This document shows, in pieces, positions 1-64,000 of a stretch of DNA of 64,000 nucleotides. Source of the stretch: Candidatus Eremiobacteraceae bacterium (GTDB lineage: Bacteria; Vulcanimicrobiota; Vulcanimicrobiia; Eremiobacterales; Eremiobacteraceae); the NCBI GenBank assembly GCA_035710745.1, contig DASTCX010000016.1, positions 186,001 through 250,000 of the forward strand, given 5' to 3'. The notes beneath the pieces are model-generated. The model did not search any database and had not been told where the DNA came from. It worked only from the letters and a program-made list of their open reading frames with translations. The position numbers were made by a program, and so were the translations under genes. Numbering within the stretch: the stretch's first letter is position 1; every line of letters begins with the position of its first letter.

Positions 1-786
1 GCGGTCGTTCTCGGCCTGGTCGTCGGCCTGCGGCGCTGGATACACCACGCGCAACTCGAGCTCGTACCCGTCCTCATCGTACCGGGCGAAGATGCGCACA
101 CCATCGTCGATCCGCCGCCTGGAGCGATCGCGACGCGCATGATGCTCGACCTGCGCGAGATTGTCTCGCGGCCGTCGCGTCCGCGGCTCGCCGTGCTGAC
201 GTTCGATGACGGGCCGTATCCGGTCGAGACGCCGGCGCTGGCCGACGAGCTCGCCCGGCTCCATCTCCCCGCCGAATTTTTCCTCATCGGCCGCGACGCT
301 CTGCAACAGCCGGCGATCGCGCGCCGACTCGGCAGCGGCGGCAACGAGACCGGCAACCACAGCATGACGCACCCCGAGATGTCGTCGCTCGCGTACGACG
401 CGCAGCGCGCCGAGATCGAGCAAGGTGCGGTCGCGGTGAGCGCTACGACCGGACAGCGCGTCGTCTATTTCAGGCCGCCGCACGGCAACTACGACGAAAA
501 CACCATCAAGGCGGCGCTCGACCTGCGGGAGACGGTCGCGCTCTGGAACGACGATCCAGGCGATTGGCGCACGCTGTCGCCGGATGCGATAGCCAAGCTC
601 GCGGTCGAGCAGGCCCGTGCGCCAGTCGTCATCTTGCTCCACGACGGGAAAGACTCGACCATCGGTGCGCTGCCCGCGATCGTCGGCGCATTCCGCCGCG
701 CCGGTTATCGATTCGTGACGTTGAGCGAACTGCAAAGAGAGGTGCCCGTCGACGAGATCAACGATCCGATAAGGGTGACGCTGTGA
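1..786 (+). CDS. Polysaccharide deacetylase (NodB fold), 5'-truncated by the window edge
   Basis: The frame is open from base 1, and the first residues (AVVLGLVVGLRRW) look like the end of a membrane anchor, so the true start lies upstream. The catalytic domain shows the NodB motifs in order: TFDDGP (metal and catalytic Asp), NHSMTHPEM (metal His pair), RPPHGN, a WNDDPGDW segment and ILLHDG near the end. Enzymes of this family hydrolyse N- or O-acetyl groups from cell-wall or extracellular glycans, usually outside the membrane. At least 261 residues are visible. The stop overlaps the GTG start of the next small gene by four bases, suggesting co-translation. The exact substrate cannot be read from the sequence. 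Confidence 0.9.
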   Translation, partial: AVVLGLVVGLRRWIHHAQLELVPVLIVPGEDAHTIVDPPPGAIATRMMLDLREIVSRPSRPRLAVLTFDDGPYPVETPALADELARLHLPAEFFLIGRDALQQPAIARRLGSGGNETGNHSMTHPEMSSLAYDAQRAEIEQGAVAVSATTGQRVVYFRPPHGNYDENTIKAALDLRETVALWNDDPGDWRTLSPDAIAKLAVEQARAPVVILLHDGKDSTIGALPAIVGAFRRAGYRFVTLSELQREVPVDEINDPIRVTL

Positions 787-995
787 AACGACAGATCATC
801 AAGACGAAGCCGGTTCGGCCGTATCGCGTCGCGCGCATCATCATAGCGGCGTTCGTCATCGCGATCGTCGCAGCGCTCGCCTTCGAGCTATGGACGAGGG
901 CGCATGCGGCGCACGCATTAGCGGCCCACGCGGTCTTGCTGCTGCAGGACTCGCCGACAGCGGTCTCAAATCCGCCAAGCCCCGCCGTCCTGTAG
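783..995 (+). CDS. Small single-pass membrane protein, unknown function
   Basis: A 70-residue frame starts at a GTG that overlaps the deacetylase stop (GTGA), the overlap style used by many real gene pairs in this window. The N-terminus is basic (VKRQIIKTKPVRPYRVAR) and is followed by one hydrophobic helix (IIIAAFVIAIVAALAF), so a membrane protein with a cytoplasmic basic tail is predicted. The rest is Ala/His-rich and carries no domain I recognise. It ends one base before a TTG that could extend hpf. Support is the overlap and the clear membrane segment; no homologue is recalled. Confidence 0.55.
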   Translation: MKRQIIKTKPVRPYRVARIIIAAFVIAIVAALAFELWTRAHAAHALAAHAVLLLQDSPTAVSNPPSPAVL

Positions 996-1010
996 TTGAA
1001 GGGGATGCCG

Positions 1011-1544
1011 ATGCAGATCTACATCAAGGGTCACGGGCTGCACGTCACCGATGCGCTGCGAACCTACGCCGAAGAGAAGATCGGTCATCTCGACCACTAT
1101 TTCGATCACATCATCGACGCGCATATCACGATGCGTACCGAACGCAGCGCGCAGATCGTCGACGTGACGCTTCACGTCCGTCACTACATCATCAAAGCGG
1201 AAGAACGATCGGGCGATATGTACGCGTCGATCGATCTCGTCCGCGACCGCCTCGAGCAACAGATCCGCAAGTATAAAACGCGCTTGATCGACCGCCACCA
1301 TCGCGGCAACGGTAAGCTCGAGAGCGAGACCGGATCGGCGCCACCGCCCGACACCGACGAATCGCCGCGCATCGTCCGCTCGAAACGCTTCAACGTCAAG
1401 CCGATGAACGCAGAAGATGCGGCGCACCAGATGGAGCTGCTCGATCACAGCTTCTTCGTCTTCGTGAACGAAGAGACCGAACAGCTCAACATCCTCTACC
1501 GTCGGAAGGGCGGCGATCTCGGCATCATCGTGCCGGTGACCTGA
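1011..1544 (+). CDS. hpf: Ribosome hibernation promoting factor, long form
   Basis: The 177-residue product begins MQIYIKGHGLHVTDALR, the beta-strand start of the HPF/YfiA S30AE domain, and carries a second C-terminal domain (about residues 120-177, RSKRFNVKPMNAEDAAHQ, then FFVFVNEETEQLNILYRR). That two-domain layout is the long HPF that joins 70S ribosomes into inactive 100S dimers in stationary phase. ATG 1011 is chosen because a GAAGGGG Shine-Dalgarno lies about six bases upstream; TTG 996 and ATG 1005 are in-frame alternatives. hpf followed by secA is a common bacterial order. Confidence 0.95.
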   Translation: MQIYIKGHGLHVTDALRTYAEEKIGHLDHYFDHIIDAHITMRTERSAQIVDVTLHVRHYIIKAEERSGDMYASIDLVRDRLEQQIRKYKTRLIDRHHRGNGKLESETGSAPPPDTDESPRIVRSKRFNVKPMNAEDAAHQMELLDHSFFVFVNEETEQLNILYRRKGGDLGIIVPVT

Positions 1545-2035
1545 AACGCCAGGAGGGTATGTAGCGGTCGAGCTTCAGCTCGACCGCCGCGGCCTATGCA
1601 AGAAGGGGAGCGGTCGAGATTCATCTCGACCGCCGCGGCTTATGCAAGAAGGGGAGCGGTCGAGATTCATCTCGACCGCCGCGGCCTTTCTAAGCGGCGG
1701 GTAAGCGCAGTCCGACTAGCGAAACCGCCCTCGAGATTATGTTCCTTCATCTTATCATCGTCGCCGCGCTCCTATCGAACGGTTCGCACTGCGGCCGAGT
1801 CGCGGGAAGCCACGCGGCGCTCGTCTACCGGATCCCAGCCGACGCTCAGGCGTCGCGCTTGCCCACGCACGCGCGGGCGACGCGGCCCTCTGCCCACCGA
1901 ACCTCGATTGACGAGACCCTCGCGACGCCCCGGCATCGCTTTAGCCTCACGACGCAACTCCGGCGCTGAGACGCGGTTTCGGCCCGCAAAGGCCGCCGCT
2001 TCTGTCACTCATCTCAGCCGGAGGTCGATACCCCA
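1545..2035. other. Intergenic region between hpf and secA
   Basis: The first 150 bases hold three tandem copies of the palindromic repeat (listed separately). In 1702-2010 I see no credible gene: frames on both strands have biased Arg/Ser composition and no start with a Shine-Dalgarno. The last 16 bases before secA contain its ribosome binding site (GGAGG at 2020-2024, 11 bases before GTG 2036). A TTGACG at 1908-1913 could be a -35 box, but no good -10 sits at the right distance. Confidence 0.6.
1564..1701 (+). repeat. Three tandem 46-bp units, each with a palindromic hairpin
   Basis: Hairpins lie at 1564-1587, 1610-1633 and 1656-1679, exactly 46 bp apart. Cores are GGTCGAGCTTCAGCTCGACC in the first and GGTCGAGATTCATCTCGACC in the second and third. 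Each is followed by CGCGGC and, for the first two, by TATGCAAGAAGGGGA. The stem differs between copy 1 and copies 2-3 by a compensating change (CT/AG against AT/AT), so the hairpin is preserved. These belong to the REP-like family found across the window. Confidence 0.9.
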
Positions 2036-4732
2036 GTGTCATCCATCCTCAGCACCCTTAAGACGTGGGTCGACGGCAACGACCGCGAGGTCGCCCGCCT
2101 GCGTCGCAATGTCTCGAAGATCAACGAGTTCGAGCCCTCGATGCAAGCGCTCAGCGACGAAGAGCTCGCCGGTAAGACGGTCGAGTTCAAGCAGCGCCTC
2201 GAGAACGGCGAACCGCTCGACGATCTGCTCGCAGAAGCCTTCGCGGTAGCGCGCGAGGCCGGCAAACGCGCGCTCGGCATGCGTCACTTCGACGTACAGC
2301 TCATCGGCGGGATGGCGCTACACGAAGGCAAGGTCGCCGAGATGCGTACCGGCGAGGGCAAGACGCTCGTCGCGACGCTGCCCGTCTACCTCAACGCGCT
2401 CGAGGGTCGCGGCGTCCACCTCGTCACGGTCAACGACTACCTCGCCAAACGCGACGCCGAATGGATGGGTCCGCTCTACAAGTCGCTCGGGTTGTCGGTC
2501 GGCATCATCCAGCATTTCCTTCCGCCGCCCGAACGTCGCGCGGCGTATCAGAGCGACGTCACATACGTCACGAACAACGAAGCGGGCTTCGATTACCTGC
2601 GCGACAACATGGCCCCGCGGATCGATTATTGCGTGCAGCGAGAGTTGCACTACGCGATCGTCGACGAAGTCGACTCGATCCTCATCGATGAAGCGCGCAC
2701 GCCGCTCATCATCAGCGGTCCGCCTGAGGCCGTCCTCGGACCCGGCTATAAAGACCAGTCGCACCTTTACGAGCACTTCGCGCGCAACATCATGCCGCAG
2801 CTCATCAAGGACGAGGACTATACGGTCGACGAGAAGATGCACGCGGTGCCGATCACGGAGAAAGGCGTCGCGAAGACCGAGCGGCTGCTGGGCGTGCAGA
2901 ACCTCTACGATCCCGCCAACCTCGAGCTGACGCACCAACTGATGGCGGCGCTCAAGGCGAAAGAGCTCTTCCGCAAGGACGAGCAGTACGTCGTCAAGGA
3001 CGGCGAGATCATCATCGTCGACGAGTTCACCGGCCGACTCATGTACGGGCGCCGGTATTCCGACGGCATCCATCAAGCGATCGAAGCGAAGGAAGGCATC
3101 AAGGTCAAGAGCGAGGACCAGACGCTTGCGACTATCACGTTCCAGAACTACTTCCGGCTCTACGGCAAGCTCGCGGGCATGACCGGCACCGCGAAGACGG
3201 AAGAGCGCGAGTTCCGCGACATCTACGGGCTCGACGTGCTCGTCATCCCGACGAACATGCCGGTGAAGCGCAAAGACCACGACGACGTCGTCTACAACCA
3301 CGAAGACGGGAAGTTCCGCGCGGTCATCAACGAGATCATCGAACTCCACAAGGCCGGGCGGCCGGTGCTCGTGGGCACCCGCTCGATCGAGAAGTCCGAG
3401 CGCCTGTCGGCGATGCTGAGCAAGCGCGGCATCGAGCACAACGTGCTCAACGCGAAGTATCACGAGAAGGAAGCCGAGATAATCAAGGATGCCGGCCTCG
3501 CCGGCAAGGTGACGATCGCGACGAACATGGCGGGCCGCGGCGTCGATATCAAGCTCGGCGAACACGTGACCGAAGCCGGCGGTCTCCACATCATCGGCAC
3601 CGAGCGGCATGAATCGCGTCGCATCGACAACCAGCTGCGCGGCCGATCGGGCCGTCAGGGCGACCCGGGATCGTCGCGCTTCTACGTCGGGCTCGATGAT
3701 GAACTCATGCGCATCTTCGGCGGCGACCGTATCCGCGGCATCATGGAGCGCTTCAATATCGACGACGACACGCCGATCGAGGCGGGCATCCTCACCGCGA
3801 GCATCGCGAACGCACAGAAAAAAGTCGAGGCGCACAACTACGAGACGCGCAAGCACGTCCTCGAATACGACGACGTCATGAACAAGCAGCGGACCGTCAT
3901 CTACAGCGAGCGTCGGCGCGTTCTCGAAGGGCACAACCTGCGCCCGTCGCTCACAGAGATCGTCCGCGCGAAAGCCGCGACGGCCGTCGACGCGAACTGC
4001 CCGGACAACGTCCACCCTCATGAGTGGGATCGCGAGCAGATCCTCACCGATCTCGAGCCATCGGTCCACGGCATCGGCAAGCACGTCACCGCGTCCGAGC
4101 TCGAGCGGCTCTCGAAGGACGAGATGATCGACTTGCTCGCCAAGGCCGGCGACGAGATCTACACGGGCAAGGAAGACCGTCTCGTCAAGCGCTACTCGGA
4201 GCTCGACGAGACCGGATTGCACGAGGGGCTGCGCATGCTGGAGCGCGGCACGATGCTCCAGATCATCGACCGCTTATGGATCGACCATCTCTACACGATG
4301 GATAGCCTCAAGCAGGGCATCGGCCTGCGTGGATTCGGCCAGAAAGATCCCCGCGTCGAGTACGAAAAGGAAGCGTTCGATCTCTTCGAAGACCTAAAGG
4401 TCTCGATCCAAGACGAGTTCCTCGCCGCGATGTATCAGGGCGACGATTTTCACCTCGTGCAGCAGCAACCACCACCGTTGCAAGCACCACCGACGCAAGC
4501 GTTGCCGGATGCGCCCTTCGAGGCGCCCAACGCGCAGTCATCCGCGGCCGACCGGACGCTGCCGCTCGATCAAAACGCTGCACGACGTTTCGATCGGCTG
4601 CATACGAACCGCGACGAATCGTCGGTGCAAAAGCCGTTGCGCAAGACCGAGGGTAAGGTCGGGCGCAACGATCCGTGCCCATGCGGCAGCGGCAAGAAAT
4701 TCAAGAAGTGCCACGGGCTGACCGCAGTGTAA
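2036..4732 (+). CDS. secA: Preprotein translocase ATPase SecA
   Basis: 898 residues, full length for SecA. The motor shows Walker A (RTGEGKT, about residues 103-109), the DEAD-type Walker B ([20 protein letters not shown] starting near residue 209), the GMTGTA motif and the helicase-like [10 protein letters not shown] and [10 protein letters not shown] motifs. The extreme C-terminus is a SEC-C zinc finger, [14 protein letters not shown], that binds SecB and ribosomes. SecA hydrolyses ATP to push unfolded proteins through SecYEG at the inner membrane; secD and secF lie 41 kb downstream. The start is GTG 2036 with GGAGG eleven bases upstream. A Gln/Pro-rich linker precedes the zinc finger. Confidence 0.98.
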
Positions 4733-4743
4733 AAAGACTTACG

Positions 4744-4761
4744 CCCGGGCATTATGGGACA
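4744..4761 (+). repeat. 18-bp direct repeat, left copy
   Basis: CCCGGGCATTATGGGACA occurs here, just after secA, and again in the same orientation at 5360-5377. The two copies bracket exactly one gene (4866-5336, minus strand). The rest of the flanks do not match, so this is not a large duplication. Confidence 0.8.
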
Positions 4762-4865
4762 CCCTGATCCGCTGGTCACCGCCCCGAAGCTCGCCACCCA
4801 ATCGTACGGCGGCTACGTTCGTCGAGTTCAGATGTTTGTGTCGGCTCCCGAACTTGTAAGCAGCC

Positions 4866-5336
4866 TCAGATTTTTTGACGACTCGCCGTCATAGTAAATG
4901 GTTCGGTAAAAATCTCCTTGGAATGAACGTCGAACTGCCTGAACGTGCCGGTACCGTGGAGCGTGTCCCCGGCCGCGTTTAACCGCATTACCCCTTTGCT
5001 GACAAAGGTGCCGACGTCGACGCCCTTGAGATCGAAGACGTAGCCCTTTTCAAGATATCCGAACGAACCGTCGTCGTTGCGTGCGTAGGCACCGATCGTC
5101 GGACTGAACTTGAAGCCTTGGAATTGCTCGTCGACGCTTCCGGTCGCGACATACGACCCGCGGGAGATCGCATAAAAGTACCGATAAGTACTTCCACCCG
5201 TGATGACCGCTTCCCAAAGGCCTACGAGGGCATCAGGGTCCGCATCAGTTTCTGCCGCGTACGCGGGTTCTATCGATGCCAGCGGCGCGATCGAGCCGGC
5301 GAAACCGAGCACCTTCAAGAAATCTCTCTTCAACAT
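4866..5336 (-). CDS. Predicted secreted protein, unknown function
   Basis: 156 residues. The N-terminus (MLKRDFLKVLGFAGSIAPL, ending ...AYAA) is a signal peptide with a KR pair followed by D-F-L, resembling a twin-arginine signal. The mature part (about 125 residues) is rich in Tyr, Gly and Thr with alternating hydrophobic residues, consistent with a small beta-barrel or lipocalin-like fold, but I recognise no family. The start is supported by GGGAGGG nine bases upstream on the minus strand. The gene is bracketed by the 18-bp direct repeat and begins the AT-richer block after secA. Confidence 0.65.
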   Translation of the reverse strand: MLKRDFLKVLGFAGSIAPLASIEPAYAAETDADPDALVGLWEAVITGGSTYRYFYAISRGSYVATGSVDEQFQGFKFSPTIGAYARNDDGSFGYLEKGYVFDLKGVDVGTFVSKGVMRLNAAGDTLHGTGTFRQFDVHSKEIFTEPFTMTASRQKI

Positions 5337-5359
5337 AACAACGCCCTCCCTGAGCTTTA

Positions 5360-5377
5360 CCCGGGCATTATGGGACA
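5360..5377 (+). repeat. 18-bp direct repeat, right copy
   Basis: Identical to 4744-4761. On the minus strand it reads TGTCCCATAATGCCCGGG, which contains CATAAT about 30 bases upstream of the 5336 start codon. It could therefore serve as a -10 element for the secreted-protein gene, although no convincing -35 box is present. Confidence 0.75.
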
Positions 5378-5595
5378 GGCTCGATAACTCTTGCAGCGTC
5401 GAAAGCGACGATCACTGCGCCTCGATCGATGAAGCGATGTTTTCGATGATTCAGCGCAACGTCCGCTCCGCATTCGGAAACGTCCGGTAGCTGCGCGCGT
5501 CCGCTCACTCGTATCGCCTGCGGCGGGTATTTTCAAGCGTAAGATTCCGTGTTTTCGGTGCCCTCGCTGGCGGATCGCAAGAGCAACTGGCACGC

Positions 5596-6009
5596 CTAAG
5601 ACGTTATGATTCGTCCGTCCCAGTCTCCGCCGGCTGGCGCCGAGGCATGCTGATGGATCAGCTGCCACTTACCTTCCCGTCGCTCGAAGCAGTCTGTTTC
5701 GCGCACCGTCATTTGCTTAGCAGCGCCGTCTTTAAGGACGATGTTTACCCTTTGTACCGTACAGACGATCCCCATGTCACCGTTCAGCATTACTTCGGTG
5801 TCGAGGATGTCCACGTGACACGACTCGAAGCCCGCAAATACACGATCGAACATTTCTCTTGCGGGTTGAACGCCTTTCGACGCGAAGGGCGGAATATCGT
5901 ACCAAAGTGCGTCCGCTGCCCAATGCCGCGTACTTTGGGCTCCGGTCATGGATTCTGCCATTTCTTTGACGATGGCAACGATGGCTTGTTTGTCTGAATG
6001 TCGGTCCAT
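5596..6009 (-). CDS. NTF2-like/SnoaL-like protein
   Basis: 137 residues from ATG 6009 (MDRHSDKQAIVAIVKEMA). The pattern of an N-terminal helix, a W-Y-D-I-P strand, a central VDILDTEVMLNGD segment and a C-terminal EGKWQLIHQHAS strand is typical of cone-shaped NTF2/SnoaL/DUF4440 proteins, which bind small molecules or act as small hydrolases and isomerases. The upstream ATG 6027 is also in frame, but it lies inside the spacer of a MerR-type promoter, so I prefer 6009 and a leaderless message. The matching promoter upstream of the MerR gene suggests joint control. Substrate unknown. Confidence 0.7.
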   Translation of the reverse strand: MDRHSDKQAIVAIVKEMAESMTGAQSTRHWAADALWYDIPPFASKGVQPAREMFDRVFAGFESCHVDILDTEVMLNGDMGIVCTVQRVNIVLKDGAAKQMTVRETDCFERREGKWQLIHQHASAPAGGDWDGRIITS

Positions 6010-6015
6010 GCATTG

Positions 6016-6046
6016 ATTGTCGGGCATCCCGTTACGGGAGAGTCAA
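6016..6046 (-). promoter_or_regulatory. MerR-type promoter of the NTF2-like gene
   Basis: On the minus strand, TTGACT (6046-6041) is separated by 19 bases from GACAAT (6021-6016). A 19-base spacer is the hallmark of promoters activated by MerR-family proteins, which untwist the DNA. The stretch TTGACTCTCC is nearly identical to the element before the MerR gene at 6925-6930. Transcription would begin close to ATG 6009. Confidence 0.6.
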
Positions 6047-6081
6047 GCCCCCGGGAGCGCTAGCCGGCGGCGCGGGGTATG

Positions 6082-6891
6082 CTAGTGTAGAGCGGACGTA
6101 TCTTTGGAGATTGGCCAGCAGATTTCCGTAAGAACTGTGTCGTTGGTGGAGGTTCCGCCAACTTCGACGTAGCGTTCGCGAATAGGACCGCACGCGCCTA
6201 GAGCGTTCTCGGCGACGTACTTGCCGAGGGCCGCATACGAAGGTCCGGCGCCTGCGAGCGCGCCGCGATGAACCGCAACGGCGAGTTCTGCTGCCGGAAT
6301 CTCGACCACCTGAACTCGACCGGACTGCGTGACCGGTTTCGAAATCGGCACGTAGATTTCGCTTGCACCGATCTCGTCGGTAAACAGTTCAGTCGCATAA
6401 AGGCCTCCCCCGGGTCCGGCGGGTTCCTGACCGGCGGCGCGCAGCAGACCGTATATCTCTTCGAAGGCCTCAGACCACCAAGCGTCGATCGCACTCAGGT
6501 GTATGACTTCGGTAACGGCTGCAACCTGCAAGGCTGGGACGAAACGATGCTCTACTTTGATCGGAGTAGATGGGTTAAGCATTGCGCGGAGTAGCGACAC
6601 CGTCTGCCGCGTGCTTTCAAGCTGGGCTTCCATACGCTTGAGGTGAGCTATGATAATCTCGTCGCGCTCGGTCTGACCAGAGGCCCGCAGAACCGCTTTG
6701 ACTTGATCGACCGGCATATCGAGATTTCGTAGATGCCGAATGGCTTGTGCTTCTTTGATCTGGTCGATGCCGTAAAAACGATATCCCGTGCGTGAGTCCA
6801 CTTCTACAGGACAAAGCAAATCGACGTCGTGATAGTGGCGCAGCGCTTTCACGCTTAGATGCGTCGCCCGAGAAAAGTCGCCAATCGCCAT
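6082..6891 (-). CDS. MerR-family transcriptional regulator with GyrI-like effector domain
   Basis: 269 residues from ATG 6891. The N-terminus MAIGDFSRATHLSVKALRHY is a classic MerR winged helix-turn-helix, followed by DSRTGYRFY, a HLRNLDMPVDQVKAVL helix and a dimerisation coiled coil (to about residue 115). The remaining 150 residues resemble the GyrI-like ligand-binding domain of BmrR-type multidrug sensors. ATG 6903 is in frame but overlaps the putative -10, so 6891 fits better. The gene probably controls itself and the NTF2-like gene through the shared TTGACTCTCC element. The inducer is unknown, probably an organic small molecule. Confidence 0.9.
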   Translation of the reverse strand: MAIGDFSRATHLSVKALRHYHDVDLLCPVEVDSRTGYRFYGIDQIKEAQAIRHLRNLDMPVDQVKAVLRASGQTERDEIIIAHLKRMEAQLESTRQTVSLLRAMLNPSTPIKVEHRFVPALQVAAVTEVIHLSAIDAWWSEAFEEIYGLLRAAGQEPAGPGGGLYATELFTDEIGASEIYVPISKPVTQSGRVQVVEIPAAELAVAVHRGALAGAGPSYAALGKYVAENALGACGPIRERYVEVGGTSTNDTVLTEICWPISKDTSALH

Positions 6892-6898
6892 GCGAGCT

Positions 6899-6930
6899 TC
6901 CATAATCCGATTCCGTTAGTGGAGAGTCAA
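6899..6930 (-). promoter_or_regulatory. MerR-type promoter and operator of the MerR gene
   Basis: Minus strand: TTGACT (6930-6925), CTCC and a 19-20 base spacer, then TTATGG or TATGGA near 6905-6899. It shares TTGACTCTCC and TAACGG with the element at 6016-6046. The predicted start of transcription coincides with ATG 6891, implying a leaderless message and autoregulation. Confidence 0.55.
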
Positions 6931-7044
6931 ACCCAGCCCTCCGAACCTAAACTCGGACGTTCGTGAAATCCGCAGCGGACGTTGGAGATTGGTACCGGAC
7001 GTTTTGCGTTGACCTCAGCCCTGCGAAGTCGACCAACGAGCAGG

Positions 7045-7106
7045 GGGTTTCCGGGCACGGGGTTTTTGCCTGACCGCGGCGTAAAAAGCGCTCTGCCCGG
7101 AAACCC
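7045..7106. repeat. 13-bp perfect inverted repeat with nested stem
   Basis: GGGTTTCCGGGCA (7045-7057) pairs with TGCCCGGAAACCC (7094-7106). Inside the 36-base loop TTTTTGCC can pair with GGC and AAAAA. It lies 70 bases upstream of the DUF4760-like gene and downstream of nothing on the plus strand, so it may be a leader structure or the remnant end of an inserted element. Confidence 0.75.
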
Positions 7107-7175
7107 TCTCGCGCGAACCGAAACGGTGTGTTGCGTCTAGGTAGCATCTGGTTCGGCTTCGGGAGGGCAAGTGTC

Positions 7176-7676
7176 ATGTCATGGGAAGCTTTGACAGCAG
7201 TGGTTTCAGTCTTATCCGTAGTTGTGCTGGCGGCCGCTGCCATTGCAGCGGTCATCCAAATTCGCCACCTCCGAGCGGGCAATCAGCTCGAAGGGTTCCT
7301 CGAAGTATCGCGCGAGCTTGAATCGCCGGAGCTTCTTACCGCCCGCGCCTTCGTTGAATTAGAGTTGGCGGACAAATTAGAGGACGACGTCTACCGCCAG
7401 GAACTGATAAGCGGACGCTTTGATCTCATGAGGCATCCGGAGATTCGTATTGCGAATTTTTGGGAGAAAATGGGTGCGTTGATACGTCATGGCGTACTCG
7501 ATGCGCCGCTGTTCTATGATTTTTTTGCTCACAGATGTGCCGTTCGCTGGGAGCAACTTCGTCCTGTCGTAGAGCTCATGCGTCAAAGGGACGCCCTCAT
7601 GTGGGGCGATTTCGAGCATATAGCTGATCGGTGCCAACGTTATTTGGAGCATGGGCGTCGCGGCGGATCGTGGTAG
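7176..7676 (+). CDS. DUF4760-like membrane-anchored protein
   Basis: 166 residues starting MSWEALTAVVSVLSVVVLAA, one N-terminal transmembrane helix followed by a cytoplasmic helical domain with conserved aromatic positions (IRIANFWEKMGALIRHG, LFYDFFAHRCAVRWEQL). This layout matches DUF4760-type proteins of unknown function. ATG 7176 is chosen over 7128 because GGGAGG lies nine bases upstream. A damaged paralogue with the same opening (MGWEAVTAI) sits at 8779-9366, and the chimeric pseudogene lies between them, so this segment has been rearranged. Codon use is AT-richer than the housekeeping genes. Confidence 0.65.
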   Translation: MSWEALTAVVSVLSVVVLAAAAIAAVIQIRHLRAGNQLEGFLEVSRELESPELLTARAFVELELADKLEDDVYRQELISGRFDLMRHPEIRIANFWEKMGALIRHGVLDAPLFYDFFAHRCAVRWEQLRPVVELMRQRDALMWGDFEHIADRCQRYLEHGRRGGSW

Positions 7677-7714
7677 CCCAGCACGGGGCTTTTTGACTTC
7701 ACGGAGGTTTCGCG

Positions 7715-8753
7715 ATGAACCGGAAGGATGTCGTTAATCGCCTCGGTTTGTTACTGGCTAGAGGTTTTGCCCTAAGCTTGTTTTTTCAACTATCGGCATG
7801 TGGTGGTGGAGGCGGATCAGAAAGCGTAGCGCCGCCTCCGATAAAGCATTGCATAGAGAATTGCACCGTAGCACCATTCAATGTCACAAGCAACTTTGCT
7901 CTCCTTGAAACCCAGTCCCCATTTCCCGGTCGCATATTCGACGGGCGCTGGAGCTGATTGGAATGTCCTGTCGTGGGGCCAGCAGCCCGGGGTAAACTGG
8001 AAGCCCTTTACTATCACAAATCCTTCGACGACTGAGGAAGTATTCACATCATCCACGCTGGCGACGGCCTATGATCCAATGTCGGTATCTTTTCAAAGCG
8101 ATCCCGATACTGGAACGTGGACCTCAACTACCTTTTCTCAAACCGCAACAACGTATTGCGGCTCAGCGCCCCAAGAGTTCGATCTCTTTCTTCAGCCAAA
8201 CGACGCCATGTTCGTCCCGACAAACCCGAGTGGAATTCTACCGGCGAACGACTACCCCACGGGAAGCATTCCTACTTTAGACGAGATAGGGGACTTTGAG
8301 TTCCAAGGCACCGTGACAGTTGTCACCGCGGTCTGTGAAGGCGCGAACGCGGAGCTGATACGATCCTTGGGTGCGGATCGAGTCATCGACTACGAAAAAG
8401 AAGATTTCACAAAAGATCGCGAGCGCTATGATTTCGTCTTTGACGCGATAGGCAAGAGCAGCTTTCTCAAATGCAAAGCGCTCTTGAAACGGGATGGGCA
8501 GTATACGTCGTCGGGCGGGGCTGAGAACGCGTTCTTCGCGCTCGTTACCCCATTGCTGGGCGGGAAGAAAGTCCCGTTCGTCCCTCCGAGAGACGTCGCG
8601 GCCACTTTGAGGTTCATCCTTGATATCATCGAAAGAGGTTGCTTCAGGCCGTTGATAGACAGGACGTATCCGTTGGATGAGATCGCGGACGCTTTTACGC
8701 ACGTAGCATCCGGTCAGAAACTAGGCAACGTAATCGTTGTCGTGGATGATTGA
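7715..8753 (+). pseudogene. Chimeric pseudogene: frameshifted lipoprotein joined to the C-terminal part of an MDR dehydrogenase
   Basis: The first frame (7715-7957) encodes a lipoprotein signal with lipobox LSACGGGG. It is interrupted near 7905-7915, after which the next frame continues in the same style (AYSTGAGADWNVLSWG...) to about 8310. From about 8319 the sequence becomes the C-terminal Rossmann part of a zinc-type or quinone-oxidoreductase MDR protein (ELIRSLGADRVIDYEKEDFT, YDFVFDAIGKSS, then YPLDEIADAFTHVASGQKLG), lacking its catalytic N-terminal half and GxGxxG loop. Two unrelated genes are fused without a start between them, so neither product is expected to work. Confidence 0.75.
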
Positions 8754-8778
8754 CCTTTCCGCGTGGAGATGAGAGAGC

Positions 8779-9366
8779 ATGGGCTGGGAAGCGGTTACGG
8801 CTATCAGCACCGCGATCATGGGACTTGTGATCGCGGTGACCGCGTTCGTCGGCCTCGATCAGCTTCGGCAGTTACGTGAACAGCGCCGCGATTCTGCGAC
8901 CGTCGAACTAGTCCGAACCTTCCAAGATGTCGATTTCACCCGCGCTGTCGGCCTCGTCTTTACACTACCGTCCGGCATCTCGGCGACGGACTTGCGGGCT
9001 CAAGGACGCGAGTACGAGGAAGCTGCGCGCTTAGTGGCGCTGCGCTTTGAGAGCCTCGGTGTTGCTCGTCTTCCGGCGAGCCGTCGCATTTGACGTGACC
9101 CAGGAGCTCATCGGCGGCGCCGTCGTCACCGTGTGGGAGCGACTCAAAGATTCGATCCGAGAGACGCGCGAAGCTCAACAGTATCCGATGTGGATGGAGT
9201 GGTTTCAATGGTTGGCAGAGCAGTTTGCGAGGCAGGACCGCTTGCAACAGAGTCCGGCCCACGTCCAGCATCGTGACGACTGGTCTCCGGGTCACTACTC
9301 GCCTCACACCTCAAGTCGAACGGTCGTTCGCGAGGCTGGTCTTACGCGTCGGCTGAACTGCGCCTG
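8779..9366 (+). pseudogene. DUF4760-like gene broken by a one-base frameshift
   Basis: The frame starting MGWEAVTAISTAIMGLVIAV has a membrane helix, then a helical domain up to RFESLGV at about 9062. Reading on gives nonsense and a stop at 9093. Skipping one base near 9062 restores a sensible family-like continuation (LVFRRAVAFDVTQELIGG, YPMWMEWFQWLAEQ) that runs to 9366. It is a paralogue of the gene at 7176. A sequencing error would give the same picture, so raw reads should decide. Confidence 0.7.
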
Positions 9367-9411
9367 AACATCTCGCTTGCACCTTTCGCAGCACGTTGAA
9401 TGGAGGCCGTC

Positions 9412-9966
9412 ATGATCGACGCGATCTCTAGCAGGTGGTGGATTTTCCTATTGCGCGGACTCGCGGGTATCGCAGTCGGCGTCATCGCGTTCGTGCAGCC
9501 CAGCGCCGCACTTATCGGGCTCACGCTCGTATTGGGATTTTACTCGTTCCTCGTCGGCGCGCTCCTGATCGCCGTCGCCGCTACCGGCGTCGCCGGAGAT
9601 CGCTGGTGGGCGCTCTTGCTCGAAGGCATCATCGGCGTGGTCATAGCGGTTCTCGTCTGGTCGTGGCCGGTCGAGAGCACCCTTACGTTCGTGTATTTCG
9701 TAGCATCGTGGTTCATCCTGACAGGGATCCTCCAGGTCGCAGCCGGGATACGTTTCCGCGACGTCATCGATAACGAATGGCTGTACATCGTGGCGGGGAT
9801 CATCTCCGTCGCTTTCGGCGTTTTCGTGTTCCGCATGCCCGAGGGAGGTGTCGTCGCGACGGCGTTCCTGTTCGGTTGGTATTTCCTGCTCTTCGGTCTG
9901 GTGCAGACGATGTTCGCGTTCAGGCTGAGATCGCTGAACGCCGGCATGACCAAGCGCGCCGCGTAG
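9412..9966 (+). CDS. HdeD/DUF308-family membrane protein
   Basis: 184 residues forming about six hydrophobic helices in three similar pairs, with the typical opening WWIFLLRGLAGIAVGVIAF and repeated G-I-x-S/G-V-x-x-G-x-x-V-F patterns of the HdeD family. In enterobacteria HdeD supports acid resistance; in most other bacteria its role is unknown. ATG 9412 is chosen because the GGAGG at 9402-9406 sits five bases upstream and itself overlaps the alternative ATG 9400. It is followed by the rhomboid gene after 12 bases, probably in one transcript. Confidence 0.85.
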   Translation: MIDAISSRWWIFLLRGLAGIAVGVIAFVQPSAALIGLTLVLGFYSFLVGALLIAVAATGVAGDRWWALLLEGIIGVVIAVLVWSWPVESTLTFVYFVASWFILTGILQVAAGIRFRDVIDNEWLYIVAGIISVAFGVFVFRMPEGGVVATAFLFGWYFLLFGLVQTMFAFRLRSLNAGMTKRAA

Positions 9967-9978
9967 CCGGATCATGCG

Positions 9979-10647
9979 ATGAGCGTAATCCCTCTCACCG
10001 ACGCGTCACGCCGTCCGGCCGGTTTTCCCGTCGTCACCATGACGATCATCGTCATCAATGTGATCGTGTTCATCCTCGAGCTCGCGAACGGCGATGCATT
10101 CGTCTCCAGGTGGTCACTCGTGCCCGCCGACATCTCGGCAGGTCATCACCTGGAGACGATCTTCACCGCCATGTTCATGCACGCGAGCTGGTCGCACATC
10201 ATCGGCAACATGGTGTTCCTATGGGCCTTCGGGCCGGAGATTGAAGACTCGATGGGCCGTGGGCGCTACGCCGTGTATTATCTACTCGGCGGAGTAGCAG
10301 CGATGCTCGCCCAAGTCGCGTTCGATCCGCACTCAACGGTCCCCAACCTCGGGGCCAGCGGCGCGATCGCGGCAGTCATGGGCGGTTTCCTCGTCACGTA
10401 TCCGCGCGATACTATCCGCTCGCTGCTCGTGATCTTCGTGTTCGTGCGCGTGGCGTACATCCCGGCGGCGCTGTTGGTCGGTGGTTGGTTCCTGCTGCAG
10501 CTCTTGAGCGTCGGTACGATCGCCGCGACCCAGAGCGGCGGCGTCGCGTACGTAGCGCACATCGGCGGGTTCATTTTTGGAGCAGTCACGGCGCGGCTCT
10601 TCGAAGATCCAGCGCGCATCGCTCGCCAGCGGATGACCGTTATGTAG
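9979..10647 (+). CDS. Rhomboid-family intramembrane serine protease
   Basis: 222 residues with six or seven membrane helices. The rhomboid signatures are visible: HASWSHIIGNMVFLWAFG (the HxxxxHxxxN helix), GASGAIAAVMGG with the nucleophilic Ser, and the catalytic His in VAHIGGFIFG. Rhomboids cleave single-pass membrane proteins inside the bilayer. It lies downstream of the HdeD-like gene and upstream of another small membrane protein. The natural substrate cannot be inferred. Confidence 0.92.
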   Translation: MSVIPLTDASRRPAGFPVVTMTIIVINVIVFILELANGDAFVSRWSLVPADISAGHHLETIFTAMFMHASWSHIIGNMVFLWAFGPEIEDSMGRGRYAVYYLLGGVAAMLAQVAFDPHSTVPNLGASGAIAAVMGGFLVTYPRDTIRSLLVIFVFVRVAYIPAALLVGGWFLLQLLSVGTIAATQSGGVAYVAHIGGFIFGAVTARLFEDPARIARQRMTVM

Positions 10648-10669
10648 GCGGCGAGAAAGTAGATAGGAC

Positions 10670-11092
10670 ATGACTGACGCTCGACCAGCGCCGGAGCTTT
10701 CGCTGTTCCGGCTCTACGTGCTTCGAGCGATGTACTTGCTCATCGCGTTCGCCCAGGGGAGTCAGACCTGGCCGGCCATCATACACCATACCAAGCCGTG
10801 GGATATGTGGCACGGCGTCGGGATGAGTTTCCTCGGCGCGCTGACCGCACTCTCACTTTTGGGAGTTCGATACCCGGTCAGGATGCTGCCGCTTCTGATC
10901 TTCGAACTGGCGTGGAAAATGTTGTGGGTCCTTGCGGCTTGGCTCCCGCTGTGGCTCGCGCACCACGTCGATGCCGACACGGCCGATAGCTTCTTCCCGA
11001 TAATCGTAGGCGTCGTTCTCGTACCACTCGTCCTTCCGTGGGGATACATCTGGAAGAACTACGTGACAGCGCCAGGCAACCGTTGGAAATAG
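10670..11092 (+). CDS. Small polytopic membrane protein, unknown function
   Basis: 140 residues with four predicted membrane helices (about residues 14-31, 48-64, 73-92 and 106-126), and conserved-looking W and H residues in the first loop (TWPAIIHHTKPWDMWHG). I recognise no named family. It starts 22 bases after the rhomboid gene with an AGATAGGA purine tract immediately upstream, consistent with co-transcription. Confidence 0.7.
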   Translation: MTDARPAPELSLFRLYVLRAMYLLIAFAQGSQTWPAIIHHTKPWDMWHGVGMSFLGALTALSLLGVRYPVRMLPLLIFELAWKMLWVLAAWLPLWLAHHVDADTADSFFPIIVGVVLVPLVLPWGYIWKNYVTAPGNRWK

Positions 11093-11175
11093 CGTCCATG
11101 GCCTTCGTACCTGAAGCCCTCACGAAGGCGTTGGGGTAGAACTGACAAATCTTACCGGCCGCTACGGAGCGATAT

Positions 11176-11589
11176 ATGGGGGCCGGCGAAATGATCAAGA
11201 AGAGCAGCGCGAAGAAAAGTGAGTCTCCATCCAAACTGATAGATGGAAGGATAAGGGAGCTCGACGATTGGCGCGGCAAAATGCTCGCGCGGCTGCGCTC
11301 TCTCATCAAGCAGGCCGATCCTAAGGTGGTCGAGGAGTGGAAATGGCGCGGGGTCCCGGTGTGGGAACACGATGGAATTATCTGCACGGGTGAGTCCTAC
11401 AAGAGCGTTGTAAAGCTGACGTTCGCTAAGGGAGCCTTCTTGAAGGACCCTTCAGGCCTATTCAACTCGAGCCTGGAAGGCAACCTCAGACGTGCCATCG
11501 ATATTCGCGAGGGCGAGAAGATCGATGAGAAGGCGTTCAAGACGCTGATCAAGGCCGCTGTGAAACTGAACTCCAGGAGAGCATCATGA
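11176..11589 (+). CDS. DUF1801-family protein
   Basis: 137 residues, soluble. The pattern LRSLIKQADPKVVEEWKWRGVPVWEHDGIICTG followed by KLTFAKGAFLKDPSGLFN is the DUF1801/YdhG-like fold, small proteins of unknown biochemical role, often next to small stress or metabolic genes. The N-terminus is Lys/Ser-rich. ATG 11176 has GGAG six bases upstream; ATG 11191 is possible. The stop overlaps the next gene's start by ATGA, so the two are co-translated. Confidence 0.8.
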   Translation: MGAGEMIKKSSAKKSESPSKLIDGRIRELDDWRGKMLARLRSLIKQADPKVVEEWKWRGVPVWEHDGIICTGESYKSVVKLTFAKGAFLKDPSGLFNSSLEGNLRRAIDIREGEKIDEKAFKTLIKAAVKLNSRRAS

Positions 11590-12284
11590 CCACCGGAAGT
11601 CCGAACACGGGCATCGCGATGAGCACGCCGCCGATCGTATCGGCGGAAGCGTGGGAGGCCGCACGCCAAAAGCTGCTTGTGAAGGAAAAGGAGTTGACTC
11701 GCGCGCGCGACGCGCTCGCCGCCTCGCGGCGGCGGATGCCATGGGTGGCGGTGCCGAAGCGATATGCGTTCGACGGGCCGGAAGGGAAGGTTGGCTTGCT
11801 CGACCTTTTCAAGGGCCGGCGTCAGCTGGTGGTCTACCGCGCGTTCCTAGAGCCTGGCGTGGAGGGGTGGCCCGACCATGCATGCGTCGGCTGCTCGCTG
11901 ATAGCCGATCACATCGGCAACCTCGCGCATTTGAATGCTCGCGACACGACGCTCGTGTTCGTCTCTCGCGGGTCGCAGGCGGACATCGAACGCGTAAAGG
12001 CCCGCATGGGCTGGCAGCACATACCGTGGTACACGATCACCGATGAGTTCGACAAAGACTTCGGCGTCGACGAGTGGCACGGCACGAACGCGTTCATCAG
12101 AGACGGAGACAGCGTGTTCCGTACCTACTTCGTCAACAACCGAGGCGACGAGGCGTTCGAGAACACGTGGAGCTACCTCGACCTGACGGCGCTCGGACGG
12201 CAAGAGGAGTGGGAAGACTCACCCGCGGGCTACCCGCAGTCCCCGCCGTACAAATGGTGGGAGTGGCACGAAGAGTACCCCTGA
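11586..12284 (+). CDS. DUF899-family thioredoxin-like protein
   Basis: 232 residues. Family features are visible: the helical opening WEAARQKLLVKEKELTRARD, the RRMPWV motif, then a thioredoxin-like core with RQLVVYRAFLEPGVEGWPDH, the single-Cys pair ACVGCSL, and the C-terminal YKWWEWHEEY. DUF899 proteins are predicted reductases or peroxiredoxin-like enzymes but none has a settled role that I can cite. ATGA overlap with the DUF1801 gene. Confidence 0.85.
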   Translation: MTTGSPNTGIAMSTPPIVSAEAWEAARQKLLVKEKELTRARDALAASRRRMPWVAVPKRYAFDGPEGKVGLLDLFKGRRQLVVYRAFLEPGVEGWPDHACVGCSLIADHIGNLAHLNARDTTLVFVSRGSQADIERVKARMGWQHIPWYTITDEFDKDFGVDEWHGTNAFIRDGDSVFRTYFVNNRGDEAFENTWSYLDLTALGRQEEWEDSPAGYPQSPPYKWWEWHEEYP

Positions 12285-12320
12285 GGGTGAACCGCGCACG
12301 AGTGAGAACGCCCTAGCGCG

Positions 12321-12893
12321 ATGCAGCCGTTCGACTTCGTCATCACTTTCTTTTCGTTCATCTTCTCGCTCGCGCTCGCGCACCTGCTGCTCGCGGTCGG
12401 ACAGATGATCCGTCACCGTCGCGAGCTCGTCTTCGATTGGGCGCATGCGTTGTGGATGTCGGTCGCGCTCGGTACGCTCACCATAAATTGGCTCAGCTTT
12501 TGGGACGGCCACACGCTTGGGTCGCTTTCAATGGCGACGATAGCGATCGGCTTGGCCTTCTGTATCAACCAGTACTTGGTCTGCGCGCTTGTCTCGCCCC
12601 GAATACCGCGCGAAGACGGCGTCGACATGCGCGCCTTTCACCAGCAGCAAGGTCCTACATACATATTTGCGATTCTCGTGCTCTGCGTGTTCTCGATCGC
12701 GGTGAATCTGCTCGGCGGGTCAGCTCTCGACATGACGAATTGGGCGACGCAGAACGCCGGCGTCCTCGCGATGCTCGCCGTCCTCATACCTGCGCTCGTC
12801 TGGCGTGCACGCTGGGTCCAGGTCGTGTCGCCTGCGATTCTCATCGTGCTGATCGGCGTGTTCCTCGTAACCTACTATCCGGTGCTTCGCTGA
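12321..12893 (+). CDS. Integral membrane protein, unknown function
   Basis: 190 residues with six predicted membrane helices, opening MQPFDFVITFFSFIFSLALAHLL. The second helix pair is separated by an acidic and histidine-containing loop (RIPREDGVDMRAFHQQQG). No catalytic motif or named family is recognised; similar small proteins are often annotated only as hypothetical membrane proteins. The gene stands 36 bases after the DUF899 gene and 59 bases before prfB. Confidence 0.65.
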   Translation: MQPFDFVITFFSFIFSLALAHLLLAVGQMIRHRRELVFDWAHALWMSVALGTLTINWLSFWDGHTLGSLSMATIAIGLAFCINQYLVCALVSPRIPREDGVDMRAFHQQQGPTYIFAILVLCVFSIAVNLLGGSALDMTNWATQNAGVLAMLAVLIPALVWRARWVQVVSPAILIVLIGVFLVTYYPVLR

Positions 12894-12952
12894 CCGTCAG
12901 CGACGCTCGGCGATAAATGACGGACGAGCCGTCGCGGCGAATCGAGACGACG

Positions 12953-14048
12953 ATGAACGAACAACTTCGAATCGAACTCCAAAGGATCAAAGATCGCCTG
13001 CAAACCCTCAAGGTGCGTCTTTGACTATGCCGGCAAGCTCAGCCAGATAAACGCGCTCGAAACCGAGACGCACGACCCCTCGTTCTGGAACGACCCGCAA
13101 TCGGCGCAGAAACATATGAAGCGCCTCGCTGATCTGCGCGCCGAGATCGCCGTGCTCGAGCCGCTCGTGCTGAAGGCGAACGAGATCGGTGAGTTCCTGG
13201 AACTCGGCGAGGCAGACGGTGCGCTTGAAACGGAGCTAGCCGCAGAGATCGACGTGTTGCGTAAGCGCGTCGATGAAGCCGAGATGTCGGCCGTGCTTGA
13301 CGGCGAGTACGATTCCCACGACGCCATCGTCAGCATCCACGCCGGTGCGGGCGGCACGGAGGCGTGCGACTGGACCCAGATGCTCGCCCGCATGTATCTG
13401 CGCTGGGCGGAACGTCACGGTTACCGCACCGAAATCGTCGACTCGCTCGAAGGCGAAGAGGCAGGACTCAAGAGCGTCACGTTTCTCATCGAGGGCCGCA
13501 ACGCGTACGGATATATGGAGAGCGAACGCGGCGTCCATCGACTGGTCCGCATTTCGCCGTTCGACGCGGCCAAACGCCGTCACACCTCGTTCGCATCGGT
13601 GGACGTGACGCCCGACGTCGAAGAAGGCGAAGCGATCGAGATCAAGCCCGACGACATCGAGGTCGAGACGTTCAAGAGCGGCGGAGCAGGCGGCCAGCAC
13701 GTCAACAAGACGGAAAGCGCCATCCGGATCACTCACAAGCCGAGCGGCATCATCGTCGCCGTTCAGAACGAACGATCGCAGCTCGCCAATCGCAATCGAG
13801 CGATGAAGATGCTCGCTGCCCGCCTAGCCCAACGCGACCGCGAAGAGCGACAGGCGAAGCTTGCGGCGCTCGGCGGCGACAAGAGCGCTATCGAGTGGGG
13901 AAGTCAGATCCGGTCGTACACTTTGCAGCCCTACACGATGGTGAACGACCATCGGACCGAGGTGAAGGTCACGGACGCGCAAGGCGTGCTCGACGGCGAC
14001 CTCGATCAGTTCATGTGGGCGTATTTGCAGCAGCGACGCAGGACATAG
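12953..14048 (+). CDS. prfB: Peptide chain release factor 2, with programmed +1 frameshift
   Basis: A short frame starts at ATG 12953 (MNEQLRIELQRIKDRLQTLK), reaches CTT TGA C at 13019-13025 after 23 codons, and continues in the +1 frame as DYAGKLSQINALE. This is the conserved prfB autoregulatory site: scarce RF2 slows reading of UGA and permits slippage. The fused product is 364 residues, normal for RF2. The GGQ peptidyl-tRNA hydrolysis loop is in SGGAGGQHVNKTESAIRITH. RF2 releases nascent peptides at UGA and UAA. Confidence 0.95.
13010..13025 (+). promoter_or_regulatory. prfB programmed frameshift site
   Basis: AAGGTGCGTCTTTGAC: an AGG-containing Shine-Dalgarno-like tract three bases before CTT TGA C, the universal layout for RF2 frameshifting. 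The slippery codon is CTT and the stop is the RF2-specific UGA followed by C, the weakest stop context. Confidence 0.92.
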
Positions 14049-14173
14049 TTTACGGTTGCTCTGCTCGTCGGGCGCAGGTCCGGGACAAAACGCGCCGAAA
14101 TATAGGGGTGTATCGGTCCCGCGGTCGTCGTCAGACTAGAGACGAAAAGACGACGCGCGACGGGAGAAAGGGG

Positions 14174-14428
14174 GTGGTCGCCGTCAGTACAGACAGTAGT
14201 AGATTTCACCCAGGTCTTACGGTCGGCGAAGCGTTCGCTCTCCACCCCGGTGCGAGAGCGGTCTTCGCCAACTTCCACCTCGGCGGATGCGCCCACTGCG
14301 CGATCTCGGAGTTCGAGACCATCGAGCAGGTGAGCGAGGGATATGGGATCCCGCTGGAGATGATCATGGATGCCCTCAACGGGCTTCCGGTTCTGAATCC
14401 CCAGGTTCCGGTCGAGAAAGCCTCTTAG
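14174..14428 (+). CDS. DUF1858 redox-disulfide domain protein
   Basis: 84 residues starting at GTG 14174, which has GGAG (14163-14166) upstream. The domain reads HPGLTVGEAFALHPGARAV, then GGCAHCAISEFETIEQVSEG with a C-x-x-C pair, the pattern of DUF1858 proteins associated with hybrid-cluster proteins and redox enzymes. Its function is unproven but a small thiol-redox or metal carrier role fits. It is followed by a strong intrinsic terminator. Confidence 0.8.
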   Translation: MVAVSTDSSRFHPGLTVGEAFALHPGARAVFANFHLGGCAHCAISEFETIEQVSEGYGIPLEMIMDALNGLPVLNPQVPVEKAS

Positions 14429-14449
14429 AACTTCCGGTAAATCCACCCC

Positions 14450-14479
14450 CGAGCGTCCGACACGGACGCTCGTTTTTTT
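14450..14479 (+). terminator. Rho-independent terminator
   Basis: CGAGCGTCCG (14450-14459), a three-base loop ACA, the perfect complement CGGACGCTCG (14463-14472) and seven T residues (14473-14479). It ends the transcript carrying the DUF1858 gene. Confidence 0.95.
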
Positions 14480-14530
14480 ATACCGCGCGCTAGAAATGGC
14501 CGCATCCGCCGTCCGAGGAAGTCGCCGAGG

Positions 14531-15424
14531 ATGCCAAGGGTTTCGGTGATCGTCGTCAGCTACAATGCCGCCGATCAGCTCGAGTCGTGCCTGCGTTCGC
14601 TGGCGGCACTGCCGGAAGTGCGGCGAGACGCGTCGTTCGCCCAGGTGATCGTGTCGGACAACGGCTCGGCCGACGACAGCGTCGCGCTCGCCAAGCTGGC
14701 GTTCCCCGGAGTCGAGGTCATCGAGAACAAGGCGAATCTCGGCTTTGCGAAGGGCTGCAACGTCGGCGCGCGTTTTGCGAAGGCGCCGCTGCTGTTCTTC
14801 TTCAATCCCGATGCGGTCGCTCATCGGGCGCTGCTCGAAAACGCCGTCGCATACTTCGACGCACATCCCGACGTGGCGATGGCCGGCGCCAAGCTGCTCG
14901 ATGAGGACGGTTCCGTAGCCGAGTCGTGCGGCGAGTTCGACACGTGGTGGCAGGCGTTCTTGCGAAGCTCCGCGTGGGGCGACCTGCCGATCTTTCGCAA
15001 GCAGGCCAACGGCTACAAGCTCCGACGGTGGGACTATTCGACCGAACGCGACGTTGATCTCGTCGTCGGCGCGGCGATGTTCATCCGGCGCGACGTGTTC
15101 GAACAGTTGGGCGGGTTCGACGAGCGTTTCTTCCTCTATCATGAGGAGATCGACTTCGCGCATCGTCTCCGCGACGCAGGCAAGCGCGTCGTCTTCCTGC
15201 CGCAGTGCGTCGTCACGCACCTGAGCGAGCAAGGCGGTTCGCGCAAGACGTGGGGCAAGACCGGCGTGCTCAATTGGCGTCAGCGCAGCCGCCGGTTGTA
15301 TTGGATCAAGCGCCACGGCAGGCTGTGGTACTGGTCGCTCAGCGCAGCGCTGGCGGGGAGATACTTGTTGTTCGTCGCAATCGTCGCCGGAGTGGTCGTG
15401 TGGATACGAAGCGTTCTGCATTAG
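14531..15424 (+). CDS. Glycosyltransferase family 2 (rhamnosyltransferase-like)
   Basis: 297 residues. The GT-A fold begins with VSVIVVSYNAADQLESCLRSL, continues with VSDNGSADDS, the metal-binding region FFNPDA, and the acceptor-side GGFDERFFLYHEEIDFAHRL motif typical of rhamnosyl and related transferases of cell-surface glycans. A single membrane helix is predicted at the C-terminus (about residues 275-293). The enzyme moves a sugar from a nucleotide donor to a growing glycan on the cytoplasmic face. Its 3' end overlaps the start of the uracil-DNA glycosylase gene. Confidence 0.88.
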   Translation: MPRVSVIVVSYNAADQLESCLRSLAALPEVRRDASFAQVIVSDNGSADDSVALAKLAFPGVEVIENKANLGFAKGCNVGARFAKAPLLFFFNPDAVAHRALLENAVAYFDAHPDVAMAGAKLLDEDGSVAESCGEFDTWWQAFLRSSAWGDLPIFRKQANGYKLRRWDYSTERDVDLVVGAAMFIRRDVFEQLGGFDERFFLYHEEIDFAHRLRDAGKRVVFLPQCVVTHLSEQGGSRKTWGKTGVLNWRQRSRRLYWIKRHGRLWYWSLSAALAGRYLLFVAIVAGVVVWIRSVLH

Positions 15425-16089
15425 CGACCTTGCACGCACAAGCGGATGCGTGCCGCCGCTGCGCGATCGCGACGACGCGCGATAAGATCGTCTGCGGCGT
15501 CGGCGATCCCGATAGCCCGCTCATGATCGTCGGCGAAGGTCCGGGCGAGAACGAAGACCGCAAAGGAGAGCCTTTCGTCGGACGCGCCGGCGAGCTGTTG
15601 ACGAAGATGCTCGCCGCGATCGGTCTGCGCCGCGAGGACGTCTTCATCACGAACACGATAAAGTGCCGCGCCTCCACGGAAGAGAACGGCCGGGTTTACA
15701 ATCGCGCGCCGATGCAGGAAGAGATCGCCAACTGCCGCGAGTTCCTCGATCGCGAGATCGCGATCGTCAAGCCACGGGTCATCCTTGCCGTCGGCGCTCC
15801 CGCAGCGAAATCGTTCCTCGGGGCCGGCTTCAGCATCACCCGTCAGCGCGGCATCTGGTACGCCGGGCCCGCCGGCACCGATCTCATCGTCACGTTCCAT
15901 CCGGCGTATATCTTGCGGCTGACGGGCGGCCAGATCGACGCCGTGAAGCGACTTGTATGGAACGATTTGCAGGCAGTGCGGCGCAAGCTCGACGAATTGA
16001 AACAGGCCGACGATGAACGAGGCGAGGCCGGCGCCGGTCGAGCTGAAGCTCGACCGCTACAAGAGGAACCCGAGCTCAAGCTTTTTTGA
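15400..16089 (+). CDS. Type-4 uracil-DNA glycosylase (iron-sulfur)
   Basis: 229 residues from GTG 15400, with GGAG upstream inside the preceding gene. Family-4 marks are present: ADACRRCAIA and later Cys residues (KCRAS, ANCREF) as 4Fe-4S ligands, the GEGPGENEDRKGEPFVGRAG active-site region and the VTFHPAYILR motif. It removes uracil from DNA. The extreme C-terminus reads GRAEARPL because a copy of the palindromic REP-like repeat (16035-16056) lies in frame inside the gene. That tail is probably dispensable. Confidence 0.92.
   Translation: MDTKRSALATLHAQADACRRCAIATTRDKIVCGVGDPDSPLMIVGEGPGENEDRKGEPFVGRAGELLTKMLAAIGLRREDVFITNTIKCRASTEENGRVYNRAPMQEEIANCREFLDREIAIVKPRVILAVGAPAAKSFLGAGFSITRQRGIWYAGPAGTDLIVTFHPAYILRLTGGQIDAVKRLVWNDLQAVRRKLDELKQADDERGEAGAGRAEARPLQEEPELKLF
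16035..16056 (-). repeat. REP-like hairpin inside the uracil-DNA glycosylase gene
   Basis: Core GGTCGAGCTGAAGCTCGACC (16036-16055), flanked by C and G. It is translated in frame as part of the protein's C-terminal tail. The flanking CTAC on the right marks the minus-strand orientation of the element. Confidence 0.85.
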
Positions 16090-16091
16090 CG

Positions 16092-17186
16092 ATGACGAAG
16101 ACGCACGAACGCGATCCGCGCGACATTTGGTGGAGCGGACGCGCCCGCGAAGCCGGATTCGAGAGCGCCGAGGCCGCAGCCGCGGCGCTCGGCTTGCAGC
16201 GCTATCGCCTCGACCAGATATATCGCGCCGCGACGAAAGAGCTTGTCAACGACTTTACTGCGATCTCCGTCTTGTCGACCGACCTGCGTAAGCATCTCGC
16301 CGCACGATTCAAGCTCTCGAGCCTAGCGCTCGAGCGCGAGGTGACGTCGAAAGACGGCCAGACGACGAAGTTCCTCTTCGCGCTGCACGACGGCAAGGAA
16401 GTGGAAGCCGTCCTCATGCGTCATCGCGAAGGGCGGACGACCGCGTGCATCTCATCGCAAGCTGGCTGCGCGCTCAAATGCGACTTCTGCGCCACCGGGC
16501 AAGGCGGATTCTTCCGCAACATGACGGCGCTCGAGATCTTCGACCAAGCCGTCCACGTCGCACGGCGTGCGAGGCAAGACAAGCTCGGCCTCACCAATCT
16601 CGTCTTCATGGGCATGGGCGAACCGTTCCTCAACTACGACGCGGTGATGGACTCGGTCGCGCTGCTCAACGATGGACAAGGCTTCAATCTCGGCGCGCGC
16701 CACATCACGATATCGACCGCCGGCGTCGTGCCGGGCATCGAGAAGTTCGCGAAGGAAGGTGTCCAGATCAATCTCGCGATCTCGCTCCATGCGCCCGATG
16801 ACGTGCTTCGAACCGGACTCATGCCTATCAACAAGAAATGGCCGATCGCGAAGCTCATGGACGCGGTCAAAGAGTACATCGCGGCGACGAACCGCAAAGT
16901 CTTCTACGAGTACCTGATGCTGGCCGGGGTGAACGACAGGCCCGAAGACGCGCGCCAGCTCGCCGATCTACTCGGTGGTCCGCTCCACCACGTGAATCTC
17001 ATACCGTACAATGCGACCGACGCGCCGTATCGACGGACGGCGCCGGCCGCGATGCGACGTTTCCAAGAGATCCTACGCGAGCGCGGCGTACCTTCGACTA
17101 TCCGGCACACGATGGGCGACGATATCGCCGCTGCCTGCGGTCAACTGCGCGTGGACACGCTGACCCAAACGCACAAGGCCGTATGA
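16092..17186 (+). CDS. rlmN: 23S rRNA/tRNA adenine-C2 methyltransferase RlmN (radical SAM)
   Basis: 364 residues from ATG 16092. The radical-SAM cluster motif is CALKCDFC within SSQAGCALKCDFCATG, followed by NLVFMGMGEPFLNYDAV and SLHAPDD. The conserved C-terminal Cys lies in IAAACGQLR. RlmN methylates C2 of A2503 in 23S rRNA and A37 of some tRNAs, improving decoding fidelity. A TTG six bases upstream is an alternative start. It directly follows the glycosylase gene. Confidence 0.95.
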   Translation: MTKTHERDPRDIWWSGRAREAGFESAEAAAAALGLQRYRLDQIYRAATKELVNDFTAISVLSTDLRKHLAARFKLSSLALEREVTSKDGQTTKFLFALHDGKEVEAVLMRHREGRTTACISSQAGCALKCDFCATGQGGFFRNMTALEIFDQAVHVARRARQDKLGLTNLVFMGMGEPFLNYDAVMDSVALLNDGQGFNLGARHITISTAGVVPGIEKFAKEGVQINLAISLHAPDDVLRTGLMPINKKWPIAKLMDAVKEYIAATNRKVFYEYLMLAGVNDRPEDARQLADLLGGPLHHVNLIPYNATDAPYRRTAPAAMRRFQEILRERGVPSTIRHTMGDDIAAACGQLRVDTLTQTHKAV

Positions 17187-17220
17187 AGACGTTAGACGAG
17201 CAGCGACTAGGAGCGAAATC

Positions 17221-17595
17221 ATGATCGACGATCGAGAATTGGCCGTGATCATCAAGCGGTTCGAGTCGCCGGACGAGGTCCGCGAATTCGAGAAGGGGCG
17301 CTTCGAAGTGGTCCGCGTCGGCGGCATGACGATCGGACGCGCCACGTACCAGCCTGGTTGGAAATGGTCGGCTCACGTCGGCGCCGGCCTGGGCAAGACG
17401 TCATGTGAGGTCGAGCATGTCGGCCTCGTCGTTTCGGGTTGTGCGACAGCCGCGATGGATAACGGTGACGTGCTCGAGATGCGCGCTGGCGATCTGTTCT
17501 ACATCCCGCCGGGTCACGATAGCTGGGTTGTCGGCGACGAACCGTACGTGTCGCTGCACTTCCATGGCACCGACGCCTACGCGCGCAACAAATAA
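17221..17595 (+). CDS. Cupin-domain protein
   Basis: 124 residues with one cupin barrel: motif 1 is degenerate (EVEHVGLVVSGCATAAM) and motif 2 is GDLFYIPPGHDSWVVGDE, with a final HFHG. Metal ligands appear incomplete, so it may be a small-molecule binding rather than catalytic cupin. The start is supported by AGGAGCGAAATC immediately upstream. It follows rlmN by 34 bases. Confidence 0.82.
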   Translation: MIDDRELAVIIKRFESPDEVREFEKGRFEVVRVGGMTIGRATYQPGWKWSAHVGAGLGKTSCEVEHVGLVVSGCATAAMDNGDVLEMRAGDLFYIPPGHDSWVVGDEPYVSLHFHGTDAYARNK

Positions 17596-17609
17596 GATCA
17601 CGATTTGAT

Positions 17610-18002
17610 ATGGCGACGTGGCGCGATGTCCGCCGGCTTGCGCTGGCGCTGCCCGGTACGAGCGAAACCGCCTCGCGCGATCATGCCGCGTGGACCGTCA
17701 ACGACAAGTTCTTCGTGTGGGAGCGCCCGCTGCGCAAGTCGGATCTCGAAGCGCTGGGTGCGCACGCCCCGAAAGGTCCGATACTCGGCGTCCGCACCTC
17801 GGGCCTTGAGATGAAAGAAGTGATGCTAGCGAGTGATCCGGGCGTGTACTTCACGACGCCGCACTTCGACGGTTATCCTGCGGTGCTCGTCCGCCTCGAC
17901 AAGATCGCCGTCAAAGATCTCAAAGATGTGATACGCGAGGCGTGGCTCGCACGCGCGCCCAAGAAAGTCGTCGATGCGTTCCTTAATAAGAGCCGAAGGT
18001 GA
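17610..18002 (+). CDS. MmcQ/YjbR-family protein
   Basis: 130 residues. The opening WRDVRRLALALPGTSETASRDH and the later KFFVWERPL and VYFTTPHFDGYPAVLVRLD stretches are characteristic of the MmcQ/YjbR (DUF419) family, a CyaY-like fold with proposed DNA-binding ability. It ends EAWLARAPKKVVDAFLNKS, the usual C-terminal helix. No Shine-Dalgarno is obvious. The role is unknown; neighbours are similarly small cytosolic proteins. Confidence 0.85.
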   Translation: MATWRDVRRLALALPGTSETASRDHAAWTVNDKFFVWERPLRKSDLEALGAHAPKGPILGVRTSGLEMKEVMLASDPGVYFTTPHFDGYPAVLVRLDKIAVKDLKDVIREAWLARAPKKVVDAFLNKSRR

Positions 18003-18030
18003 AATCGAAAGCCCGCGGTAAGCATCGAGC

Positions 18031-18405
18031 ATGCCCTCGCTCCTTCAGCGGACGATTCCCGTCCTGCGCATGTTCGACGTCGCAAAGGCTCGGGAATTCT
18101 ATATCGATTATCTCGGCTTCAAAGTGGAATTCGAACACCGCTTCAACGACAACGCTCCGCTTTTCATGGGCATCTCCCGCGACGGCCTCATGCTCTACCT
18201 GAGCGAGCACCACGGCGACGGCAGCCCGGGCGTGCACCTCATCGTCGAGACGACGGGCGTCGACGACTTGCTCGAGGAGCTCAAAGCCAAACACTACCGC
18301 TACATGAACCCGGGCATCCAGGAGCAGGAGTGGGGCTCGCGCGAGTTGGGCGTCGTCGACCCGTCGGGCAACAAGATCTACTTCAGCGAGCGCAAGCGAT
18401 CGTGA
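18031..18405 (+). CDS. Glyoxalase/bleomycin-resistance (VOC) superfamily protein
   Basis: 124 residues with the VOC beta-alpha-beta-beta-beta repeats: RTIPVLRMFDVAKAREFYID at the start and GSRELGVVDPSGNKIYFSE at the end, a pattern shared with bleomycin-resistance-type proteins (ligand-binding rather than classical glyoxalase I). The stop overlaps the GTG start of the ABC ATPase (GTGA). Substrate unknown. Confidence 0.85.
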   Translation: MPSLLQRTIPVLRMFDVAKAREFYIDYLGFKVEFEHRFNDNAPLFMGISRDGLMLYLSEHHGDGSPGVHLIVETTGVDDLLEELKAKHYRYMNPGIQEQEWGSRELGVVDPSGNKIYFSERKRS

Positions 18406-19316
18406 CGCCGAAAGTGACGCTCGACGTCGACAACATCACGAAGACGTTCACGAATGTCCGCGCGGTCGATGGACTGTCGTTCACCGCCAAGTCTGGGACC
18501 GTGTTCGGCCTGCTCGGACCCAACGGTGCGGGTAAGACGACGACGATCCGTATGGTGCTTGACATCATCGTGCCGGACTCGGGAGCGGTTCGCTGGCAAG
18601 GCAAGACGGTCGATGGGGATAGCCGCCGCACGTTCGGCTACCTGCCCGAGGAGCGCGGACTTTACCCGAAAATGAAGGTGTGCGACCAGCTCATGTTCCT
18701 CGCGCAGCTGCACGGGCTCTCGGCACCAGTCGCAAAGAAGACCATCGAAGATCTTGCCTCACAGCTGAGTCTCACCGAGCATCTCGAGAAGGCGCCGCAA
18801 GAGCTTTCGAAGGGCAACCAGCAAAAAGTCCAATTCATAGCGGCCGTCGTGCACGCACCTCCGTTGCTCGTCCTCGACGAACCGTTCTCCGGGTTCGATC
18901 CGGTGAACGTCGAGGTCGTCAAGAAATCGATCCGGCAACTCGTCGAGGCCGATACGACGGTCCTGCTTTCAAGCCACCGCATGGAACAAGTGGAAGAGCT
19001 CTGCGAGGACGTCTGCATCATCGACCGCTCGCGTGCAGTCCAGTCGGGTAACCTGCGCGAGATCAAGCGCAACTGGCCGGACCGCTTCATCCGGATGACG
19101 CAGCTCCCGAATACGGATTTCCTCAAGGCGTTCCCGGGCGCATCGGTATTGCCGAGCCGCAACGGTTACCTCGATGTGAAACTCCCCGCCGGACATGCGC
19201 CGGCGGAACTGGCGCGCGCGGCGATCGCGAGCGGGCCTCTCGACCACTTCGAAGTCGTCGAGCCGAGCCTCAACGATATCTATCTCGCCGCGGTCAAGCC
19301 GGAGCAGACGCCATGA
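18402..19316 (+). CDS. ABC transporter ATP-binding protein (NatA-like)
   Basis: 304 residues from GTG 18402. Walker A is GPNGAGKTT, the signature is LSKGNQQKVQ, Walker B is LLVLDEPFSGFDP and the H-loop follows in LLSSHRM. The C-terminal 80 residues correspond to the extra domain seen in NatA-type ATPases. With the permease gene overlapping by ATGA it forms a two-gene exporter. NatAB of Bacillus expels sodium; the substrate here is unknown. Confidence 0.92.
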   Translation: MTPKVTLDVDNITKTFTNVRAVDGLSFTAKSGTVFGLLGPNGAGKTTTIRMVLDIIVPDSGAVRWQGKTVDGDSRRTFGYLPEERGLYPKMKVCDQLMFLAQLHGLSAPVAKKTIEDLASQLSLTEHLEKAPQELSKGNQQKVQFIAAVVHAPPLLVLDEPFSGFDPVNVEVVKKSIRQLVEADTTVLLSSHRMEQVEELCEDVCIIDRSRAVQSGNLREIKRNWPDRFIRMTQLPNTDFLKAFPGASVLPSRNGYLDVKLPAGHAPAELARAAIASGPLDHFEVVEPSLNDIYLAAVKPEQTP

Positions 19317-20632
19317 GCACGGTGTGGCTGCTCATCAAGCGCGAATTCGTCGAGCGCGTGCGCCAACGGTCGTTCATCGTCGCAACGGCCCTCGGCGTCG
19401 TGCTCATCATCGGGCTGGCGCTCATCCCATCGATGATCGCCGGTTTCGCGAGTTCGACGTCGACGAAGTTCATCGTCGCGACGCCGGATTCGGGGACGAC
19501 GACCGCGGTCGAGAAGGCACTTGAGAAGACCGGGAATATCGTCGAGACCGACCCGACGATCCACCCGACGACGGGCGATCTCCCGCCTTCATTGAGGGCG
19601 AAGCTCATGCGGGGGAAATACGACGCCGCGCTTATCGCCTATCGCGACGAGAAGCACCAGCTCGCGTTTGCGTACTACCCGAAGTCGTCGAACGCGCTTC
19701 AGAACGCCGACGATGTCCGATCATCGCTTCAGCGAGCTGTCATACTCGCCGACGTGAGCGCGACGCAGCGCGACGCCGTTTCCCAAGCGCTCAAGTTCCC
19801 GTTCGACGTCCACAGCCTGAACGCGCGCTACAAGAACGCGAACGATGAATTCTTTTCCCAAGGCATCGTCTATTTTCTGCTCATCATCTTGTATATCGCC
19901 GTCATCACGTACGGCATGCAAGTCGCAACGGGCGTCATCGAAGAGAAGGCGAACCGTATCATGGAGGTCATGATCGGCGCCGCGCGTCCGACGCAGCTGC
20001 TGGCAGGCAAGATCTTCGGCATCAGCGCGGTGGCGCTGCTCCAGTTGACGATCAACGCCGTGGCCGCGGCCGTCGCCGCGATCATCGCGGGCGTTCTATA
20101 CGGATCATCGCCGAACGGCCAGCAAGCTGTGGCGCTCGCGCAGAAGACGCAATCCGCCCAGCAGCAGCAGCTGACGCACCTCATCGCGACGCAGGGCCTA
20201 CCCCACGTGCCCTGGGGTACGCTCGCATTCCTCATCGTTTTCTTCTTCCTCGGGTTTTTCTCGTACGCGGCCATCTACGCCGGTGTCGGTTCGCTGCTGA
20301 GCAAGCCGGAAGAAGTGCAGCAGTACTCCATGGTCTTCATGGCGCCGATCATCGCGGCGTACGTGCTGGCGATCTTCGCGCTGCAGTTCCCGGACCTTAA
20401 CATCGTCGTCTGGGGCTCGATGATCCCGCTCGTCAGCCCGCTGCTCATGTTCACCCGCATATCGACGACCGACGTGCCCGCATGGCAGATCGCGGTCTCG
20501 ATCGGCGGGTCGCTGCTCGCGATATGGGGCCTTACGATTCTCGCGGGCAAGCTCTACCGGGTCGGCGTGCTCATGTACGGGAAGCCGCCGCGGCCGAGCG
20601 AGATCTGGCGCGCGCTGCGCGCCCATACGTAA
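19313..20632 (+). CDS. ABC-2 type permease (NatB-like)
   Basis: 439 residues. One N-terminal helix (about residues 23-45) is followed by a large extracytoplasmic domain (about residues 46-180) and five C-terminal helices, the ABC-2/NatB layout. The stretch GVIEEKANRIMEVMIGAARPTQLLAGK is the typical cytoplasmic coupling helix between helices 2 and 3. It starts inside the ATPase gene's stop codon. Together they should form a homodimeric or heterodimeric exporter in the inner membrane. Confidence 0.9.
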   Translation: MSTVWLLIKREFVERVRQRSFIVATALGVVLIIGLALIPSMIAGFASSTSTKFIVATPDSGTTTAVEKALEKTGNIVETDPTIHPTTGDLPPSLRAKLMRGKYDAALIAYRDEKHQLAFAYYPKSSNALQNADDVRSSLQRAVILADVSATQRDAVSQALKFPFDVHSLNARYKNANDEFFSQGIVYFLLIILYIAVITYGMQVATGVIEEKANRIMEVMIGAARPTQLLAGKIFGISAVALLQLTINAVAAAVAAIIAGVLYGSSPNGQQAVALAQKTQSAQQQQLTHLIATQGLPHVPWGTLAFLIVFFFLGFFSYAAIYAGVGSLLSKPEEVQQYSMVFMAPIIAAYVLAIFALQFPDLNIVVWGSMIPLVSPLLMFTRISTTDVPAWQIAVSIGGSLLAIWGLTILAGKLYRVGVLMYGKPPRPSEIWRALRAHT

Positions 20633-20651
20633 CGACCTCGGGAGGACCGCG

Positions 20652-20676
20652 GCGGTCGACCGTAAAGGTCGGCCGC
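20652..20676 (-). repeat. REP-like hairpin (GTCGACC variant)
   Basis: GCGGTCGACC, loop GTAAA, GGTCGGCCGC. The arms pair with one mismatch. It lies between the ABC permease stop and the first SDR gene, flanked by CCGCG on the left and TCC on the right, as in the other minus-oriented copies. Confidence 0.75.
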
Positions 20677-20711
20677 TCCATCGCCCTCACGACATAAGGA
20701 GACAGACACAC

Positions 20712-21446
20712 GTGTTGAGCGAACGCGTCGCCATCGTCACGGGCGGCACACGCGGCATCGGCGCCGCGATCACCGCCGACCTCGCCTCGCGCGGCTGCCA
20801 CGTCGCCGCCGGCTACAGCAAGGACCGCGAGAAAGCGGACGAGCTGCGGAAAAACCTTCCCGACCATTCGGTCTCGATCCATCAGGGCCGCGTCGATGAT
20901 CCGGCGTCGTGCGAGCGCGTCGTCAAAGAGGTCCTGCGCGATTTCGGCCGCATCGACTACCTCGTCAACAACGCCGGCATCACGATAGATAAAACCGTGC
21001 GGAAGATGACGCCCGACGAGTGGCATCAAGTTCTCCAAGTGAATCTCTCGGGTGCTTTCCATATGACCAAAGCGGTGCTCGAGCACATGCTCGAGCGGGG
21101 ATCGGGGCGTATCGTCAACATCAGTTCCGTCATCGGCGAGACCGGCAACGTCGGTCAGGCGAACTACGCTGCGTCAAAAGCCGGATTGTTCGGCCTCACG
21201 AAGAGTCTCGCGCTCGAGATGGCGCGAAAGGGCATCACCGTGAACTGCGTCGCGCCGGGCTTCATCGAGACCGAGATGGTCGGCGCCATGCCGAAAGCCG
21301 TGCTCGATACAGTCATCGAACGGATCCCATTACGCCGGCTCGGCCGGCCGGAAGAGGTCGCGCGCGTCGTGCGATTCTTGCTCGAAGACGAGGCCGGCTA
21401 CATCACCGGCGCGATCTACAGCGTCAACGGCGGATTGGAGATGTAG
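20712..21446 (+). CDS. SDR-family reductase, probably acetoacetyl-CoA reductase (PhaB/FabG)
   Basis: 244 residues from GTG 20712 with GGAGA nine bases upstream. The Rossmann motif TGGTRGIGAAI, the NNAGITID segment, and the catalytic Ser and YxxxK (NYAASKAGLFG) are intact. The C-terminal GAIYSVNGGLEM is the classic FabG/PhaB end. Because phaC follows, the likely job is NADPH-dependent reduction of acetoacetyl-CoA to (R)-3-hydroxybutyryl-CoA for PHA synthesis, though a fatty-acid role cannot be excluded. Confidence 0.88.
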   Translation: MLSERVAIVTGGTRGIGAAITADLASRGCHVAAGYSKDREKADELRKNLPDHSVSIHQGRVDDPASCERVVKEVLRDFGRIDYLVNNAGITIDKTVRKMTPDEWHQVLQVNLSGAFHMTKAVLEHMLERGSGRIVNISSVIGETGNVGQANYAASKAGLFGLTKSLALEMARKGITVNCVAPGFIETEMVGAMPKAVLDTVIERIPLRRLGRPEEVARVVRFLLEDEAGYITGAIYSVNGGLEM

Positions 21447-21497
21447 CGGTCGAGATTTATCTCGACCGCCGTCGCCGGTCGAGCTAAAGCTCGACCG
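21446..21497. repeat. Two REP-like hairpins back to back
   Basis: First copy at 21446-21469 with core GGTCGAGATTTATCTCGACC; second at 21476-21497 with core GGTCGAGCTAAAGCTCGACC. They are in opposite orientation judging from the outer flanks (GTAGCGG on the left, CCGCTAC on the right), together forming a 60-bp imperfect palindrome. The first overlaps the last base of the SDR stop codon. Confidence 0.9.
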
Positions 21498-21527
21498 CTA
21501 CAGGGACCCTGATTCGAAAGGAAGATC

Positions 21528-22277
21528 TTGAACAACAGTTCTCTTGACGGGCGCGTCGCGATCGTCACCGGCGGCGCGCGCGGCATCGGTGCGGCTATCG
21601 CGCGCGCATTGTCGGCCGACGGGGCTCGCGTCGCGATCACCGGCCTGGGCGGCGATGCCGCTGCGGGCGCGACGCTCGCCGGCGAGCTCGGCAGCGACCG
21701 CTGCCGCTTCTACGAAAGCGACGTCGGCGATTTCGACGGCTGTACCGGTTTGGTCGGCTCCGTTCTTCGCGACTTCGATCACGTCGACATACTCGTCAAC
21801 AACGCCGGGATCACGCGCGACCACACCGTCCGCAAGCTCGCGGTCCAGGACTGGCTTGACGTCATCAAGACGAATCTCAACGGTCCGTTCTTCATGATCA
21901 AGTCGGTTTTGGACCACATGATCGAACGCGGTTACGGCCGCATCGTCAGCATGAGTTCGGTGATCGCGCACACGGGCAACGTCGGCCAGGCGAACTACGC
22001 GGCTTCAAAAGCCGGTCTCCTCGGCCTCACGAAGTGCGTCGCGCTCGAGACGGCATCGCGCGGCATCACGGCGAATTGCGTCGCACCCGGCTTCATCGAC
22101 ACCGACATGGTCGCCGCGATGCCGGCGGCGGCGAAAGAGGCGAGCCTCGCGCACGTCCCCGAACATCGGCTCGGAAAGCCGGATGAGGTCGCGCGCGTCG
22201 TCCGTTTCCTCGTGGACGAGAACGCGAGCTTCATAACCGGAACGGTCGTGAACGTCAACGGAGGTCTGTACATGTGA
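21528..22277 (+). CDS. Second SDR-family reductase (PhaB/FabG paralogue)
   Basis: 249 residues from TTG 21528, preceded by AAAGGAAG. Motifs: TGGARGIGAAI, NNAGITRDHT, and NYAASKAGLLG with the catalytic Tyr and Lys. It is clearly a duplicate of the preceding gene, with the two sharing the NVGQANYAASKAG stretch. The last bases overlap the phaC start (GTGA). Two tandem reductases may differ in cofactor or chain-length preference for PHA precursors. Confidence 0.88.
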   Translation: MNNSSLDGRVAIVTGGARGIGAAIARALSADGARVAITGLGGDAAAGATLAGELGSDRCRFYESDVGDFDGCTGLVGSVLRDFDHVDILVNNAGITRDHTVRKLAVQDWLDVIKTNLNGPFFMIKSVLDHMIERGYGRIVSMSSVIAHTGNVGQANYAASKAGLLGLTKCVALETASRGITANCVAPGFIDTDMVAAMPAAAKEASLAHVPEHRLGKPDEVARVVRFLVDENASFITGTVVNVNGGLYM

Positions 22278-24076
22278 TCGGCTCGATACCGGTCGAAGAG
22301 CTCGGATACGGCATGGATATCGCCGGCGTCGATCCCGCGGCGCTCGGCGAAGCCGTCCGCGCCGTCGTCGCCGACGTCATGTCCGATCCGCTGCGCCTGA
22401 CGACGTGGATGACGAAGGTGAGCCTCGGCGAGCAAACGCTCGGGCTGAACATGCTCCGACGGCTCGCTGGCGAGAAACCCGATGCGGCCGCCGTTCCCGG
22501 TTCCGGCGACCGGCGATTCGCCGACGCCGCTTGGCAAGAAAATCCGATGCTGGCGTCGATGGCCGAGGCGTATCTCGTGCGGGCGCGGGCAGCACTCGAG
22601 CTCGTCGACGTATCGCGCGTTCCGGAGGCGACGCGCCGCAAAGCGCGCTTCGCGCTCGGCATGCTCATGGATTCGCTCGCGCCGTCGAACGTGCCGTGGA
22701 TCAACCCGGCTGTCGTGCGCGAAGCGATGAACACCGGCGGCGCGTCGCTCGTCCGCGGCATGGAGAACTTCATCGAAGACGTCCGAACGAATAGCGGCCG
22801 TCCGCGCCAAGTCGACACGGCGCCGTTCCAGATCGGCAAGAACATCGCGGCGACGCCCGGGCGCATCGTGCTCCGCAACGAGCTCATCGAGCTCATCGCG
22901 TACGAGCCGCAGACGTCGACCGTCTTCGAACAGCCGCTGCTGTTCAGCCCACCGTGGATCAACAAGTACTACATCATGGATCTCGCGCCGAAGCGCTCGT
23001 TCGCGGAGTGGGCGGTCACGCACGGATTCACGACCTTCTGCATCAGCTATCGTAACCCGGACGAATCGATGGCGCGCCTGTCGATGGACGACTATTTCCG
23101 ACTCGGACTGCTCGCGGCGATCGACCGCGTCCAGGAATTGACCGGTGCGAAGACGGTGAACCTCGCGGCGCTATGCCTTGGCGGAACGATGGCCGCGCTC
23201 GCGCTTGCCTATTTCGCGGAGCGCGGCGAAGGCAAACGCATCGGCTGGACGACGCTCACGAACGCGCTCGTCGACTTCTCCGAGCCCGGCGAGCTCGGCG
23301 TGTTCACCGACGAGCAGACGATCGAGCGGCTCGAGAGTAAGATGGCTGAGCGCGGTTTTCTCGAGTCGACGGAGATGTCGGGGACCTTCGATTGGCTGCG
23401 CGGCAACGATCTCGTCTGGAACTACGTCGTGACGAACTGGTACATGGGCCGAAAGCCGCCCGCGTTCGACATCCTCGCATGGAACAGCGACGGTACGAGG
23501 ATGCCTGCCGCGATGCACTCGCAGTACCTGCGCTCGTGCTATCTGCAGAATTCGCTGGTCCACAAAGCCGCGTTCTCGCTGCTCGGCGCGCCGATCGACT
23601 TCTCGAAGGTGAAGACACCGCTCTACGTGCTTGGCGCGGAGACGGACCACATCGCACCTTGGCGCGCGACCTATCGCACGACGCAGATCGTGGGCGGCGA
23701 CGCGCGCTTCGTCCTGACGTCGAGCGGTCACGTCGCCGGCATCGTCAACCCGCCGGACAACCCGAAGGCATCGTACTGGACGCTGGACGGACCGATCAAG
23801 GGCATGTCGGCCGAACAGTGGCGAGCGAAAGCGCAAAAGCATCAGGGCAGCTGGTGGGAAGATTGGGCCGCCTGGGCGTCGGCGCGATCCGGCAAACGCG
23901 TCGCGCCGCCGAAGCTCCCGCCGGGAGATCCGGCTCCGGGCGGCTACGTCAGAGGCATCGTCGGCGAACCGACAGTCGCGGCCGCGAAGCAGAAACCAGC
24001 GCGATCGAACGGTAAGCCGAAACCGAAGAACGGGGCGAGACGTGCGAGTCGATCAAACAAGTCCGGCCGTTCCTGA
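22274..24076 (+). CDS. phaC: Class I-like polyhydroxyalkanoate synthase
   Basis: 600 residues from GTG 22274. The lipase-like box is ALCLGGTM with the nucleophilic Cys (about residue 300); the catalytic Asp is in ETDHIAPWRATY and the His in SSGHVAGIVNPP. The PWINKYYIMDL segment is a standard PhaC mark. Length and motif order fit class I enzymes that work without a PhaE partner. The last 35 residues are a Lys/Arg/Pro-rich tail, unusual and perhaps granule- or DNA-binding. It polymerises (R)-3-hydroxyacyl-CoA on granules. Confidence 0.95.
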   Translation: MIGSIPVEELGYGMDIAGVDPAALGEAVRAVVADVMSDPLRLTTWMTKVSLGEQTLGLNMLRRLAGEKPDAAAVPGSGDRRFADAAWQENPMLASMAEAYLVRARAALELVDVSRVPEATRRKARFALGMLMDSLAPSNVPWINPAVVREAMNTGGASLVRGMENFIEDVRTNSGRPRQVDTAPFQIGKNIAATPGRIVLRNELIELIAYEPQTSTVFEQPLLFSPPWINKYYIMDLAPKRSFAEWAVTHGFTTFCISYRNPDESMARLSMDDYFRLGLLAAIDRVQELTGAKTVNLAALCLGGTMAALALAYFAERGEGKRIGWTTLTNALVDFSEPGELGVFTDEQTIERLESKMAERGFLESTEMSGTFDWLRGNDLVWNYVVTNWYMGRKPPAFDILAWNSDGTRMPAAMHSQYLRSCYLQNSLVHKAAFSLLGAPIDFSKVKTPLYVLGAETDHIAPWRATYRTTQIVGGDARFVLTSSGHVAGIVNPPDNPKASYWTLDGPIKGMSAEQWRAKAQKHQGSWWEDWAAWASARSGKRVAPPKLPPGDPAPGGYVRGIVGEPTVAAAKQKPARSNGKPKPKNGARRASRSNKSGRS

Positions 24077-24091
24077 TCTCGAGGTGGCACG

Positions 24092-24451
24092 ATGAGCGAC
24101 AAGGACGAACCGCTGCGGGGTTTCGGCGACTTCCTCAAAGCGCAGCGCGAGCTTGCGAATCTCTCACTCCGCCAACTGTCGGAGATGGCAAAGGTCTCGA
24201 ACCCATACCTGAGCCAGCTCGAGCGCGGGATGTACAAGCCATCGGCGGAGGTGCTCAAGAACATCGCCGAAGCGCTCCACATCTCGGCCGAAACGGTCTT
24301 CGCCCAGGCCGGTCTGTTCTATCCCGAATCTCGGGACGAGCACGGCTTGGTATCGAGCGTCGAGGACGCGATCAAGCTTGATAAGCGCCTCTCGACCGAC
24401 CAAAAGGAGACGCTCATACGAATTTATAGGGGATTCGTCGAGCGCGCTTGA
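24092..24451 (+). CDS. XRE-family helix-turn-helix regulator, likely regulator of the PHA genes
   Basis: 119 residues. The HTH (about residues 12-66) reads LRQLSEMAKVSNPYLSQLER with KPSAEVLKNIAEAL, typical XRE/Cro. A short C-terminal helical tail may mediate dimerisation. It sits between phaC and the phasin gene, where PHA-responsive regulators are often found. The inverted repeat at 24460-24500 over the phasin promoter is a good candidate for its operator. GAGGTGG lies just upstream of the start. Confidence 0.88.
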   Translation: MSDKDEPLRGFGDFLKAQRELANLSLRQLSEMAKVSNPYLSQLERGMYKPSAEVLKNIAEALHISAETVFAQAGLFYPESRDEHGLVSSVEDAIKLDKRLSTDQKETLIRIYRGFVERA

Positions 24452-24477
24452 CATCCCACGCTTCTGCTTGGTATACT
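24448..24477 (+). promoter_or_regulatory. Consensus sigma-70 promoter of the phasin gene
   Basis: TTGACA (24448-24453), an 18-base spacer and TATACT (24472-24477). This is the best housekeeping promoter visible in the window. The -35 box overlaps the stop codon of the XRE gene. Confidence 0.88.
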
Positions 24478-24500
24478 TAGCACATCACTCAAGCAGCAGC
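24460..24500. promoter_or_regulatory. Inverted repeat over the phasin -10 box (putative operator)
   Basis: GCTTCTGCTTG (24460-24470) is matched by CAAGCAGCAGC (24490-24500), 10 of 11 positions complementary. The arms straddle the -10 hexamer and start point, where a bound repressor would block transcription. The adjacent XRE regulator is the obvious candidate. Confidence 0.6.
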
Positions 24501-24514
24501 TAAGGAGACCAAGC

Positions 24515-24835
24515 ATGTCCGAGTACACCGAGTTCGTCGCCAAGACGCAGAGCGACATCCTCACCGCCGTCAAGACGGCGCAAGAGAACAACGTCAAGGC
24601 GATGCAGAGCTTCGGCGACGCGATCGCCGAGTTCGCGAGCCGTTCGAGCAAGTCGATCGGCAGCGAGACGAAGCTCCCGACGCCGGTCGAAGTCATCGAG
24701 TCCGCGTTCGGCTTCACCACGCAGCTCGTCGAACTTCAGAAGAACTACTACGTGAAGATGGCCGAGACGTTCGCCGCCGCGCAGAAGAAGGCGAACGAGA
24801 CGTTCGCGCCGGTCGCCGTCGCGTCGAAGAAGTAA
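24515..24835 (+). CDS. Phasin-like PHA granule protein
   Basis: 106 residues, wholly helical and amphipathic: EFVAKTQSDILTAVKTAQEN, then PTPVEVIESAFGFTTQLVEL and a Lys-rich end. Length, position after phaC and composition fit a phasin, the small surfactant protein that coats PHA granules. It has its own strong promoter, an AAGGAGACC ribosome site eight bases upstream and an intrinsic terminator, consistent with abundant expression on demand. Confidence 0.82.
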   Translation: MSEYTEFVAKTQSDILTAVKTAQENNVKAMQSFGDAIAEFASRSSKSIGSETKLPTPVEVIESAFGFTTQLVELQKNYYVKMAETFAAAQKKANETFAPVAVASKK

Positions 24836-24858
24836 CAAGCCCGCTTCTGTCTGGTATC

Positions 24859-24875
24859 GCCGAGCGTAGCTCGGC
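24859..24875. repeat. Short hairpin repeat, second family
   Basis: GCCGAGCGTAGCTCGGC, a perfect 7-bp stem with a three-base loop. The same element is at 26254-26270, 30300-30316 and twice at 59656-59693. Confidence 0.8.
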
Positions 24876-24881
24876 AAGATA

Positions 24882-24914
24882 CGGCCGGCCGAAAAGGTCG
24901 GCCGTTTGTTTTTC
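24882..24914 (+). terminator. Intrinsic terminator after the phasin gene
   Basis: CGGCCGGCC (24882-24890), loop GAAAA, GGTCGGCCG (24896-24904; one mismatch) and a T-rich tract (TTTGTTTTT). The stem resembles the GTCGACC variant of the REP-like family, suggesting that a repeat copy has been adopted as a terminator. Confidence 0.85.
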
Positions 24915-24939
24915 ATAATACAAGGCCGATGGTGACGCG

Positions 24940-26250
24940 ATGACGCGGCCGATGCCGAGCATGGATGAGATCACGGCGCTTGCGAAGCGCCGCGGTTTCA
25001 TATTCCAGTCGAGCGAGATCTACGGCGGCGTCAACGGCGTGTGGGACTACGGACCGCTCGGTGTCGAGCTCAAGCGAAACGTCCGCGAGGCCTGGTGGCG
25101 CGACAACGTGTCGCTGCGCGACGACGTCGTCGGCGTCGACACGGCGATCATCATGCACACGGACGTCTGGCGCGCGTCGGGGCATCTCGAGAACTTCCAC
25201 GACCAGATGGTCGACTGCAAGACGTGCAAGAAACGCTGGCGCGCCGACCATCTCACGAGCGACCGTTGCCCGGCTTGCGGCAATGCGACGCTCACCGAGC
25301 CGCGCGACTTCAACATGATGTTCAAGACGTTCGTCGGCGCGATGGAAGACGCGTCGTCGACCGCGTATCTGCGGCCGGAGACTGCGCAAGGCATCTTCGT
25401 CGATTTCAAGCTCATCGCGCAAACCGCGCGGATGAAGCCGCCGTTCGGCATCGCGCAGATCGGCAAGGCCTTCCGCAACGAGATCACTCCCGGCAACTTC
25501 ACGTTCCGCTCGCGCGAGTTCGAGCAGATGGAGCTCGAGTTCTTCGTTCCCCGGTCGCCCGAAGGCGAGGACCTGCGCTGGTACCGCTACTGGGTCGACG
25601 AGCGCTACGACTGGTTCATGCGGCTCGGCATGTTGCCTTCCCGGCTGCACAAGCACGAGTACGAGGGCGACGAGCTCGCGCACTACAGCAAGGCGACGAC
25701 CGATCTCGAATACGACTGGCCGTTCGGCACCTCTGAACTCGAGGGGATCGCGCATCGCGGCGTCTACGATCTGACGCAGCACGTCGAGGCGAGCGGCAAA
25801 GATCTCGCGTTCTTCGACGAAGAGTCGAAGGAGAAGTATCTGCCGACCGTCATCGAGCCCTCGCTCGGCGTCGATCGCGCTCTGCTCGCGTTCTTGATCG
25901 ACGCGTACGAGAAAGAAGCCGATCGCACGGTGTTGCGTTTCCATCCGCGTCTAGCTCCGTACAAAGTCGCGGTGTTCCCGCTCGTGCGCAACAAGCCGGA
26001 TATCGTCGAGGTCGCGACGCGGATCGAGAAATCGCTGCGTCCGTCGTTCCGCACGACGCTCGACGACTCGGGCAACGTCGGCAAGCGCTACTACAGACAG
26101 GACGAGATCGGCACGCCGTACTGCGTCACCGTCGATTATGAATCGCTCGATAAGCAAGACGTAACGGTCCGCGACCGTGACACCAAAGAGCAGGTGCGCG
26201 TGTCGATCGACAAACTCGAAGTCTACCTGCGCGAACGGTTACAACTGTAG
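24940..26250 (+). CDS. glyQS: Glycyl-tRNA synthetase, homodimeric class II type
   Basis: 436 residues in one chain, so this is the alpha2 enzyme and not the separate alpha and beta subunits of many bacteria. Class II motifs: SEIYGGVNGVWDYGPLGVEL (motif 1 region), FRNEITPGNFTFRSREFEQM (motif 2) and PSLGVDRALLAFL (motif 3). A zinc-binding knuckle is visible in DCKTCKKRW and CPACGN. The C-terminal anticodon-binding domain spans about residues 330-436. It charges tRNA-Gly with glycine. Confidence 0.97.
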   Translation: MTRPMPSMDEITALAKRRGFIFQSSEIYGGVNGVWDYGPLGVELKRNVREAWWRDNVSLRDDVVGVDTAIIMHTDVWRASGHLENFHDQMVDCKTCKKRWRADHLTSDRCPACGNATLTEPRDFNMMFKTFVGAMEDASSTAYLRPETAQGIFVDFKLIAQTARMKPPFGIAQIGKAFRNEITPGNFTFRSREFEQMELEFFVPRSPEGEDLRWYRYWVDERYDWFMRLGMLPSRLHKHEYEGDELAHYSKATTDLEYDWPFGTSELEGIAHRGVYDLTQHVEASGKDLAFFDEESKEKYLPTVIEPSLGVDRALLAFLIDAYEKEADRTVLRFHPRLAPYKVAVFPLVRNKPDIVEVATRIEKSLRPSFRTTLDDSGNVGKRYYRQDEIGTPYCVTVDYESLDKQDVTVRDRDTKEQVRVSIDKLEVYLRERLQL

Positions 26251-26253
26251 TAG

Positions 26254-26270
26254 GCCGAGCGAAGCTCGGC
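26254..26270. repeat. Short hairpin repeat, second family
   Basis: GCCGAGCGAAGCTCGGC immediately after the glyQS stop codon and seven bases before the end of the convergent Lrp gene. Loop GAA instead of GTA. Confidence 0.8.
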
Positions 26271-26276
26271 TAGGAT

Positions 26277-26705
26277 CTAGACCGAGATCTCTCGCAGCAC
26301 GAGCCGGCTGTACGTGTCTTGCACGCCGGTCTTTTCGCGCAGCGCGCCGATGACCGTGTCGAGATCGTCGGTGTCGCGACATGCGACGCGCAACTGATAG
26401 TCCGACTTGCCAGTCATGAGCGTCGCGCTCAACACGCCGGGGATATCTTTCACCGACGTTTCGAAGCCCGATCGCGACAGCGCCGGCGGAAGGCGCACGT
26501 CGATGAGCGCGAGGAGCGAACGCCCGACACGCGCGTGATCGACCGAAGCGTGAAAACCTGTGATGACGCCAAGTCTCACGAGGCGTCGCAGTCTTTCCGC
26601 GGCTGCGTTCGCACTCAGGCTGACGCGTGTGCCGAGGTCGCGGTAGCTTATCCGCCCATCCCGCGACACGATGCCGAGAATTTCCCTGTCGAGTTCATCA
26701 AGCAC
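26277..26705 (-). CDS. Lrp/AsnC-family transcriptional regulator
   Basis: 142 residues from GTG 26705, which matches the family opening VLDELDREILGIVSRDGRIS better than the longer frame. An N-terminal HTH (DLGTRVSLSANAAAERLRRL) is followed by a RAM ligand-binding domain (LLALIDVRLP, TGKSDYQLRVACRD). These regulators sense amino acids as octamers. Directly upstream are two tandem 17-bp direct repeats that look like its own binding sites. It converges on glyQS; a link to glycine is possible but not shown. Confidence 0.88.
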   Translation of the reverse strand: MLDELDREILGIVSRDGRISYRDLGTRVSLSANAAAERLRRLVRLGVITGFHASVDHARVGRSLLALIDVRLPPALSRSGFETSVKDIPGVLSATLMTGKSDYQLRVACRDTDDLDTVIGALREKTGVQDTYSRLVLREISV

Positions 26706-27062
26706 GGCGATGCTCTCACTACTAGTTTTATGGTACCTACTAATATTATGGTAGTTGCCCCGGGTCGCCTGCGATTGGCACAGAGTTGGCGGCTTTTCTG
26801 CGCTAAAACGGCGAGCGACGTCCGACAAGCAACGCGCACCGAAGATATCTAGCGATCGGCCTCCGATTTTGTTGCAAACCCTCGCGCCGACGCTTGCGGC
26901 CGTCGGAAAAGGTCCCTAGTTGTCCCGCGTCAAAAGACAGCAACGGCTTATCATGCCGCGCCGGCCCGCCGACCTCATGGGGCCGAGTGGGGTTTTTATT
27001 CGCGACCCGCCAGGCGCCCGCACGGGCGCCGTTCCAGGCGGCGTCTATCGGGGGCATCCGCG
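26706..27062. other. Intergenic region between the Lrp gene and ppdK (divergent)
   Basis: Holds the AT-rich Lrp operator region (26719-26753) and a perfect hairpin GGCGCCCG-CA-CGGGCGCC (27013-27030) about 32 bases before the ppdK start. The middle part (26830-27000) contains no gene I can support; frames there lack start sites and family resemblance. Confidence 0.6.
26719..26753 (-). promoter_or_regulatory. Tandem 17-bp direct repeats, probable Lrp operator
   Basis: Minus strand: TACCATAATATTAGTAG (26753-26737) followed one base later by TACCATAAAACTAGTAG (26735-26719), differing at two positions with an 18-bp period. The region is strikingly AT-rich for this chromosome and contains CATAAT/CATAAA sequences usable as -10 elements, so binding would overlap the regulator's own promoter. 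Confidence 0.65.
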
Positions 27063-30000
27063 TTGAGATCTTCCAAACCAGCGCCGAAATCGAAGAAGCC
27101 GGTCAGATCCGCGCGCGCATCCGCGCGGCCCGCCGCGAAAAGCGCACCGAAAAGCGTTCCCTCGAAGAGCGCATCTTCGAAGGCGGCCAAGAAGCCCACG
27201 AACGGCAAGGCGAGCGTCAAACTGCCCGCGTCGAAAACGCTCGCTGCAAAAGTGCCGCCCGCCAAAGTGCCAGCCGCGAAAATACCAGCCGCGAAAATAC
27301 CAGCCGCGAAAATACCGGCCGCAAAAGCGCTCGCGGTAAAGACTCCTCCGGCAAAAGCGACATCGAAAAAGGGCGAGCCGCGAGCCGCTGAAACTCAGAC
27401 GCCGCCCGCGCCGGTCGAAGCGCCGCCGCAACCCGAAGAAGAGCAAGAGCCGGTCTACAAGATCGAGCCGATCCCCGTGCTCGCCGACATCGTCCGCAAG
27501 CCGATGCCGCCGCTGCCGCCGCCGAAACGTGTCCAAACGAAGAAGCTCGACCCGCCGACGAAGCTCAACCTCGTCAAGATGACGTATTCGTTCGAGGAGG
27601 GCGGCGCGGAACTGCGCGATCTCCTCGGCGGAAAAGGCGCCGGTCTCGGCGAGATGACGCGCATCGGCTTGCCGGTGCCGCCCGGATTCACGATCACGAC
27701 AGAAGTTTGCCGGCGCTACATGGAGCTCGGGCGCCAACTCCCGCCGGGACTCGAGGAAGAGATCCACCGGCGCGTCGCCGAGCTCGAGCGCAAGACCGGC
27801 AAGGAGTTCGGCGGCGAGACCGATCCGCTGCTCGTGTCGGTCCGCTCAGGCGCGCGCGTCAGCATGCCGGGCATGATGGACACGGTCCTCAATCTCGGCC
27901 TCAACAACCGCACGTGCAACGCGCTCGTCGTCCTCACGAAGAACGACAAGTTCGCGTGGGATGCGTACCGGCGTTTCGTCCAGATGTTCGCGACCGTCGT
28001 GCTCGGCATGAAGCGCGAGCCGTTCGATGAGGTCGTCAAGCGCTACATCGCCAAGGCGCGCATCGAATCGGAATCCGATCTCACAGCGCTCGCCTTCCGC
28101 AATATGACGAGCGAGTTCAAAGCGCTCGTGCGGCATCACACGAAAAAGGATTTCCCAGAAGACGTCTTCGTCCAGCTGCGCATGGCGGTCGAAGCGGTCT
28201 TCAACTCGTGGAACAGCAAGCGCGCGATCGAGTATCGCAAGCACGAACGCATCCCCGATTGGTGGGGCACCGCGGTGAACGTCGTCGCGATGGTCTTCGG
28301 CAATATGGGCGAGGACTCGGGCACGGGAGTCGCGTTCACGCGCAACCCCTCGACCGGCGACAAGAAACTCTACGGCGAGTTCTTGCCGAACGCGCAGGGC
28401 GAAGATGTCGTGTCGGGCAGCCGCACGCCGTTCCCGATCGCCGAGCTCGAGAAGCGCAACCCGAAGCTCTACAAACAGTTCGCCGACATCGCCGCGTCGC
28501 TCGAGAAGCATTACCACGACATGCAGGACATCGAGTTCACCGTCGAGCGCGGCAAGCTCTACGTGCTGCAATGCCGCAGCGGCAAGCGAAGCGCAGCGGC
28601 CGCGATCCAGATCGCGGCGGACATGGTCAAGGAGCACCTCATCCAGCGCGAGGAGGCGCTCACGCGGATCGATCCAGGATCGATCCAGGCGCTGCTCCAC
28701 GCGCAGCTCGACGAGAAAGCTCGCGGAACGCCCCTTACGAAAGGCCTCAACGCGGCGCCGGGCGCGGCCGCTGGCATCGTCGTCTTCGATCCGGACACCG
28801 CCGTCGAGATGAAGCGCGAGAACAAGAAGACGATCCTCGTCCGGCCGATGACGACACCCGATGACGTCCACGGCATGATCGCGGCGGAAGGCATTCTCAC
28901 GTCGCAGGGCGGCGCGACGTCGCACGCGGCCGTCGTCGCCCGCGGCATGGGCAAGCCGGCGGTCGTCGGGACCGAATCGATCCTCATCGACCTTCGGTCG
29001 CGTACGTTCACCGTGAAAGGTCACGTCGTCCGCGAGGGTGATTCGATCACGATCGACGGCACGACCGGCAACGTCTACCTCGGCGAGCTGCCGATGCAGG
29101 CGGCGCGGCTTTCGCCCCAGTTCCAGCACATCCTCGCATGGGCCGACGATTTCAAACGGCTCGGCGTCTATGCGAACGCCGACACGCCCGAAGACGCGCA
29201 AAAGGCGCGCGACTTCGGCGCCGAAGGCATCGGGCTGTGCCGCACCGAGCACATGTTCATGCAGACCGAGCGTCTGCCGGTCGTCCAAGAGATGATCATG
29301 GCGGAGACGCCCGACTCGAGACGCAAATGTCTCGAGCAACTGCTGCCGATGCAGCGCGACGATTTCCGGGGCATCCTCAAGGCGATGAAGGGGTTGCCGG
29401 TGACGATCCGGCTGCTCGATCCGCCGCTCCACGAGTTCTTGCCGAGCCTCGAAGATCTGCTCGTCGAGACGACCGAGCTGCGCGTGAGCAAAGCCGATCC
29501 GTCGCTGCTCGCGAAAAAGGAGAAGGTCCTCAGGCGCGTGCGCGCGCTCCACGAGACCAATCCGATGCTCGGCTTGCGCGTGTGCCGCCTCGGCATCGTC
29601 TATCCCGAGATCTATCAGATGCAGGTACGCGGGATCATGGAGGCCGCTGCCGAGCTGAAGAAAGAGAAGGTCGACGTGCGCCCGCTCATCATGATCCCCG
29701 GCGTAGGGACCGTGACCGAGATGAAAGCGCTGCGCGACCTCGTCGTCAACGAAGCGGAGCGTATCCTCAAAGAAGCGGGCGTCAAGGTCCATTACGAGGT
29801 CGGCACGATGATCGAGCTGCCGCGCGCGTGCCTCGTCGCGCATCGCATCGCCGAGCATGCCGAGTTCTTCTCGTTCGGCACGAACGACCTGACGCAGACG
29901 GTTTTCGGCTACTCGCGCGACGATGCCGAGGGCTCGTTCATCCCGGTCTATCTCGACCGCAAGATCTTGCGCGAGGACCCGTTCCAAGTCATCGATCAAG

Positions 30001-30263
30001 ACGGCGTCGGCGAGATGATGAAGATGGCGATGGAGCGCGGCCGTATGACGCGCGACGACATGAAGATCGGCATCTGCGGCGAGCACGGCGGCGACCCGAC
30101 CTCGGTCGAGTTCTGCCACAAGATCGGGCTCGACTACGTGTCGTGTTCGCCGTTCCGCGTGCCCGTCGCGCGCCTTGCGGCCGCGCGCTCGGTGCTGCGC
30201 GAGCAGGCGGAGGCCGCCGCAGCGGCGTCTGACGGTAAGAAGAAGAAAGTCGATCAAGACTGA
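27063..30263 (+). CDS. ppdK: Pyruvate, phosphate dikinase with a histone-H1-like N-terminal extension
   Basis: 1066 residues from TTG 27063. The enzyme proper starts near residue 175 (TYSFEEGGAELRDLLGGKGAGLGEM) and contains the swivelling phosphohistidine motif GGATSHAAVVARGMGKPAVV (His near residue 620) and the C-terminal CGEHGGDPTS with the catalytic Cys. PPDK interconverts pyruvate + ATP + Pi and PEP + AMP + PPi. The first 170 residues are Lys/Ala/Pro-rich with near-perfect pentapeptide repeats (PAAKI), resembling bacterial histone-H1-like tails and absent from typical PPDK. GGGGG upstream supports the start only weakly. Confidence 0.93.
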   Translation: MRSSKPAPKSKKPVRSARASARPAAKSAPKSVPSKSASSKAAKKPTNGKASVKLPASKTLAAKVPPAKVPAAKIPAAKIPAAKIPAAKALAVKTPPAKATSKKGEPRAAETQTPPAPVEAPPQPEEEQEPVYKIEPIPVLADIVRKPMPPLPPPKRVQTKKLDPPTKLNLVKMTYSFEEGGAELRDLLGGKGAGLGEMTRIGLPVPPGFTITTEVCRRYMELGRQLPPGLEEEIHRRVAELERKTGKEFGGETDPLLVSVRSGARVSMPGMMDTVLNLGLNNRTCNALVVLTKNDKFAWDAYRRFVQMFATVVLGMKREPFDEVVKRYIAKARIESESDLTALAFRNMTSEFKALVRHHTKKDFPEDVFVQLRMAVEAVFNSWNSKRAIEYRKHERIPDWWGTAVNVVAMVFGNMGEDSGTGVAFTRNPSTGDKKLYGEFLPNAQGEDVVSGSRTPFPIAELEKRNPKLYKQFADIAASLEKHYHDMQDIEFTVERGKLYVLQCRSGKRSAAAAIQIAADMVKEHLIQREEALTRIDPGSIQALLHAQLDEKARGTPLTKGLNAAPGAAAGIVVFDPDTAVEMKRENKKTILVRPMTTPDDVHGMIAAEGILTSQGGATSHAAVVARGMGKPAVVGTESILIDLRSRTFTVKGHVVREGDSITIDGTTGNVYLGELPMQAARLSPQFQHILAWADDFKRLGVYANADTPEDAQKARDFGAEGIGLCRTEHMFMQTERLPVVQEMIMAETPDSRRKCLEQLLPMQRDDFRGILKAMKGLPVTIRLLDPPLHEFLPSLEDLLVETTELRVSKADPSLLAKKEKVLRRVRALHETNPMLGLRVCRLGIVYPEIYQMQVRGIMEAAAELKKEKVDVRPLIMIPGVGTVTEMKALRDLVVNEAERILKEAGVKVHYEVGTMIELPRACLVAHRIAEHAEFFSFGTNDLTQTVFGYSRDDAEGSFIPVYLDRKILREDPFQVIDQDGVGEMMKMAMERGRMTRDDMKIGICGEHGGDPTSVEFCHKIGLDYVSCSPFRVPVARLAAARSVLREQAEAAAAASDGKKKKVDQD
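27270..27329 (+). repeat. 15-bp tandem repeats in the ppdK N-terminal tail
   Basis: CCAGCCGCGAAAATA is repeated three times without change (27270-27314) with a degenerate fourth copy, encoding the pentapeptide series PAAKI. Such arrays expand and contract by slippage. Confidence 0.9.
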
Positions 30264-30277
30264 CGATGACCTGGGAG

Positions 30278-30316
30278 CGGTCGAGATTCATCTCGACCGG
30301 CCGAGCGTAGCTCGGC
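30278..30316. repeat. REP-like hairpin fused to a second-family hairpin
   Basis: Copy of the first family at 30278-30299 (core GGTCGAGATTCATCTCGACC) directly abutting GCCGAGCGTAGCTCGGC at 30300-30316. They fill the gap between ppdK and dgt and may act as transcription attenuators. Confidence 0.9.
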
Positions 30317-30337
30317 TGATGCGTGATACCTGAGGAA

Positions 30338-31420
30338 ATGCCCACCACCCACACCATCCGCGAAGAGCTCGAGGCGCGCGAGGCGGCGACCCTCTCGCCG
30401 CACGCGGCGCTCTCGAAGGACTCGCGCGGCAGGCGGACGCCCGAAGAGCCCGATCCTGTTCGGACGTGTTTCCAACGCGACCGCGACCGCATCGTGCACG
30501 CCAAAGCGTTCCGGCGCCTCATGCACAAGACGCAGGTCTTCCTCACGCCGCTCGGCGACCACTATCGGACCCGCCTCACGCATTCGATCGAGGTCATGCA
30601 GCTTTCGCGCTCGATCGCGCGCGGCCTCAATCTCAACGAAGACCTCGCTGAAGCGATCGCGCTCGGTCACGACCTCGGCCATTCGCCGTTCGGCCACGCG
30701 GGCGAATCCGCGCTCACCGAAGCATGGTCGAAGTACGAGCCCGGTGCGAAGTTCATCCATTCGCAACAGAGCTTGCGGGTCGTCATGTACATCGAGCGCC
30801 GCGGCGAAAAAATCGGCTTGAACCTCACCGAAGAGGTGCTCGACGGCATCGGCAAGCACAGCAAGAACAAAGGCAGCCTCGCGGGTTGGCAAGATCTGCC
30901 GTTCACGCTCGAAGGTCAGATCGTGCGCTATTGCGACCGGCTCGCATACATCAACCACGACATCGACGACGCGATCCGAGCGGGCGTCATCGCGGAAAGC
31001 GATCTGCCGCGCAAAGCGGTCGAAACGCTCGGGCCGAGCGGATCGATCCGCATCGAGACCGTCGTCCAAGACATGATCGCGCAGTGCCGAGGTAAGGACG
31101 AGATCAAACTGTCCGATCCGGTGCTCGAAGCGGTCGAGGCGATCAAAGACTTCATGTTCCGCAACGTCTATCTCAACGACGCGGCCAAGCGCGAAGAGCC
31201 GAAGGCGCAGAACATCGTCAAGCGTTTGTTCGAATACTACATGGAGCACCCGCACGAGCTGTCGCCGGAGTTCACAAACGGGCTGCCGGCCGACGACACG
31301 CTCGGTCGCCGCGTCTGCGACTACATCGCCGGCTTCACCGATCGTTTCGCCATCAAGCGCTTCCGCGAGCTCTTCGTCGATCCGCTCGAAGCGCAAGTGC
31401 CGAAGGAGTGGGATGTATGA
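30338..31420 (+). CDS. dgt: Deoxyguanosinetriphosphate triphosphohydrolase-like HD hydrolase
   Basis: 360 residues. The HD-domain metal residues are in TRLTHSIEVMQLSRSIARGL and ALGHDLGHSPFGHAGE, with the later Asp in INHDIDDAI. The family opening ATLSPHAALSKDSRGR is present. Dgt-type enzymes split dNTPs into deoxynucleoside and triphosphate. ATG 30338 and the in-frame GTG 30323 are both possible; neither has an ideally spaced Shine-Dalgarno. The stop overlaps the next gene's ATG (ATGA). dgt followed by dnaG and rpoD is a common bacterial order. Confidence 0.93.
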   Translation: MPTTHTIREELEAREAATLSPHAALSKDSRGRRTPEEPDPVRTCFQRDRDRIVHAKAFRRLMHKTQVFLTPLGDHYRTRLTHSIEVMQLSRSIARGLNLNEDLAEAIALGHDLGHSPFGHAGESALTEAWSKYEPGAKFIHSQQSLRVVMYIERRGEKIGLNLTEEVLDGIGKHSKNKGSLAGWQDLPFTLEGQIVRYCDRLAYINHDIDDAIRAGVIAESDLPRKAVETLGPSGSIRIETVVQDMIAQCRGKDEIKLSDPVLEAVEAIKDFMFRNVYLNDAAKREEPKAQNIVKRLFEYYMEHPHELSPEFTNGLPADDTLGRRVCDYIAGFTDRFAIKRFRELFVDPLEAQVPKEWDV

Positions 31421-32358
31421 GTATCTTGCTCGCGATCTGCATCATCGGCAGCTCGGTTTTCGCGAAATTACCTGCCGACAACCAACCGACGCTGCGGCAG
31501 GCGATCGTCGCCGCCGGCGTGACCGCGCCGAGCGGACACTTCGCGAATATCAACAATGAGATCACCGGCTGGTCGTACGAGTGCGACGGCAACAACTACG
31601 CTGCCGCGTATTTCGTGGCAAATGCGGGGCCGGCCGATTTAGGCAAGCTCTGGATCGCGCGTTACGACGACGGCAAGAAGACATGGACAGAATCATCGTC
31701 GATGCCGCCCGGATCGGGTGCCAAACAGGCTAACGCGCAGGAAGTCATCACGCTTTTCTACGACGGCTATTATCTCTACGTCCAGCTCCAAGATGCATCC
31801 AGGTCGCCGGCGACGTTGCAGTTCAATACCGATCTCACGTACAAACGCGAATTTTTCGGTGTGACGAAGGTAGGGATCACGAACGGCGCGCTGTTCTACG
31901 CGCCGAACACAAACGCGCTCCCCGGCGACCCGCTCGCGGCGATCTTCGATCCGGACTCGGGCACGTCGCGTGCCATCTTCCCACCAGCAAAGCCGACATC
32001 GACGATTGAATCCGGCGAGAAGTTGGAGGCCCAGGAGCTCAAGACGTGCGGCCAGCAGTGGTTCGACGAGCACGGCCTCAAGGTCGACCCCAAACACCCG
32101 TTCAGCGGAGTCGGCGATGCGCGCTCCAATCTCTCGACGGACTCGCTCGCTTTCGCGGTGATTTACGGGAACGGCCAGATGTGCCAAGAGGCTGAGCGCA
32201 ATCCCATTGGCGCGGTCTACGTTTACATCCACCCCGATGACCCGAAGCGGATGAGATTCGTAGAGCAACCCATCACCGACTGGAAGCACGTCGACGAACT
32301 GCAACTCGACCCATTGCTCACCAAAGAGAGCCTCGCCAAGCTCTTCAGCACGTCGTGA
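31417..32358 (+). CDS. Predicted secreted protein, unknown function
   Basis: 313 residues from ATG 31417, with GGAG upstream. The short hydrophobic start (SILLAICIIGSSVFA) is a signal peptide. The mature protein is soluble, contains few cysteines (YECDG, KTCGQ, GQMCQ) and no family I recognise. It is translationally coupled to dgt at one end and to another secreted protein at the other (GTGA), so the pair is probably exported together. The fold is likely beta-rich. Confidence 0.7.
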   Translation: MSILLAICIIGSSVFAKLPADNQPTLRQAIVAAGVTAPSGHFANINNEITGWSYECDGNNYAAAYFVANAGPADLGKLWIARYDDGKKTWTESSSMPPGSGAKQANAQEVITLFYDGYYLYVQLQDASRSPATLQFNTDLTYKREFFGVTKVGITNGALFYAPNTNALPGDPLAAIFDPDSGTSRAIFPPAKPTSTIESGEKLEAQELKTCGQQWFDEHGLKVDPKHPFSGVGDARSNLSTDSLAFAVIYGNGQMCQEAERNPIGAVYVYIHPDDPKRMRFVEQPITDWKHVDELQLDPLLTKESLAKLFSTS

Positions 32359-32864
32359 TCGCCCACGCCGCGTTGCCCTTGGCATTCGCGCTTGCGATCG
32401 CGTCGCCGGCGCCGTCACCAACAGTGAGCGCCGCGTTCGCCTCGCCTGCGCCCGCGGCGACCGCGATGCCGGTCTTAGCGGGCATAGCACTCGAAGAAAA
32501 CGCGAACGACGCACTTCGGATGTACGGCTGGCACCAAGATGAATGCGCCTCCATATCAGGGCGCGACGTGTGCGGGATCCCTCTGTTCTCACAGCACGTG
32601 ATCATCGTGCTCACGCTCGACAGCCGGGTCCACGTCGTCGGGGTCGAAGGGTCGAGCGACCCGAGGTCACACTACGCCGATCCGTTCAGCATAAAGCTCG
32701 GGGACCCGGTCGACCGGTTGACAACAGTCCGCGGGAAACCGGACGCGTCCTACGATGACGGCGACGATCTCATCGTCCGTTATGGTCTTTCCAATGGCGT
32801 CAACTGGATTTACAGGATCCACGACACGATGATCGATCAGATCGAGCTGAGCGACGGAACGTAG
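32355..32864 (+). CDS. Predicted secreted protein, unknown function
   Basis: 169 residues from GTG 32355. An Ala/Pro-rich signal peptide and linker (to about residue 40) precede a compact domain with VIIVLTLDSRVHVVGVEG and IKLGDPVDRLTTVRGKPD. That D-P-V-x-x-L-x-x-V-x-G-x-P-D pattern is reminiscent of periplasmic SmpA/BamE-like lipoproteins, but the resemblance is weak. Overlaps the previous gene by GTGA. Confidence 0.65.
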   Translation: MIAHAALPLAFALAIASPAPSPTVSAAFASPAPAATAMPVLAGIALEENANDALRMYGWHQDECASISGRDVCGIPLFSQHVIIVLTLDSRVHVVGVEGSSDPRSHYADPFSIKLGDPVDRLTTVRGKPDASYDDGDDLIVRYGLSNGVNWIYRIHDTMIDQIELSDGT

Positions 32865-32870
32865 AGCATA

Positions 32871-34643
32871 ATGCCGTTTGATGCCGGCGTCGTCGCCGAG
32901 ATCCAAGCGAAGGTCGATCTGCTCGCGTACGTCAGCCAGTACGTGACCTTGAAGAAGCGCGGCCGCGAGTACCTCGGGCTGTGTCCGTTCCACGCCGAGA
33001 AAACGCCGTCGTTCTCGCTCAACGCGGATAAGCAGCTCTGGCATTGCTACGGCTGCGACGCCGGCGGGGATCTCATCAAGTTCGTGCAGCGCTACGAGAA
33101 CGTCGACTTCCAGACGGCGCTGCGGATGCTCGCGCAGCGCGCCGGCGTCGAACTGCGCGAATCGAAAGACGCCGGCCGCCGCAGAAGCGAACGCGAAGCG
33201 ATCTACGAAGCGAACGCCGTCGCCGCATCATACTTCGCAGCGGAGCTCAAGAAGAGCCGCGCCGCGCTCGACTATCTGCGCAGCCGCGGCGTCGCACTTG
33301 AGACGGCGGAGAAGTTCGGCATCGGGTTCGCGCCGGACTCTTGGGACGGCTTCGTCGCCGCCGCGCGCAAGTCGGGCGTCGATCTCGAGCTGGCGGCGCG
33401 CGCCGGTCTCGTACGCGCGCGACCGCAGAGCGACGGGTACTACGATTTCTTCCGCAACCGCCTCATGTTCCCGATCCACAATCTCACCGGCGAGGTGATA
33501 GCGTTCGGCGGCCGCGCGCTCGGCGACGAGACGCCGAAGTACCTCAACACGCCGAGCACGGCCGCGTACACGAAAGGCCATCACGTCTACGCGCTCAACG
33601 TCGCGCGGCGCGCAGCGGCGGCGGACGGAGCGATCATCGTCGTCGAGGGGTATATCGACGCGATCGCCCTCCACCAAGCCGGCTTCGCGAACGCCGTCGC
33701 CAGCCTCGGCACGGCGTTCACTCTCGAACAAGCGCGCGAACTTCGGCGCGTCGCACCGAACGTCTACCTGAGCTTCGACGGCGACAAGGCGGGCGTCGCC
33801 GCGACGACGCGCAGCATCGATATGCTCGTCGACGAGGGGTTGACGGTCGAAGTCGTCGCGCTGCCCCCCGGGAAAGATCCCGATGAAATCGTGCGTACCC
33901 AGGGGGCACCGGGTTTTCGCGCGCTCCTCGACGGATCGGTGCCGTGGAAAGATTTCAAGCTCGAACTCGCGTTCCGCCACGCGGCGGCGGCGAAGTTCGT
34001 CAACCCATCCGACATCGCGCGCGAGGTGATGAAGGTCGTCGTCCAGGAGCGCGATCCGATCGTCCGCGACCGCTACGTGAAAGCGATCTCGCGCAAGCTC
34101 GATATTTCGGAGACCGCGCTGCGGCGCGTCGAACGCGGCGAGCCGAGCGCGGCGCGTGCTATGGGGCAGTATCCGCCGCGACGGCCGTTCGAGCAGATCC
34201 GCGCGCCGTCCGCGGAGCGCGAACTCGTCCAGCTGCTGGTCGTGCGGCCGGCGCTGGTCGAACGTGCAGCGTCGCGGATCGACGCGGACGAATTCGAAGA
34301 CGCCGTCATGTCCGACGTGTTCCGCCACCTGAGCGCGAATCGCGCCCGGCTCGCCGAGGGCATGAACCCGCTGACGCTCTTCACGGAGGATGCGGTCGGC
34401 GCGGACTTGTCTCGTCTTGCGCTCTCGTCGCCGCCGCTCACGATCGAGGAGGACGAACAACGCTTCGACCGATTGATCGAGCGCTTCGAGCGGAAGCGGA
34501 TGGAGCGGAGGCTTTCCACGATAGATGAAGAACTCAACGGGCTCCTGACCCGTGGATTGCCCGTGCCCGACGTGCTGAGAGACGAATATAATTCGCTCAC
34601 GACGTCGTTGCGTGGGTCTAGGCCGAATGGCAAAGAGGAATGA
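32871..34643 (+). CDS. dnaG: DNA primase
   Basis: 590 residues. Zinc finger: [17 protein letters not shown] and [11 protein letters not shown] (about residues 38-65). The TOPRIM core includes [15 protein letters not shown] and [13 protein letters not shown] (about residues 255-310). A C-terminal helicase-binding domain follows. DnaG makes RNA primers for chromosome replication. It overlaps or abuts rpoD, forming the conserved macromolecular-synthesis pair. Confidence 0.97.
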
Positions 34644-35901
34644 CCCCTTAGCGATGTCCCCCCGCAGCTCGAAACGCCCAGCAGACGACGATCAACCGAA
34701 GGACCCGAACCCGCAGCAACCCGACGCTGCTGCGGCCGCCGCTGCACGCGCTACAGCGGTCAAGTCGCTCATCGAACGCGGCAAGAAAAAAGGCTCGCTG
34801 ACCTACGACGAGGTCGCAGCGGTCTCTGCACAATTCGACGAGGACGATCCCGAGAAGAGCAACGAGCTCGTCGAAGAGATCATGGCGGCGGGCATCGAGA
34901 TCACCGAGTTGCCTGAAGTCGGCGCGGAAGAGAAGGAAGACGCGGAGACAGAGCCCACGCCGGTCGAAGAGCCGACCGACGAAAGCCTGCTGCCTCCGGG
35001 CATGTCGCTCGACGATCCGGTCAGGCTGTATCTCAAAGAGATCGGGCGCGTGCCGCTGCTCGATATGGCGCAGGAACAGGAGCTCGCTCGCGCCATCGAG
35101 CGCGCCGAAGAAGAGACCGATCGCGCGAAGAACAACGGCGGCGCCGCGAACCCGCTCATCATCGAAGCCGGCGAGGCGGCGAAGCGCCATCTGACCGAGG
35201 CGAACCTGCGACTCGTCGTCAGCATCGCGCGCAAGTATGTCGGACGAGGCATGCTCTTCCTCGACCTCATCCAGGAAGGCAACCTCGGCCTGATCCGTGC
35301 GGTCGAGAAGTTCGACTACAAAAAGGGTTACAAGTTCTCGACGTATGCGACGTGGTGGATCCGCCAGGCGATCACCCGCGCGCTCGCCGATCAGGCGCGA
35401 ACGATCCGCATCCCGGTGCACATGGTCGAGACGATCAATCGGCTCGTCAAGATATCGCGTCAGTTGCTCCAAGAGCTCGGCCGCGATCCGTCGGTGGAAG
35501 AGATCGCCAAAGAGATGAGCCTCTCGGCCGACAAGGTGCGCGAAGTCATGAAGATCGCGCAAGAGCCGATCTCGCTCGAGACGCCGATCGGCGCGGAAGA
35601 AGACAGCCATCTCGGCGACTTCATCGAGGATCCGGAAGCGATCGCTCCGGCTGAAGCCGCGTCGGTGACGATGCTCAAGCAGAAGATGGGCGACGTGCTG
35701 CGCAATCTCACCGATCGCGAACGCAAAGTGCTCGTCCTGCGATTCGGTTTGGAAGACGGTCACCAGCGGACGCTCGAGGAAGTCGGCCAGGAATTCGGCG
35801 TGACGCGCGAGCGCATCCGGCAGATCGAGGCGAAGGCTCTGCGTAAGCTACGCCATCCCAGCCGTGGCAAAGCGCTGAAGGACTACTGGCAAGCGGACTA
35901 A
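34627..35901 (+). CDS. rpoD: Principal sigma factor RpoD/SigA
   Basis: About 424 residues from ATG 34627 (ATG 34654 is an alternative with AGAGGAA upstream). Region 1.2 is [17 protein letters not shown], region 2 contains [20 protein letters not shown], and region 4.2 is [21 protein letters not shown] region 1.1-like helical part and an acidic linker precede it. It directs RNA polymerase to housekeeping promoters such as the TTGACA/TATACT element at 24448. The gene converges on the KGG-protein gene with a two-base gap. Confidence 0.97.
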
Positions 35902-35903
35902 CG

Positions 35904-36215
35904 CTACGTCTTTTTCGACGCCTTCTTGCCTTCTTCGATCAGCTTCTTGACTTTTTGACCGCCGATCTGTCCGATCGTCTCGTAGAATTTCGGCCCGTAG
36001 CGATTGCGCGTCGCTTCGCCGCCCTTCTTGCCGCCGAGCTTGCCGATGTTCTCGTAGAACTCGTGTCCGTGCGAGTGTTTCGTCGCCTCGCCGCCCTTGC
36101 GGCCGATGCGCTCGTAGAACTCCGAGCCATAGCGCTGCTTGACGGTCTGGCCGCCCTTGCGGCCGGCCTCGCGGACCGTCATGCCTTCGGAGGGTTTTTG
36201 ATTTTTCGATGCCAT
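35904..36215 (-). CDS. KGG-repeat general stress protein (GsiB-like)
   Basis: 103 residues from the ATG at 36215 (MASKNQKPSEGMTVREAG). It carries four or more copies of the R/K-K-G-G motif with intervening F-Y-E-x-I-G (GSEFYERIGRKGGEATK, HEFYENIGKLGGKKGG). This is the Gly-rich hydrophilin pattern of GsiB, induced by drought, glucose or heat stress in Bacillus. It is probably unstructured and protective. The upstream in-frame ATG 36260 adds 15 unrelated residues and is less likely. Confidence 0.88.
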   Translation of the reverse strand: MASKNQKPSEGMTVREAGRKGGQTVKQRYGSEFYERIGRKGGEATKHSHGHEFYENIGKLGGKKGGEATRNRYGPKFYETIGQIGGQKVKKLIEEGKKASKKT

Positions 36216-36381
36216 GAAGAATTTGGGGACCCTTGCTTGAACTGTTGCCCTACCTGACACATTCTACGCATGCTCGGCGGAGATAACTCTCGGGACGACG
36301 CACGGTGCGGTACAAGGCCCCGTCCTCGTATGCGACTAATGCCGCGGCGACGATGACGAGACCACGACGCAGGGGGTTTTC

Positions 36382-38025
36382 ATGCGGGCTTTGATGACGC
36401 GCCGATTCTCTTCTATCTTGGTGCTCGCAACGGTTTGCGTGGCGCTGCCGCTGGCGTTAGCCGCGGCGCCGACGCCCGCGCCTTCGGGTTCGCACCTCGC
36501 ATTGCCGTCGCCGTCGCCGCACGCGTCGGCAACCACGGCGCCCGCGCCGACGCCTACTCCGGTAACGAACATACTCCCGCCGCCGTCTCCCAGCATTCCG
36601 GCGACGACAACGCTCGGCAGGATCGGCGCGCTCGAGCGCGCCGGCGCCGGACCGTTGAAGTCGAACGATCATCATCCGCGTCGCACGACGTCGCCGTCGG
36701 CGCTGACTTCGTATTTGAAAGACAGCGATCCCGAAGTGCAAGCCCGCGCGGCGATCGCGATCGGTCGACTGCGTTATTCATCTGGTGTCGGTCCGCTCGT
36801 CGACGTCTTGCAAAGCCAGACCGCATCCGATGACGTCAAGGCCGCTGCGGCCTTCGCGCTTGGCGTCATCCATTCGACCGATGCGACGGCGGCGCTCACG
36901 GCAGCCGCGCTGCACGGATCGTCTCAGGTCGCCGGCGCCGCAGCCGACTCTCTCGGCCGCATCGGCGGCGACTCGGTGATCGACACGCTCGACCGGCTCG
37001 TCAAATCGCGCGATCCGTACGTCCGCGGCATGGCGGCGATCGGGTTAGGCGAGGCGACGACGACGATCGGGCCGCCGCGGCCCATCGACAGCGCGTACCG
37101 GATCAACGCCGGCGTCGCCGTCGCGAGCGCGCTTCAATACGAGCGCGATCCGGAGGCGAAGTGGCGCGAGGCGTGGGCGATCGGCAGGTCGTTGTACGAC
37201 GTCGATCAGCAAAGCTTGCGCGCGATGCTCGCCGATCCTCAAGAGCTCGTCCGGCAGTACGCGGCGCAGGGCATGCGCCGGCTCAAAGATCCGAAGTATG
37301 CGCTTGCGCTCCATCTCGCCGTGAACGATCCGTCGTGGCGCGTGCGCGTCGAAGTCGCGCGTGCGCTCGCGGTGTTCCGCGACAACACGCGGGTCGATCT
37401 GACGCCGCCGTCGATCCCGTCGAGCGATCAACAGATGCCGAAGGCGCTGCCTACATCGGCGCCGTACGGGCCGCATCCGCAAGTCGCCGTCGTGACGAGC
37501 AAGGGCATCATCGTCATCGAGATGTTCCCGGACGAAGCACCGTACAACGTCGACAACTTCCTCTATCTCGTCGATCGCGGATACTACAATAACCAACAGC
37601 TCTTCCGCGTCATCCAGAATTTCGTGATCCAAGGCGGCGATCCGACGAACGGCGGCGCCGACGGCGGCCCCGGCTACTCGGTGCCGGCGGAGCTCGATCC
37701 GCTGCAGCAACTGACCGGCGTGCTTGCACTGGGTCTGGATTATCCGGACAACATCCATGCCGACGTCGATTCGGGCGGCAGCCAGTTCTACATCACTGAG
37801 TCGCCGCAGCTCCACCTCGACGTCAACTTCACGACGATGGGGCGCGTCGTGAGAGGCATGGCGGTCGTCGACGCGATCCGCGTCCACGACGCCGAGAGCG
37901 CTGCAGATCGCGCGAAACCGGCGGACATCGTCCGCCGGATGTTCCGCTGCGAACCGGTCACGCCGCAGACCGACGACATCGAGAAGCTCTTGCGCACGAA
38001 AGAGATCGGCTACAACGCCCAATGA
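36382..38025 (+). CDS. HEAT-repeat protein fused to a cyclophilin-type peptidyl-prolyl isomerase
   Basis: 547 residues. A signal peptide (FSSILVLATVCVALPLALA) and a Pro/Ser/Thr-rich linker (to about residue 75) lead to HEAT-like repeats (residues about 110-345: DPEVQARAAIAIGRLR, DPYVRGMAAIGLGEA, ELVRQYAAQGMRRL). The C-terminal 165 residues are a cyclophilin with FRVIQNFVIQGGDPTNGG and FTTMGRVVRGMAVVDAIR. It should act on exported proteins outside the cytoplasmic membrane. Confidence 0.9.
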   Translation: MRALMTRRFSSILVLATVCVALPLALAAAPTPAPSGSHLALPSPSPHASATTAPAPTPTPVTNILPPPSPSIPATTTLGRIGALERAGAGPLKSNDHHPRRTTSPSALTSYLKDSDPEVQARAAIAIGRLRYSSGVGPLVDVLQSQTASDDVKAAAAFALGVIHSTDATAALTAAALHGSSQVAGAAADSLGRIGGDSVIDTLDRLVKSRDPYVRGMAAIGLGEATTTIGPPRPIDSAYRINAGVAVASALQYERDPEAKWREAWAIGRSLYDVDQQSLRAMLADPQELVRQYAAQGMRRLKDPKYALALHLAVNDPSWRVRVEVARALAVFRDNTRVDLTPPSIPSSDQQMPKALPTSAPYGPHPQVAVVTSKGIIVIEMFPDEAPYNVDNFLYLVDRGYYNNQQLFRVIQNFVIQGGDPTNGGADGGPGYSVPAELDPLQQLTGVLALGLDYPDNIHADVDSGGSQFYITESPQLHLDVNFTTMGRVVRGMAVVDAIRVHDAESAADRAKPADIVRRMFRCEPVTPQTDDIEKLLRTKEIGYNAQ

Positions 38026-38045
38026 CCTAAACACGATCTGATGGA

Positions 38046-38070
38046 GCGGTCGACCTTTACGGTCGACCGC
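38046..38070 (+). repeat. REP-like hairpin (GTCGACC variant)
   Basis: GCGGTCGACC, loop TTTAC, GGTCGACCGC, followed by CGCGGCC. It lies after the HEAT-cyclophilin gene. Confidence 0.85.
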
Positions 38071-38153
38071 CGCGGCCTAGCCATTTACGACCGCGTCGCA
38101 ACCCGTTCACAAGCGCCTCCTACATTATAGACCGGTAGGAGGTGCTTGCCTTT

Positions 38154-38705
38154 ATGGACTCTGCGCAACCAGCGCCGGCCGTCACCGCGAACGCGAATAG
38201 CTCGAGCAAAAAGCCTGTCCAGGCGGACGCCGCCTTTTCGCGAGCACTCAGCGAGGGCCTCAACGACGTCGCATTCGCGTTCGATGGCGCCTTCCGCCCG
38301 GCTGATTCGATGTCGCTCGCGGAGCGTGCGGCCTACGGCCTGAGATCCAAAGAACACACTGTCAGTCATCGCAAAGCATCCGCGCCGGCGCATGGCGTGG
38401 GGGCGGCATCTCCCGATCGACACCGAGTACATGAGCGCGCGCCGCGACCGTTCGACGCGGCACCGCGCGCGATCCATGGTGATCGCATCGCGATCGCCGT
38501 TCCAGCGGCGGCCGCTGTCGAAGAGGTTCGGCGAGAGGCGCGGCTGCGGCACGCCTCATCGTCGGACGCGCTGCCGGATCGCGCGCGCCAAGGTCGATTC
38601 GTCGGCTATTCGGGTTTGTGCACTTCCGCAAAAGTCGGGCAGGCGCGACTCGACGTGATGGTAAGCGGTGGCGGCATTGCGAGCGTGATGCAATGGATGC
38701 GGTAG
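38154..38705 (+). CDS. Uncertain frame upstream of the flgG-like gene
   Basis: 183 residues from ATG 38154, with GGAGG eleven bases upstream. Ala/Arg/His-rich composition, no recognisable domain. Its last 16 residues (MVSGGGIASVMQWMR, from 38658) resemble the N-terminal G-x-x-A-x-x-x-x-M of FlgG/FlgF rod proteins, whose remainder lies in the next frame. So either this is a separate small flagellar-locus gene, or its tail is really the start of the rod gene and the frame is broken at about 38690. Confidence in the gene as drawn is low. Confidence 0.35.
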   Translation: MDSAQPAPAVTANANSSSKKPVQADAAFSRALSEGLNDVAFAFDGAFRPADSMSLAERAAYGLRSKEHTVSHRKASAPAHGVGAASPDRHRVHERAPRPFDAAPRAIHGDRIAIAVPAAAAVEEVRREARLRHASSSDALPDRARQGRFVGYSGLCTSAKVGQARLDVMVSGGGIASVMQWMR

Positions 38706-39388
38706 CATCCGAAGTCGACGCTTTGACCGCCGACGCGCGACGGGCGGCGCATGTGGGAGCGATCGGCGATGCCCCCGATCATCCGGGATCGATTGTGACG
38801 AAGCCGGTCGAAAGCGTATTCGTGCCGACGACTCCATCCGCATCGCCGCTTGCGGTCTCAATCGATGGCTCCGGGTTTTTCGTCGTCTCGCGCGCGGGGC
38901 GAACGTTTTATACGCGCCTCGGAGACTTCCGTTTCGACGAACATGGTAAACTCGTCGATGGCGAAGGTCGATCGGTGCTCGGTCTTCCTGTGTTCCATGC
39001 CGCGCATCCCGGACCGCTCGTACAGATCGAGCGACGCGACGCCAAGGCCGCCTCCATCGACGCAAACGGAAATGTGTTAGTCAATGGCGCGAGCGGACCG
39101 GAAACGATCGGGCGACTGGCGCTCGCGGTCTTTCCGGCTCCCGAGCGCCTTCGACGGATCGACGACACCTCGTTGCGCTCGACCGCGGAGTCCGGCGATC
39201 CGCAATTCATCGCGCCAGGAGCACCAAACGTCGGCCGACTGAAAACGCACGCGCTCGAAAATGCGCTCGTCAACGTCGCGGGCGATCTCGAAGGGATGTG
39301 GCGTGCGCAGCGACGAGGCGAGACACAGGCGGCGTCGGCTGCAGCGGAAGATTCGTGCCAGCGAGCCGTGTTGGCTTTGGTCCGTTGA
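38693..39388 (+). CDS. Flagellar hook-basal body protein, FlgG/FlgF-like
   Basis: 231 residues from ATG 38693. The family signature LAVSIDGSGFFVVSRAGRTF with YTRLGDFRFDEHGKLVDGEG is clear. The C-terminus (LKTHALENALVNVAGDLEGM) is a shortened version of the coiled-coil end of rod and hook proteins. The usual N-terminal helix is only partly present (MDAVASEVDALT), its first part being in the adjacent frame. Product: part of the flagellar distal rod or hook. The stop overlaps the TTG start of the fliM-like gene. Confidence 0.75.
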   Translation: MDAVASEVDALTADARRAAHVGAIGDAPDHPGSIVTKPVESVFVPTTPSASPLAVSIDGSGFFVVSRAGRTFYTRLGDFRFDEHGKLVDGEGRSVLGLPVFHAAHPGPLVQIERRDAKAASIDANGNVLVNGASGPETIGRLALAVFPAPERLRRIDDTSLRSTAESGDPQFIAPGAPNVGRLKTHALENALVNVAGDLEGMWRAQRRGETQAASAAAEDSCQRAVLALVR

Positions 39389-40113
39389 AGCGGCCTGTCT
39401 GGAAGCGCCATCGGTCCGAACGCGCGACCGTTGCGGACCCGGCCCCCGCTCTGTTGGCGCGCGCGGCGGCGGCGATCGAAGCGCAGGCACCTAAGGCGCT
39501 CAAGGGACGTGGTTCGGTCGTCGGTCAAACGCCGGCGCAGCGCTCATTGACGGCAGAAGAAATCGAATCTGCCCACGTTTGGCACAGCGACGATGGCGAC
39601 GGCCTCGACTTGTGGTGCATTCTCGGCCTCGGCGGTGCACGCACGCTTCTGGGCATCGTCCTTCACGGGCCAGCGGGCGACGAGCCGACGCCCCTAGAGC
39701 GGAACATCGTCCGCGAGACCGTCGAGCGGTTGTTGGCGGCGACCGGTCGCGTCTGGGAAGAGCAAGCGGCATCGAGGCTGCCGGTGCTCCCTGGCTGGTG
39801 CTGCCGCTTGGACCTGACGGACGCCCTCGGCGCAAAGTCGACGTTCACGCTGATCGCTCCCCAGCGCTGCGCTCCGACGCGAAAAGTCGAGCGAGTCGAT
39901 CTCCGAGCGATTCCCGTCAAGCTCGATGCCTCGTTGCCGGCCACCCAGATGCGGGTCGACGCCATCGCCTGCTGGAGCAAAGGCGACGTCATCACGTTGG
40001 CGTGCGCGCCCGATGTGCAGGCGAGTCTGCGCGCGGGCGTCGCATACGTTGCGGCCGGCTCGCTTGGCGCGTCGCGCGGAAAACGCGCGATTCTCGTGAC
40101 GCGCTCCGCCTGA
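39385..40113 (+). CDS. FliM-like flagellar motor switch protein, short
   Basis: 242 residues from TTG 39385 (TTGA overlap with the previous stop). The middle (DLWCILGLGGARTLLG, then TPLERNIVRETVERLLAATG) matches the CheC-like core of FliM and the end (IPVKLDASLPATQMRVDAI, CWSKGDVITL) is a SpoA domain. It is about 80 residues shorter than usual, and the N-terminal CheY-binding motif of FliM (a D-E-I-D-A-L-L type helix) is not visible. It should pair with FliN in the C-ring. Confidence 0.7.
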   Translation: MKRPVWKRHRSERATVADPAPALLARAAAAIEAQAPKALKGRGSVVGQTPAQRSLTAEEIESAHVWHSDDGDGLDLWCILGLGGARTLLGIVLHGPAGDEPTPLERNIVRETVERLLAATGRVWEEQAASRLPVLPGWCCRLDLTDALGAKSTFTLIAPQRCAPTRKVERVDLRAIPVKLDASLPATQMRVDAIACWSKGDVITLACAPDVQASLRAGVAYVAAGSLGASRGKRAILVTRSA

Positions 40114-40114
40114 A

Positions 40115-40378
40115 ATGGACGAGTCGATCGCCGGTGCAGACCGAGCGCCGTACGCAGCGCTCGGCGAGATCGAGGTGACGGTCGCAGTTCGCCTCGGCGG
40201 GGTACGTATGCCGCTGCACGCCGCCGCCGAGCTCGGCGAAGGATCGCTCGTGACCCTCGACTGCACGCCGGAATCGCCCGTCGCGCTCCTGGTCAATGGT
40301 GTTGCGATCGCGCGCGGCGAGCTCGTCGTCACCGAGGACGGCGCGCTCGCGGTGGAGATATCGGACGTCAAGCGATGA
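40115..40378 (+). CDS. fliN: Flagellar motor switch protein FliN
   Basis: 87 residues comprising a single SpoA domain: EIEVTVAVRLGGVRMPLHAA, LGEGSLVTLDC, and PVALLVNGVAIARGELVVTE. This is a minimal FliN that forms the base of the C-ring with FliM. The stop overlaps the fliP ATG (ATGA). Confidence 0.85.
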   Translation: MDESIAGADRAPYAALGEIEVTVAVRLGGVRMPLHAAAELGEGSLVTLDCTPESPVALLVNGVAIARGELVVTEDGALAVEISDVKR

Positions 40379-41031
40379 CGGAGATCATCGATCGCGCCGT
40401 GTCGCACCCGGCGGGCTCGCCGGTCGACTTGCTCGTCGCGCTCTTCCTGCTCGGCATGCTTCCGCTGCTCGCCGTGTCCGTCACGTCGTTCACGAGGATC
40501 ATCGTCGTCCTCGGCTTGTTGCGCGCATCGCTCGGAGCGTCGTCGCTGCCGCCGAACATCGTGCTCGCAGGGTTAGCGATGATGCTCACGTGCGTCGTCA
40601 TGGCTCCGACCTTCGCGCGCGTACAGCAGGCGGCGATCGAGCCGCTCGGCGCGAAGCGGATCGCTCCCGCGCAAGCGATCGCGCGCGGCGCGGCTCCGCT
40701 ACGCAGCTTCATGCTTGCCCAATCGCGCGCGTCCGACGTCGAGTCGTTCGAGCGGATGGAACGTTCGAAGCAAACCCGCGTGGCGGACGCGCCCTTCACC
40801 GCGGTCGCACCCGCGTTCCTCATCGGCGAGCTTCGCGCCGCGTTCGCGATGGGATTCGCACTCGCGCTGCCGTTCGCCGTCGTCGATATCGTCGTCGCCG
40901 CCGTTCTCATGTCCCTTGGGATGTACATGGTATCGCCGGCAGCGATCTCGCTACCGATCAAGCTGTTGTTATTCGTGGTCGCCGACGGGTGGGCGCTCGT
41001 CGCCGGGGCGCTCGTCGCGTCGTATCGCTAG
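40375..41031 (+). CDS. fliP: Flagellar export protein FliP
   Basis: 218 residues. Typical FliP motifs: VTSFTRIIVVLGLLRASLG, PPNIVLAGLAMMLT, and the C-terminal ISLPIKLLLFVVADGWALVA. Four membrane helices surround a central soluble loop. FliP with FliQ and FliR builds the export gate core. It lacks a cleavable signal, as in many non-enteric homologues. The alternative of a non-flagellar type III SctR is less likely because FliN and a rod protein are adjacent. Confidence 0.93.
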   Translation: MTEIIDRAVSHPAGSPVDLLVALFLLGMLPLLAVSVTSFTRIIVVLGLLRASLGASSLPPNIVLAGLAMMLTCVVMAPTFARVQQAAIEPLGAKRIAPAQAIARGAAPLRSFMLAQSRASDVESFERMERSKQTRVADAPFTAVAPAFLIGELRAAFAMGFALALPFAVVDIVVAAVLMSLGMYMVSPAAISLPIKLLLFVVADGWALVAGALVASYR

Positions 41032-41041
41032 AGCGCCTCAC

Positions 41042-41311
41042 GTGGAGAGCATCGCGGTCTCGCTGATGACCCAAGCGCTGAGAACGGCGGCTCTCATCGC
41101 GCTGCCCGCCGTGATCGTCGTCGCGATCGTCGGCGTCGTCATCGGCTTACTCCAAACCCTCGTCCAGGTCCAAGACCAAAACGTCGCCTTCGCGCCGAAA
41201 CTCGGCACGATCGCCCTTCTCGTATCCGTCGCCGGACCGGCCGCGTTCTCGCTTCTGGAGATGCTGCTCGTCGGTGCCATCCACGCGCTGCCCGAAATCG
41301 CACGCGTGTGA
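41042..41311 (+). CDS. fliQ: Flagellar export protein FliQ
   Basis: 89 residues from GTG 41042. Two membrane helices with the FliQ marks ALRTAALIALPAVIVVAIVG and GLLQTLVQVQDQNVAFAPKL. It is a subunit of the FliPQR gate. The stop overlaps the GTG of fliR. Confidence 0.9.
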   Translation: MESIAVSLMTQALRTAALIALPAVIVVAIVGVVIGLLQTLVQVQDQNVAFAPKLGTIALLVSVAGPAAFSLLEMLLVGAIHALPEIARV

Positions 41312-42009
41312 TCGATCAGCACGTCGTGCCGGACGTATGGATCGCCGCTTTCGTCCGAGCGAGCGCGTTCGCCGCGACCGCGCCGATCGTCGGATCCGGC
41401 GCCGTTCCCCGCATCGTTCGCGGTGGGCTCGCTCTGACGATCGTGCCCGTCCTAGCCGAAAGGCTTCCGCACGATCGCGGCCTTGCGGCGTGGCCCGAGC
41501 AAGCGATCGTCGGCGCAGCGTTCGGCGTCGCAGCCGCGATGGTCGCAGCCGCCGTGTCGGCGGCCGGATCGGTCATCGATTCTTCGATGGCGACGCGGCC
41601 GTTCGGCCGCGACAGCATCTTCGGCGGCCAGCAGGGACCGCTAGGCCGCCTATACTCGCTCGCGTTCGCAGCGATATTCCTATCGTCGGGTGCGATGACG
41701 CACCTCTGCTCGCGGCTCGTCGACGCATCGTCGTCGGCGATGCACGTCATGTCGGTCCGCGGTGCCGCGACTCTCGTCGCCGAAAGTTTCGAAGCGTCCC
41801 TCGACATCGTAGCGCCTGCGATCGCGGCGCAGCTCATCGCGACACTCGCGACCGCGATGGCAGCGCGGGCAGCGCCGCGGATCAACGGGCTCATGCTCGC
41901 TTCTCCTGCCGCGACCATGGCGGTGCTGGTCGTCGTGCTCGCCGGTGTCGCGCCGGCGTTTCGCGGGCTCGCGCGAGTCGCGTGGTCGAGCGCATCGACC
42001 GTGCCGTGA
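41308..42009 (+). CDS. fliR: Flagellar export protein FliR
   Basis: 233 residues from GTG 41308, six membrane helices. The recognisable segments are WIAAFVRASAFAATAPIVGS at the start and PRINGLMLASPAAT near the end (the usual P-x-x-N-x-F/L motif). FliR completes the FliP5Q4R1 gate. Separated by one base from flhB. Confidence 0.88.
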   Translation: MIDQHVVPDVWIAAFVRASAFAATAPIVGSGAVPRIVRGGLALTIVPVLAERLPHDRGLAAWPEQAIVGAAFGVAAAMVAAAVSAAGSVIDSSMATRPFGRDSIFGGQQGPLGRLYSLAFAAIFLSSGAMTHLCSRLVDASSSAMHVMSVRGAATLVAESFEASLDIVAPAIAAQLIATLATAMAARAAPRINGLMLASPAATMAVLVVVLAGVAPAFRGLARVAWSSASTVP

Positions 42010-42010
42010 T

Positions 42011-43072
42011 ATGAGCGACGGGCACGAACGGTCCGAGCCGGCGACGCCGAAACGGCGAGAGCGTGCTCGGCGCGAAGGCGATCGTCCGCGAAGCACGCTC
42101 GCTCCGTCCGCGCTCGCGATCTCGTGCGCGATCATTCCCGCGCTATACGGCACCGGGTTCGCTTCGTCGTGGATCGCCGCATTCGCCGCTGCGGCGGACC
42201 TCGCCGCCGAGGCAGGGGCGCGCCGGATCGCACCGGTGCAGACCTTCGTCGTCGCGACGACCCCCGCGGAATGGATCGTCTGTCTTCTCGCGTGCCTCGG
42301 TTCCACACTCGCAGCGGTCGGATCTGGCGCCGCATCCGGCGCGCTCGGGTGGTCGCCAGGTTCGATCGGGCCGAAATCGTGGAGTCGAGCATTCCGACTG
42401 CGGCCGCCTATCGATTTCGAAACGTTCATGCAGACGCTCGTATCGGCGATCGCCGCCGTGGCGGTCGTCGTCGCCGCGCTGCCGGCGGTGGCCGATGTCG
42501 TCGAGCATGTCGGCGGCAGCTCGTGGCGATCGACGACCATGGTGCTCTCGGACGCTCTATATGGTCTGTGGTGGCGAGTCAGCGCGGCCTTGTGCGTCAT
42601 CGCCGTCGCGGAAGTCGCGATCGCGCGCCGTCGGCACGCGACGCGCCTACGGATGACACTCCGTGAAGTCCGCGACGAACGCACCGAGCAGGAGGGTAAG
42701 CCGGAAACCCGATCGAGGCGCCGCGGAATCGCCATACGTCGCGCGAAGAGGATACGGCTCGAAGCGCTACGCCGTGCATCGGCCGTCATAGCGAATCCGA
42801 CGCACGTCGCCGTCGCGCTTCGGTACGATCCTCCCGGAATCGACGTCCCCGTCGTCGTCGCCGCCGGCGCCGGTTTGGCGGCGACGTTCGTCCGCACGAT
42901 CGCGGCATATCACGAGATCCCGGTCATCGAATCGCCGGAGTTGGCACGGGCGGTCTTCGCGCGCGTCGACATCGACGAGCCGGTCCCCGAAGAATTCTAC
43001 GCCGCGATCGCGGCGATCTTCGCGTGGCTGATGCGCACACGTGGGCGGCTTGGCGGAAATCCGGATCGGTGA
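42011..43072 (+). CDS. flhB: Flagellar export switch protein FlhB
   Basis: 353 residues from ATG 42011. N-terminal basic PKRRERARREGD, four membrane helices and the self-cleaving cytoplasmic domain with NPTH (about residues 262-265, in VIANPTHVAVALRY). Cleavage between N and P switches export from rod/hook to filament subunits. The stop overlaps the GTG of flhA. Confidence 0.92.
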   Translation: MSDGHERSEPATPKRRERARREGDRPRSTLAPSALAISCAIIPALYGTGFASSWIAAFAAAADLAAEAGARRIAPVQTFVVATTPAEWIVCLLACLGSTLAAVGSGAASGALGWSPGSIGPKSWSRAFRLRPPIDFETFMQTLVSAIAAVAVVVAALPAVADVVEHVGGSSWRSTTMVLSDALYGLWWRVSAALCVIAVAEVAIARRRHATRLRMTLREVRDERTEQEGKPETRSRRRGIAIRRAKRIRLEALRRASAVIANPTHVAVALRYDPPGIDVPVVVAAGAGLAATFVRTIAAYHEIPVIESPELARAVFARVDIDEPVPEEFYAAIAAIFAWLMRTRGRLGGNPDR

Positions 43073-45114
43073 TCGCCATTCAGCCTAAAACCGCGCTCGC
43101 GTTCGCGGTGCTGGCGATCGTCGCCATGCTCGTCGTGCCCCTGCCGCCGGTGTTGCTTGATGCGTTACTCGCTTTGGACGTCATGGGCGCCGCGGCGGTG
43201 CTCGTCATCGCCCTCTCGATCCAAGATCCGCTCGAGCTGTCGGCCTTCCCCGCGCTCCTGCTCATCGCGACGCTTTTCCGCCTCGGCCTCGACGTATCGG
43301 CGACGCGTCTCATCTTGACGCAAGGCGCGATCCCCGGCGGCGTCGGATCCGTCATCCCCGCTTTCGGCGCATTCGTGATGCGAGGCAATGCGGTCGTCGG
43401 TCTGCTTCTCTTCATCATCCTCATCGTCGTGCAGCTCGTCGTCGTCACGAACGGGGCCCAGCGGGTCGCGGAAGTCGCGGCCCGGTTCACGCTCGACTCG
43501 ATGCCTGGAAAGCAGATGGCGATCGACGCGGATCTGCACGCGGGGATCATCGATGCGGCGGGCGCCAAGGCACGACGGTGCACGCTTCAATCGGAGGCAG
43601 ATTTCTACGGCGCGATGGACGGCGCCGGCAAGTTCGTGCGCGGCGATGCGGTGGCAGCGCTCGTCATCGTCGGCATCAATCTCGTCGCCGGCATCGCGAT
43701 CGGGGTTTTCCAAGAACACATGGATGCCGCGAACGCGGCCGCGACGTACGCCCCGCTCTCGATCGGCAACGCGATCGCGACGACGCTGCCGGCTTTCCTG
43801 CTCTCGACGGCCACCGGCATCATGGTCACCCGCGCGGCATCGGATGCGGGGCTCGGCGATGACCTCGCGCGCCAGCTCGTCGCACATCCGAGCGCGCTCC
43901 GCGCGGTCGGCATCGCGATGCTCGCCCTCGCACTCGTGCCCGGCTTGCCGCACCTCGCATTCGGCCTGCTCGGGATTTCCGGCATCGCCGGGGGAGCGGC
44001 GGCCGCTAAACGTTCTGAGATCAAACGCATCCGCCGAGCGCAGGAAGAAGCATTGCGGCGGCGAGCACGAGCGCGTCAACCAGATCACGTCGTCGCACTG
44101 CTCGGCGTCGACCAATTGGCGATCGACGTAGGAGAAGCGCTCCTGCCGTTGCTCGATGAACCGGCGGCGACGGCGCTCCTCGCGCGCATCGCCGCGCTCC
44201 GGCGTCGGCTCGCGATCGAGTCCGGCGTCGTCATTCCGAGCGTGCGGGTCCGCGATGACGACCGGCTGCCCGCACGCGGCTATGCCATACGCGTGCGCGA
44301 ACGCGTCGTCGCGCGCGGTGAGCTCCGCGCGGACCGAGCGCTTGCGATCGGCAAACCGGCTGCGCTCTCCCGGTTGGCAGGCGCCGAAGCGACCGACCCC
44401 GTGACCGGCTCGAGCGCGAAATGGCTCGAACCATCGACAGAAGTTGGCGCTCCCGGTTCGATCGTCGTCGACCCCATAGCGGTGTTGGCCAGCCGCCTCG
44501 GCTCGGTCGCGCGAGAACATGCCGCGAGCCTGCTCGGCCGTCAAGAAGTGAACGATCTGCTCGAACACGTCCGAAAGACGCATCCCGCCGCGGTGAAAGG
44601 CGTCGTGCCCGAGCTTGCCGGTCTCGGCCTCGTGCAGCGCGTGCTCCAGCATCTCGTGCGCGAAGCCGTGTCGATCCGCGACGTCGTGGCGGTCCTCGAG
44701 ACGATCGCCGACGAGGCGGAGCGGTCGAAGGACGCAGCGCTGATCGGCGAGGCCGTGCGCCGTCGGCTTGCGCCAAGCATCTGCGATGCGCATGCCGACG
44801 GCGATGGTCGGATAGCTGCCGCGGTCTTGTCACCCGCGCTCGAAGCGCAGATGAGCGACGCGATCGTCTCGGACGAAAGGGGTCCGGCACTTGCGCTCGA
44901 CATCGACGCCGCGCGTGCGCTCGCGCGAGAACTTCGTGCGCTTGGATCTCGCGACGAGCGGACGGTTCTGTGCTGTTCCCAAGCGGTCCGACTGCCGCTC
45001 GCACGGTTCGTCGAAGCGTGTGGCATACGGGCGTCGATCATCGGCCTTGCGGAGATCGCACCCGGCTACGTCGTGATACCGACCTTCACGCTCGAACTTC
45101 CGACCGAAAATTGA
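43069..45114 (+). CDS. flhA: Flagellar export protein FlhA
   Basis: 681 residues from GTG 43069. Eight N-terminal membrane helices include the signatures DPLELSAFPALLLIATLFRL and LDSMPGKQMAIDADL. The cytoplasmic C-terminal half, about residues 330-681, forms the nonameric export ring. VDPIAVLASRL and VKGVVPELAGLGLVQRVLQH are typical. It is the last gene of the cluster. Confidence 0.95.
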   Translation: MIAIQPKTALAFAVLAIVAMLVVPLPPVLLDALLALDVMGAAAVLVIALSIQDPLELSAFPALLLIATLFRLGLDVSATRLILTQGAIPGGVGSVIPAFGAFVMRGNAVVGLLLFIILIVVQLVVVTNGAQRVAEVAARFTLDSMPGKQMAIDADLHAGIIDAAGAKARRCTLQSEADFYGAMDGAGKFVRGDAVAALVIVGINLVAGIAIGVFQEHMDAANAAATYAPLSIGNAIATTLPAFLLSTATGIMVTRAASDAGLGDDLARQLVAHPSALRAVGIAMLALALVPGLPHLAFGLLGISGIAGGAAAAKRSEIKRIRRAQEEALRRRARARQPDHVVALLGVDQLAIDVGEALLPLLDEPAATALLARIAALRRRLAIESGVVIPSVRVRDDDRLPARGYAIRVRERVVARGELRADRALAIGKPAALSRLAGAEATDPVTGSSAKWLEPSTEVGAPGSIVVDPIAVLASRLGSVAREHAASLLGRQEVNDLLEHVRKTHPAAVKGVVPELAGLGLVQRVLQHLVREAVSIRDVVAVLETIADEAERSKDAALIGEAVRRRLAPSICDAHADGDGRIAAAVLSPALEAQMSDAIVSDERGPALALDIDAARALARELRALGSRDERTVLCCSQAVRLPLARFVEACGIRASIIGLAEIAPGYVVIPTFTLELPTEN

Positions 45115-45120
45115 GCCAGT

Positions 45121-45170
45121 CGGCACGTGGCGGAAAGGGTCACCCTACAAGGCCGCGGGACGGGGTGCCG
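45121..45170 (+). ncRNA. Candidate structured leader upstream of secD
   Basis: Nested stems CGGCAC (45121-45126) with GTGCCG (45165-45170), GCGG (45130-45133) with CCGC (45153-45156), and GGG (45137) with CCC (45143). I tried to match it to known riboswitches and to RNase P and could not. It may be a leader, or simply GC-rich coincidence. Confidence 0.3.
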
Positions 45171-45194
45171 CGAAACTCCCGGCCAGACTGAAAA

Positions 45195-45218
45195 CGGTCG
45201 ACCCTAACGGGTCGACCG
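45195..45218. repeat. REP-like hairpin (GTCGACC variant)
   Basis: CGGTCGACCC, loop TAAC, GGGTCGACCG. The stem is one pair longer than in the 38046 copy. It lies between flhA and secD. Confidence 0.8.
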
Positions 45219-45285
45219 AAGCGTCCGTGACGTTGCGTGCCGCGGCGTTGCGCCCACTCCCGCCCGCGAAGGCCCGGACTCATAC

Positions 45286-46569
45286 ATGTTCTGGTACCGC
45301 TGGAAGCATCCGATAAAGTTCGCGATCATCATCGCGATCTGCGTCCTCTGCTGGTTCGCCTTTAACCCGGTGTCGCAAAAGATCCACCTCGGTCTCGATC
45401 TCCAGGGTGGCTTGCGCGCGCTCGTCGAGCTCGAACCAACCCCGCAATATCCGCAGATCAACTCCGACATACAAGCCGAAGAACTGCAGGTGCTGCAGAA
45501 CCGGCTCGGCGGTATCGGCGTCAGCGAACTCACCTTCGAGAAGGTTGGCGTCAACCGCATCAACATTGAGATGCCAGGCCTCAAGGATCCCGAACAAGCG
45601 ATCAAGCTCATGCGTAACGCCGCGGTCCTCGAGATGTATCCGTTGACGCAGGCGCAGGTCGACAGAGCGCAAAGCGACCCGAACTTCAACCCGTACACCG
45701 CGGCGACGTCGAAGGGCCAGCAGCCGATCATCTCGGGCACCGACATCCAGCACGCAAACGTAGGCTCTGATCCGGGCGGCGCTGTGGCGGTCGACTTCAC
45801 GCTGACGAGCGACGGGTCGAAGAAGTTCTACAACTGGACGAAGGCGAACATCGGCAAGCCGCTGCCGATCTTTCTCGACAAGAAGATGATCGAAGCGCCC
45901 GACATCGAGGGAGCGATCGCGAACAGCGGCGAGATCCACGGCGGCGGCATGACGCAAGACAGCGCTGTGCTTCTCGCGACTGAGCTGAATGCCGGCGCGC
46001 TCAAAGTCCCGACGACCCTCATCGAAGTCGAAAACGTCGGTCCGACGCTCGGTGCGATAGACTTGCAGAAGTCGCTCATCGCGTCCCTCATCGGACTCGG
46101 GGTCGTCCTGCTGTTCATGCTCGTGGTCTACCGCGTGCCAGGCGTACTAGCCGACGTCGCGCTCGTAGTCTACTGCTTCCTCATGCTCGGCTATGTGACG
46201 GCGTTCGGCGTCGTGCTGACGCTGCCGGGCATCGCGGGTTTCGTGCTCTCGATCGGTATGGCGGTCGATGCGAACGTCCTCATCTTCGAGCGCTTGAAGG
46301 AAGAGCTCTGGGCGGGGCGCACGACGCGCGCCGCGGTCGGCGTCGGCTTCCGGCGCGCGTTCACGACCGTTTTCGATTCGCACGTCACCACGATGGTCGG
46401 CGCCGCGGTCCTCTACGGGCTCGGCACCGGCACGGTCAAAGGCTTCGCGCTGACGCTGCTCGTCGGCACCGTCTTCTCGCTCCTCACTGCGGTCAACATC
46501 ACCCGCGCGTTCGTCGACGTCGTCGTCGACAACGACGTCGTGACGTCGCCCGTCGCGTTCGGCGCGTAA
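45286..46569 (+). CDS. secD: Protein translocase subunit SecD
   Basis: 427 residues. An N-terminal helix, the D1 motif KIHLGLDLQGG, the P1 periplasmic domain, and five C-terminal helices with the D5-D6 region GFVLSIGMAVDANVLIFERLKEE are visible. Shorter than the enterobacterial 615-residue form, as in many other phyla. With SecF it uses the proton gradient to complete SecA-driven export. secF follows after 15 bases. Confidence 0.96.
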   Translation: MFWYRWKHPIKFAIIIAICVLCWFAFNPVSQKIHLGLDLQGGLRALVELEPTPQYPQINSDIQAEELQVLQNRLGGIGVSELTFEKVGVNRINIEMPGLKDPEQAIKLMRNAAVLEMYPLTQAQVDRAQSDPNFNPYTAATSKGQQPIISGTDIQHANVGSDPGGAVAVDFTLTSDGSKKFYNWTKANIGKPLPIFLDKKMIEAPDIEGAIANSGEIHGGGMTQDSAVLLATELNAGALKVPTTLIEVENVGPTLGAIDLQKSLIASLIGLGVVLLFMLVVYRVPGVLADVALVVYCFLMLGYVTAFGVVLTLPGIAGFVLSIGMAVDANVLIFERLKEELWAGRTTRAAVGVGFRRAFTTVFDSHVTTMVGAAVLYGLGTGTVKGFALTLLVGTVFSLLTAVNITRAFVDVVVDNDVVTSPVAFGA

Positions 46570-46584
46570 GGAGCGACAGCGAAG

Positions 46585-47793
46585 ATGTTCTTCCGCAAGC
46601 TCAACTGGGATATCGTCGGCCAGCGCAACATCTGGTTCGCGATCTCCGGCGCGATCATAGTCGCCGGCATCATCGCGCTCTTCGTGCATCACGGGCTCAA
46701 GCTCGGCCTGTCGTTCACCGGCGGCACGACGATCGACGTCAAGTTCCGCGCGCCGGTCACGGAAACGAACATCCGTCAGGCGCTGGGCGCGATCGATCTG
46801 AGCGGTGTGAACTCGTCAGACAAGGCGCAGTACGCAGGATTCGTCGAGAACTCCGAGGGCATCCAACTCGCGAGCAAGCCTGAGGACAAGCTCCAAAACG
46901 ATCGGGCCGTCATCTCGCTCCAAGGCACCGTGCCCGATCCCGGCCCAGTCTTCAACGCCTTGGACAAAGCTGGATTGCAGGTCGACCGCGCTCAGAGCCA
47001 GGTGACGGCCGTGGGGCCGAGCCTGTCGCAAGAATATCTCAAGAAGTCGCTGTGGGCGCTTGTCATCGCGCTCGTCCTGCAGCTGCTCTATATAGCCTTC
47101 CGATTCGGCAACCAGCTGCGCTACGGCGTCATCGCCGACCTCGCGCTCATCCATGACGTCCTCGTCATGGTCGGCATCTATGCGATCGCGAACCGGCCGG
47201 CGGACGACGCGTTTCTCGCGGCGTTGCTCACCGTCATCGGCTACTCGGTAATGGACTCGATCGTCATCTTCGATCGGATCCGTGAGAACACGAAGCTCAT
47301 GACCGACGTGCCGTACGACAAGATGGTGAACACGTCGCTGCTTCAGACGATGACGCGCTCGGTCAACACGCTCGCGACCGTCCTCATCACGCTCTTCGCG
47401 CTCTACTTCTTCGGCGGCGACACGCTGAAGAATTTCGCCTTCGCGCTCATCGTCGGCGTGACGAGCGGTGCGTACTCGTCGATCTTCATCGCGAGCCCGT
47501 TGCTCGTGCTGTGGAAGAACGCGAACGATCGCTCGCGCAGCGCGCGGCGCGCGGCGATCGCGAGTTCACCGCAGCCGGCGAAGCCGAGCGGCACGCCATC
47601 GGCGGCGGCTACACCCACGCGCCGCGTTCCCCCGAAGGTGAAGCGGCAGTCAGCGCCGCCGCCGCGCTATCGCCGCAAACGGGATGAAGCGGGCGTCGAG
47701 ACGCCGACCGACGGTACGAGCGTCGGCGTGCTGACGGATCCGGACGATGCAGCAGACGCCTCCGTCGACGACGGACCGCCCACCCAGAGCTAG
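46585..47793 (+). CDS. secF: Protein translocase subunit SecF
   Basis: 402 residues. The opening GLKLGLSFTGGTTIDVKF and the central GYSVMDSIVIFDRIRENTK are SecF signatures. Six membrane helices. The last 100 residues are a Lys/Arg/Pro-rich cytoplasmic tail that has no counterpart in short SecF proteins. A GGAG lies upstream of the start. The 3' end overlaps the next gene by 47 bases. Confidence 0.96.
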   Translation: MFFRKLNWDIVGQRNIWFAISGAIIVAGIIALFVHHGLKLGLSFTGGTTIDVKFRAPVTETNIRQALGAIDLSGVNSSDKAQYAGFVENSEGIQLASKPEDKLQNDRAVISLQGTVPDPGPVFNALDKAGLQVDRAQSQVTAVGPSLSQEYLKKSLWALVIALVLQLLYIAFRFGNQLRYGVIADLALIHDVLVMVGIYAIANRPADDAFLAALLTVIGYSVMDSIVIFDRIRENTKLMTDVPYDKMVNTSLLQTMTRSVNTLATVLITLFALYFFGGDTLKNFAFALIVGVTSGAYSSIFIASPLLVLWKNANDRSRSARRAAIASSPQPAKPSGTPSAAATPTRRVPPKVKRQSAPPPRYRRKRDEAGVETPTDGTSVGVLTDPDDAADASVDDGPPTQS

Positions 47794-48685
47794 CGGCCGC
47801 ATCGCGGCGCTCCGCGATACCGCGAGGACGCGCGTCCTCGCGCTGCGTGCGCCGCTTCTCTCGAACGCACTGCTCGTCATCGCGAAGCTCGTCGTCTGGG
47901 CCGTCTCGGGCTCGGTCAGCGTACTCTCGGAAGCGGCGCACTCACTCGCCGATCTGCTCGTGACGACGATGCAGGTCGTGACCGTTCGTCTCGCGTCGCG
48001 ACCTGCGGACGAGAACCACGCGTATGGTCACGGCAAATTCGAGAACTTGAGCGCGGCTATCGAAGCGCTCCTCATCCTCGCGACCGGCGCATTCGTCGTC
48101 GCGCAGGCGATCCCGCACCTCATCCATCCGGCCGAGAATTTCCCGCGCCTCGACATCGGCATCGCGCTCATGTTCGGTTCGGCGGTCGTGAACATCGTCG
48201 TGTCGTCGCGGTTGCAGTCGGTCGCGAAGCACGAGCAGTCGCCGGCGCTCTTGGCGGAGGCCGCCCAGCTGCGGGCCGACGTCATCACGGCGGCCGGTGT
48301 CGGCGTCGGTCTCCTCGCCATCCGTCTCACCGGCGCGACGATCATCGACCCGATCGTCTCGCTGCTCGTCGCCGGGCTCATCGCGAAAGCGGCGTTCGAC
48401 GTGAGCGCGCGCGCCTTCGTCGACCTCACCGACGGCCGGCTTCCGCCGCAGGACGAAGCGCTTATCCGCGAGATCATCGACGAGCATCGCAGCATGTTCG
48501 TCGGCTATCACAAGCTGCGGACGCGTCGCTCCGGCGGCGGCGAGTTCATCGACTTCCACCTGCAGATGCGCGGCGACATGCCGCTGCGAGATGCGCACAA
48601 CGAGTCGGACAAGATCGTCGTCGCGATCAAGCAAGCGCTGCCGCGAGCACACGTGCTCATCCACCTGGAACCCGAAGAAGGCTGA
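47747..48685 (+). CDS. Cation diffusion facilitator family transporter
   Basis: 312 residues, six membrane helices and a cytoplasmic ferredoxin-like C-terminal domain. The second-helix metal motif is HSLAD (in SEAAHSLADLL), and the ENHAYGHGKFENL loop is canonical. The fifth-helix motif, usually H-x-x-x-D, reads Q-L-R-A-D here, so the metal site is altered. CDF proteins expel Zn, Fe, Mn or Co by proton antiport. The start at ATG 47747 lies inside secF. Confidence 0.92.
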   Translation: MQQTPPSTTDRPPRASGRIAALRDTARTRVLALRAPLLSNALLVIAKLVVWAVSGSVSVLSEAAHSLADLLVTTMQVVTVRLASRPADENHAYGHGKFENLSAAIEALLILATGAFVVAQAIPHLIHPAENFPRLDIGIALMFGSAVVNIVVSSRLQSVAKHEQSPALLAEAAQLRADVITAAGVGVGLLAIRLTGATIIDPIVSLLVAGLIAKAAFDVSARAFVDLTDGRLPPQDEALIREIIDEHRSMFVGYHKLRTRRSGGGEFIDFHLQMRGDMPLRDAHNESDKIVVAIKQALPRAHVLIHLEPEEG

Positions 48686-48720
48686 CCTTTGCGAACGCGA
48701 CCATACCCAAAGATAAGGGA

Positions 48721-48744
48721 GCGGTCGAGATTTATCTCGACCGC
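48721..48744 (+). repeat. REP-like hairpin
   Basis: Core GGTCGAGATTTATCTCGACC within GC...GC flanks, preceded by GGGA and followed by CGCGGTC. It lies between the CDF gene and the lipoprotein gene. Confidence 0.88.
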
Positions 48745-48786
48745 CGCGGTCGAAACAATTCAGCGAAGACCCAAGTAGCAGCTCCC

Positions 48787-49533
48787 ATGACGTTGGCTAG
48801 AGGCCTATCAGCTGCCGTGTCGGGATTGGCGCTCTCGTATTTCTTGCTCGGCTGCGGTTCTACAGACGCGGGGAATCCTCCAGATTCAGCCGGCGTACTG
48901 GCGAACGTCCCGGTGAAGTCGGATGGACCCGTCTCTCTCGAGGTGTCGAGCGGTAACGCTAATGTAGACATCAAGGTTATCGGATGGGACGGTGGATACG
49001 TCAAAGTGAGTCAAACGCGGTCCGACCACACGTCAACCAAAGTGGAAGTGCTCAAGTCTTCGACCGAAGGCGGGGCGACGTTGCGGATCACCGTAACCCC
49101 GACCTCAACGCTGGTCTCGGATCTGATGCGTCTTCGGCAGCCGTACGAGTCCATCAGCGTTCGCATCCCTCGTCAGGCCCGTTTCTCCCTTACGACGTCG
49201 AACGGTGCCGTCGAGATCGATAAGGTCATCGGGCCGATCAATGTCAAGACCGATAACGGCCCCGTGACCGTTGATGATACGGGAAGCGTCGTCGACGTGG
49301 ATACCCAGAACGGCCCGATCATGATCGGTGTGGCGGACGCGAGCAGGGTTCCAGACATCCGCGTCTCGCTACTAGACGGCCCGATCGAGCTGCGCGTACC
49401 CAAGAACTTCAAGAGCGACATCCAAACTCACGTGACCTTCGGTCCCGTGAACGTCGACTCGTCGATCCAGTCGGGCCCCGGAACCGTGAACCTGCGGACT
49501 GTCGCCGGCCCGATCGACGTCATCCACAACTGA
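48787..49533 (+). CDS. DUF4097-like beta-helix lipoprotein
   Basis: 248 residues with a lipobox (YFLLGCGS), so anchored to a membrane by lipid. The mature part is a run of short beta strands with a repeated T-x-N-G-x-V/I pattern (LTTSNGAVEIDKVIG, VKTDNGPVTVDDTG, VDTQNGPIMIGVAD), the DUF4097 putative adhesin fold. The role is unknown; family members occur as cell-surface or envelope-stress proteins. It begins the region that continues into the sulfation genes. Confidence 0.82.
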   Translation: MTLARGLSAAVSGLALSYFLLGCGSTDAGNPPDSAGVLANVPVKSDGPVSLEVSSGNANVDIKVIGWDGGYVKVSQTRSDHTSTKVEVLKSSTEGGATLRITVTPTSTLVSDLMRLRQPYESISVRIPRQARFSLTTSNGAVEIDKVIGPINVKTDNGPVTVDDTGSVVDVDTQNGPIMIGVADASRVPDIRVSLLDGPIELRVPKNFKSDIQTHVTFGPVNVDSSIQSGPGTVNLRTVAGPIDVIHN

Positions 49534-49542
49534 AAGTCCGCG

Positions 49543-49566
49543 GCGGTCGAGCTGAAGCTCGACCGC
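49543..49566 (-). repeat. REP-like hairpin
   Basis: Core GGTCGAGCTGAAGCTCGACC, flanked by CCGCGGC on the left and TAC on the right. The same core sequence occurs inside the uracil-DNA glycosylase gene. Confidence 0.88.
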
Positions 49567-49596
49567 TACACGTTCGTTTCGGTTAGCCAGTCGGGT

Positions 49597-50412
49597 CTAG
49601 GCGATGGCGGCGACGCGCTCGAGGAACCGGTCGATGCGCGCTTTTTCGAAGCGCACGCCGATCGGCGGATGCGTCTCCGGCGCATGGAAGTCAGAGCCGC
49701 CCGTCGCGACGATCCCACGTTCGTCCGCGAACGCGTAGAGGCGTTGCTCATCGTCCGGCGTCGCCGTCGGGTGGACGACCTCGACGCCGTCTGCGCCGAG
49801 CTTGTAGATCTCTTCGAGGTGATGCGGCTCGCGTAAGCGATTCGGATGCGCGATGACGCAGATGCCGCCAGAACGGTGGATGAGGTCGATGATGTCGCCG
49901 GACGTCAGGCGCTTCAGTTTGACGAAGCCCTTCTCGCCGTCTGCGAGATACTTGTCGAAGGCCTCCTGGATATTGGAGACGATGCCCTTGGCGAGGAGCG
50001 CGCGCGCGAGATGCGGTCGGCCGACGCTCGACCCGCCCTTGACCTGCGCCTTGACGTCGTCGTACGAGACGGCGACGCCGAGGCCGTTCATGCGCTCGAT
50101 GATGGCACGCATGCGTACTTCGCGCTCTTCGCGCTGCTTGCGAAGCGCGGTGAGAAGCGGCGTGTCGTCCGACGTCACGCCGTAGGCCAACAGGTGCACC
50201 GTGTGCCCCGCGTGCTCCGTGTCGACTTCGAGACCCGGCACGCAGCGCGACGCGAGGTCGTCGGGAACAGGATACGCGGCGATCGTGTCGTGATCGGTGA
50301 TGCAGAAGAGTTCGAGATGCTTCGCGCGGATCTCGTCGAAGACGCGCTCCTTCGGCCATGCGCCGTCGGAGCACGTCGTGTGCATCTGGAGATCGACGAG
50401 CATTTCGCTCAT
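49597..50412 (-). CDS. PHP-domain phosphatase, TrpH/YciV family (predicted PAP-degrading)
   Basis: 271 residues. Metal-binding motifs of the PHP fold are intact: [11 protein letters not shown] (H-x-H), FCITDHDT, the bridging Glu in PGLEVD, VIAHPNR and GGSDFHAP. Known members of this TrpH/YciV group hydrolyse the 3'-phosphate of 3',5'-bisphosphate nucleotides such as PAP and short RNAs. The ATG overlaps the cysC stop (ATGA), so it is translated with PAPS synthesis. I infer that it recycles PAP released by the sulfotransferases. Confidence 0.88.
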
Positions 50413-50981
50413 TTGGCGGCTGTTTGACGAAGGACGTCGGCGCGCAGGTAGCCGCGCTCGACGAGGTACGCCAGCACTTTCTCGGCGCTCTCGTCGGGGG
50501 TCTCGTCATTCGTCATGAGATGGACTTCGGGGGATTCCGGCGGCTCGTACGGATCGGACACGCCGGTGAATTCCTTGATCTCGCCGCGGCGTGCCTTCGC
50601 GTACATCTCGACCTTGCCGTCGCGCGTCTCGCAGATCTCGATCGGGCAATCCGCGTAGACCTCGATGAAATCGTCGCCGACCATCATGCGCAGCTCGTCG
50701 CGCGTCTGGCGATAGGGCGAGATCGCGGAACAGATGACCGCGACGCCGTTGCGCTCGAGCAGATGCGCCACAAAGCCGATGCGGCGGATATTCGTGTCAC
50801 GGTCCTCTTTCGAGAAGCCGAGGCCCTTCGAGAGGTTCGTCCGGACGACGTCGCCGTCCAACGACTCGAATTTGCGCCCGCCCGCGCGGATGCGCTGTTC
50901 GAGGATCCGCGCGATCGTCGTCTTGCCGGATCCGGAGAGCCCGGTGAACCAGATGATGAAACCCGTGTCCGTCGTAGCCAA
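50409..50981 (-). CDS. cysC: Adenylylsulfate kinase (APS kinase)
   Basis: 190 residues from TTG 50981, which has AGGAG about ten bases upstream; the longer open frame adds about 98 improbable residues. Walker A is GLSGSGKTT, followed by [20 protein letters not shown] (the APS-binding D-G-D-x-x-R region) and [12 protein letters not shown]. The enzyme phosphorylates APS to PAPS, the sulfate donor. The sat gene is nearby and the four sulfotransferases follow. Confidence 0.95.
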
Positions 50982-51323
50982 ACTCGTATCGCTCCTCGTC
51001 AGAAGTGTGCCGGCGCTAGTAGGTCCGACCCTCATTTGTGGCGCCGCGTGACAGCCCTGTCCGTCCATGGTCCGCACGGCCCCGCATCGGCCCTTTCGAG
51101 GAATTTCGGCGGGTACGGCTAGGACCAGTAGACCGGTCGTCCCTTTGCGTGGTTCGTTCGTGAGGGACGGTGAGCTTACCGTCGGCCCCGACCGGAAAAG
51201 TCGCATGCTGCGACCCCGCTCACGGTTGCAACAGCGAGACGACGCCGCGCGTATAAGCAGACAACCGGGCGACATCTGTCGCCCCGGTTTAGGCCGACCG
51301 CGGCATGGCGGGAGTCAGCGGAC
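50982..51323. other. Divergent intergenic region between cysC and the secreted-protein gene
   Basis: 342 bases without a gene. Several well-formed stems cluster at 51138-51289 (listed separately). The cysC Shine-Dalgarno is at its left edge and a GGGAG for the rightward gene at its right edge. GTATAA at 51251 could be part of a rightward promoter, but no well-spaced -35 is seen. Confidence 0.6.
51138..51289. ncRNA. Candidate structured RNA or attenuator region
   Basis: Stems: CGTCCCT (51138-51144) with AGGGACG (51163-51169); GTGAGC (51170-51175) with GCTCAC (51218-51223), enclosing the hairpin GTCGCA-TGC-TGCGAC (51200-51214); and AACCGGGCGACA (51263-51274) with TGTCGCCCCGGTT (51277-51289, one bulge). 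This density of stems exceeds what is seen elsewhere. Which strand is transcribed is unknown; it would lie in the leader of cysC or of the 51324 gene. Confidence 0.35.
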
Positions 51324-52286
51324 ATGTTCGTCGCAAGAACGATTGCGCTCATCGTCGGTTTCACGATCGCGGTCGTCGTAGCTGCAAGGCCGGCTCCGGT
51401 CGACCTTAATGGTCGACCGCTCCGTGCCAACATCGCAAGAATCATCGCGACGATCGATGGTATGAAATCGTCCGCGCCGCTGGCGACCGCAACGCTCTCG
51501 CCGGACGAGATCTATTCTAAGTCCGTCCACGAGATGCGATCACTCGCACACACCGGCAACCCGCCGTATCTCGTCTTCGACTTGCATCTCGTCAGCCACA
51601 ACCTTCATTGGTATCCGCAGACGGATGACGGGCTGACGGATTGGGAAGTGAGGCTCGTCCACGCGAACGAGACCGCGGACTATCGCGTCTGGTATCGATC
51701 GAAGGACGAGCGAGCGCTCGTCCAAGACGCTGCGACGCACGCGGCTTACGAAGGCGAGTCGCCTTTCGCGCCGGAGACGACCGACTTCTCGGACATGACG
51801 GGCACGAAGTCGACACCACTGCCATCGCCCTCACCTGCCGCGGGCAAGGCAAGCGACGCGCCGGCCCAAGTCATCGGCGCGATCACCGTCAACGGAAGCC
51901 AGCATTACGCGATCGATCTCGTCGGCATGGAACAGCGTGACGGGAGGCAGACGTATCACCTCCATCTGCGTGCGTTCCGTGACGCGATGGATTATCCGCT
52001 GACGGATCTATGGGTCGACTCAAGCGACTATCGGATCGTCGGCGCGCACGGCGAGGTGACCGTGCGAGCGGTCGCTGCGCTCTTAGGCGTCGGCGTCACC
52101 GCGGACTTCGCGCAGGCTGATAAGTACTGGCTCGTCTCGACGATGGATGTGTCGCTCAAGGGCTACATCGCATTCTGGCATGCGAATACGGAGACGTCGA
52201 TGACGGCATCGGTCGTGTCGATCCCGGCGACGTTGCCCGAGAGCTACTTCAAGAACGCCACGACGCCGGCGTCGGCGCATCGTTAG
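51324..52286 (+). CDS. Predicted secreted protein, unknown function, with an embedded repeat
   Basis: 320 residues from ATG 51324 with GGGAG upstream. A signal-like helix (TIALIVGFTIAVVVAA) is followed immediately by RPAPVDLNGRPLRAN, encoded by an in-frame copy of the REP-like palindrome (51397-51419). The mature domain has LHLVSHNLHWYPQTDDGL and long beta strands, consistent with a periplasmic LolA-like or outer-membrane carrier fold, but I recognise no family with confidence. It lies between cysC and sat. Confidence 0.7.
   Translation: MFVARTIALIVGFTIAVVVAARPAPVDLNGRPLRANIARIIATIDGMKSSAPLATATLSPDEIYSKSVHEMRSLAHTGNPPYLVFDLHLVSHNLHWYPQTDDGLTDWEVRLVHANETADYRVWYRSKDERALVQDAATHAAYEGESPFAPETTDFSDMTGTKSTPLPSPSPAAGKASDAPAQVIGAITVNGSQHYAIDLVGMEQRDGRQTYHLHLRAFRDAMDYPLTDLWVDSSDYRIVGAHGEVTVRAVAALLGVGVTADFAQADKYWLVSTMDVSLKGYIAFWHANTETSMTASVVSIPATLPESYFKNATTPASAHR
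51397..51419 (-). repeat. REP-like hairpin inside the 51324 gene
   Basis: CGGTCGACC, loop TTAAT, GGTCGACCG. It encodes PVDLNGRP just after the signal helix, where extra residues are tolerated. Confidence 0.88.
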
Positions 52287-52298
52287 CGGACGGCCGCG

Positions 52299-52322
52299 GC
52301 GGTCGAGATAAATCTCGACCGC
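52299..52322 (-). repeat. REP-like hairpin
   Basis: Core GGTCGAGATAAATCTCGACC between convergent genes, flanked by CCGCG on the left and TCC on the right. It could serve as a bidirectional terminator. Confidence 0.88.
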
Positions 52323-52335
52323 TCCCCGGCTTTTA

Positions 52336-53499
52336 TTACGAGACGGTCGTCGACATCGCGGAGATCAGGACGTCCGCAACCTCGGGCCGCGAGAACTCTT
52401 GCGGAGGACGCTCGCCGGCGCGAAGCATGTCGCGGACCTTCGTGCCCGACAGCGCGACGTGGTGCGCCTTGTCGTGCGGGCATGTCTTCGTCGTCGCCAT
52501 CCCCTCGCAGACGTTGCACCAGAACGAGTGCTCGAAGCGGAGGATCGTAACCCCGAGTTCGCTCTCGATGCCGTCGAAGATCTGCTGTGCGTCGAAAGTG
52601 CCGTAATACGAGCCGACGCCCGCGTGATCGCGGCCGACGATGAAGTGCGAGCAACCGTAGTTCTTGCGCGCCGTCGCGTGGAGCACCGCTTCGCGCGGCC
52701 CGGCGTAGCGCATCGCTGCCGGGAAAACTGAAAGCACCGTCCGTCCGAGCGGATAATATTTCTCGAGCAGCACGTGATAGCAGCGCATGCGGACGTCCGC
52801 GGGAACGTCGTCGCCCTTCGTCTTGCCGACGAGCGGGTGAAGGAGCAAGCCGTCGACGATCTCGAGCGCGACCTTCTGCAGATACTCGTGCGCGCGATGC
52901 ACCGGGTTGCGCGTCTGAAAGGCGACGATCGTGCGCCAGCCGAGCTCTTGGAATTTCGCGCGCGTCTGCGCGGGCGTCATCGTCTCCGCCGGGAACTGCG
53001 GCGCAGGCATCTTGAGCAGCGTGATCTTGCCCGCGACATATCGAGGACCAGCCTCGAGCACAGCAGCGACGCCCGGATGCTCTTTGTCGCTCGTCCGATA
53101 GACCTTCTCGGCTTCGCGCGCCGGATCGCCCTCGAAGACCTCGTCGATCGCGATCGTCGCGATGACGTCGCCGGTCTCATCGACGAGCGCCGCGGTCGAG
53201 CCGGCTTTGACGTCCGCTCCCCTGACCGGCAGAACGATCGGCATCGACCAGATAAGACCGCTTCGCAGTCGCATGTCGTCGACGACGCTGCGATAGTCGG
53301 CCGATCCCATGAAGCCTTCAAGCGGTGAGTACGCACCGGTCGCGATGCAGATGACGTCGCAGATCGATCGATCGCTCAGCTCGACGCGCGGCATCGACCG
53401 CGCCGCAGCGAGACCTTTGCCGGCGGCATCGGCATCGGCGACTCGGTTGACGAGCGTGCCGCCGTGCGGCGCGACGAGAGCCGGTTTGGGATCAGGCAC
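52336..53499 (-). CDS. sat: Sulfate adenylyltransferase (ATP sulfurylase)
   Basis: 387 residues from GTG 53499, preceded by GGAGG five bases upstream. The substrate motifs are QTRNPVHRAHEYLQK and HFIVGRDHAGVGSYYG, with FEHSFWCNVCEGMA and CPHDKAHH Cys/His residues typical of the single-chain bacterial/archaeal enzyme. It makes APS from sulfate and ATP, the first step to PAPS. It converges on the secreted-protein gene and diverges from the first sulfotransferase. Confidence 0.95.
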   Translation of the reverse strand: MPDPKPALVAPHGGTLVNRVADADAAGKGLAAARSMPRVELSDRSICDVICIATGAYSPLEGFMGSADYRSVVDDMRLRSGLIWSMPIVLPVRGADVKAGSTAALVDETGDVIATIAIDEVFEGDPAREAEKVYRTSDKEHPGVAAVLEAGPRYVAGKITLLKMPAPQFPAETMTPAQTRAKFQELGWRTIVAFQTRNPVHRAHEYLQKVALEIVDGLLLHPLVGKTKGDDVPADVRMRCYHVLLEKYYPLGRTVLSVFPAAMRYAGPREAVLHATARKNYGCSHFIVGRDHAGVGSYYGTFDAQQIFDGIESELGVTILRFEHSFWCNVCEGMATTKTCPHDKAHHVALSGTKVRDMLRAGERPPQEFSRPEVADVLISAMSTTVS

Positions 53500-53674
53500 A
53501 AGGTCCTCCAGGACGCGCGAAGAGGCGTCGACGTTCTAGAACGATTCGGGGAGTTCGCACTTCAACCAGCCTCGCGACCCATCCCTGCGAAGCGAGCGAC
53601 CTCATGACCATAAGATGGATACGATGGGCCACGATTTAGGAGAAGCGGCCCCACGTGCGGAAGGTGTTGCCGGG

Positions 53675-54643
53675 ATGAGATCGACGCTCCGGACGATCGC
53701 GGCTGGTTTGAACCACGTGTTTAGGCGCGTGCATTTCGACCTTAATCAAAGCATCACCGCGACGACTTTCGTCGCGGGAACGGGTCGCAGTGGGACAGCC
53801 TGGGTCGCGAACATCGTCAACTACGATCATAGTGCCCGCTACATATTCGAGCCGTTCAATCCGTTCAAAGTGCCCGAATGCGCGGGATTTCGCTACCGCC
53901 AATACCTCCGCCCCACCGAGACGGCCGAAAAGTATGTCGGTCCTGCGCGTATAATCCTGAGCGGTCGAATAACAAACGATTGGATAGACCAGTTCAACCG
54001 CGCCGTGGTCAGCCGGCGGCGGGTCGTCAAAGAGATCCGCGCCAACCTCATGCTCAAATGGTTGAAGGAGAGATTCCCGGGCATCCGGCTCATCATGATG
54101 TTCCGACACCCATGCGCCGACGCGTACTCCCGCTTGCGCCTCGGTTGGCAGAGCCACCTCGACGAGCTGCTGGCGCAAGACGACCTCGTCGCCGATCATC
54201 TCGCGCCGTTCGTCGCCGAGATGCGCGCGGCGCGCACGCCGTTCGAACAGCACGTCTTCCTTTGGTGCGCTGAGAACTTCGTGCCGCTCCGACAGCTCGA
54301 GCCAGGCGACGCCGCATTCGTCTTTTACGAGAACTTGTGCACCGATCCACAGGGCGAGGTCAAGAAGCTTTTCGGTTTCCTGAACCGCGAGGTGACACCC
54401 GAAGTGTACGGCCGGTTGGCACAGCCGTCCGAGCTCACAAGCGAGGAGAGCGCGGTCAACAGCGGCGGCGACCTCATCGAAGGTTGGCGCAAGTCCGTCG
54501 ACGCGCGACAAGCCGAGCGCGCGATCGACATCCTCCGTCTCTTCGGCCTCGATCGGATCTATTCGCTCGACACGTCGATGCCCGACGTCGCCGCAGCGAC
54601 CGCGATGGTCGGCGCGCGCCCTGCACCTGCGGGCGTGGGCTGA
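53675..54643 (+). CDS. PAPS-dependent sulfotransferase 1
   Basis: 322 residues from ATG 53675, chosen because its N-terminus then matches the length of the sibling proteins (ATG 53615 would add 20 residues). The PAPS 5'-phosphosulfate loop is AGTGRSGTAWVANIVNYD and the 3'-phosphate motif is FRHPCADAYSRLR. RYIFEPFNP follows the loop as in all four paralogues. No membrane helix is evident, so it acts in the cytoplasm, presumably on a lipid- or nucleotide-linked glycan. Confidence 0.88.
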   Translation: MRSTLRTIAAGLNHVFRRVHFDLNQSITATTFVAGTGRSGTAWVANIVNYDHSARYIFEPFNPFKVPECAGFRYRQYLRPTETAEKYVGPARIILSGRITNDWIDQFNRAVVSRRRVVKEIRANLMLKWLKERFPGIRLIMMFRHPCADAYSRLRLGWQSHLDELLAQDDLVADHLAPFVAEMRAARTPFEQHVFLWCAENFVPLRQLEPGDAAFVFYENLCTDPQGEVKKLFGFLNREVTPEVYGRLAQPSELTSEESAVNSGGDLIEGWRKSVDARQAERAIDILRLFGLDRIYSLDTSMPDVAAATAMVGARPAPAGVG

Positions 54644-54660
54644 CGAGGCGAACGGGGCGC

Positions 54661-55659
54661 ATGGGTTCGATCCGAGACTGGCTCAAAGGACAGTTGTCGC
54701 CACAGGTGCGGCAGCAGATCAAGCGCGTCGTCAATTGGCCGCCGATCATCGACGTCGGCAAGTTGAGCGATGCCGTCTTCCTGGCGGGAACGGGCCGAAG
54801 CGGCACCGGTTGGGTCGCGAACATCATCAACTACGACAACCGCTACCGCTATATGTACGAGCCGTTCTCGCCGCGCGTCATCGACACGGTCGCCGCGTTC
54901 ACGTGGGGGCTGTACATCCGGCCCGACGATCGATCCGAGAAGTATATCGAGCCGGCGCGCCGGCTCCTCGAAGGCAAGGTCGGGCACTATCCGAAGCTCG
55001 ATCGCGCGAACAAGCGCATGTTCGCCCGTAAACGCCTGCTGAAGGAGACGCGGGGCAACCTCTGGCTCAAGTGGCTGCGCGTCAACTTCCCAGAGGTGAA
55101 GATCGTCCTGCTCATGCGCCACCCGTGCGCTGCGGTCAACTCGCGCATCAAGCGCGGCAACCTCGTGCTCTTCGATCAATTCCTCCAGCAGCCGGAGCTG
55201 ATGGCCGATCACCTCGCGCCGTTCAAGGCCGACATCGAAGCAGCGCGGAACGCGGACGAGTTCAGCAAGCGCATCTACATGTGGTGCGTCAACCACTACG
55301 TGCCGCTGCGGCAGTTCGCTGCGGGCGAGATCCACCTCGGCTTCTACGAGAACTTCGCCGAGAATCCGAACGACGAGATCCGCAAGCTCTTCGCGTTCCT
55401 CGGCGAGCCCTTCTCCGACAAGATTTACGAGGCGGTGAAGCGGCCGTCGGAAGTGACGCGGCCGGACGCCGCGATCCTCACCGGCAAGAGCATCGTCGGA
55501 CATTGGCAGGAAGAGGTCGGCGCCGAGCAGACCCGCCGCTCGATCGACATCCTGCGGCGCTTCGGTCTCGACGCCATCTACGACGAACAGCCGATGCCGA
55601 AGGTCGACGCCGAGCATGCGTTTTTCTCGGCGCGCGAACCCGCTACGCGTCCCCGATGA
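54661..55659 (+). CDS. PAPS-dependent sulfotransferase 2
   Basis: 332 residues starting MGSIRDWLKGQLSPQVRQQ. The 5'-PSB loop is GTGRSGTGWVANIINYD, then NRYRYMYEPF, with the 3'-PB motif RHPCAAVNSRIK. Highly similar in plan to the gene before it, 17 bases upstream, so the two form an operon created by duplication. Its 3' end overlaps the convergent glycosyltransferase gene. Confidence 0.88.
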   Translation: MGSIRDWLKGQLSPQVRQQIKRVVNWPPIIDVGKLSDAVFLAGTGRSGTGWVANIINYDNRYRYMYEPFSPRVIDTVAAFTWGLYIRPDDRSEKYIEPARRLLEGKVGHYPKLDRANKRMFARKRLLKETRGNLWLKWLRVNFPEVKIVLLMRHPCAAVNSRIKRGNLVLFDQFLQQPELMADHLAPFKADIEAARNADEFSKRIYMWCVNHYVPLRQFAAGEIHLGFYENFAENPNDEIRKLFAFLGEPFSDKIYEAVKRPSEVTRPDAAILTGKSIVGHWQEEVGAEQTRRSIDILRRFGLDAIYDEQPMPKVDAEHAFFSAREPATRPR

Positions 55660-56869
55660 CGCGCTCGTGCATCGCGACGATTCGGTCCGCGATGCGCGGC
55701 CAATCGTAGTCCGCCGCTCTCGACATCCCGCCGTCGCGCAATCGCGCCCATAGCGCGTCGTCCTCGATGACGCGCGCGCAATCGCGTGCGAACATATCGG
55801 CGTCGTCAACCGACATGAGGTCCGAGCCGCTTTCGTGCGGCAGTCCTGAAGCGCCCGACGGTGTCGTGACGACGGGTCTTCCCGCAGCCCACGCCTCGAG
55901 CAGCCGCAGCCTCGAACCGCTCGCCGCGAGCACCGGCACCGCGATGACCTGAGCGCGCGACAATTCGTCACGCATGTCGGGCGGATTCGGCACGAGCACG
56001 AGACGCGGGTGCGCGCGCAGGCGCTCGACGAGCGCCGGCGTCATCCGCCCTGCGACGCGGACTTCGACCGGCACGCCGCCCGCCGTCTCCGGCAAGCGCG
56101 GCAGCACGTGCTCGACGAACCACATCAGGCCTTGTTGCGTCGGACGCCAGTCCATGCTTCCGGTGAGCGTGATGCACCCGCGCTTCGGCGCTGCCGAGCG
56201 AACGGTCGCATAGCGCGCGACGTCGACGCCGTTGGGGATGACGGTCGACTTCGACGCCGCGCCGGCCCAGAGTTTCTCGAGATCGTCGACATCGTCTCCG
56301 CTGCACGCCGACACGTGGATCGATCGCTCGACGATCCTACCCTCGACGCCGCCGACGCGCGCCGCGTCGATCCGGACGAGCGCGCTCATCGGCCAGCGTT
56401 CGTAGTCGGCTTGACGGCGCACGAGCGCCGACTCGCAGTTGTGCGCGTCGTACCAGACGGGCGGGCAGTGCGTGCGCGGCAGCGCCACGTGTTGGTTGAG
56501 GTCGCCGACGTGGATCGCCGCGTACGCCTGCTCGCGGCACATGCGCGCGACGTGGTCCGCTTGCGCGCGCGTCACTTGGCCGGCGCTGAAATACGAGTTC
56601 GACGGCCGCAACGCATCGGCGATGCGGAGCGCCGTGTACGCGAGGCCTTGCGGTCGCGCGAAGCTCGCGATGGACGCGCACGCTGCGGCGAATTCGGGCG
56701 GCGGCGTCGAGTCCGCTTGCTCCGCGACGACGAGATCGAGTTCGTATCGGCGCGCGACGCCGATCGCCATCCAATAGTTGCGGATGAGCGCGCCGCCGTT
56801 GAGCTTCCATGGCGCCTGCTGGACGAGCATCAGGTATCGCCGCTTCGGACCGGATCCGGAAGCGTTCAT
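55643..56869 (-). CDS. Glycosyltransferase, GT-B fold (GT4-like)
   Basis: 408 residues from ATG 56869 (overlapping the stop of the upstream gene by ATGA). The N-terminal half holds LMLVQQAPWKLNGGALIRNY, and the C-terminal half the GT4 marks STVIPNGVDVARY, GSMDWRPTQQGLMWF and the E-x7-E-like segment LRLLEAWAAGRPVVTT. It transfers a sugar from a nucleotide donor, probably to the sulfated glycan. Confidence 0.88.
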   Translation of the reverse strand: MNASGSGPKRRYLMLVQQAPWKLNGGALIRNYWMAIGVARRYELDLVVAEQADSTPPPEFAAACASIASFARPQGLAYTALRIADALRPSNSYFSAGQVTRAQADHVARMCREQAYAAIHVGDLNQHVALPRTHCPPVWYDAHNCESALVRRQADYERWPMSALVRIDAARVGGVEGRIVERSIHVSACSGDDVDDLEKLWAGAASKSTVIPNGVDVARYATVRSAAPKRGCITLTGSMDWRPTQQGLMWFVEHVLPRLPETAGGVPVEVRVAGRMTPALVERLRAHPRLVLVPNPPDMRDELSRAQVIAVPVLAASGSRLRLLEAWAAGRPVVTTPSGASGLPHESGSDLMSVDDADMFARDCARVIEDDALWARLRDGGMSRAADYDWPRIADRIVAMHERVIGDA

Positions 56870-57984
56870 CCGGCGCGGCGTATCCCGACGGCCTCGCGAT
56901 AGACGGCCGCATACTGCCGTTCGACGACGCTCATGCGAAAACGTTCGAGAAACCGTCGCCTTGCCGACTCTCCGAGCCGCGCTCGCAGCGCGTCGTCGTC
57001 GCGCAGCCTTCGGACGCCGCCGAAGATCGATTCGGGATCCGGCGCGACGAGCAATGCGTCGACGCCGTCGCGAACCGCCTCGCTCGTCGCGCCGACGTTC
57101 GTCGCGACGATCGGAAGACCGGCGCGCATCGCCTCGAGGAGCGAGAGGCTTAGACCTTCCGTGAACGACGGCTGCACGTAGATGTCGAGCGCATCGAGAT
57201 ACGCGTCCGCCTCGGCGAGAAAGCCGAGGCACGTCACGTTGATCGGCGCCGACGCGCGCAATTGCGCCTCGAGCGGGCCGCTGCCGGCGACGGCCCAGCG
57301 GACCGTATCCGCACCGTCGAGCCGCGCGGCATTCGCGAAATTGTCGACCCCTTTTTCTGCCGACAACCTACCGAGCATGCCCGCGACGAACTCGCCGCTT
57401 CTCCAGCCGAACGTCGCGCGCGCTGCGGTGCGAGCCGCTTCATCTGTCGCGGGGCCGTCGGCGATCGCGTTCGGCACGAACCTCGTCCGCACGCCGCGGC
57501 CGAACGAGCGCAGCATGCCGGGATCGGGCGCGGTGACGAGATCGCTCATGCCGCCGGTCATGCGATCGAGCGCGTTGTAGAGGCGAAGCTTGACGTCCGT
57601 CGTGACGAAGCCGTGGCACGTGCCGATGAGCGCCGCCATCTTCAAGCCCGACGTCCGCCCGAAACGGCCGACGATGTTCGCCTTGTAACCGTGCGTGTGG
57701 AGGACGGGCGCTTTCGCGGCATCGAGCGCATCGCGTAGCGCGCGAAGCACACGCGTGGGCAGCGTACGCTCTTCGTCGCTCAGGACGTCGACGCGGAAGC
57801 CTTCGTCGCGCGCCGTCGCGGCGAGCGAACACGGCGCGAGCACCGCGAGTCGCGCATCGACGTCGCCGGCGTCGCGCTGCGCGCGCATGAGCCAATGGAT
57901 GACGCGCTCTTTGCCGTACATGACCTCGCCGCCGCCGGACGCTTCGACGAGATGCATGACCGTGACGTCGGGATCGCGCGCCAT
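56866..57984 (-). CDS. Glycosyltransferase family 4
   Basis: 372 residues. VMHLVEASGGGEVMYGKERV at the start is the acceptor-side loop; the C-terminal half has RFVPNAIADG, GMLGRLSAEKGVDNF and the donor-site motif FTEGLSLSLLEAMRAGLPIV with E-x7-E. A GT-B enzyme retaining the anomeric configuration of its donor. It is co-translated with the next glycosyltransferase and is divergent from sulfotransferase 3. Confidence 0.92.
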   Translation of the reverse strand: MARDPDVTVMHLVEASGGGEVMYGKERVIHWLMRAQRDAGDVDARLAVLAPCSLAATARDEGFRVDVLSDEERTLPTRVLRALRDALDAAKAPVLHTHGYKANIVGRFGRTSGLKMAALIGTCHGFVTTDVKLRLYNALDRMTGGMSDLVTAPDPGMLRSFGRGVRTRFVPNAIADGPATDEAARTAARATFGWRSGEFVAGMLGRLSAEKGVDNFANAARLDGADTVRWAVAGSGPLEAQLRASAPINVTCLGFLAEADAYLDALDIYVQPSFTEGLSLSLLEAMRAGLPIVATNVGATSEAVRDGVDALLVAPDPESIFGGVRRLRDDDALRARLGESARRRFLERFRMSVVERQYAAVYREAVGIRRAG

Positions 57985-58064
57985 GAGGCTGGTGTTGGCA
58001 ATTTCGACTCGCCATCCTTGCGGCCGGAGGGAGGCGCCGGCGGTGCACCAAACAACGACGGAAC

Positions 58065-59096
58065 ATGGCGTTCGTCTCCGAAGGCGTGAAGCAGCGGCTG
58101 CGCCCGTATTACCGCAAACTGCGCAGCTCGCTCATCGTCGACCGCAACGGCGACTGGCGGAAATCGATCTTCGTCTCATCCGGCGCGCGCACCGGCAGCA
58201 CGTGGGTGTCGCAGCTCATCAACTACGACAACCGCTATCGCTACATGTACGAGCCCTTCATCTCGATGCCGCTCGGCTATCCGGAGATCCTCACCGCGCT
58301 GCCGGACAATCGCATCCTCTACCTGCGCCCCGCCGACGACAACGCGAAGTACGTCTCGCAAGCCGAATACATCATCAGCGGGCGCTTCCACCACCCGCGC
58401 ACCGACATGTACAACGCGCGCTTCTTCGTCGACAAGCGGCTCGTCAAGGAAGTGCAGAGCAATCTCTGGCTCAAGTGGCTCAAGGTCCACTTCCCTTCGA
58501 TGCCGGTCGTCTTGTTGTTGCGCCATCCTGTGCCGACGATCCGTTCGCGCTATGCCGAATACTTCGACCTGCCCGTCGAGCGGCGCGGTGCGATCGACGA
58601 CGACGTCGCAGCGCGCAACGCGCACTATCGCGAGCTCGTCTTCGGCCAAGCCGATCTCGTCGCCGATCATCTCGAGCCGTTGCGCTCGGCGCTCGAGGCG
58701 GCGGAAACCGTCATGGAGCAACGTGCCGTCGTCTGGTGCATCCAGAACTACGTGCCGCTGCGGCAATTCGCGAGCGGCGAGATCCTGTTGACCTTTTACG
58801 AGAATTTTTGCGTCGATCCCGAGAACGAGATCCGTCGCGTCGGCGCCCACCTCGGCGACCGCATCGACGACGAGAGCCTCGGACGCTTCCTCGATCGGCT
58901 GCGCCGGCCTTCCGCGAACAGCAAGCTCAAAGCTGAGATGCTCGACGGTTGGAAGATGGTCAGCTCGTGGCAGAAGAAGGCGCCGGCGGAAGACGTCGCT
59001 CAGACGAAAGCCGTGCTCAAGATATTCGGTCTCGACAAGATCTACGACGCGTCGGAACCGCTGCCGGACGTCGGCGCCGCGAACGCGTTCCTGTGA
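58065..59096 (+). CDS. PAPS-dependent sulfotransferase 3
   Basis: 343 residues. The 5'-PSB loop is SGARTGSTWVSQLINYD, followed by NRYRYMYEPFIS; the 3'-PB motif is RHPVPTIRSRYAEYF. It differs from the others by a longer central insertion (about residues 175-190). The stop overlaps the GTG of the HAD phosphatase gene, tying sulfation to sugar-phosphate metabolism. Confidence 0.87.
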   Translation: MAFVSEGVKQRLRPYYRKLRSSLIVDRNGDWRKSIFVSSGARTGSTWVSQLINYDNRYRYMYEPFISMPLGYPEILTALPDNRILYLRPADDNAKYVSQAEYIISGRFHHPRTDMYNARFFVDKRLVKEVQSNLWLKWLKVHFPSMPVVLLLRHPVPTIRSRYAEYFDLPVERRGAIDDDVAARNAHYRELVFGQADLVADHLEPLRSALEAAETVMEQRAVVWCIQNYVPLRQFASGEILLTFYENFCVDPENEIRRVGAHLGDRIDDESLGRFLDRLRRPSANSKLKAEMLDGWKMVSSWQKKAPAEDVAQTKAVLKIFGLDKIYDASEPLPDVGAANAFL

Positions 59097-59632
59097 CGCC
59101 CGGTGCGCGAGCGCTCGCGTGGCGATCGCCGCAGGCGCGCGCAGGAAAGGTGTGCGTCTTCATCGATCGCGACGGCGTGGTCAACGAGCGACCGGGTGAT
59201 GGGTACGTCCTCGCCTGGGAAGAGTTCCGCTTCAGACCCGATGCGATCGCCGCACTGCGCGTGCTCGCGGAAGCCCAGCTCCCGGCGATCGTCGTGTCGA
59301 ATCAGAGCTGCGTCGGTCGCGGCCTGCTGAAACAAACCGGCCTCATCGACATCATGGACCGGATGACGCAGCAGCTCGAGCGCGAGAACGCGCCGCTCGC
59401 CGCATGGTATTGCTGCCCGCATGCGCCGGATGACGGCTGCGATTGCCGCAAGCCGCAACCGGGGATGCTCCTTCGCGCGATCGCCGAGTTCGGCTTCGAC
59501 GCATCGCGCTCGCACATGATCGGCGACACGGTATCCGACATCGCTGCGGGCGAGTCAGCCGGCTGCATCACTCACCTTATCGATCCGTCCGACCCTAACG
59601 CATTCCTGCGCACCGTCACTGATATCGTCTGA
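59093..59632 (+). CDS. HAD phosphatase, D,D-heptose 1,7-bisphosphate phosphatase (GmhB)-like
   Basis: 179 residues from GTG 59093. HAD motifs: FIDRDGVVNERPG (motif I, nucleophilic Asp), VVSNQSCVGRG, and HMIGDTVSDIAAG (motif IV). The zinc-binding loop YCCPHAPDDGCDCRKPQPGM is diagnostic of the GmhB group. These enzymes remove a phosphate from heptose or related sugar bisphosphates before nucleotide activation. No other heptose gene is in the window, so the substrate is uncertain. Confidence 0.87.
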   Translation: MTPGARALAWRSPQARAGKVCVFIDRDGVVNERPGDGYVLAWEEFRFRPDAIAALRVLAEAQLPAIVVSNQSCVGRGLLKQTGLIDIMDRMTQQLERENAPLAAWYCCPHAPDDGCDCRKPQPGMLLRAIAEFGFDASRSHMIGDTVSDIAAGESAGCITHLIDPSDPNAFLRTVTDIV

Positions 59633-59648
59633 TGGTTGATGATAAAAT

Positions 59649-59735
59649 GTGGTATGCCGAGCTTCGCTCGGAAACTGCCGAGCTTCGCTCGGCATACCAC
59701 GTCAGATAAACATCAGACAAACATCAGACAAACAT
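59649..59735. repeat. Large inverted repeat with two embedded hairpins, then 11-bp tandem repeats
   Basis: GTGGTATGCCGAGC (59649-59662) pairs with GCTCGGCATACCAC (59687-59700). Inside lie two copies of the GCCGAGC-TTC-GCTCGG element. Directly after come CAGATAAACAT and two copies of CAGACAAACAT (59703-59735). The block separates two convergent genes, a place for a bidirectional terminator. Confidence 0.88.
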
Positions 59736-59753
59736 TATAGATTTACGATCGAT

Positions 59754-60740
59754 TCAGCGCAGCACGGGTTCGAACGAGGGCGGCTTGACGAAGATGCCGC
59801 GCAAGAACCCGAGCGTCCACGCGATCTGGAAACATGGGAAGGCCACCGCGCATCCCAGTGCCACGCGCAACGGCCGAGTACGGTCGCGTAGCGCGACGAC
59901 CGCCGCCGCATACAATAGGTAGAGCGCGAAGTCGATCCACCACCACGGCGTGAATAGCATCCCGATCGCGCCGACGAGCAACGCGGCCGGGATGAAATGC
60001 CGCACCCGCAGCTCGTGCGGGAAACGGCGGCTCGTCTGCGCTCGCCAAAAACCGTAGCCGCCCCATTGACGTATCGTCGCGCCGATGCCGCGGTTCACTT
60101 TGTAGAGGTTGGCGGACGGCACGAGCAAGAGCGTGTAGCCCGCGTCGCGCAGACGCGCTTCGAGCTCGGAGTCTTCGTTCGCGATCCATCGCTCGTCGAA
60201 ACCGCCAAGCTCGAAGAGCAGCCCAGGCCTCCACGATCCCAGGTAGACGGTCTCGACGGGCACCGGTTCCTTCAAGGCGCGCACGCCGATGCGCGCGAGG
60301 CCGAGCGGATGCGTGAGGAGCTCGCCGACGACCGAACGCTCGAAATCCGGCGTCGGCGCCGGGATCTGCGCGCAGCCCACGTTGCCGAGCTGCGATGAAC
60401 CGGATTCAAATGCACGCACGACGTCGGCGATGTACGTCGGACCATACGTCGTGTGCGCGTCGAGCCGGACGATGAGTGCATCGCGCCCTGCTCGCTCCGC
60501 GCCGACGTTGAGCGATATCGGGATGCGCTTGCGCGGATTGAGGACGACTTCGCCTTCGACGCCCGACGATGCGAGCCATCGCTCGACGATCTCGCGGCTC
60601 GAGTCGGTCGAACCGCCGTCGACGGCGATGAAGCGCATGCGCGAAGCGTCGAAGGTCTGCGCCCCGATGCTCGCGAGCGTCTCGGGAAGATCGACCGCTT
60701 CGTTCAGCATCGGCATGACAAGAGCGACGCGGGCCGTCAT
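59754..60740 (-). CDS. Glycosyltransferase family 2, ExoA-like
   Basis: 328 residues from ATG 60740 (GGA seven bases upstream); the longer frame adds 45 unlikely residues. The GT-A core shows ALVMPMLNEAVDLPETLASI, FIAVDGGSTDSS and VRLDAHTTYGPTYI. Two C-terminal membrane helices (about residues 252-290) anchor it. This plan is like succinoglycan ExoA and similar exopolysaccharide transferases. Confidence 0.9.
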   Translation of the reverse strand: MTARVALVMPMLNEAVDLPETLASIGAQTFDASRMRFIAVDGGSTDSSREIVERWLASSGVEGEVVLNPRKRIPISLNVGAERAGRDALIVRLDAHTTYGPTYIADVVRAFESGSSQLGNVGCAQIPAPTPDFERSVVGELLTHPLGLARIGVRALKEPVPVETVYLGSWRPGLLFELGGFDERWIANEDSELEARLRDAGYTLLLVPSANLYKVNRGIGATIRQWGGYGFWRAQTSRRFPHELRVRHFIPAALLVGAIGMLFTPWWWIDFALYLLYAAAVVALRDRTRPLRVALGCAVAFPCFQIAWTLGFLRGIFVKPPSFEPVLR

Positions 60741-60874
60741 AATTAGTCCGAAAGGCTCGCAGTAATTCGCGTCGCACGCACGGTAATGTCGAGGCATATG
60801 CGCTGCGTCGCTGGGCGAGTCGGTTTTGCGGGGCACTCGAGGCGTCCTGCACGCCCGAAAATGAGCCGGCGCCA

Positions 60875-61846
60875 TTGATCGCGCGATTTAAGCGCCGAGC
60901 CGGACGCGCAAAGCGGCGCGTCGTCGGCGTCATCCACCAGCTTCACGTAGATGCCGGCGGCGATCATCGCGCGACGACGTTCCTCGCCGGCAGCGGCCGC
61001 GGCGGCACGACCTGGATCGCCGAGCTCATCAACCACGCGAACGAATACCGGTTCATGTTCGAGCCGTTCACGTCGCGACATGTCCCCGAAGTCAAAGCGT
61101 TTCTCAATCGACAATACATCCGGCCCGGCGACGACGACCCGGCGTTCGTGAAGCCCGCGCGCGAGATCGTCGAAGGGCGCATCCGCAATCGTTGGGTCGA
61201 CTACTACAACCACCGTTTTGTCGCGCGACGGCGGCTCATCAAAGACATCCGCGCGAACATGTTCCTCAAGTGGCTCGACGTCCATTTCCCAGGCATGCCG
61301 ATCGTCTTGCTGCTGCGCCATCCGCTCGCAGTCGCGGCGTCGCGGCTTCGCCACACGTGGTCGAACGATCTCGCCGGCTTCCTTCGACAAGAGGCGCTCA
61401 TGGCCGACCACCTCGAGCCGTACCGGCATCTTCTCGAGACGGTTCGCGATCCGTTCGAGCAGCACGTGCTCCAGTGGTGCGTCGAGAACTGGATCCCGCT
61501 TCGTCAGTTCCAGCGCGGCGAGCTGCACCTCGCGTTCTACGAGCATTTCAGCGTCGACCCGCGCGGGGAGATCGGACGGCTCTTCGCGTTTCTCGGCAAA
61601 CCGTTTCCGGAGAAAATTCTCGAACGGGTCGAGCGGCCATCGCGGATGGCATGGACGGCAAAGGGCGTCGTCTCGGCGCTCGGAGATCCCGACTCGTGGC
61701 GGCCGTACGTCTCGCCGGGCGAGATATCTCGCTCACTCGACATCCTCGCGCAGTTCGGCTTCGACTCCGTCTACTCGGCCTCGTCGCTCCCGAACCGAGA
61801 CGCCGCAGAATCGTTGTTTCCCCAGCCGATAGGTCTTAAGGCCTAA
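60875..61846 (+). CDS. PAPS-dependent sulfotransferase 4
   Basis: 323 residues from TTG 60875. The 5'-PSB loop is AGSGRGGTTWIAELINHA, followed by EYRFMFEPFTS; the 3'-PB motif is RHPLAVAASRLRHTW. The N-terminus is strongly basic (MIARFKRRAGRAKRRVVG), perhaps membrane-associating. It is transcribed away from the ExoA-like gene. Confidence 0.87.
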   Translation: MIARFKRRAGRAKRRVVGVIHQLHVDAGGDHRATTFLAGSGRGGTTWIAELINHANEYRFMFEPFTSRHVPEVKAFLNRQYIRPGDDDPAFVKPAREIVEGRIRNRWVDYYNHRFVARRRLIKDIRANMFLKWLDVHFPGMPIVLLLRHPLAVAASRLRHTWSNDLAGFLRQEALMADHLEPYRHLLETVRDPFEQHVLQWCVENWIPLRQFQRGELHLAFYEHFSVDPRGEIGRLFAFLGKPFPEKILERVERPSRMAWTAKGVVSALGDPDSWRPYVSPGEISRSLDILAQFGFDSVYSASSLPNRDAAESLFPQPIGLKA

Positions 61847-61900
61847 CAACCCTGGTCCGATTGGGCCCCTTGACCCGCCTTTCTAGGGTTGACCCGTACT

Positions 61901-61928
61901 TTGACGTGTAATGCTCCCCAGGTAAAAT
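61901..61928 (+). promoter_or_regulatory. Predicted promoter of the wecC-like gene
   Basis: TTGACG (61901-61906), a 16-base spacer and TAAAAT (61923-61928). Two additional TTGACC hexamers lie just upstream (61870 and 61889), 19 bases apart, possibly regulator half-sites. Confidence 0.6.
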
Positions 61929-61970
61929 GGAGCGACCACCGCGGACGCGGGGTCCCGTCGACATGCCCAT

Positions 61971-63308
61971 ATGAGGGTCTCAGTTAGAGTGAAGGTCAGC
62001 CTACTCGGCCTCGGATACATCGGTCTGCCGACCGCGGCGATGCTCGCGCTCGGCGGGCACGAGGTTTCCGGCTTTGATGTCAGCCCGCGCGTGCGCGCCG
62101 GACTGCGTCGCGGCGGCGAACATGTCGCCGATCTCGAGGTCCGCAAGCTTGCCGTCGACGCGCTAGCGACCGGCCGCTTCTCGGTCGCTGACGAGATAGA
62201 ACGATCGGACGCCTACATCATATGCGTGCCGACGCCGAACGCCGTCGACGGCAGGCCCGACCTGACGTACGTCCACGACGCGACGGCAGCCATCGCCCCG
62301 ATGCTGCGCAAAGGCGACCTCGTCATCCTGGAATCGACAGTACCGCCAGGGACGATGGACCGAGTCGTCGCCGGCGCGCTGCGCGAACACGGCGTCTCGC
62401 CCGACGACGTGCTGCTCGCCCACTGCCCGGAGCGCGTCATCCCTGGCGCGATCGTGCGCGAGCTCAAAGAGAACTCACGCATCATGGGCGGTCGCACGCC
62501 CGAGGCCGCGCGTGCCGCGAAAGATCTGTACGCGAGTTTCGTCCAAGCAGACATGTTCGAGACCGATTGCACGACCGCCGAACTCGTGAAGGTCATCGAG
62601 AACACGTTCCGTGACGTCAACATCGCGCTCGCAAACGAACTCGCGTTATTGTGCGAAGAGCTCGGCATCGACGCGTGGGAAGCGATCTCGCTTGCGAACA
62701 AGCACCCGCGCGTCAACATCCTCCAACCCGGTCCGGGAGTCGGCGGACATTGCATACCGATCGATCCGCATTTCCTCGCCGATGCAAACCCGTTCCTCAC
62801 TGAGCTCATCCAGACCGCGCGCCGCGTCAACGCCCGGATGCCGAATCACGTCGTCCGCCGCATCCGCGAGCTCGTGCCCGAATCCCAAGCTGGCGCGAAG
62901 ATCGCGCTTCTCGGCGCGTCGTATAAGGCGAACGTCGACGATTCGCGCGAGAGCCCGACCGAGCGGATCGACGAGCTGCTCCGCGAGCATGGTTACGAGA
63001 CCGCGATCTACGATCCGGTCGCGTCGGGATTCAAGCGGCCGCTCGCGCCGACGCTCGAGTCGGCGCTCGAACGCGCCGATGCGCTCGTGCTCGTCGTCGA
63101 TCACGACGCGTTTCGCTCGCTCGATCCCGCCGAGGTCGCGAAGTCGATGCGAGGGCGCATTATCATCGACGCGCGTAATCTGTTCGATCCGGTCCGCTGG
63201 GAACGTGCAGGCTTCGAAGTCCACACCCTGGGCCGCAGAAGCGACGCGAAGCAGCGACCCTCACACGCGGGCGAACGGCCGAAGCGCGTGACCGCAGGGA
63301 TGTCATGA
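61971..63308 (+). CDS. wecC: UDP-N-acetyl-D-mannosamine dehydrogenase-like nucleotide-sugar dehydrogenase
   Basis: 445 residues. The NAD loop is SLLGLGYIGLPTAAML; ESTVPPGTMDRVV and VIENTFRDVNIALANELALL are WecC-type motifs, and the catalytic Cys is in GPGVGGHCIPIDPHF. A C-terminal domain carries GASYKANVDDSRESPT. The enzyme oxidises a UDP-sugar to a uronic acid in two NAD steps, giving an acidic sugar for the surface glycan. It closes the glycan locus. Confidence 0.92.
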   Translation: MRVSVRVKVSLLGLGYIGLPTAAMLALGGHEVSGFDVSPRVRAGLRRGGEHVADLEVRKLAVDALATGRFSVADEIERSDAYIICVPTPNAVDGRPDLTYVHDATAAIAPMLRKGDLVILESTVPPGTMDRVVAGALREHGVSPDDVLLAHCPERVIPGAIVRELKENSRIMGGRTPEAARAAKDLYASFVQADMFETDCTTAELVKVIENTFRDVNIALANELALLCEELGIDAWEAISLANKHPRVNILQPGPGVGGHCIPIDPHFLADANPFLTELIQTARRVNARMPNHVVRRIRELVPESQAGAKIALLGASYKANVDDSRESPTERIDELLREHGYETAIYDPVASGFKRPLAPTLESALERADALVLVVDHDAFRSLDPAEVAKSMRGRIIIDARNLFDPVRWERAGFEVHTLGRRSDAKQRPSHAGERPKRVTAGMS

Positions 63309-63355
63309 ACGGTAAACCGACGAGTAGGACTTTGTGCCCAATGCCCCGTCTAGAA

Positions 63356-63384
63356 GGGGTCATGCGACCCCGGTCAACCGGGGT
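63356..63384 (+). promoter_or_regulatory. Two mutually exclusive leader hairpins
   Basis: GGGGTC-ATGC-GACCCC (63356-63371) and ACCCCGG-TCAA-CCGGGGT (63367-63384) share the ACCCC arm, so only one can form at a time. They lie 39 bases upstream of the response-regulator start, a switch-like arrangement in its leader. Confidence 0.5.
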
Positions 63385-63422
63385 GAGACCGTTCCTTTCC
63401 TGGGATGCTTCGTCGGGATAGC

Positions 63423-63911
63423 ATGGAAACTATCATGGCAGCCGACTTTCGAGAGCCAGTCCGCGTCGCTATCGTCGACGATCAGCACATCGTGCGGGAG
63501 GCTCTCGCACAATTATTGGAAGAAAGCGGGACGGCCAAGGTCGTCGGGTCGTACCGTCACACTGATAGCGCGCTCGAAGAGATCGGCAAGAACGGGGCGG
63601 CCGCCGCTATCATCGGTTTCGACGCTCAGGTCAACGACCCGATCGTCACCGTGGCGAAGCTCGCCCGGCTTCACCCGGAACTCGCGCTTTGCGCGCTGGT
63701 CGGGCCGGGGCAGCCCGGCCGCGTGCATGGGGCGATAGCAGCCGGCTGCGGCGGTGCCGTAAGCTCGAGCGCGACCCTCGACGTGGTCGTGGCGGCGTTA
63801 CAGGCGCTGGCATCCGGGCAGGCTTATGTAGACCCAAAACTCGGTGGGCAGTTGCTGAGCGCCGAATTCGGCGCCCGCCACTACCGTCCGCCGGCCAGAC
63901 CCAGGGAATGA
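63423..63911 (+). CDS. Response-regulator receiver domain protein without a DNA-binding domain
   Basis: 162 residues from ATG 63423. A CheY-like receiver opens with VRVAIVDDQHIVREALAQLL and ends with LVAALQALASG-type GQAYVDPKLGGQLL, the usual junction before a LuxR HTH, but the protein stops about 20 residues later (RPPARPRE). The phosphorylation-site strand reads AAIIGFDAQVND; whether its Asp aligns with the usual acceptor is unclear. Possibly a degenerate or stand-alone receiver. Confidence 0.75.
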   Translation: METIMAADFREPVRVAIVDDQHIVREALAQLLEESGTAKVVGSYRHTDSALEEIGKNGAAAAIIGFDAQVNDPIVTVAKLARLHPELALCALVGPGQPGRVHGAIAAGCGGAVSSSATLDVVVAALQALASGQAYVDPKLGGQLLSAEFGARHYRPPARPRE

Positions 63912-63929
63912 AGGTGTAACGGAAGGCTA

Positions 63930-64000
63930 TGATACTGCATCATATCACTCGAAGTATGCGTACAACGGCTCTCGTCATATGCGCCGCGCTGCTGGCATGC
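63930..64000 (+). CDS. Start of a possible lipoprotein gene, cut by the window end
   Basis: An open frame from ATG 63930 (GGAAGG just upstream) or from ATG 63957 reads MRTTALVICAALLAC, a signal peptide ending in a lipobox-like LLAC. Only 23 codons are visible. In this context it may be an envelope protein of the glycan-export pathway, but that is a guess. Confidence 0.4.

Follow-up and report, generated by a model that had tools for sequence, protein, structure and literature searches.

A GTAG-headed REP palindrome read in frame in the C-terminal linker of a family-4 uracil-DNA glycosylase from Candidatus Eremiobacterota

The window analyzed here is a 64,000-nt stretch of DNA whose related contigs belong to Candidatus Eremiobacterota. 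It carries a family-4 uracil-DNA glycosylase (UDG) gene on the + strand at 15400..16089 (PF03167, E 6.7e-38; TIGR00758 UDG_fam4, 165.9 bits against a cut-off of 125.3). The gene starts at a GTG at 15400 or a TTG at 15430 and stops at the TGA at 16087-16089, and the start of rlmN (TIGR00048) adjoins or slightly overlaps it. The sequence CGGTCGAGCTGAAGCTCGACCG at 16035-16056 is a perfect palindrome. In the frame of ORF 15400-16089 it is read as GGT CGA GCT GAA GCT CGA CCG CTA, giving GRAEARPL (residues 213-220 of 229), with GRAEARP encoded by the palindrome itself and L by the following codon. The element is oriented on the minus strand, where a GTAG head (16057..16060; CTAC on the + strand, within CGCTACA) lies 5' of the hairpin. 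A first-pass annotation of the window had placed these codons in the C-terminal tail of the UDG, as the ORF frame confirms, and had described the core as identical to an intergenic copy at 49543; the identity covers 20 bases at 49545-49564 and runs on through CGCTACA.

The match of the UDG to solved family-4 relatives stops at residues 172-202, and residues 211-224 have pLDDT values below 50 in an AlphaFold model; the segment carrying the palindrome is therefore predicted to be a flexible, disordered tail or linker. Past the insertion, the protein ends in QEEPELKLF (16060..16086, + strand), which corresponds to QEPELKLF in the sister species of the same genus (G001; genus g1, with the genome under study denoted G000). 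The terminal LF is kept in all nine aligned UDGs, and the palindrome is located in the linker preceding this LF-type motif. The EQxxLF-type C-terminal motif of the UDG homologues (window 16072-16086; loci L019-L025) appears, from its sequence, to resemble bacterial sliding-clamp binding motifs; a literature search for a clamp-binding motif of family-4 UDGs found none.

We surveyed repeats related to the palindrome in 1.80 of the 2.97 Mb of the genome. Three related types were identified, A (GTCGAGCTNNAGCTCGAC, the type of the UDG copy), B (GTCGAGATNNATCTCGAC) and C (GGTCGACCN4-6GGTCGACC), with 426 copies in total, 371 of which were exact. The palindromes are 22-24 bp long, within the range of short (20-40 bp), high-copy-number REPs, and the GTAG or GGAG foot of such elements stands at a constant point ahead of the hairpin: GTAG (103) or GGAG (14) in type A, GGAG (164) in type B and GTAG in the UDG copy. 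The type A consensus, based on 111 oriented copies, is TGTAGCGGTCGAGCTTTAGCTCGACCG. The UDG copy is a lone REP with a ragged tail and lacks the two inverted REPs that make up the single mobile unit of a REPIN.

Isolated hairpins do occur in G+C-rich coding DNA, and the palindrome might in principle have arisen by chance from coding sequence. However, its 20-base core was found at 223 places genome-wide with at most one mismatch, compared with 2 for a reversed-pattern control. Within the window, where a palindromic place may be counted once per strand, 14 matches with at most three mismatches were obtained, compared with an expectation of 0.04 from dinucleotide shuffles. Because the UDG palindrome, head included, exactly matches a repeat with over 200 copies, we reject a chance origin on the basis of the shuffles, copy number and head, and regard it as vanishingly improbable.

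The genome contains two Y1 transposase (RAYT, PF01797) genes, on contigs C25 and C31, and both are flanked by cognate REPs. The C25 gene has type A REPs on both sides (two upstream and two downstream) in an inverted arrangement, plus one type B REP downstream, and the C31 gene is surrounded by six type B REPs, also in an inverted arrangement. A RAYT gene lying between REPs is the standard arrangement of REP/RAYT systems (PMC2817692, PMC3733652). Similarly, in the sister species and most other RAYT-bearing genomes of the family, the RAYT is bordered by hairpins of the kind belonging to the genome in question.

Several further REPs are distributed across the window. Where G000 has the intergenic type A copy whose core matches the UDG copy (49543..49566, minus strand), the sister species has type B, and a REP pair in the REPIN arrangement (21446..21497; type B on +, type A on -) corresponds to a different palindrome pair there. 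Three tandem REPs, one of type A and two of type B, occupy 1564..1679 (+) with a 46-nt period. Type B REPs are also located at 30278..30299 (+), at 48721..48744 (+, with a GGAG head) and at 52299..52322 (-), the last of these with type B at the sister's orthologous site as well. Besides the UDG copy, the window has one more in-frame REP inside a gene, a type C element at 51398..51418 (-) that is read on the + strand as PVDLNGRP in ORF 51324-52286; the 45-nt stretch holding it is an in-frame gap in the sister species. Another type C REP at 20647..20682 (-) corresponds to a clean gap in the sister. The two missing REPs (the 51398 and 20650 copies) point directly to movement or turnover since the two species separated; at any single site, however, a deletion in the sister could also account for the gap. 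ORF 51324-52286 has a weak LolA-like match, below the cut-off, and bears its REP in the N-terminal region. A further palindrome family of the same general build (GTAGTAGGCCGAGC.../GTGGTATGCCGAGC...) was observed at 26247-26270 and 59649-59700.

Most REPs are extragenic. The coding share of the stretches read was 86.5%, so that uniform placement would give about 321 genic copies among the 371 exact ones, whereas 10 were called genic and 3 more overlapped gene ends, some of these being start-codon call errors; about 96% of exact copies were intergenic. Genes were called with a simple codon-usage script, not a standard gene finder, and the genic counts, which cover the surveyed 1.80 Mb, are lower bounds. 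The apparent genic copies at C3:47394 and C36:2272 lie near predicted start codons and probably reflect wrong start calls, and one-mismatch genic matches without a head (e.g. C25:109154 and C4:74626) were taken as chance coding matches. At two gene 3' ends of this genome, C31:42091 and C4:100885 (loci L139 and L128), overlapping type A REPs supply the stop codon (QSS* and RSS*). The first-pass annotation had considered in-frame insertion to be rare, which is true per copy; however, other genes of this genome also carry such copies, and they are known in other bacteria (PMC3733652).

In-frame type A copies were found in GltX (GRAKARPLQD, C4:13333) and in a GlcF-like Fe-S protein (GRAKARPLHD, C25:25754), and these two share one orientation and frame with the UDG copy. 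Additional in-frame copies occur in Mfd (RSRSIST, C16:78252), SelB (RSRFIST, C15:13602), an RsmB-like protein (AVDLHGRP, C19:16923) whose best NCBIfam matches fall just under their cut-offs, and a small protein (AVDRKGRP, C18:10133). Stops are present in several of the six REP frames. The type A insert of GltX is the same in both species of genus g1, and other family members are without it. Another family genome, G012, carries its own GTAG palindrome in the GltX Cys-loop; this palindrome occurs at 38 places (at most two mismatches) in G012 and in none of the other genomes among the ten searched. The GlcF-like insert contains paired inverted REPs; like the type A insert of GltX, it is shared by the two g1 species, and the other family genomes are without it. 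In the sister species, this insert (L205) is enlarged by tandem duplication, seen as ARPLQDHTP repeats.

We further compared the UDG tails of related bacteria. In seven more distant Eremiobacterota UDGs (57-64% identity), the last helix is followed by a short linker and EQxxLF, without GRAEARP. Conservation of the palindrome-encoded residues in distant homologues, the result that would have told against an insertion, was thus looked for in these seven proteins and not found. Together with a REP family that has its own RAYT genes, their absence supports the proposal of the first-pass annotation that a mobile palindrome was inserted. Its expectation that relatives would simply end a few residues earlier did not hold, as the kept LF-type motif follows a variable linker. 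Most UDG tails of the same family also lack the palindrome, and their lengths vary widely; because linker length varies even without the palindrome, length alone proves nothing. The UDG copy is stop-free, in frame and absent from these orthologues, which are the features of an intragenic in-frame REP. No target-site duplication was identified at the insertion.

The position of the palindrome, between the UDG and the start of the overlapping rlmN gene and ahead of the conserved LF motif, might suggest that it was selected for its peptide or mRNA hairpin, for example to set linker length to the clamp-binding-like C-terminus or to stabilize the mRNA before rlmN. The hairpin core is indeed present in the predicted RNA fold. 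However, the regional folding energy is ordinary relative to shuffles (z -0.18), which gives no support to an unusual mRNA fold where the UDG meets rlmN. The peptide is not the same among relatives, and similar copies are found in unrelated linkers. We therefore consider a selected function in the UDG improbable.

Among close relatives, the same linker is occupied by different palindromes. The UDG linker of the sister species contains a composite of a type C and a partial A/B REP, and that of G003 (genus g3) contains its own palindrome, GCCGGACTAAAGTCCGGCATACCAC, which occurs at 54 places in G003 (at most two mismatches) and at none in the 12 other family genomes searched. No clean empty-site linker was found at close range, as both g1 species and the g3 genome bear a palindrome. 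A hairpin in the UDG tail of G002 (GCCTGCGGG...) was rejected as another REP, being single-copy except for one match with two mismatches.

In G000, G001 and G003, the head of the UDG palindrome adjoins the same flank, CAAGA(G/A)...CCxGAGCT. Aligned blocks of G000 and G001 contained 35 orthologous REP sites, of which 16 held the same type, 7 held different types, 5 were empty and 7 were degenerate. At the 7 switched sites (A to B and others), the head and both arms change together. The shared flank and the frequent type switching are consistent with a history in which a single REP entered the UDG linker of the g1 and g3 ancestor and was later overwritten by the active REP type, through conversion or re-insertion into the existing REP, so that the three present palindromes would go back to one old insertion. 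On the other hand, the g3 family is absent from g1 and the g1 family was not seen in g3, independent landings at the same short target would look alike, and the G001 copy is a composite with no clean switch. We regard overwriting as a realistic history with somewhat less than an even chance of being correct; it concerns the history of the element, not its identity.

Taken together, these observations make it very likely that the UDG palindrome is a GTAG-headed REP of about 27-35 bp from a RAYT-associated family that entered a family-4 UDG gene of an Eremiobacterota lineage in antisense orientation and without breaking the reading frame, at the disordered linker that joins the catalytic domain to the C-terminal motif. 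The HUH transposase would recognize the GTAG head and hairpin on single-stranded DNA, as in the accepted model of REP/RAYT systems. In the order of events that we infer, it would then paste the REP into new sites, and most insertions into genes would be purged as harmful. REPs that land in a flexible linker without introducing a stop or shifting the frame would persist as translated passengers with a presumably neutral peptide.

Rickettsia palindromic elements (RPEs) prefer flexible regions. As they are cited in PMC3733652, RPEs are translated in frame in unrelated genes; the REPs described here resemble them in this respect, and differ in having a RAYT partner and mostly intergenic copies. 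Di Nocera et al. (2013, PMC3733652) have already described GTAG REPs inside genes, often in repair, tRNA-synthetase and RNA-modification genes, as well as recB of two Xanthomonas species, in which distinct REPs occupy roughly one position. Our family shares with those GTAG REPs the tagged 20-40 bp palindrome, high copy number, mostly intergenic location and in-frame genic copies, whereas the phylum, the family-4 UDG host gene, the occupation of one linker across genera and the sister-species comparison are different. It also resembles REPIN and RAYT-REP systems (PMC3116915, PMC2817692) in having a RAYT with its REP type on either side, and in the paired inverted REPs at 21446-21497 and in the GlcF-like insert, although the UDG linker holds one REP and not a full REPIN.

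The UDG REP is thus a well-supported further case of a known phenomenon, with good comparative support for the conversion of RAYT-linked REPs into protein sequence in a phylum that has received little study. More unusual is that the same linker sites are occupied repeatedly and switch type, with related species carrying different palindromes at the UDG spot. One speculative and rather doubtful explanation is that linkers such as the UDG tail and the GltX Cys-loop are long-lived docking sites, occupied across species and genera and repeatedly overwritten by the type of the resident RAYT, since an existing REP would be a preferred target; if so, they would preserve, as protein sequence, a history of the RAYT populations that followed one another. 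Close species pairs with empty, same-type and switched-type sites offer a tractable system for REP movement and replacement, which are still poorly understood.

Follow-up and report, generated by a model that had tools for sequence, protein, structure and literature searches.

A probable locus for a multiply sulfated, Wzy-type surface polysaccharide with its own PAPS supply in a Candidatus Eremiobacteraceae bacterium

Gene content and conservation of the locus

The window analysed here, a stretch of 64,000 nucleotides, belongs to a MAG (2.97 Mb, 97.9% complete, 41 contigs) of a Candidatus Eremiobacteraceae bacterium (G000) from the little-cultured phylum Eremiobacterota. The genes at positions 49597-63308 (Table 1), which a preliminary description of the window had singled out as a block, form the left end of a locus of about 42 kb (C16:235597-277293), the remainder of which extends past the window. 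Taken as a whole, the locus comprises Sat, CysC, a PHP phosphatase, seven paralogous sulfotransferases, several glycosyltransferases and a near-complete Wzy-type export apparatus. Gene calls and profile matches bore out the previously named sat and cysC genes, the two GT4 and the GT2 glycosyltransferases, the GmhB-like HAD phosphatase and the WecC-like dehydrogenase. The end of cysC and the start of the PHP gene share 4 nt. A synteny comparison placed a LolA-like gene between sat and cysC in G000 and G012 only; its product is probably a bystander, as the gene is not found at this position in other genera.

Table 1. Features of the locus within the window (positions in the window unless marked C16)
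Feature	Position	Strand	Basis
PHP-domain phosphatase (PHP-II clade), predicted PAP phosphatase	49597..50412	-	NF041577 E=4.5e-46, below cut-off
cysC, adenylylsulfate kinase (predicted PAPS maker)	50409..50981	-	PF01583 E=1.9e-61; TIGR00455 above cut-off
LolA-like secreted protein	51324..52286	+	PF17131 below cut-off
sat, ATP sulfurylase (predicted APS maker)	52336..53499	-	PF01747 4.2e-99, PF14306 1e-49, NF003166 above cut-off
Sulfotransferase ST1	53675..54643	+	PF13469/PF00685
Sulfotransferase ST2	54661..55659	+	PF13469/PF00685
GT4 glycosyltransferase	55643..56830	-	PF13692; nearest NCBIfam TIGR03087, below cut-off
GT4 glycosyltransferase	56866..57984	-	PF13692/PF00534
Sulfotransferase ST3, variant 5'-loop SGARTGSTW	58065..59096	+	PF13469 7.8e-10
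HAD-IIIA phosphatase, GmhB/histidinol-phosphatase-like	59150..59632	+	TIGR01656, TIGR01662 above cut-off; GmhB models below
GT2 glycosyltransferase	59754..60740	-	PF00535 1.2e-14
Sulfotransferase ST4, beside GT2/WecC	60875..61846	+	PF13469
Nucleotide-sugar dehydrogenase (UDP-ManNAc/UDP-hexose dehydrogenase type)	61989..63308	+	TIGR03026 above cut-off; WecC model 378 bits, cut-off 459
Wza-like polysaccharide export gene, first bases only	63956..64000 (full C16:249956-250879)	+	PF02563 1.1e-24, SLBB

Beyond the window, the same contig carries three more sulfotransferases together with the export machinery, which consists of the outer-membrane exporter Wza (PF02563), the co-polymerase Wzc (Wzz and BY-kinase, TIGR01007 above cut-off), Wzy (PF04932), a priming transferase (TIGR03025 above cut-off) and a deacetylase. 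The locus thus unites the elements of a synechan-type cluster, i.e. a priming transferase, Wzy, a co-polymerase and an outer-membrane exporter, with sulfotransferases among the glycosyltransferases. Neither gene content nor TM counts revealed a Wzx flippase within C16:186001-284475.

The block recurs, whole or in part, in five other members of the family: the arrangement PHP-CysC-Sat-ST-GT-WecC-Wza-Wzc is conserved in G012, G004 and G005, is distributed across contigs in G006 and is partly retained in G013. A scattering of the sulfotransferases independently of the glycosyltransferases, which had been named as an outcome that would speak against a glycan locus, was therefore not observed. Counting against such a locus are G001 and G011, where the sulfotransferases do not reside beside Sat/CysC, and G003 and G010, which possess Sat/CysC without a PF13469 match. 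The divergent intergenic region between sat and ST1 aligns poorly between genera, and a single conserved upstream element driving both genes in all genera is, accordingly, unsupported.

PAPS synthesis and the sulfotransferases

The characteristic motifs are intact in both CysC (P-loop GLSGSGKT, DGDVVR) and Sat (QTRNPVHRAH, GRDHAG, SGTKVR), and profile searches identified CysC as a single copy in the genome. PF01507, which covers CysH and CysD, and PF01077 (sulfite reductase) had no match genome-wide. The absence of a PAPS reductase proposed for the window thus holds for the whole genome, and cysH or cysI genes beside the locus, which would have argued for sulfate reduction, are not found there or on any other contig. 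With one CysC and neither PAPS reductase, CysD nor sulfite reductase, PAPS is therefore left with sulfotransfer as its sole visible use; Sat and CysC without CysH and CysI is the pattern expected of PAPS synthesis dedicated to sulfation. It might be argued that an unrecognised PAPS reductase links Sat and CysC to assimilatory sulfate reduction, with the sulfotransferases as incidental users, and a MAG of this completeness and fragmentation could miss a gene. However, a CysH-grade PF01507 match is likewise absent from the other seven relatives with the same sulfotransferase family, in six genomes Sat/CysC lie near sulfotransferase or glycan genes, and class-wide the sulfotransferases track CysC, not CysH, so that we regard this explanation as highly improbable. 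The PF01507 matches of ~110 bits in relatives were read as CysD, and a CysH identity was rejected, because they adjoin CysNC; weak PF01583 matches of ~20 bits were set aside as other P-loop proteins and not counted as CysC. All eight genomes with this sulfotransferase family carry standalone Sat and CysC, and across the class CysC is present in 52 of the 55 genomes with PF13469, the three exceptions being only 68-79% complete.

The genome encodes nine members of the PF13469 sulfotransferase family, two of them on other contigs and seven within about 30 kb in the locus. As these 30 kb are part of a 2.97-Mb genome and synteny of the block extends to other genera, the clustering is not due to chance. 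All four sulfotransferases in the window score above the PF13469 cut-off. The preliminary description had assigned intact motifs to these four; this was confirmed for the 3'-phosphate-binding motif RHPxxxxxSR, which is present in all seven enzymes of the locus, but only in part for the 5'-phosphosulfate loop. GxGRxGTxW occurs in three of the four (the fourth letter after GR varies) and is replaced by a non-canonical loop in ST3; over the whole locus, four enzymes possess this loop and three possess A-R-[ST]-G-[ST]-T-W variants. Residues Arg42, Arg153, His154 and Pro155 are invariant across 55 homologs. The predicted structure of ST3 (pLDDT 94.2) had only sulfotransferases or retinol dehydratase, a member of the same family, among the 50 PDB matches listed, at a modest level of similarity (11-17% identity; TM-scores on the query no higher than about 0.5), and the comparison of ST3 with the PDB did not reveal the class of acceptor. 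No TM segment is predicted in the sulfotransferases. The enzymes are under strong purifying selection, with dN/dS values of 0.05-0.11 against the sister species across the six that were measured (ST1 0.107, ST2 0.076, ST3 0.063, ST4 0.108). ST1 and ST4 each form a supported ortholog group across two genera, by the tree and by synteny; ST1 is always divergent from sat there, as it is here. Plasmid and phage collections held no relatives of ST3, and recent mobile transfer is, thus, not indicated.

The preliminary description left open whether the product is an acidic, multiply sulfated surface polysaccharide or a glycolipid. Since Wza, Wzc, Wzy and the priming transferase share the locus with the sulfotransferases, we favour a surface polysaccharide. 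It is conceivable, by analogy with Nod factors or mycobacterial sulfolipids, that the sulfotransferases would instead modify small glycosides, a glycolipid or an LPS-like core, and that their position in the locus would reflect shared sugar precursors. Oligosaccharides or lipids do serve as acceptors for rhizobial and mycobacterial sulfotransferases (cited in PMC8205485), two of the enzymes are encoded outside the locus, and at the above PDB identities acceptor specificity is not readable from homology. Against this stand the interleaving of seven enzymes with the glycosyltransferases and the export and priming genes in a conserved order, and the lack of any visible lipid-A or Nod-type acceptor genes in the locus, and we consider such acceptors unlikely.

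A PHP protein as candidate PAP phosphatase

The predicted model of the PHP protein (pLDDT 92.5) is most similar in fold to RNase AM, the top match, followed by BAD_1165 and CV1693; its relatives include 7ug9 and 2yb1. Compared with the trinuclear site of RNase AM (ligands, including His13, from PMC9410882), eight of nine ligand positions are kept, while the position of His13 is occupied by Gln9, a glutamine in this family's copies. With 157 bits, the protein remains well below the cut-off of 400 of the equivalog model for 3',5'-nucleoside bisphosphate phosphatases (NF041577), and it is also below that for RNase RNM. It is under purifying selection as well (dN/dS 0.05 against the sister species).

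The presence of the PHP protein in exactly those 10 of the 14 family genomes that have Sat and CysC was dropped as a decisive link, as a class-wide search showed a ~35%-identical PHP paralog to be near-universal, and was replaced by an analysis of the PHP-II clade, which is distinct from this paralog (SH-aLRT 91). PHP-II occurs in 13 of the 117 genomes in the class; sulfotransferases are present in all 13 and CysH in one, and the gene usually lies beside PAPS-synthesis genes of two unrelated types, Sat-CysC or CysD-CysNC. This distribution supports the earlier prediction that the protein acts on PAP, whereas the substituted metal ligand and the NF041577 score do not. The same two features, the RNase AM fold, the RNase RNM score and the occurrence of the CysQ-family PF00459 in all 14 family genomes would fit a different phosphoesterase, such as a 5'-3' exonuclease like RNase AM/YciV, with the removal of PAP left to PF00459 or a further enzyme. 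As PF00459 is present with or without Sat/CysC and PHP-II is confined to genomes with sulfotransferases, we find this rather unlikely, albeit clearly less so than the alternatives above; it concerns a single component and is compatible with a sulfated-polysaccharide locus. In another lineage, a PF00459 gene adjoins ST-Sat-CysC.

Proposed pathway and comparison with known systems

The motifs, folds and gene content, the synteny and co-occurrence, the purifying selection and the lack of detectable sulfate-reduction genes together strongly suggest that the block is the left end of a locus for a Wzy-dependent, multiply sulfated extracellular or capsular polysaccharide, which provides its own PAPS and probably also disposes of PAP. 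Sat and CysC would convert sulfate and ATP to PAPS, while the priming transferase and the glycosyltransferases would build a lipid-linked repeat unit. The cytosolic sulfotransferases, seven from the locus and two from elsewhere, may then transfer the sulfo group from PAPS to sugars of the repeat unit, presumably before export; once the unit is flipped, Wzy would polymerise it and Wzc/Wza would carry out the export, and the PHP phosphatase would convert the inhibitory by-product PAP to AMP.

The description of bacterial surface glycan sulfation as little documented outside rhizobia, mycobacteria and some marine groups has to be revised in view of precedents for sulfated-polysaccharide clusters (synechan, PMC8205485; Actinoplanes wps-1, PMC13390465; Pontiella, PMC7356697). 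The literature presents bacterial sulfated polysaccharides as almost exclusive to cyanobacteria (PMC8205485, PMC13390465). Our literature search found nothing relevant on sulfation in Eremiobacterota. The xss cluster of Synechocystis sp. PCC 6803, genetically shown to produce the sulfated polysaccharide synechan, similarly is of the Wzx/Wzy type, with sulfotransferases among glycosyltransferase and export genes, but in a cyanobacterial host and with two sulfotransferases instead of seven; the text refers to no genes for PAPS synthesis in the cluster (neither PAPS nor cysC occurs in it) and lists no PHP phosphatase (PMC8205485). In the actinomycete Actinoplanes missouriensis, wps-1 combines Wzx/Wzy genes with two sulfotransferases of other families (heparan- and GlcNAc-sulfotransferase-like), and the adjacent Sat/APS-kinase-family gene AMIS_7390 is needed for normal sporangium formation; as here, the product is putative (PMC13390465). 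Archaeal Sat-CysC-pApase-TauE-sulfotransferase clusters likewise combine the synthesis of PAPS with the removal of PAP, and some archaea have a sulfotransferase within the cluster or next to it; their PAP phosphatase belongs to the DHH superfamily, and no polysaccharide export locus is described in the passages considered (PMC8268124). With the phosphoesterases CV1693 and RNase AM (2yb1, 7ug9, 9etk), the PHP protein has the fold, the eight ligand positions and the AHPxR arginine in common, but identity in the fold alignments is 22-30%, and it differs by the glutamine at the His13 position and its genomic link to PAPS and sulfotransferases.

More tentatively, it might be speculated that the family uses at least seven position-specific sulfotransferases to make an exopolysaccharide that is densely sulfated and resembles a glycosaminoglycan, that it lacks sulfate reduction and has kept sulfate activation for decoration only, and that a dedicated PHP-type PAP phosphatase with an altered metal site takes the role of CysQ or DHH elsewhere; this is possible, but we would not yet consider it probable. 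The locus represents a self-contained case in a phylum distant from cyanobacteria: in a cell without visible sulfate reduction, it brings together the supply of PAPS, the sulfotransferases, the assembly of a polysaccharide and, probably, the disposal of PAP. Its predicted product can be tested by chemistry, its sulfotransferases form a divergent set, and PHP-II is a candidate for a third, sulfation-linked class of PAP phosphatases. Should a sulfated capsule exist, one may speculate that it could play a part in how water and metals are retained where nutrients are poor.

Extent of the locus and its sulfotransferases

The window spans C16:186001-250000. The genome is a MAG of 2.97 Mb, and every gene listed in the preliminary description was found where it had been placed. 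Reading contig C16 (DASTCX010000016.1) to its end at 284475 revealed that the block extends past the window and that the locus (C16:235597-277293) is larger than its window portion, with seven sulfotransferases (ST1-ST7). Among named entries of the public collection, Candidatus Eremiobacteria isolate CRAIB_MAG119 is the closest relative, with 82-97% identity over the compared locus proteins. The species is represented here by MAGs only, and the evidence throughout is sequence.

Features of the locus beyond the window
Feature	Position on C16
Wza-like export protein	249956
Lipoprotein-like ORF	listed between Wza-like and Wzc-like genes
Wzc-like co-polymerase/tyrosine kinase	251871
CapD-like dehydratase	254059
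Nucleotide-sugar dehydrogenase, second copy	256124
Protein weakly glycosyltransferase-like	257467
Wzy	258429
DegT aminotransferase	259955
Secreted putative glycosidase-like pair, mutually similar, one GHL15 match	261405-262760, 265007-266287
ST5	262820
ST6	263956
GT4	266715
ST7	268095
GNAT-like protein, asparagine-synthase-like protein, two alpha/alpha-toroid-like proteins	listed between ST7 and glycosylphosphotransferase
Polyprenyl glycosylphosphotransferase	273699
XrtA-type polysaccharide deacetylase	275177

The secreted glycosidase-like pair, which flanks ST5 and ST6, is kept in genome G012, has relatives in G005 and G013, and possibly serves in trimming or release of the polymer. No protein with the size and number of transmembrane segments fitting a Wzx flippase was found from C16:186001 to the contig end. 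Directly 3' of the locus (C16:277397-282415), a PQQ-enzyme-like protein is followed by pqqB, pqqC, pqqD and pqqE-like genes, as judged by eye from the sequences.

Based on the 5'-loop, the sulfotransferases form two subgroups, GxGRxGTxW (ST1, ST2, ST4 and ST5) and A-R-[ST]-G-[ST]-T-W (ST3, ST6 and ST7). The motifs had been described as intact, which is the case except for the deviating 5'-loop of ST3 (SGARTGSTW). Two further members of the family are located outside the locus (contigs C38 and C25). Structural modeling of ST3 with 55 homologs was confident (pLDDT 94.2, pTM 0.92), and the PDB matches listed, in a comparison also run with sequence profiles, are either sulfotransferases or retinol dehydratase, itself of that family, at 11-17% identity, the best TM-scores among them being those to tyrosylprotein sulfotransferase (0.5 on the query). 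The modeled fold supports the sulfotransferase chemistry class and indicates nothing firm on the acceptor. As no transmembrane segments are predicted in the sulfotransferases, sulfation would be cytosolic and precede flipping.

Conservation and evolution of the locus

The locus sulfotransferase family occurs in 8 of 117 genomes of the class, all within the window's own family, and all eight possess standalone Sat and CysC, while CysC is missing from four of the six family members lacking these sulfotransferases (Fisher p = 0.015, phylogeny ignored). For the broader PF13469, CysC is present in 52/55 genomes, the three exceptions being 68-79% complete. Five relatives keep the block entirely or partially: the order PHP-CysC-Sat-ST-...-GT2-ST-WecC-Wza-Wzc is retained in G012, G004, G005 and, split over two contigs, G006, and partially in G013, with SecDF and a CDF transporter remaining as its neighbors there, whereas in G001 and G011 the sulfotransferases are located apart from Sat/CysC. 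Supported cross-genus ortholog groups exist for ST1 (SH-aLRT 98) and ST4 (SH-aLRT 99), and likewise for a clade of ST3, ST6 and ST7; thus, part of the sulfotransferase duplication predates the genera. Between this genome and G012, dN/dS is low for the six sulfotransferases measured (0.05-0.11), Sat (0.045), CysC (0.073) and PHP (0.048), indicating that these genes are maintained.

In other phyla, related sulfotransferases often reside among glycosyltransferase or nucleotide-sugar genes, in four cases near Sat, which is accompanied by CysC in KSB1 (L085), Desulfuromonadaceae (L088) and Lokiarchaeota (L126) and stands alone in L102. In L126, from an Asgard archaeon (JAFGBS010000019.1, 2396-14900), CapD-like and DegT genes are also close by, a gene set suggesting that sulfated glycans may occur there too. 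Further relatives are found in Heimdallarchaeota (L119, L122 and L125).

The PHP protein and PAP disposal

The PHP-domain protein (window 49597-50412, minus strand) shares 22-30% identity with the solved structures of RNase AM, a 5'-3' exoribonuclease, and CV1693, which hydrolyzes PAP (PMC8268124); RNase AM uses the same active site (PMC9410882). It falls below the NCBIfam equivalog cut-offs for both activities and was therefore filed in neither family. Since nearly all genomes of the class (102/117) carry a broad PHP paralog, its mere presence is uninformative. The clade comprising the window protein, PHP-II (SH-aLRT 91), is restricted to 13 genomes, all with PF13469 sulfotransferases and one with CysH; it is associated with sulfotransferases (Fisher p = 2e-5) and not with CysH (phylogeny ignored). 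Six members of the window's family have PHP-II adjoining CysC. In f3, another family, it lies by CysD-CysNC (a sulfurylase unrelated to Sat) in 5/7 genomes and by CysC/CysNC in a sixth; in G019 it is not near PAPS genes. A phosphatase at a sulfotransferase locus makes sense, as PAP inhibits sulfotransferases (PMC8268124).

All six family PHP-II copies (window, L127, L129, L133, L135 and L142) carry glutamine (Gln9) at the His13 metal-ligand position, the first histidine of the HxH motif, whereas all six f3 copies examined keep histidine. Gln9 could possibly reflect an altered metal site or substrate. With this caution, we consider it rather likely that the PHP protein is dedicated to PAP hydrolysis.

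Elsewhere, L186 (G046:C40, 5181-10848) encodes a run of TauE-like permease, sulfotransferase, Sat and CysC with a directly adjoining PF00459 (CysQ-family) protein, a putative PAPS/sulfotransfer module with a different phosphatase; similar ST-Sat-CysC runs occur in L187 and L188.

Known systems and the use of PAPS

Cyanobacteria are known to carry Wzx/Wzy-type clusters that include sulfotransferases, synechan having been proven genetically and chemically (PMC8205485), and similar clusters are predicted in Actinoplanes (PMC13390465) and Pontiella (PMC7356697). In archaea, Sat-CysC-pApase clusters, sometimes together with a sulfotransferase, have been reported with a DHH phosphatase (PMC8268124), in contrast to the PHP type of this locus. 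In the open-access literature, no description was found of a combination like the present one, in which a near-complete exopolysaccharide locus brings together its own supply of PAPS, seven sulfotransferases and a phosphatase of the PHP type; nor were sulfated glycans found to be reported for Eremiobacterota.

The genome encodes a single APS kinase. The lack of a PAPS reductase noted for the window extends genome-wide: PF01507 (PAPS reductase and CysD) gave no match, the identical search being positive in 14/14 control genomes, and PF01077 (sulfite reductase) likewise gave none, although absence from a MAG (97.9% complete) is never final. A CysH-grade match is also missing from the seven other genomes of the family that carry these sulfotransferases (G011 has one sub-cut-off match, 21 bits). 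Many genomes of g14, a genus of f3 (e.g. L189, G027:C1), carry a cysC-sat pair and PF13469 of another subfamily without a CysH-grade match. In the present genome, PAPS has one visible use, sulfotransfer, and genomes that make PAPS yet lack sulfate reduction may be common across the class.
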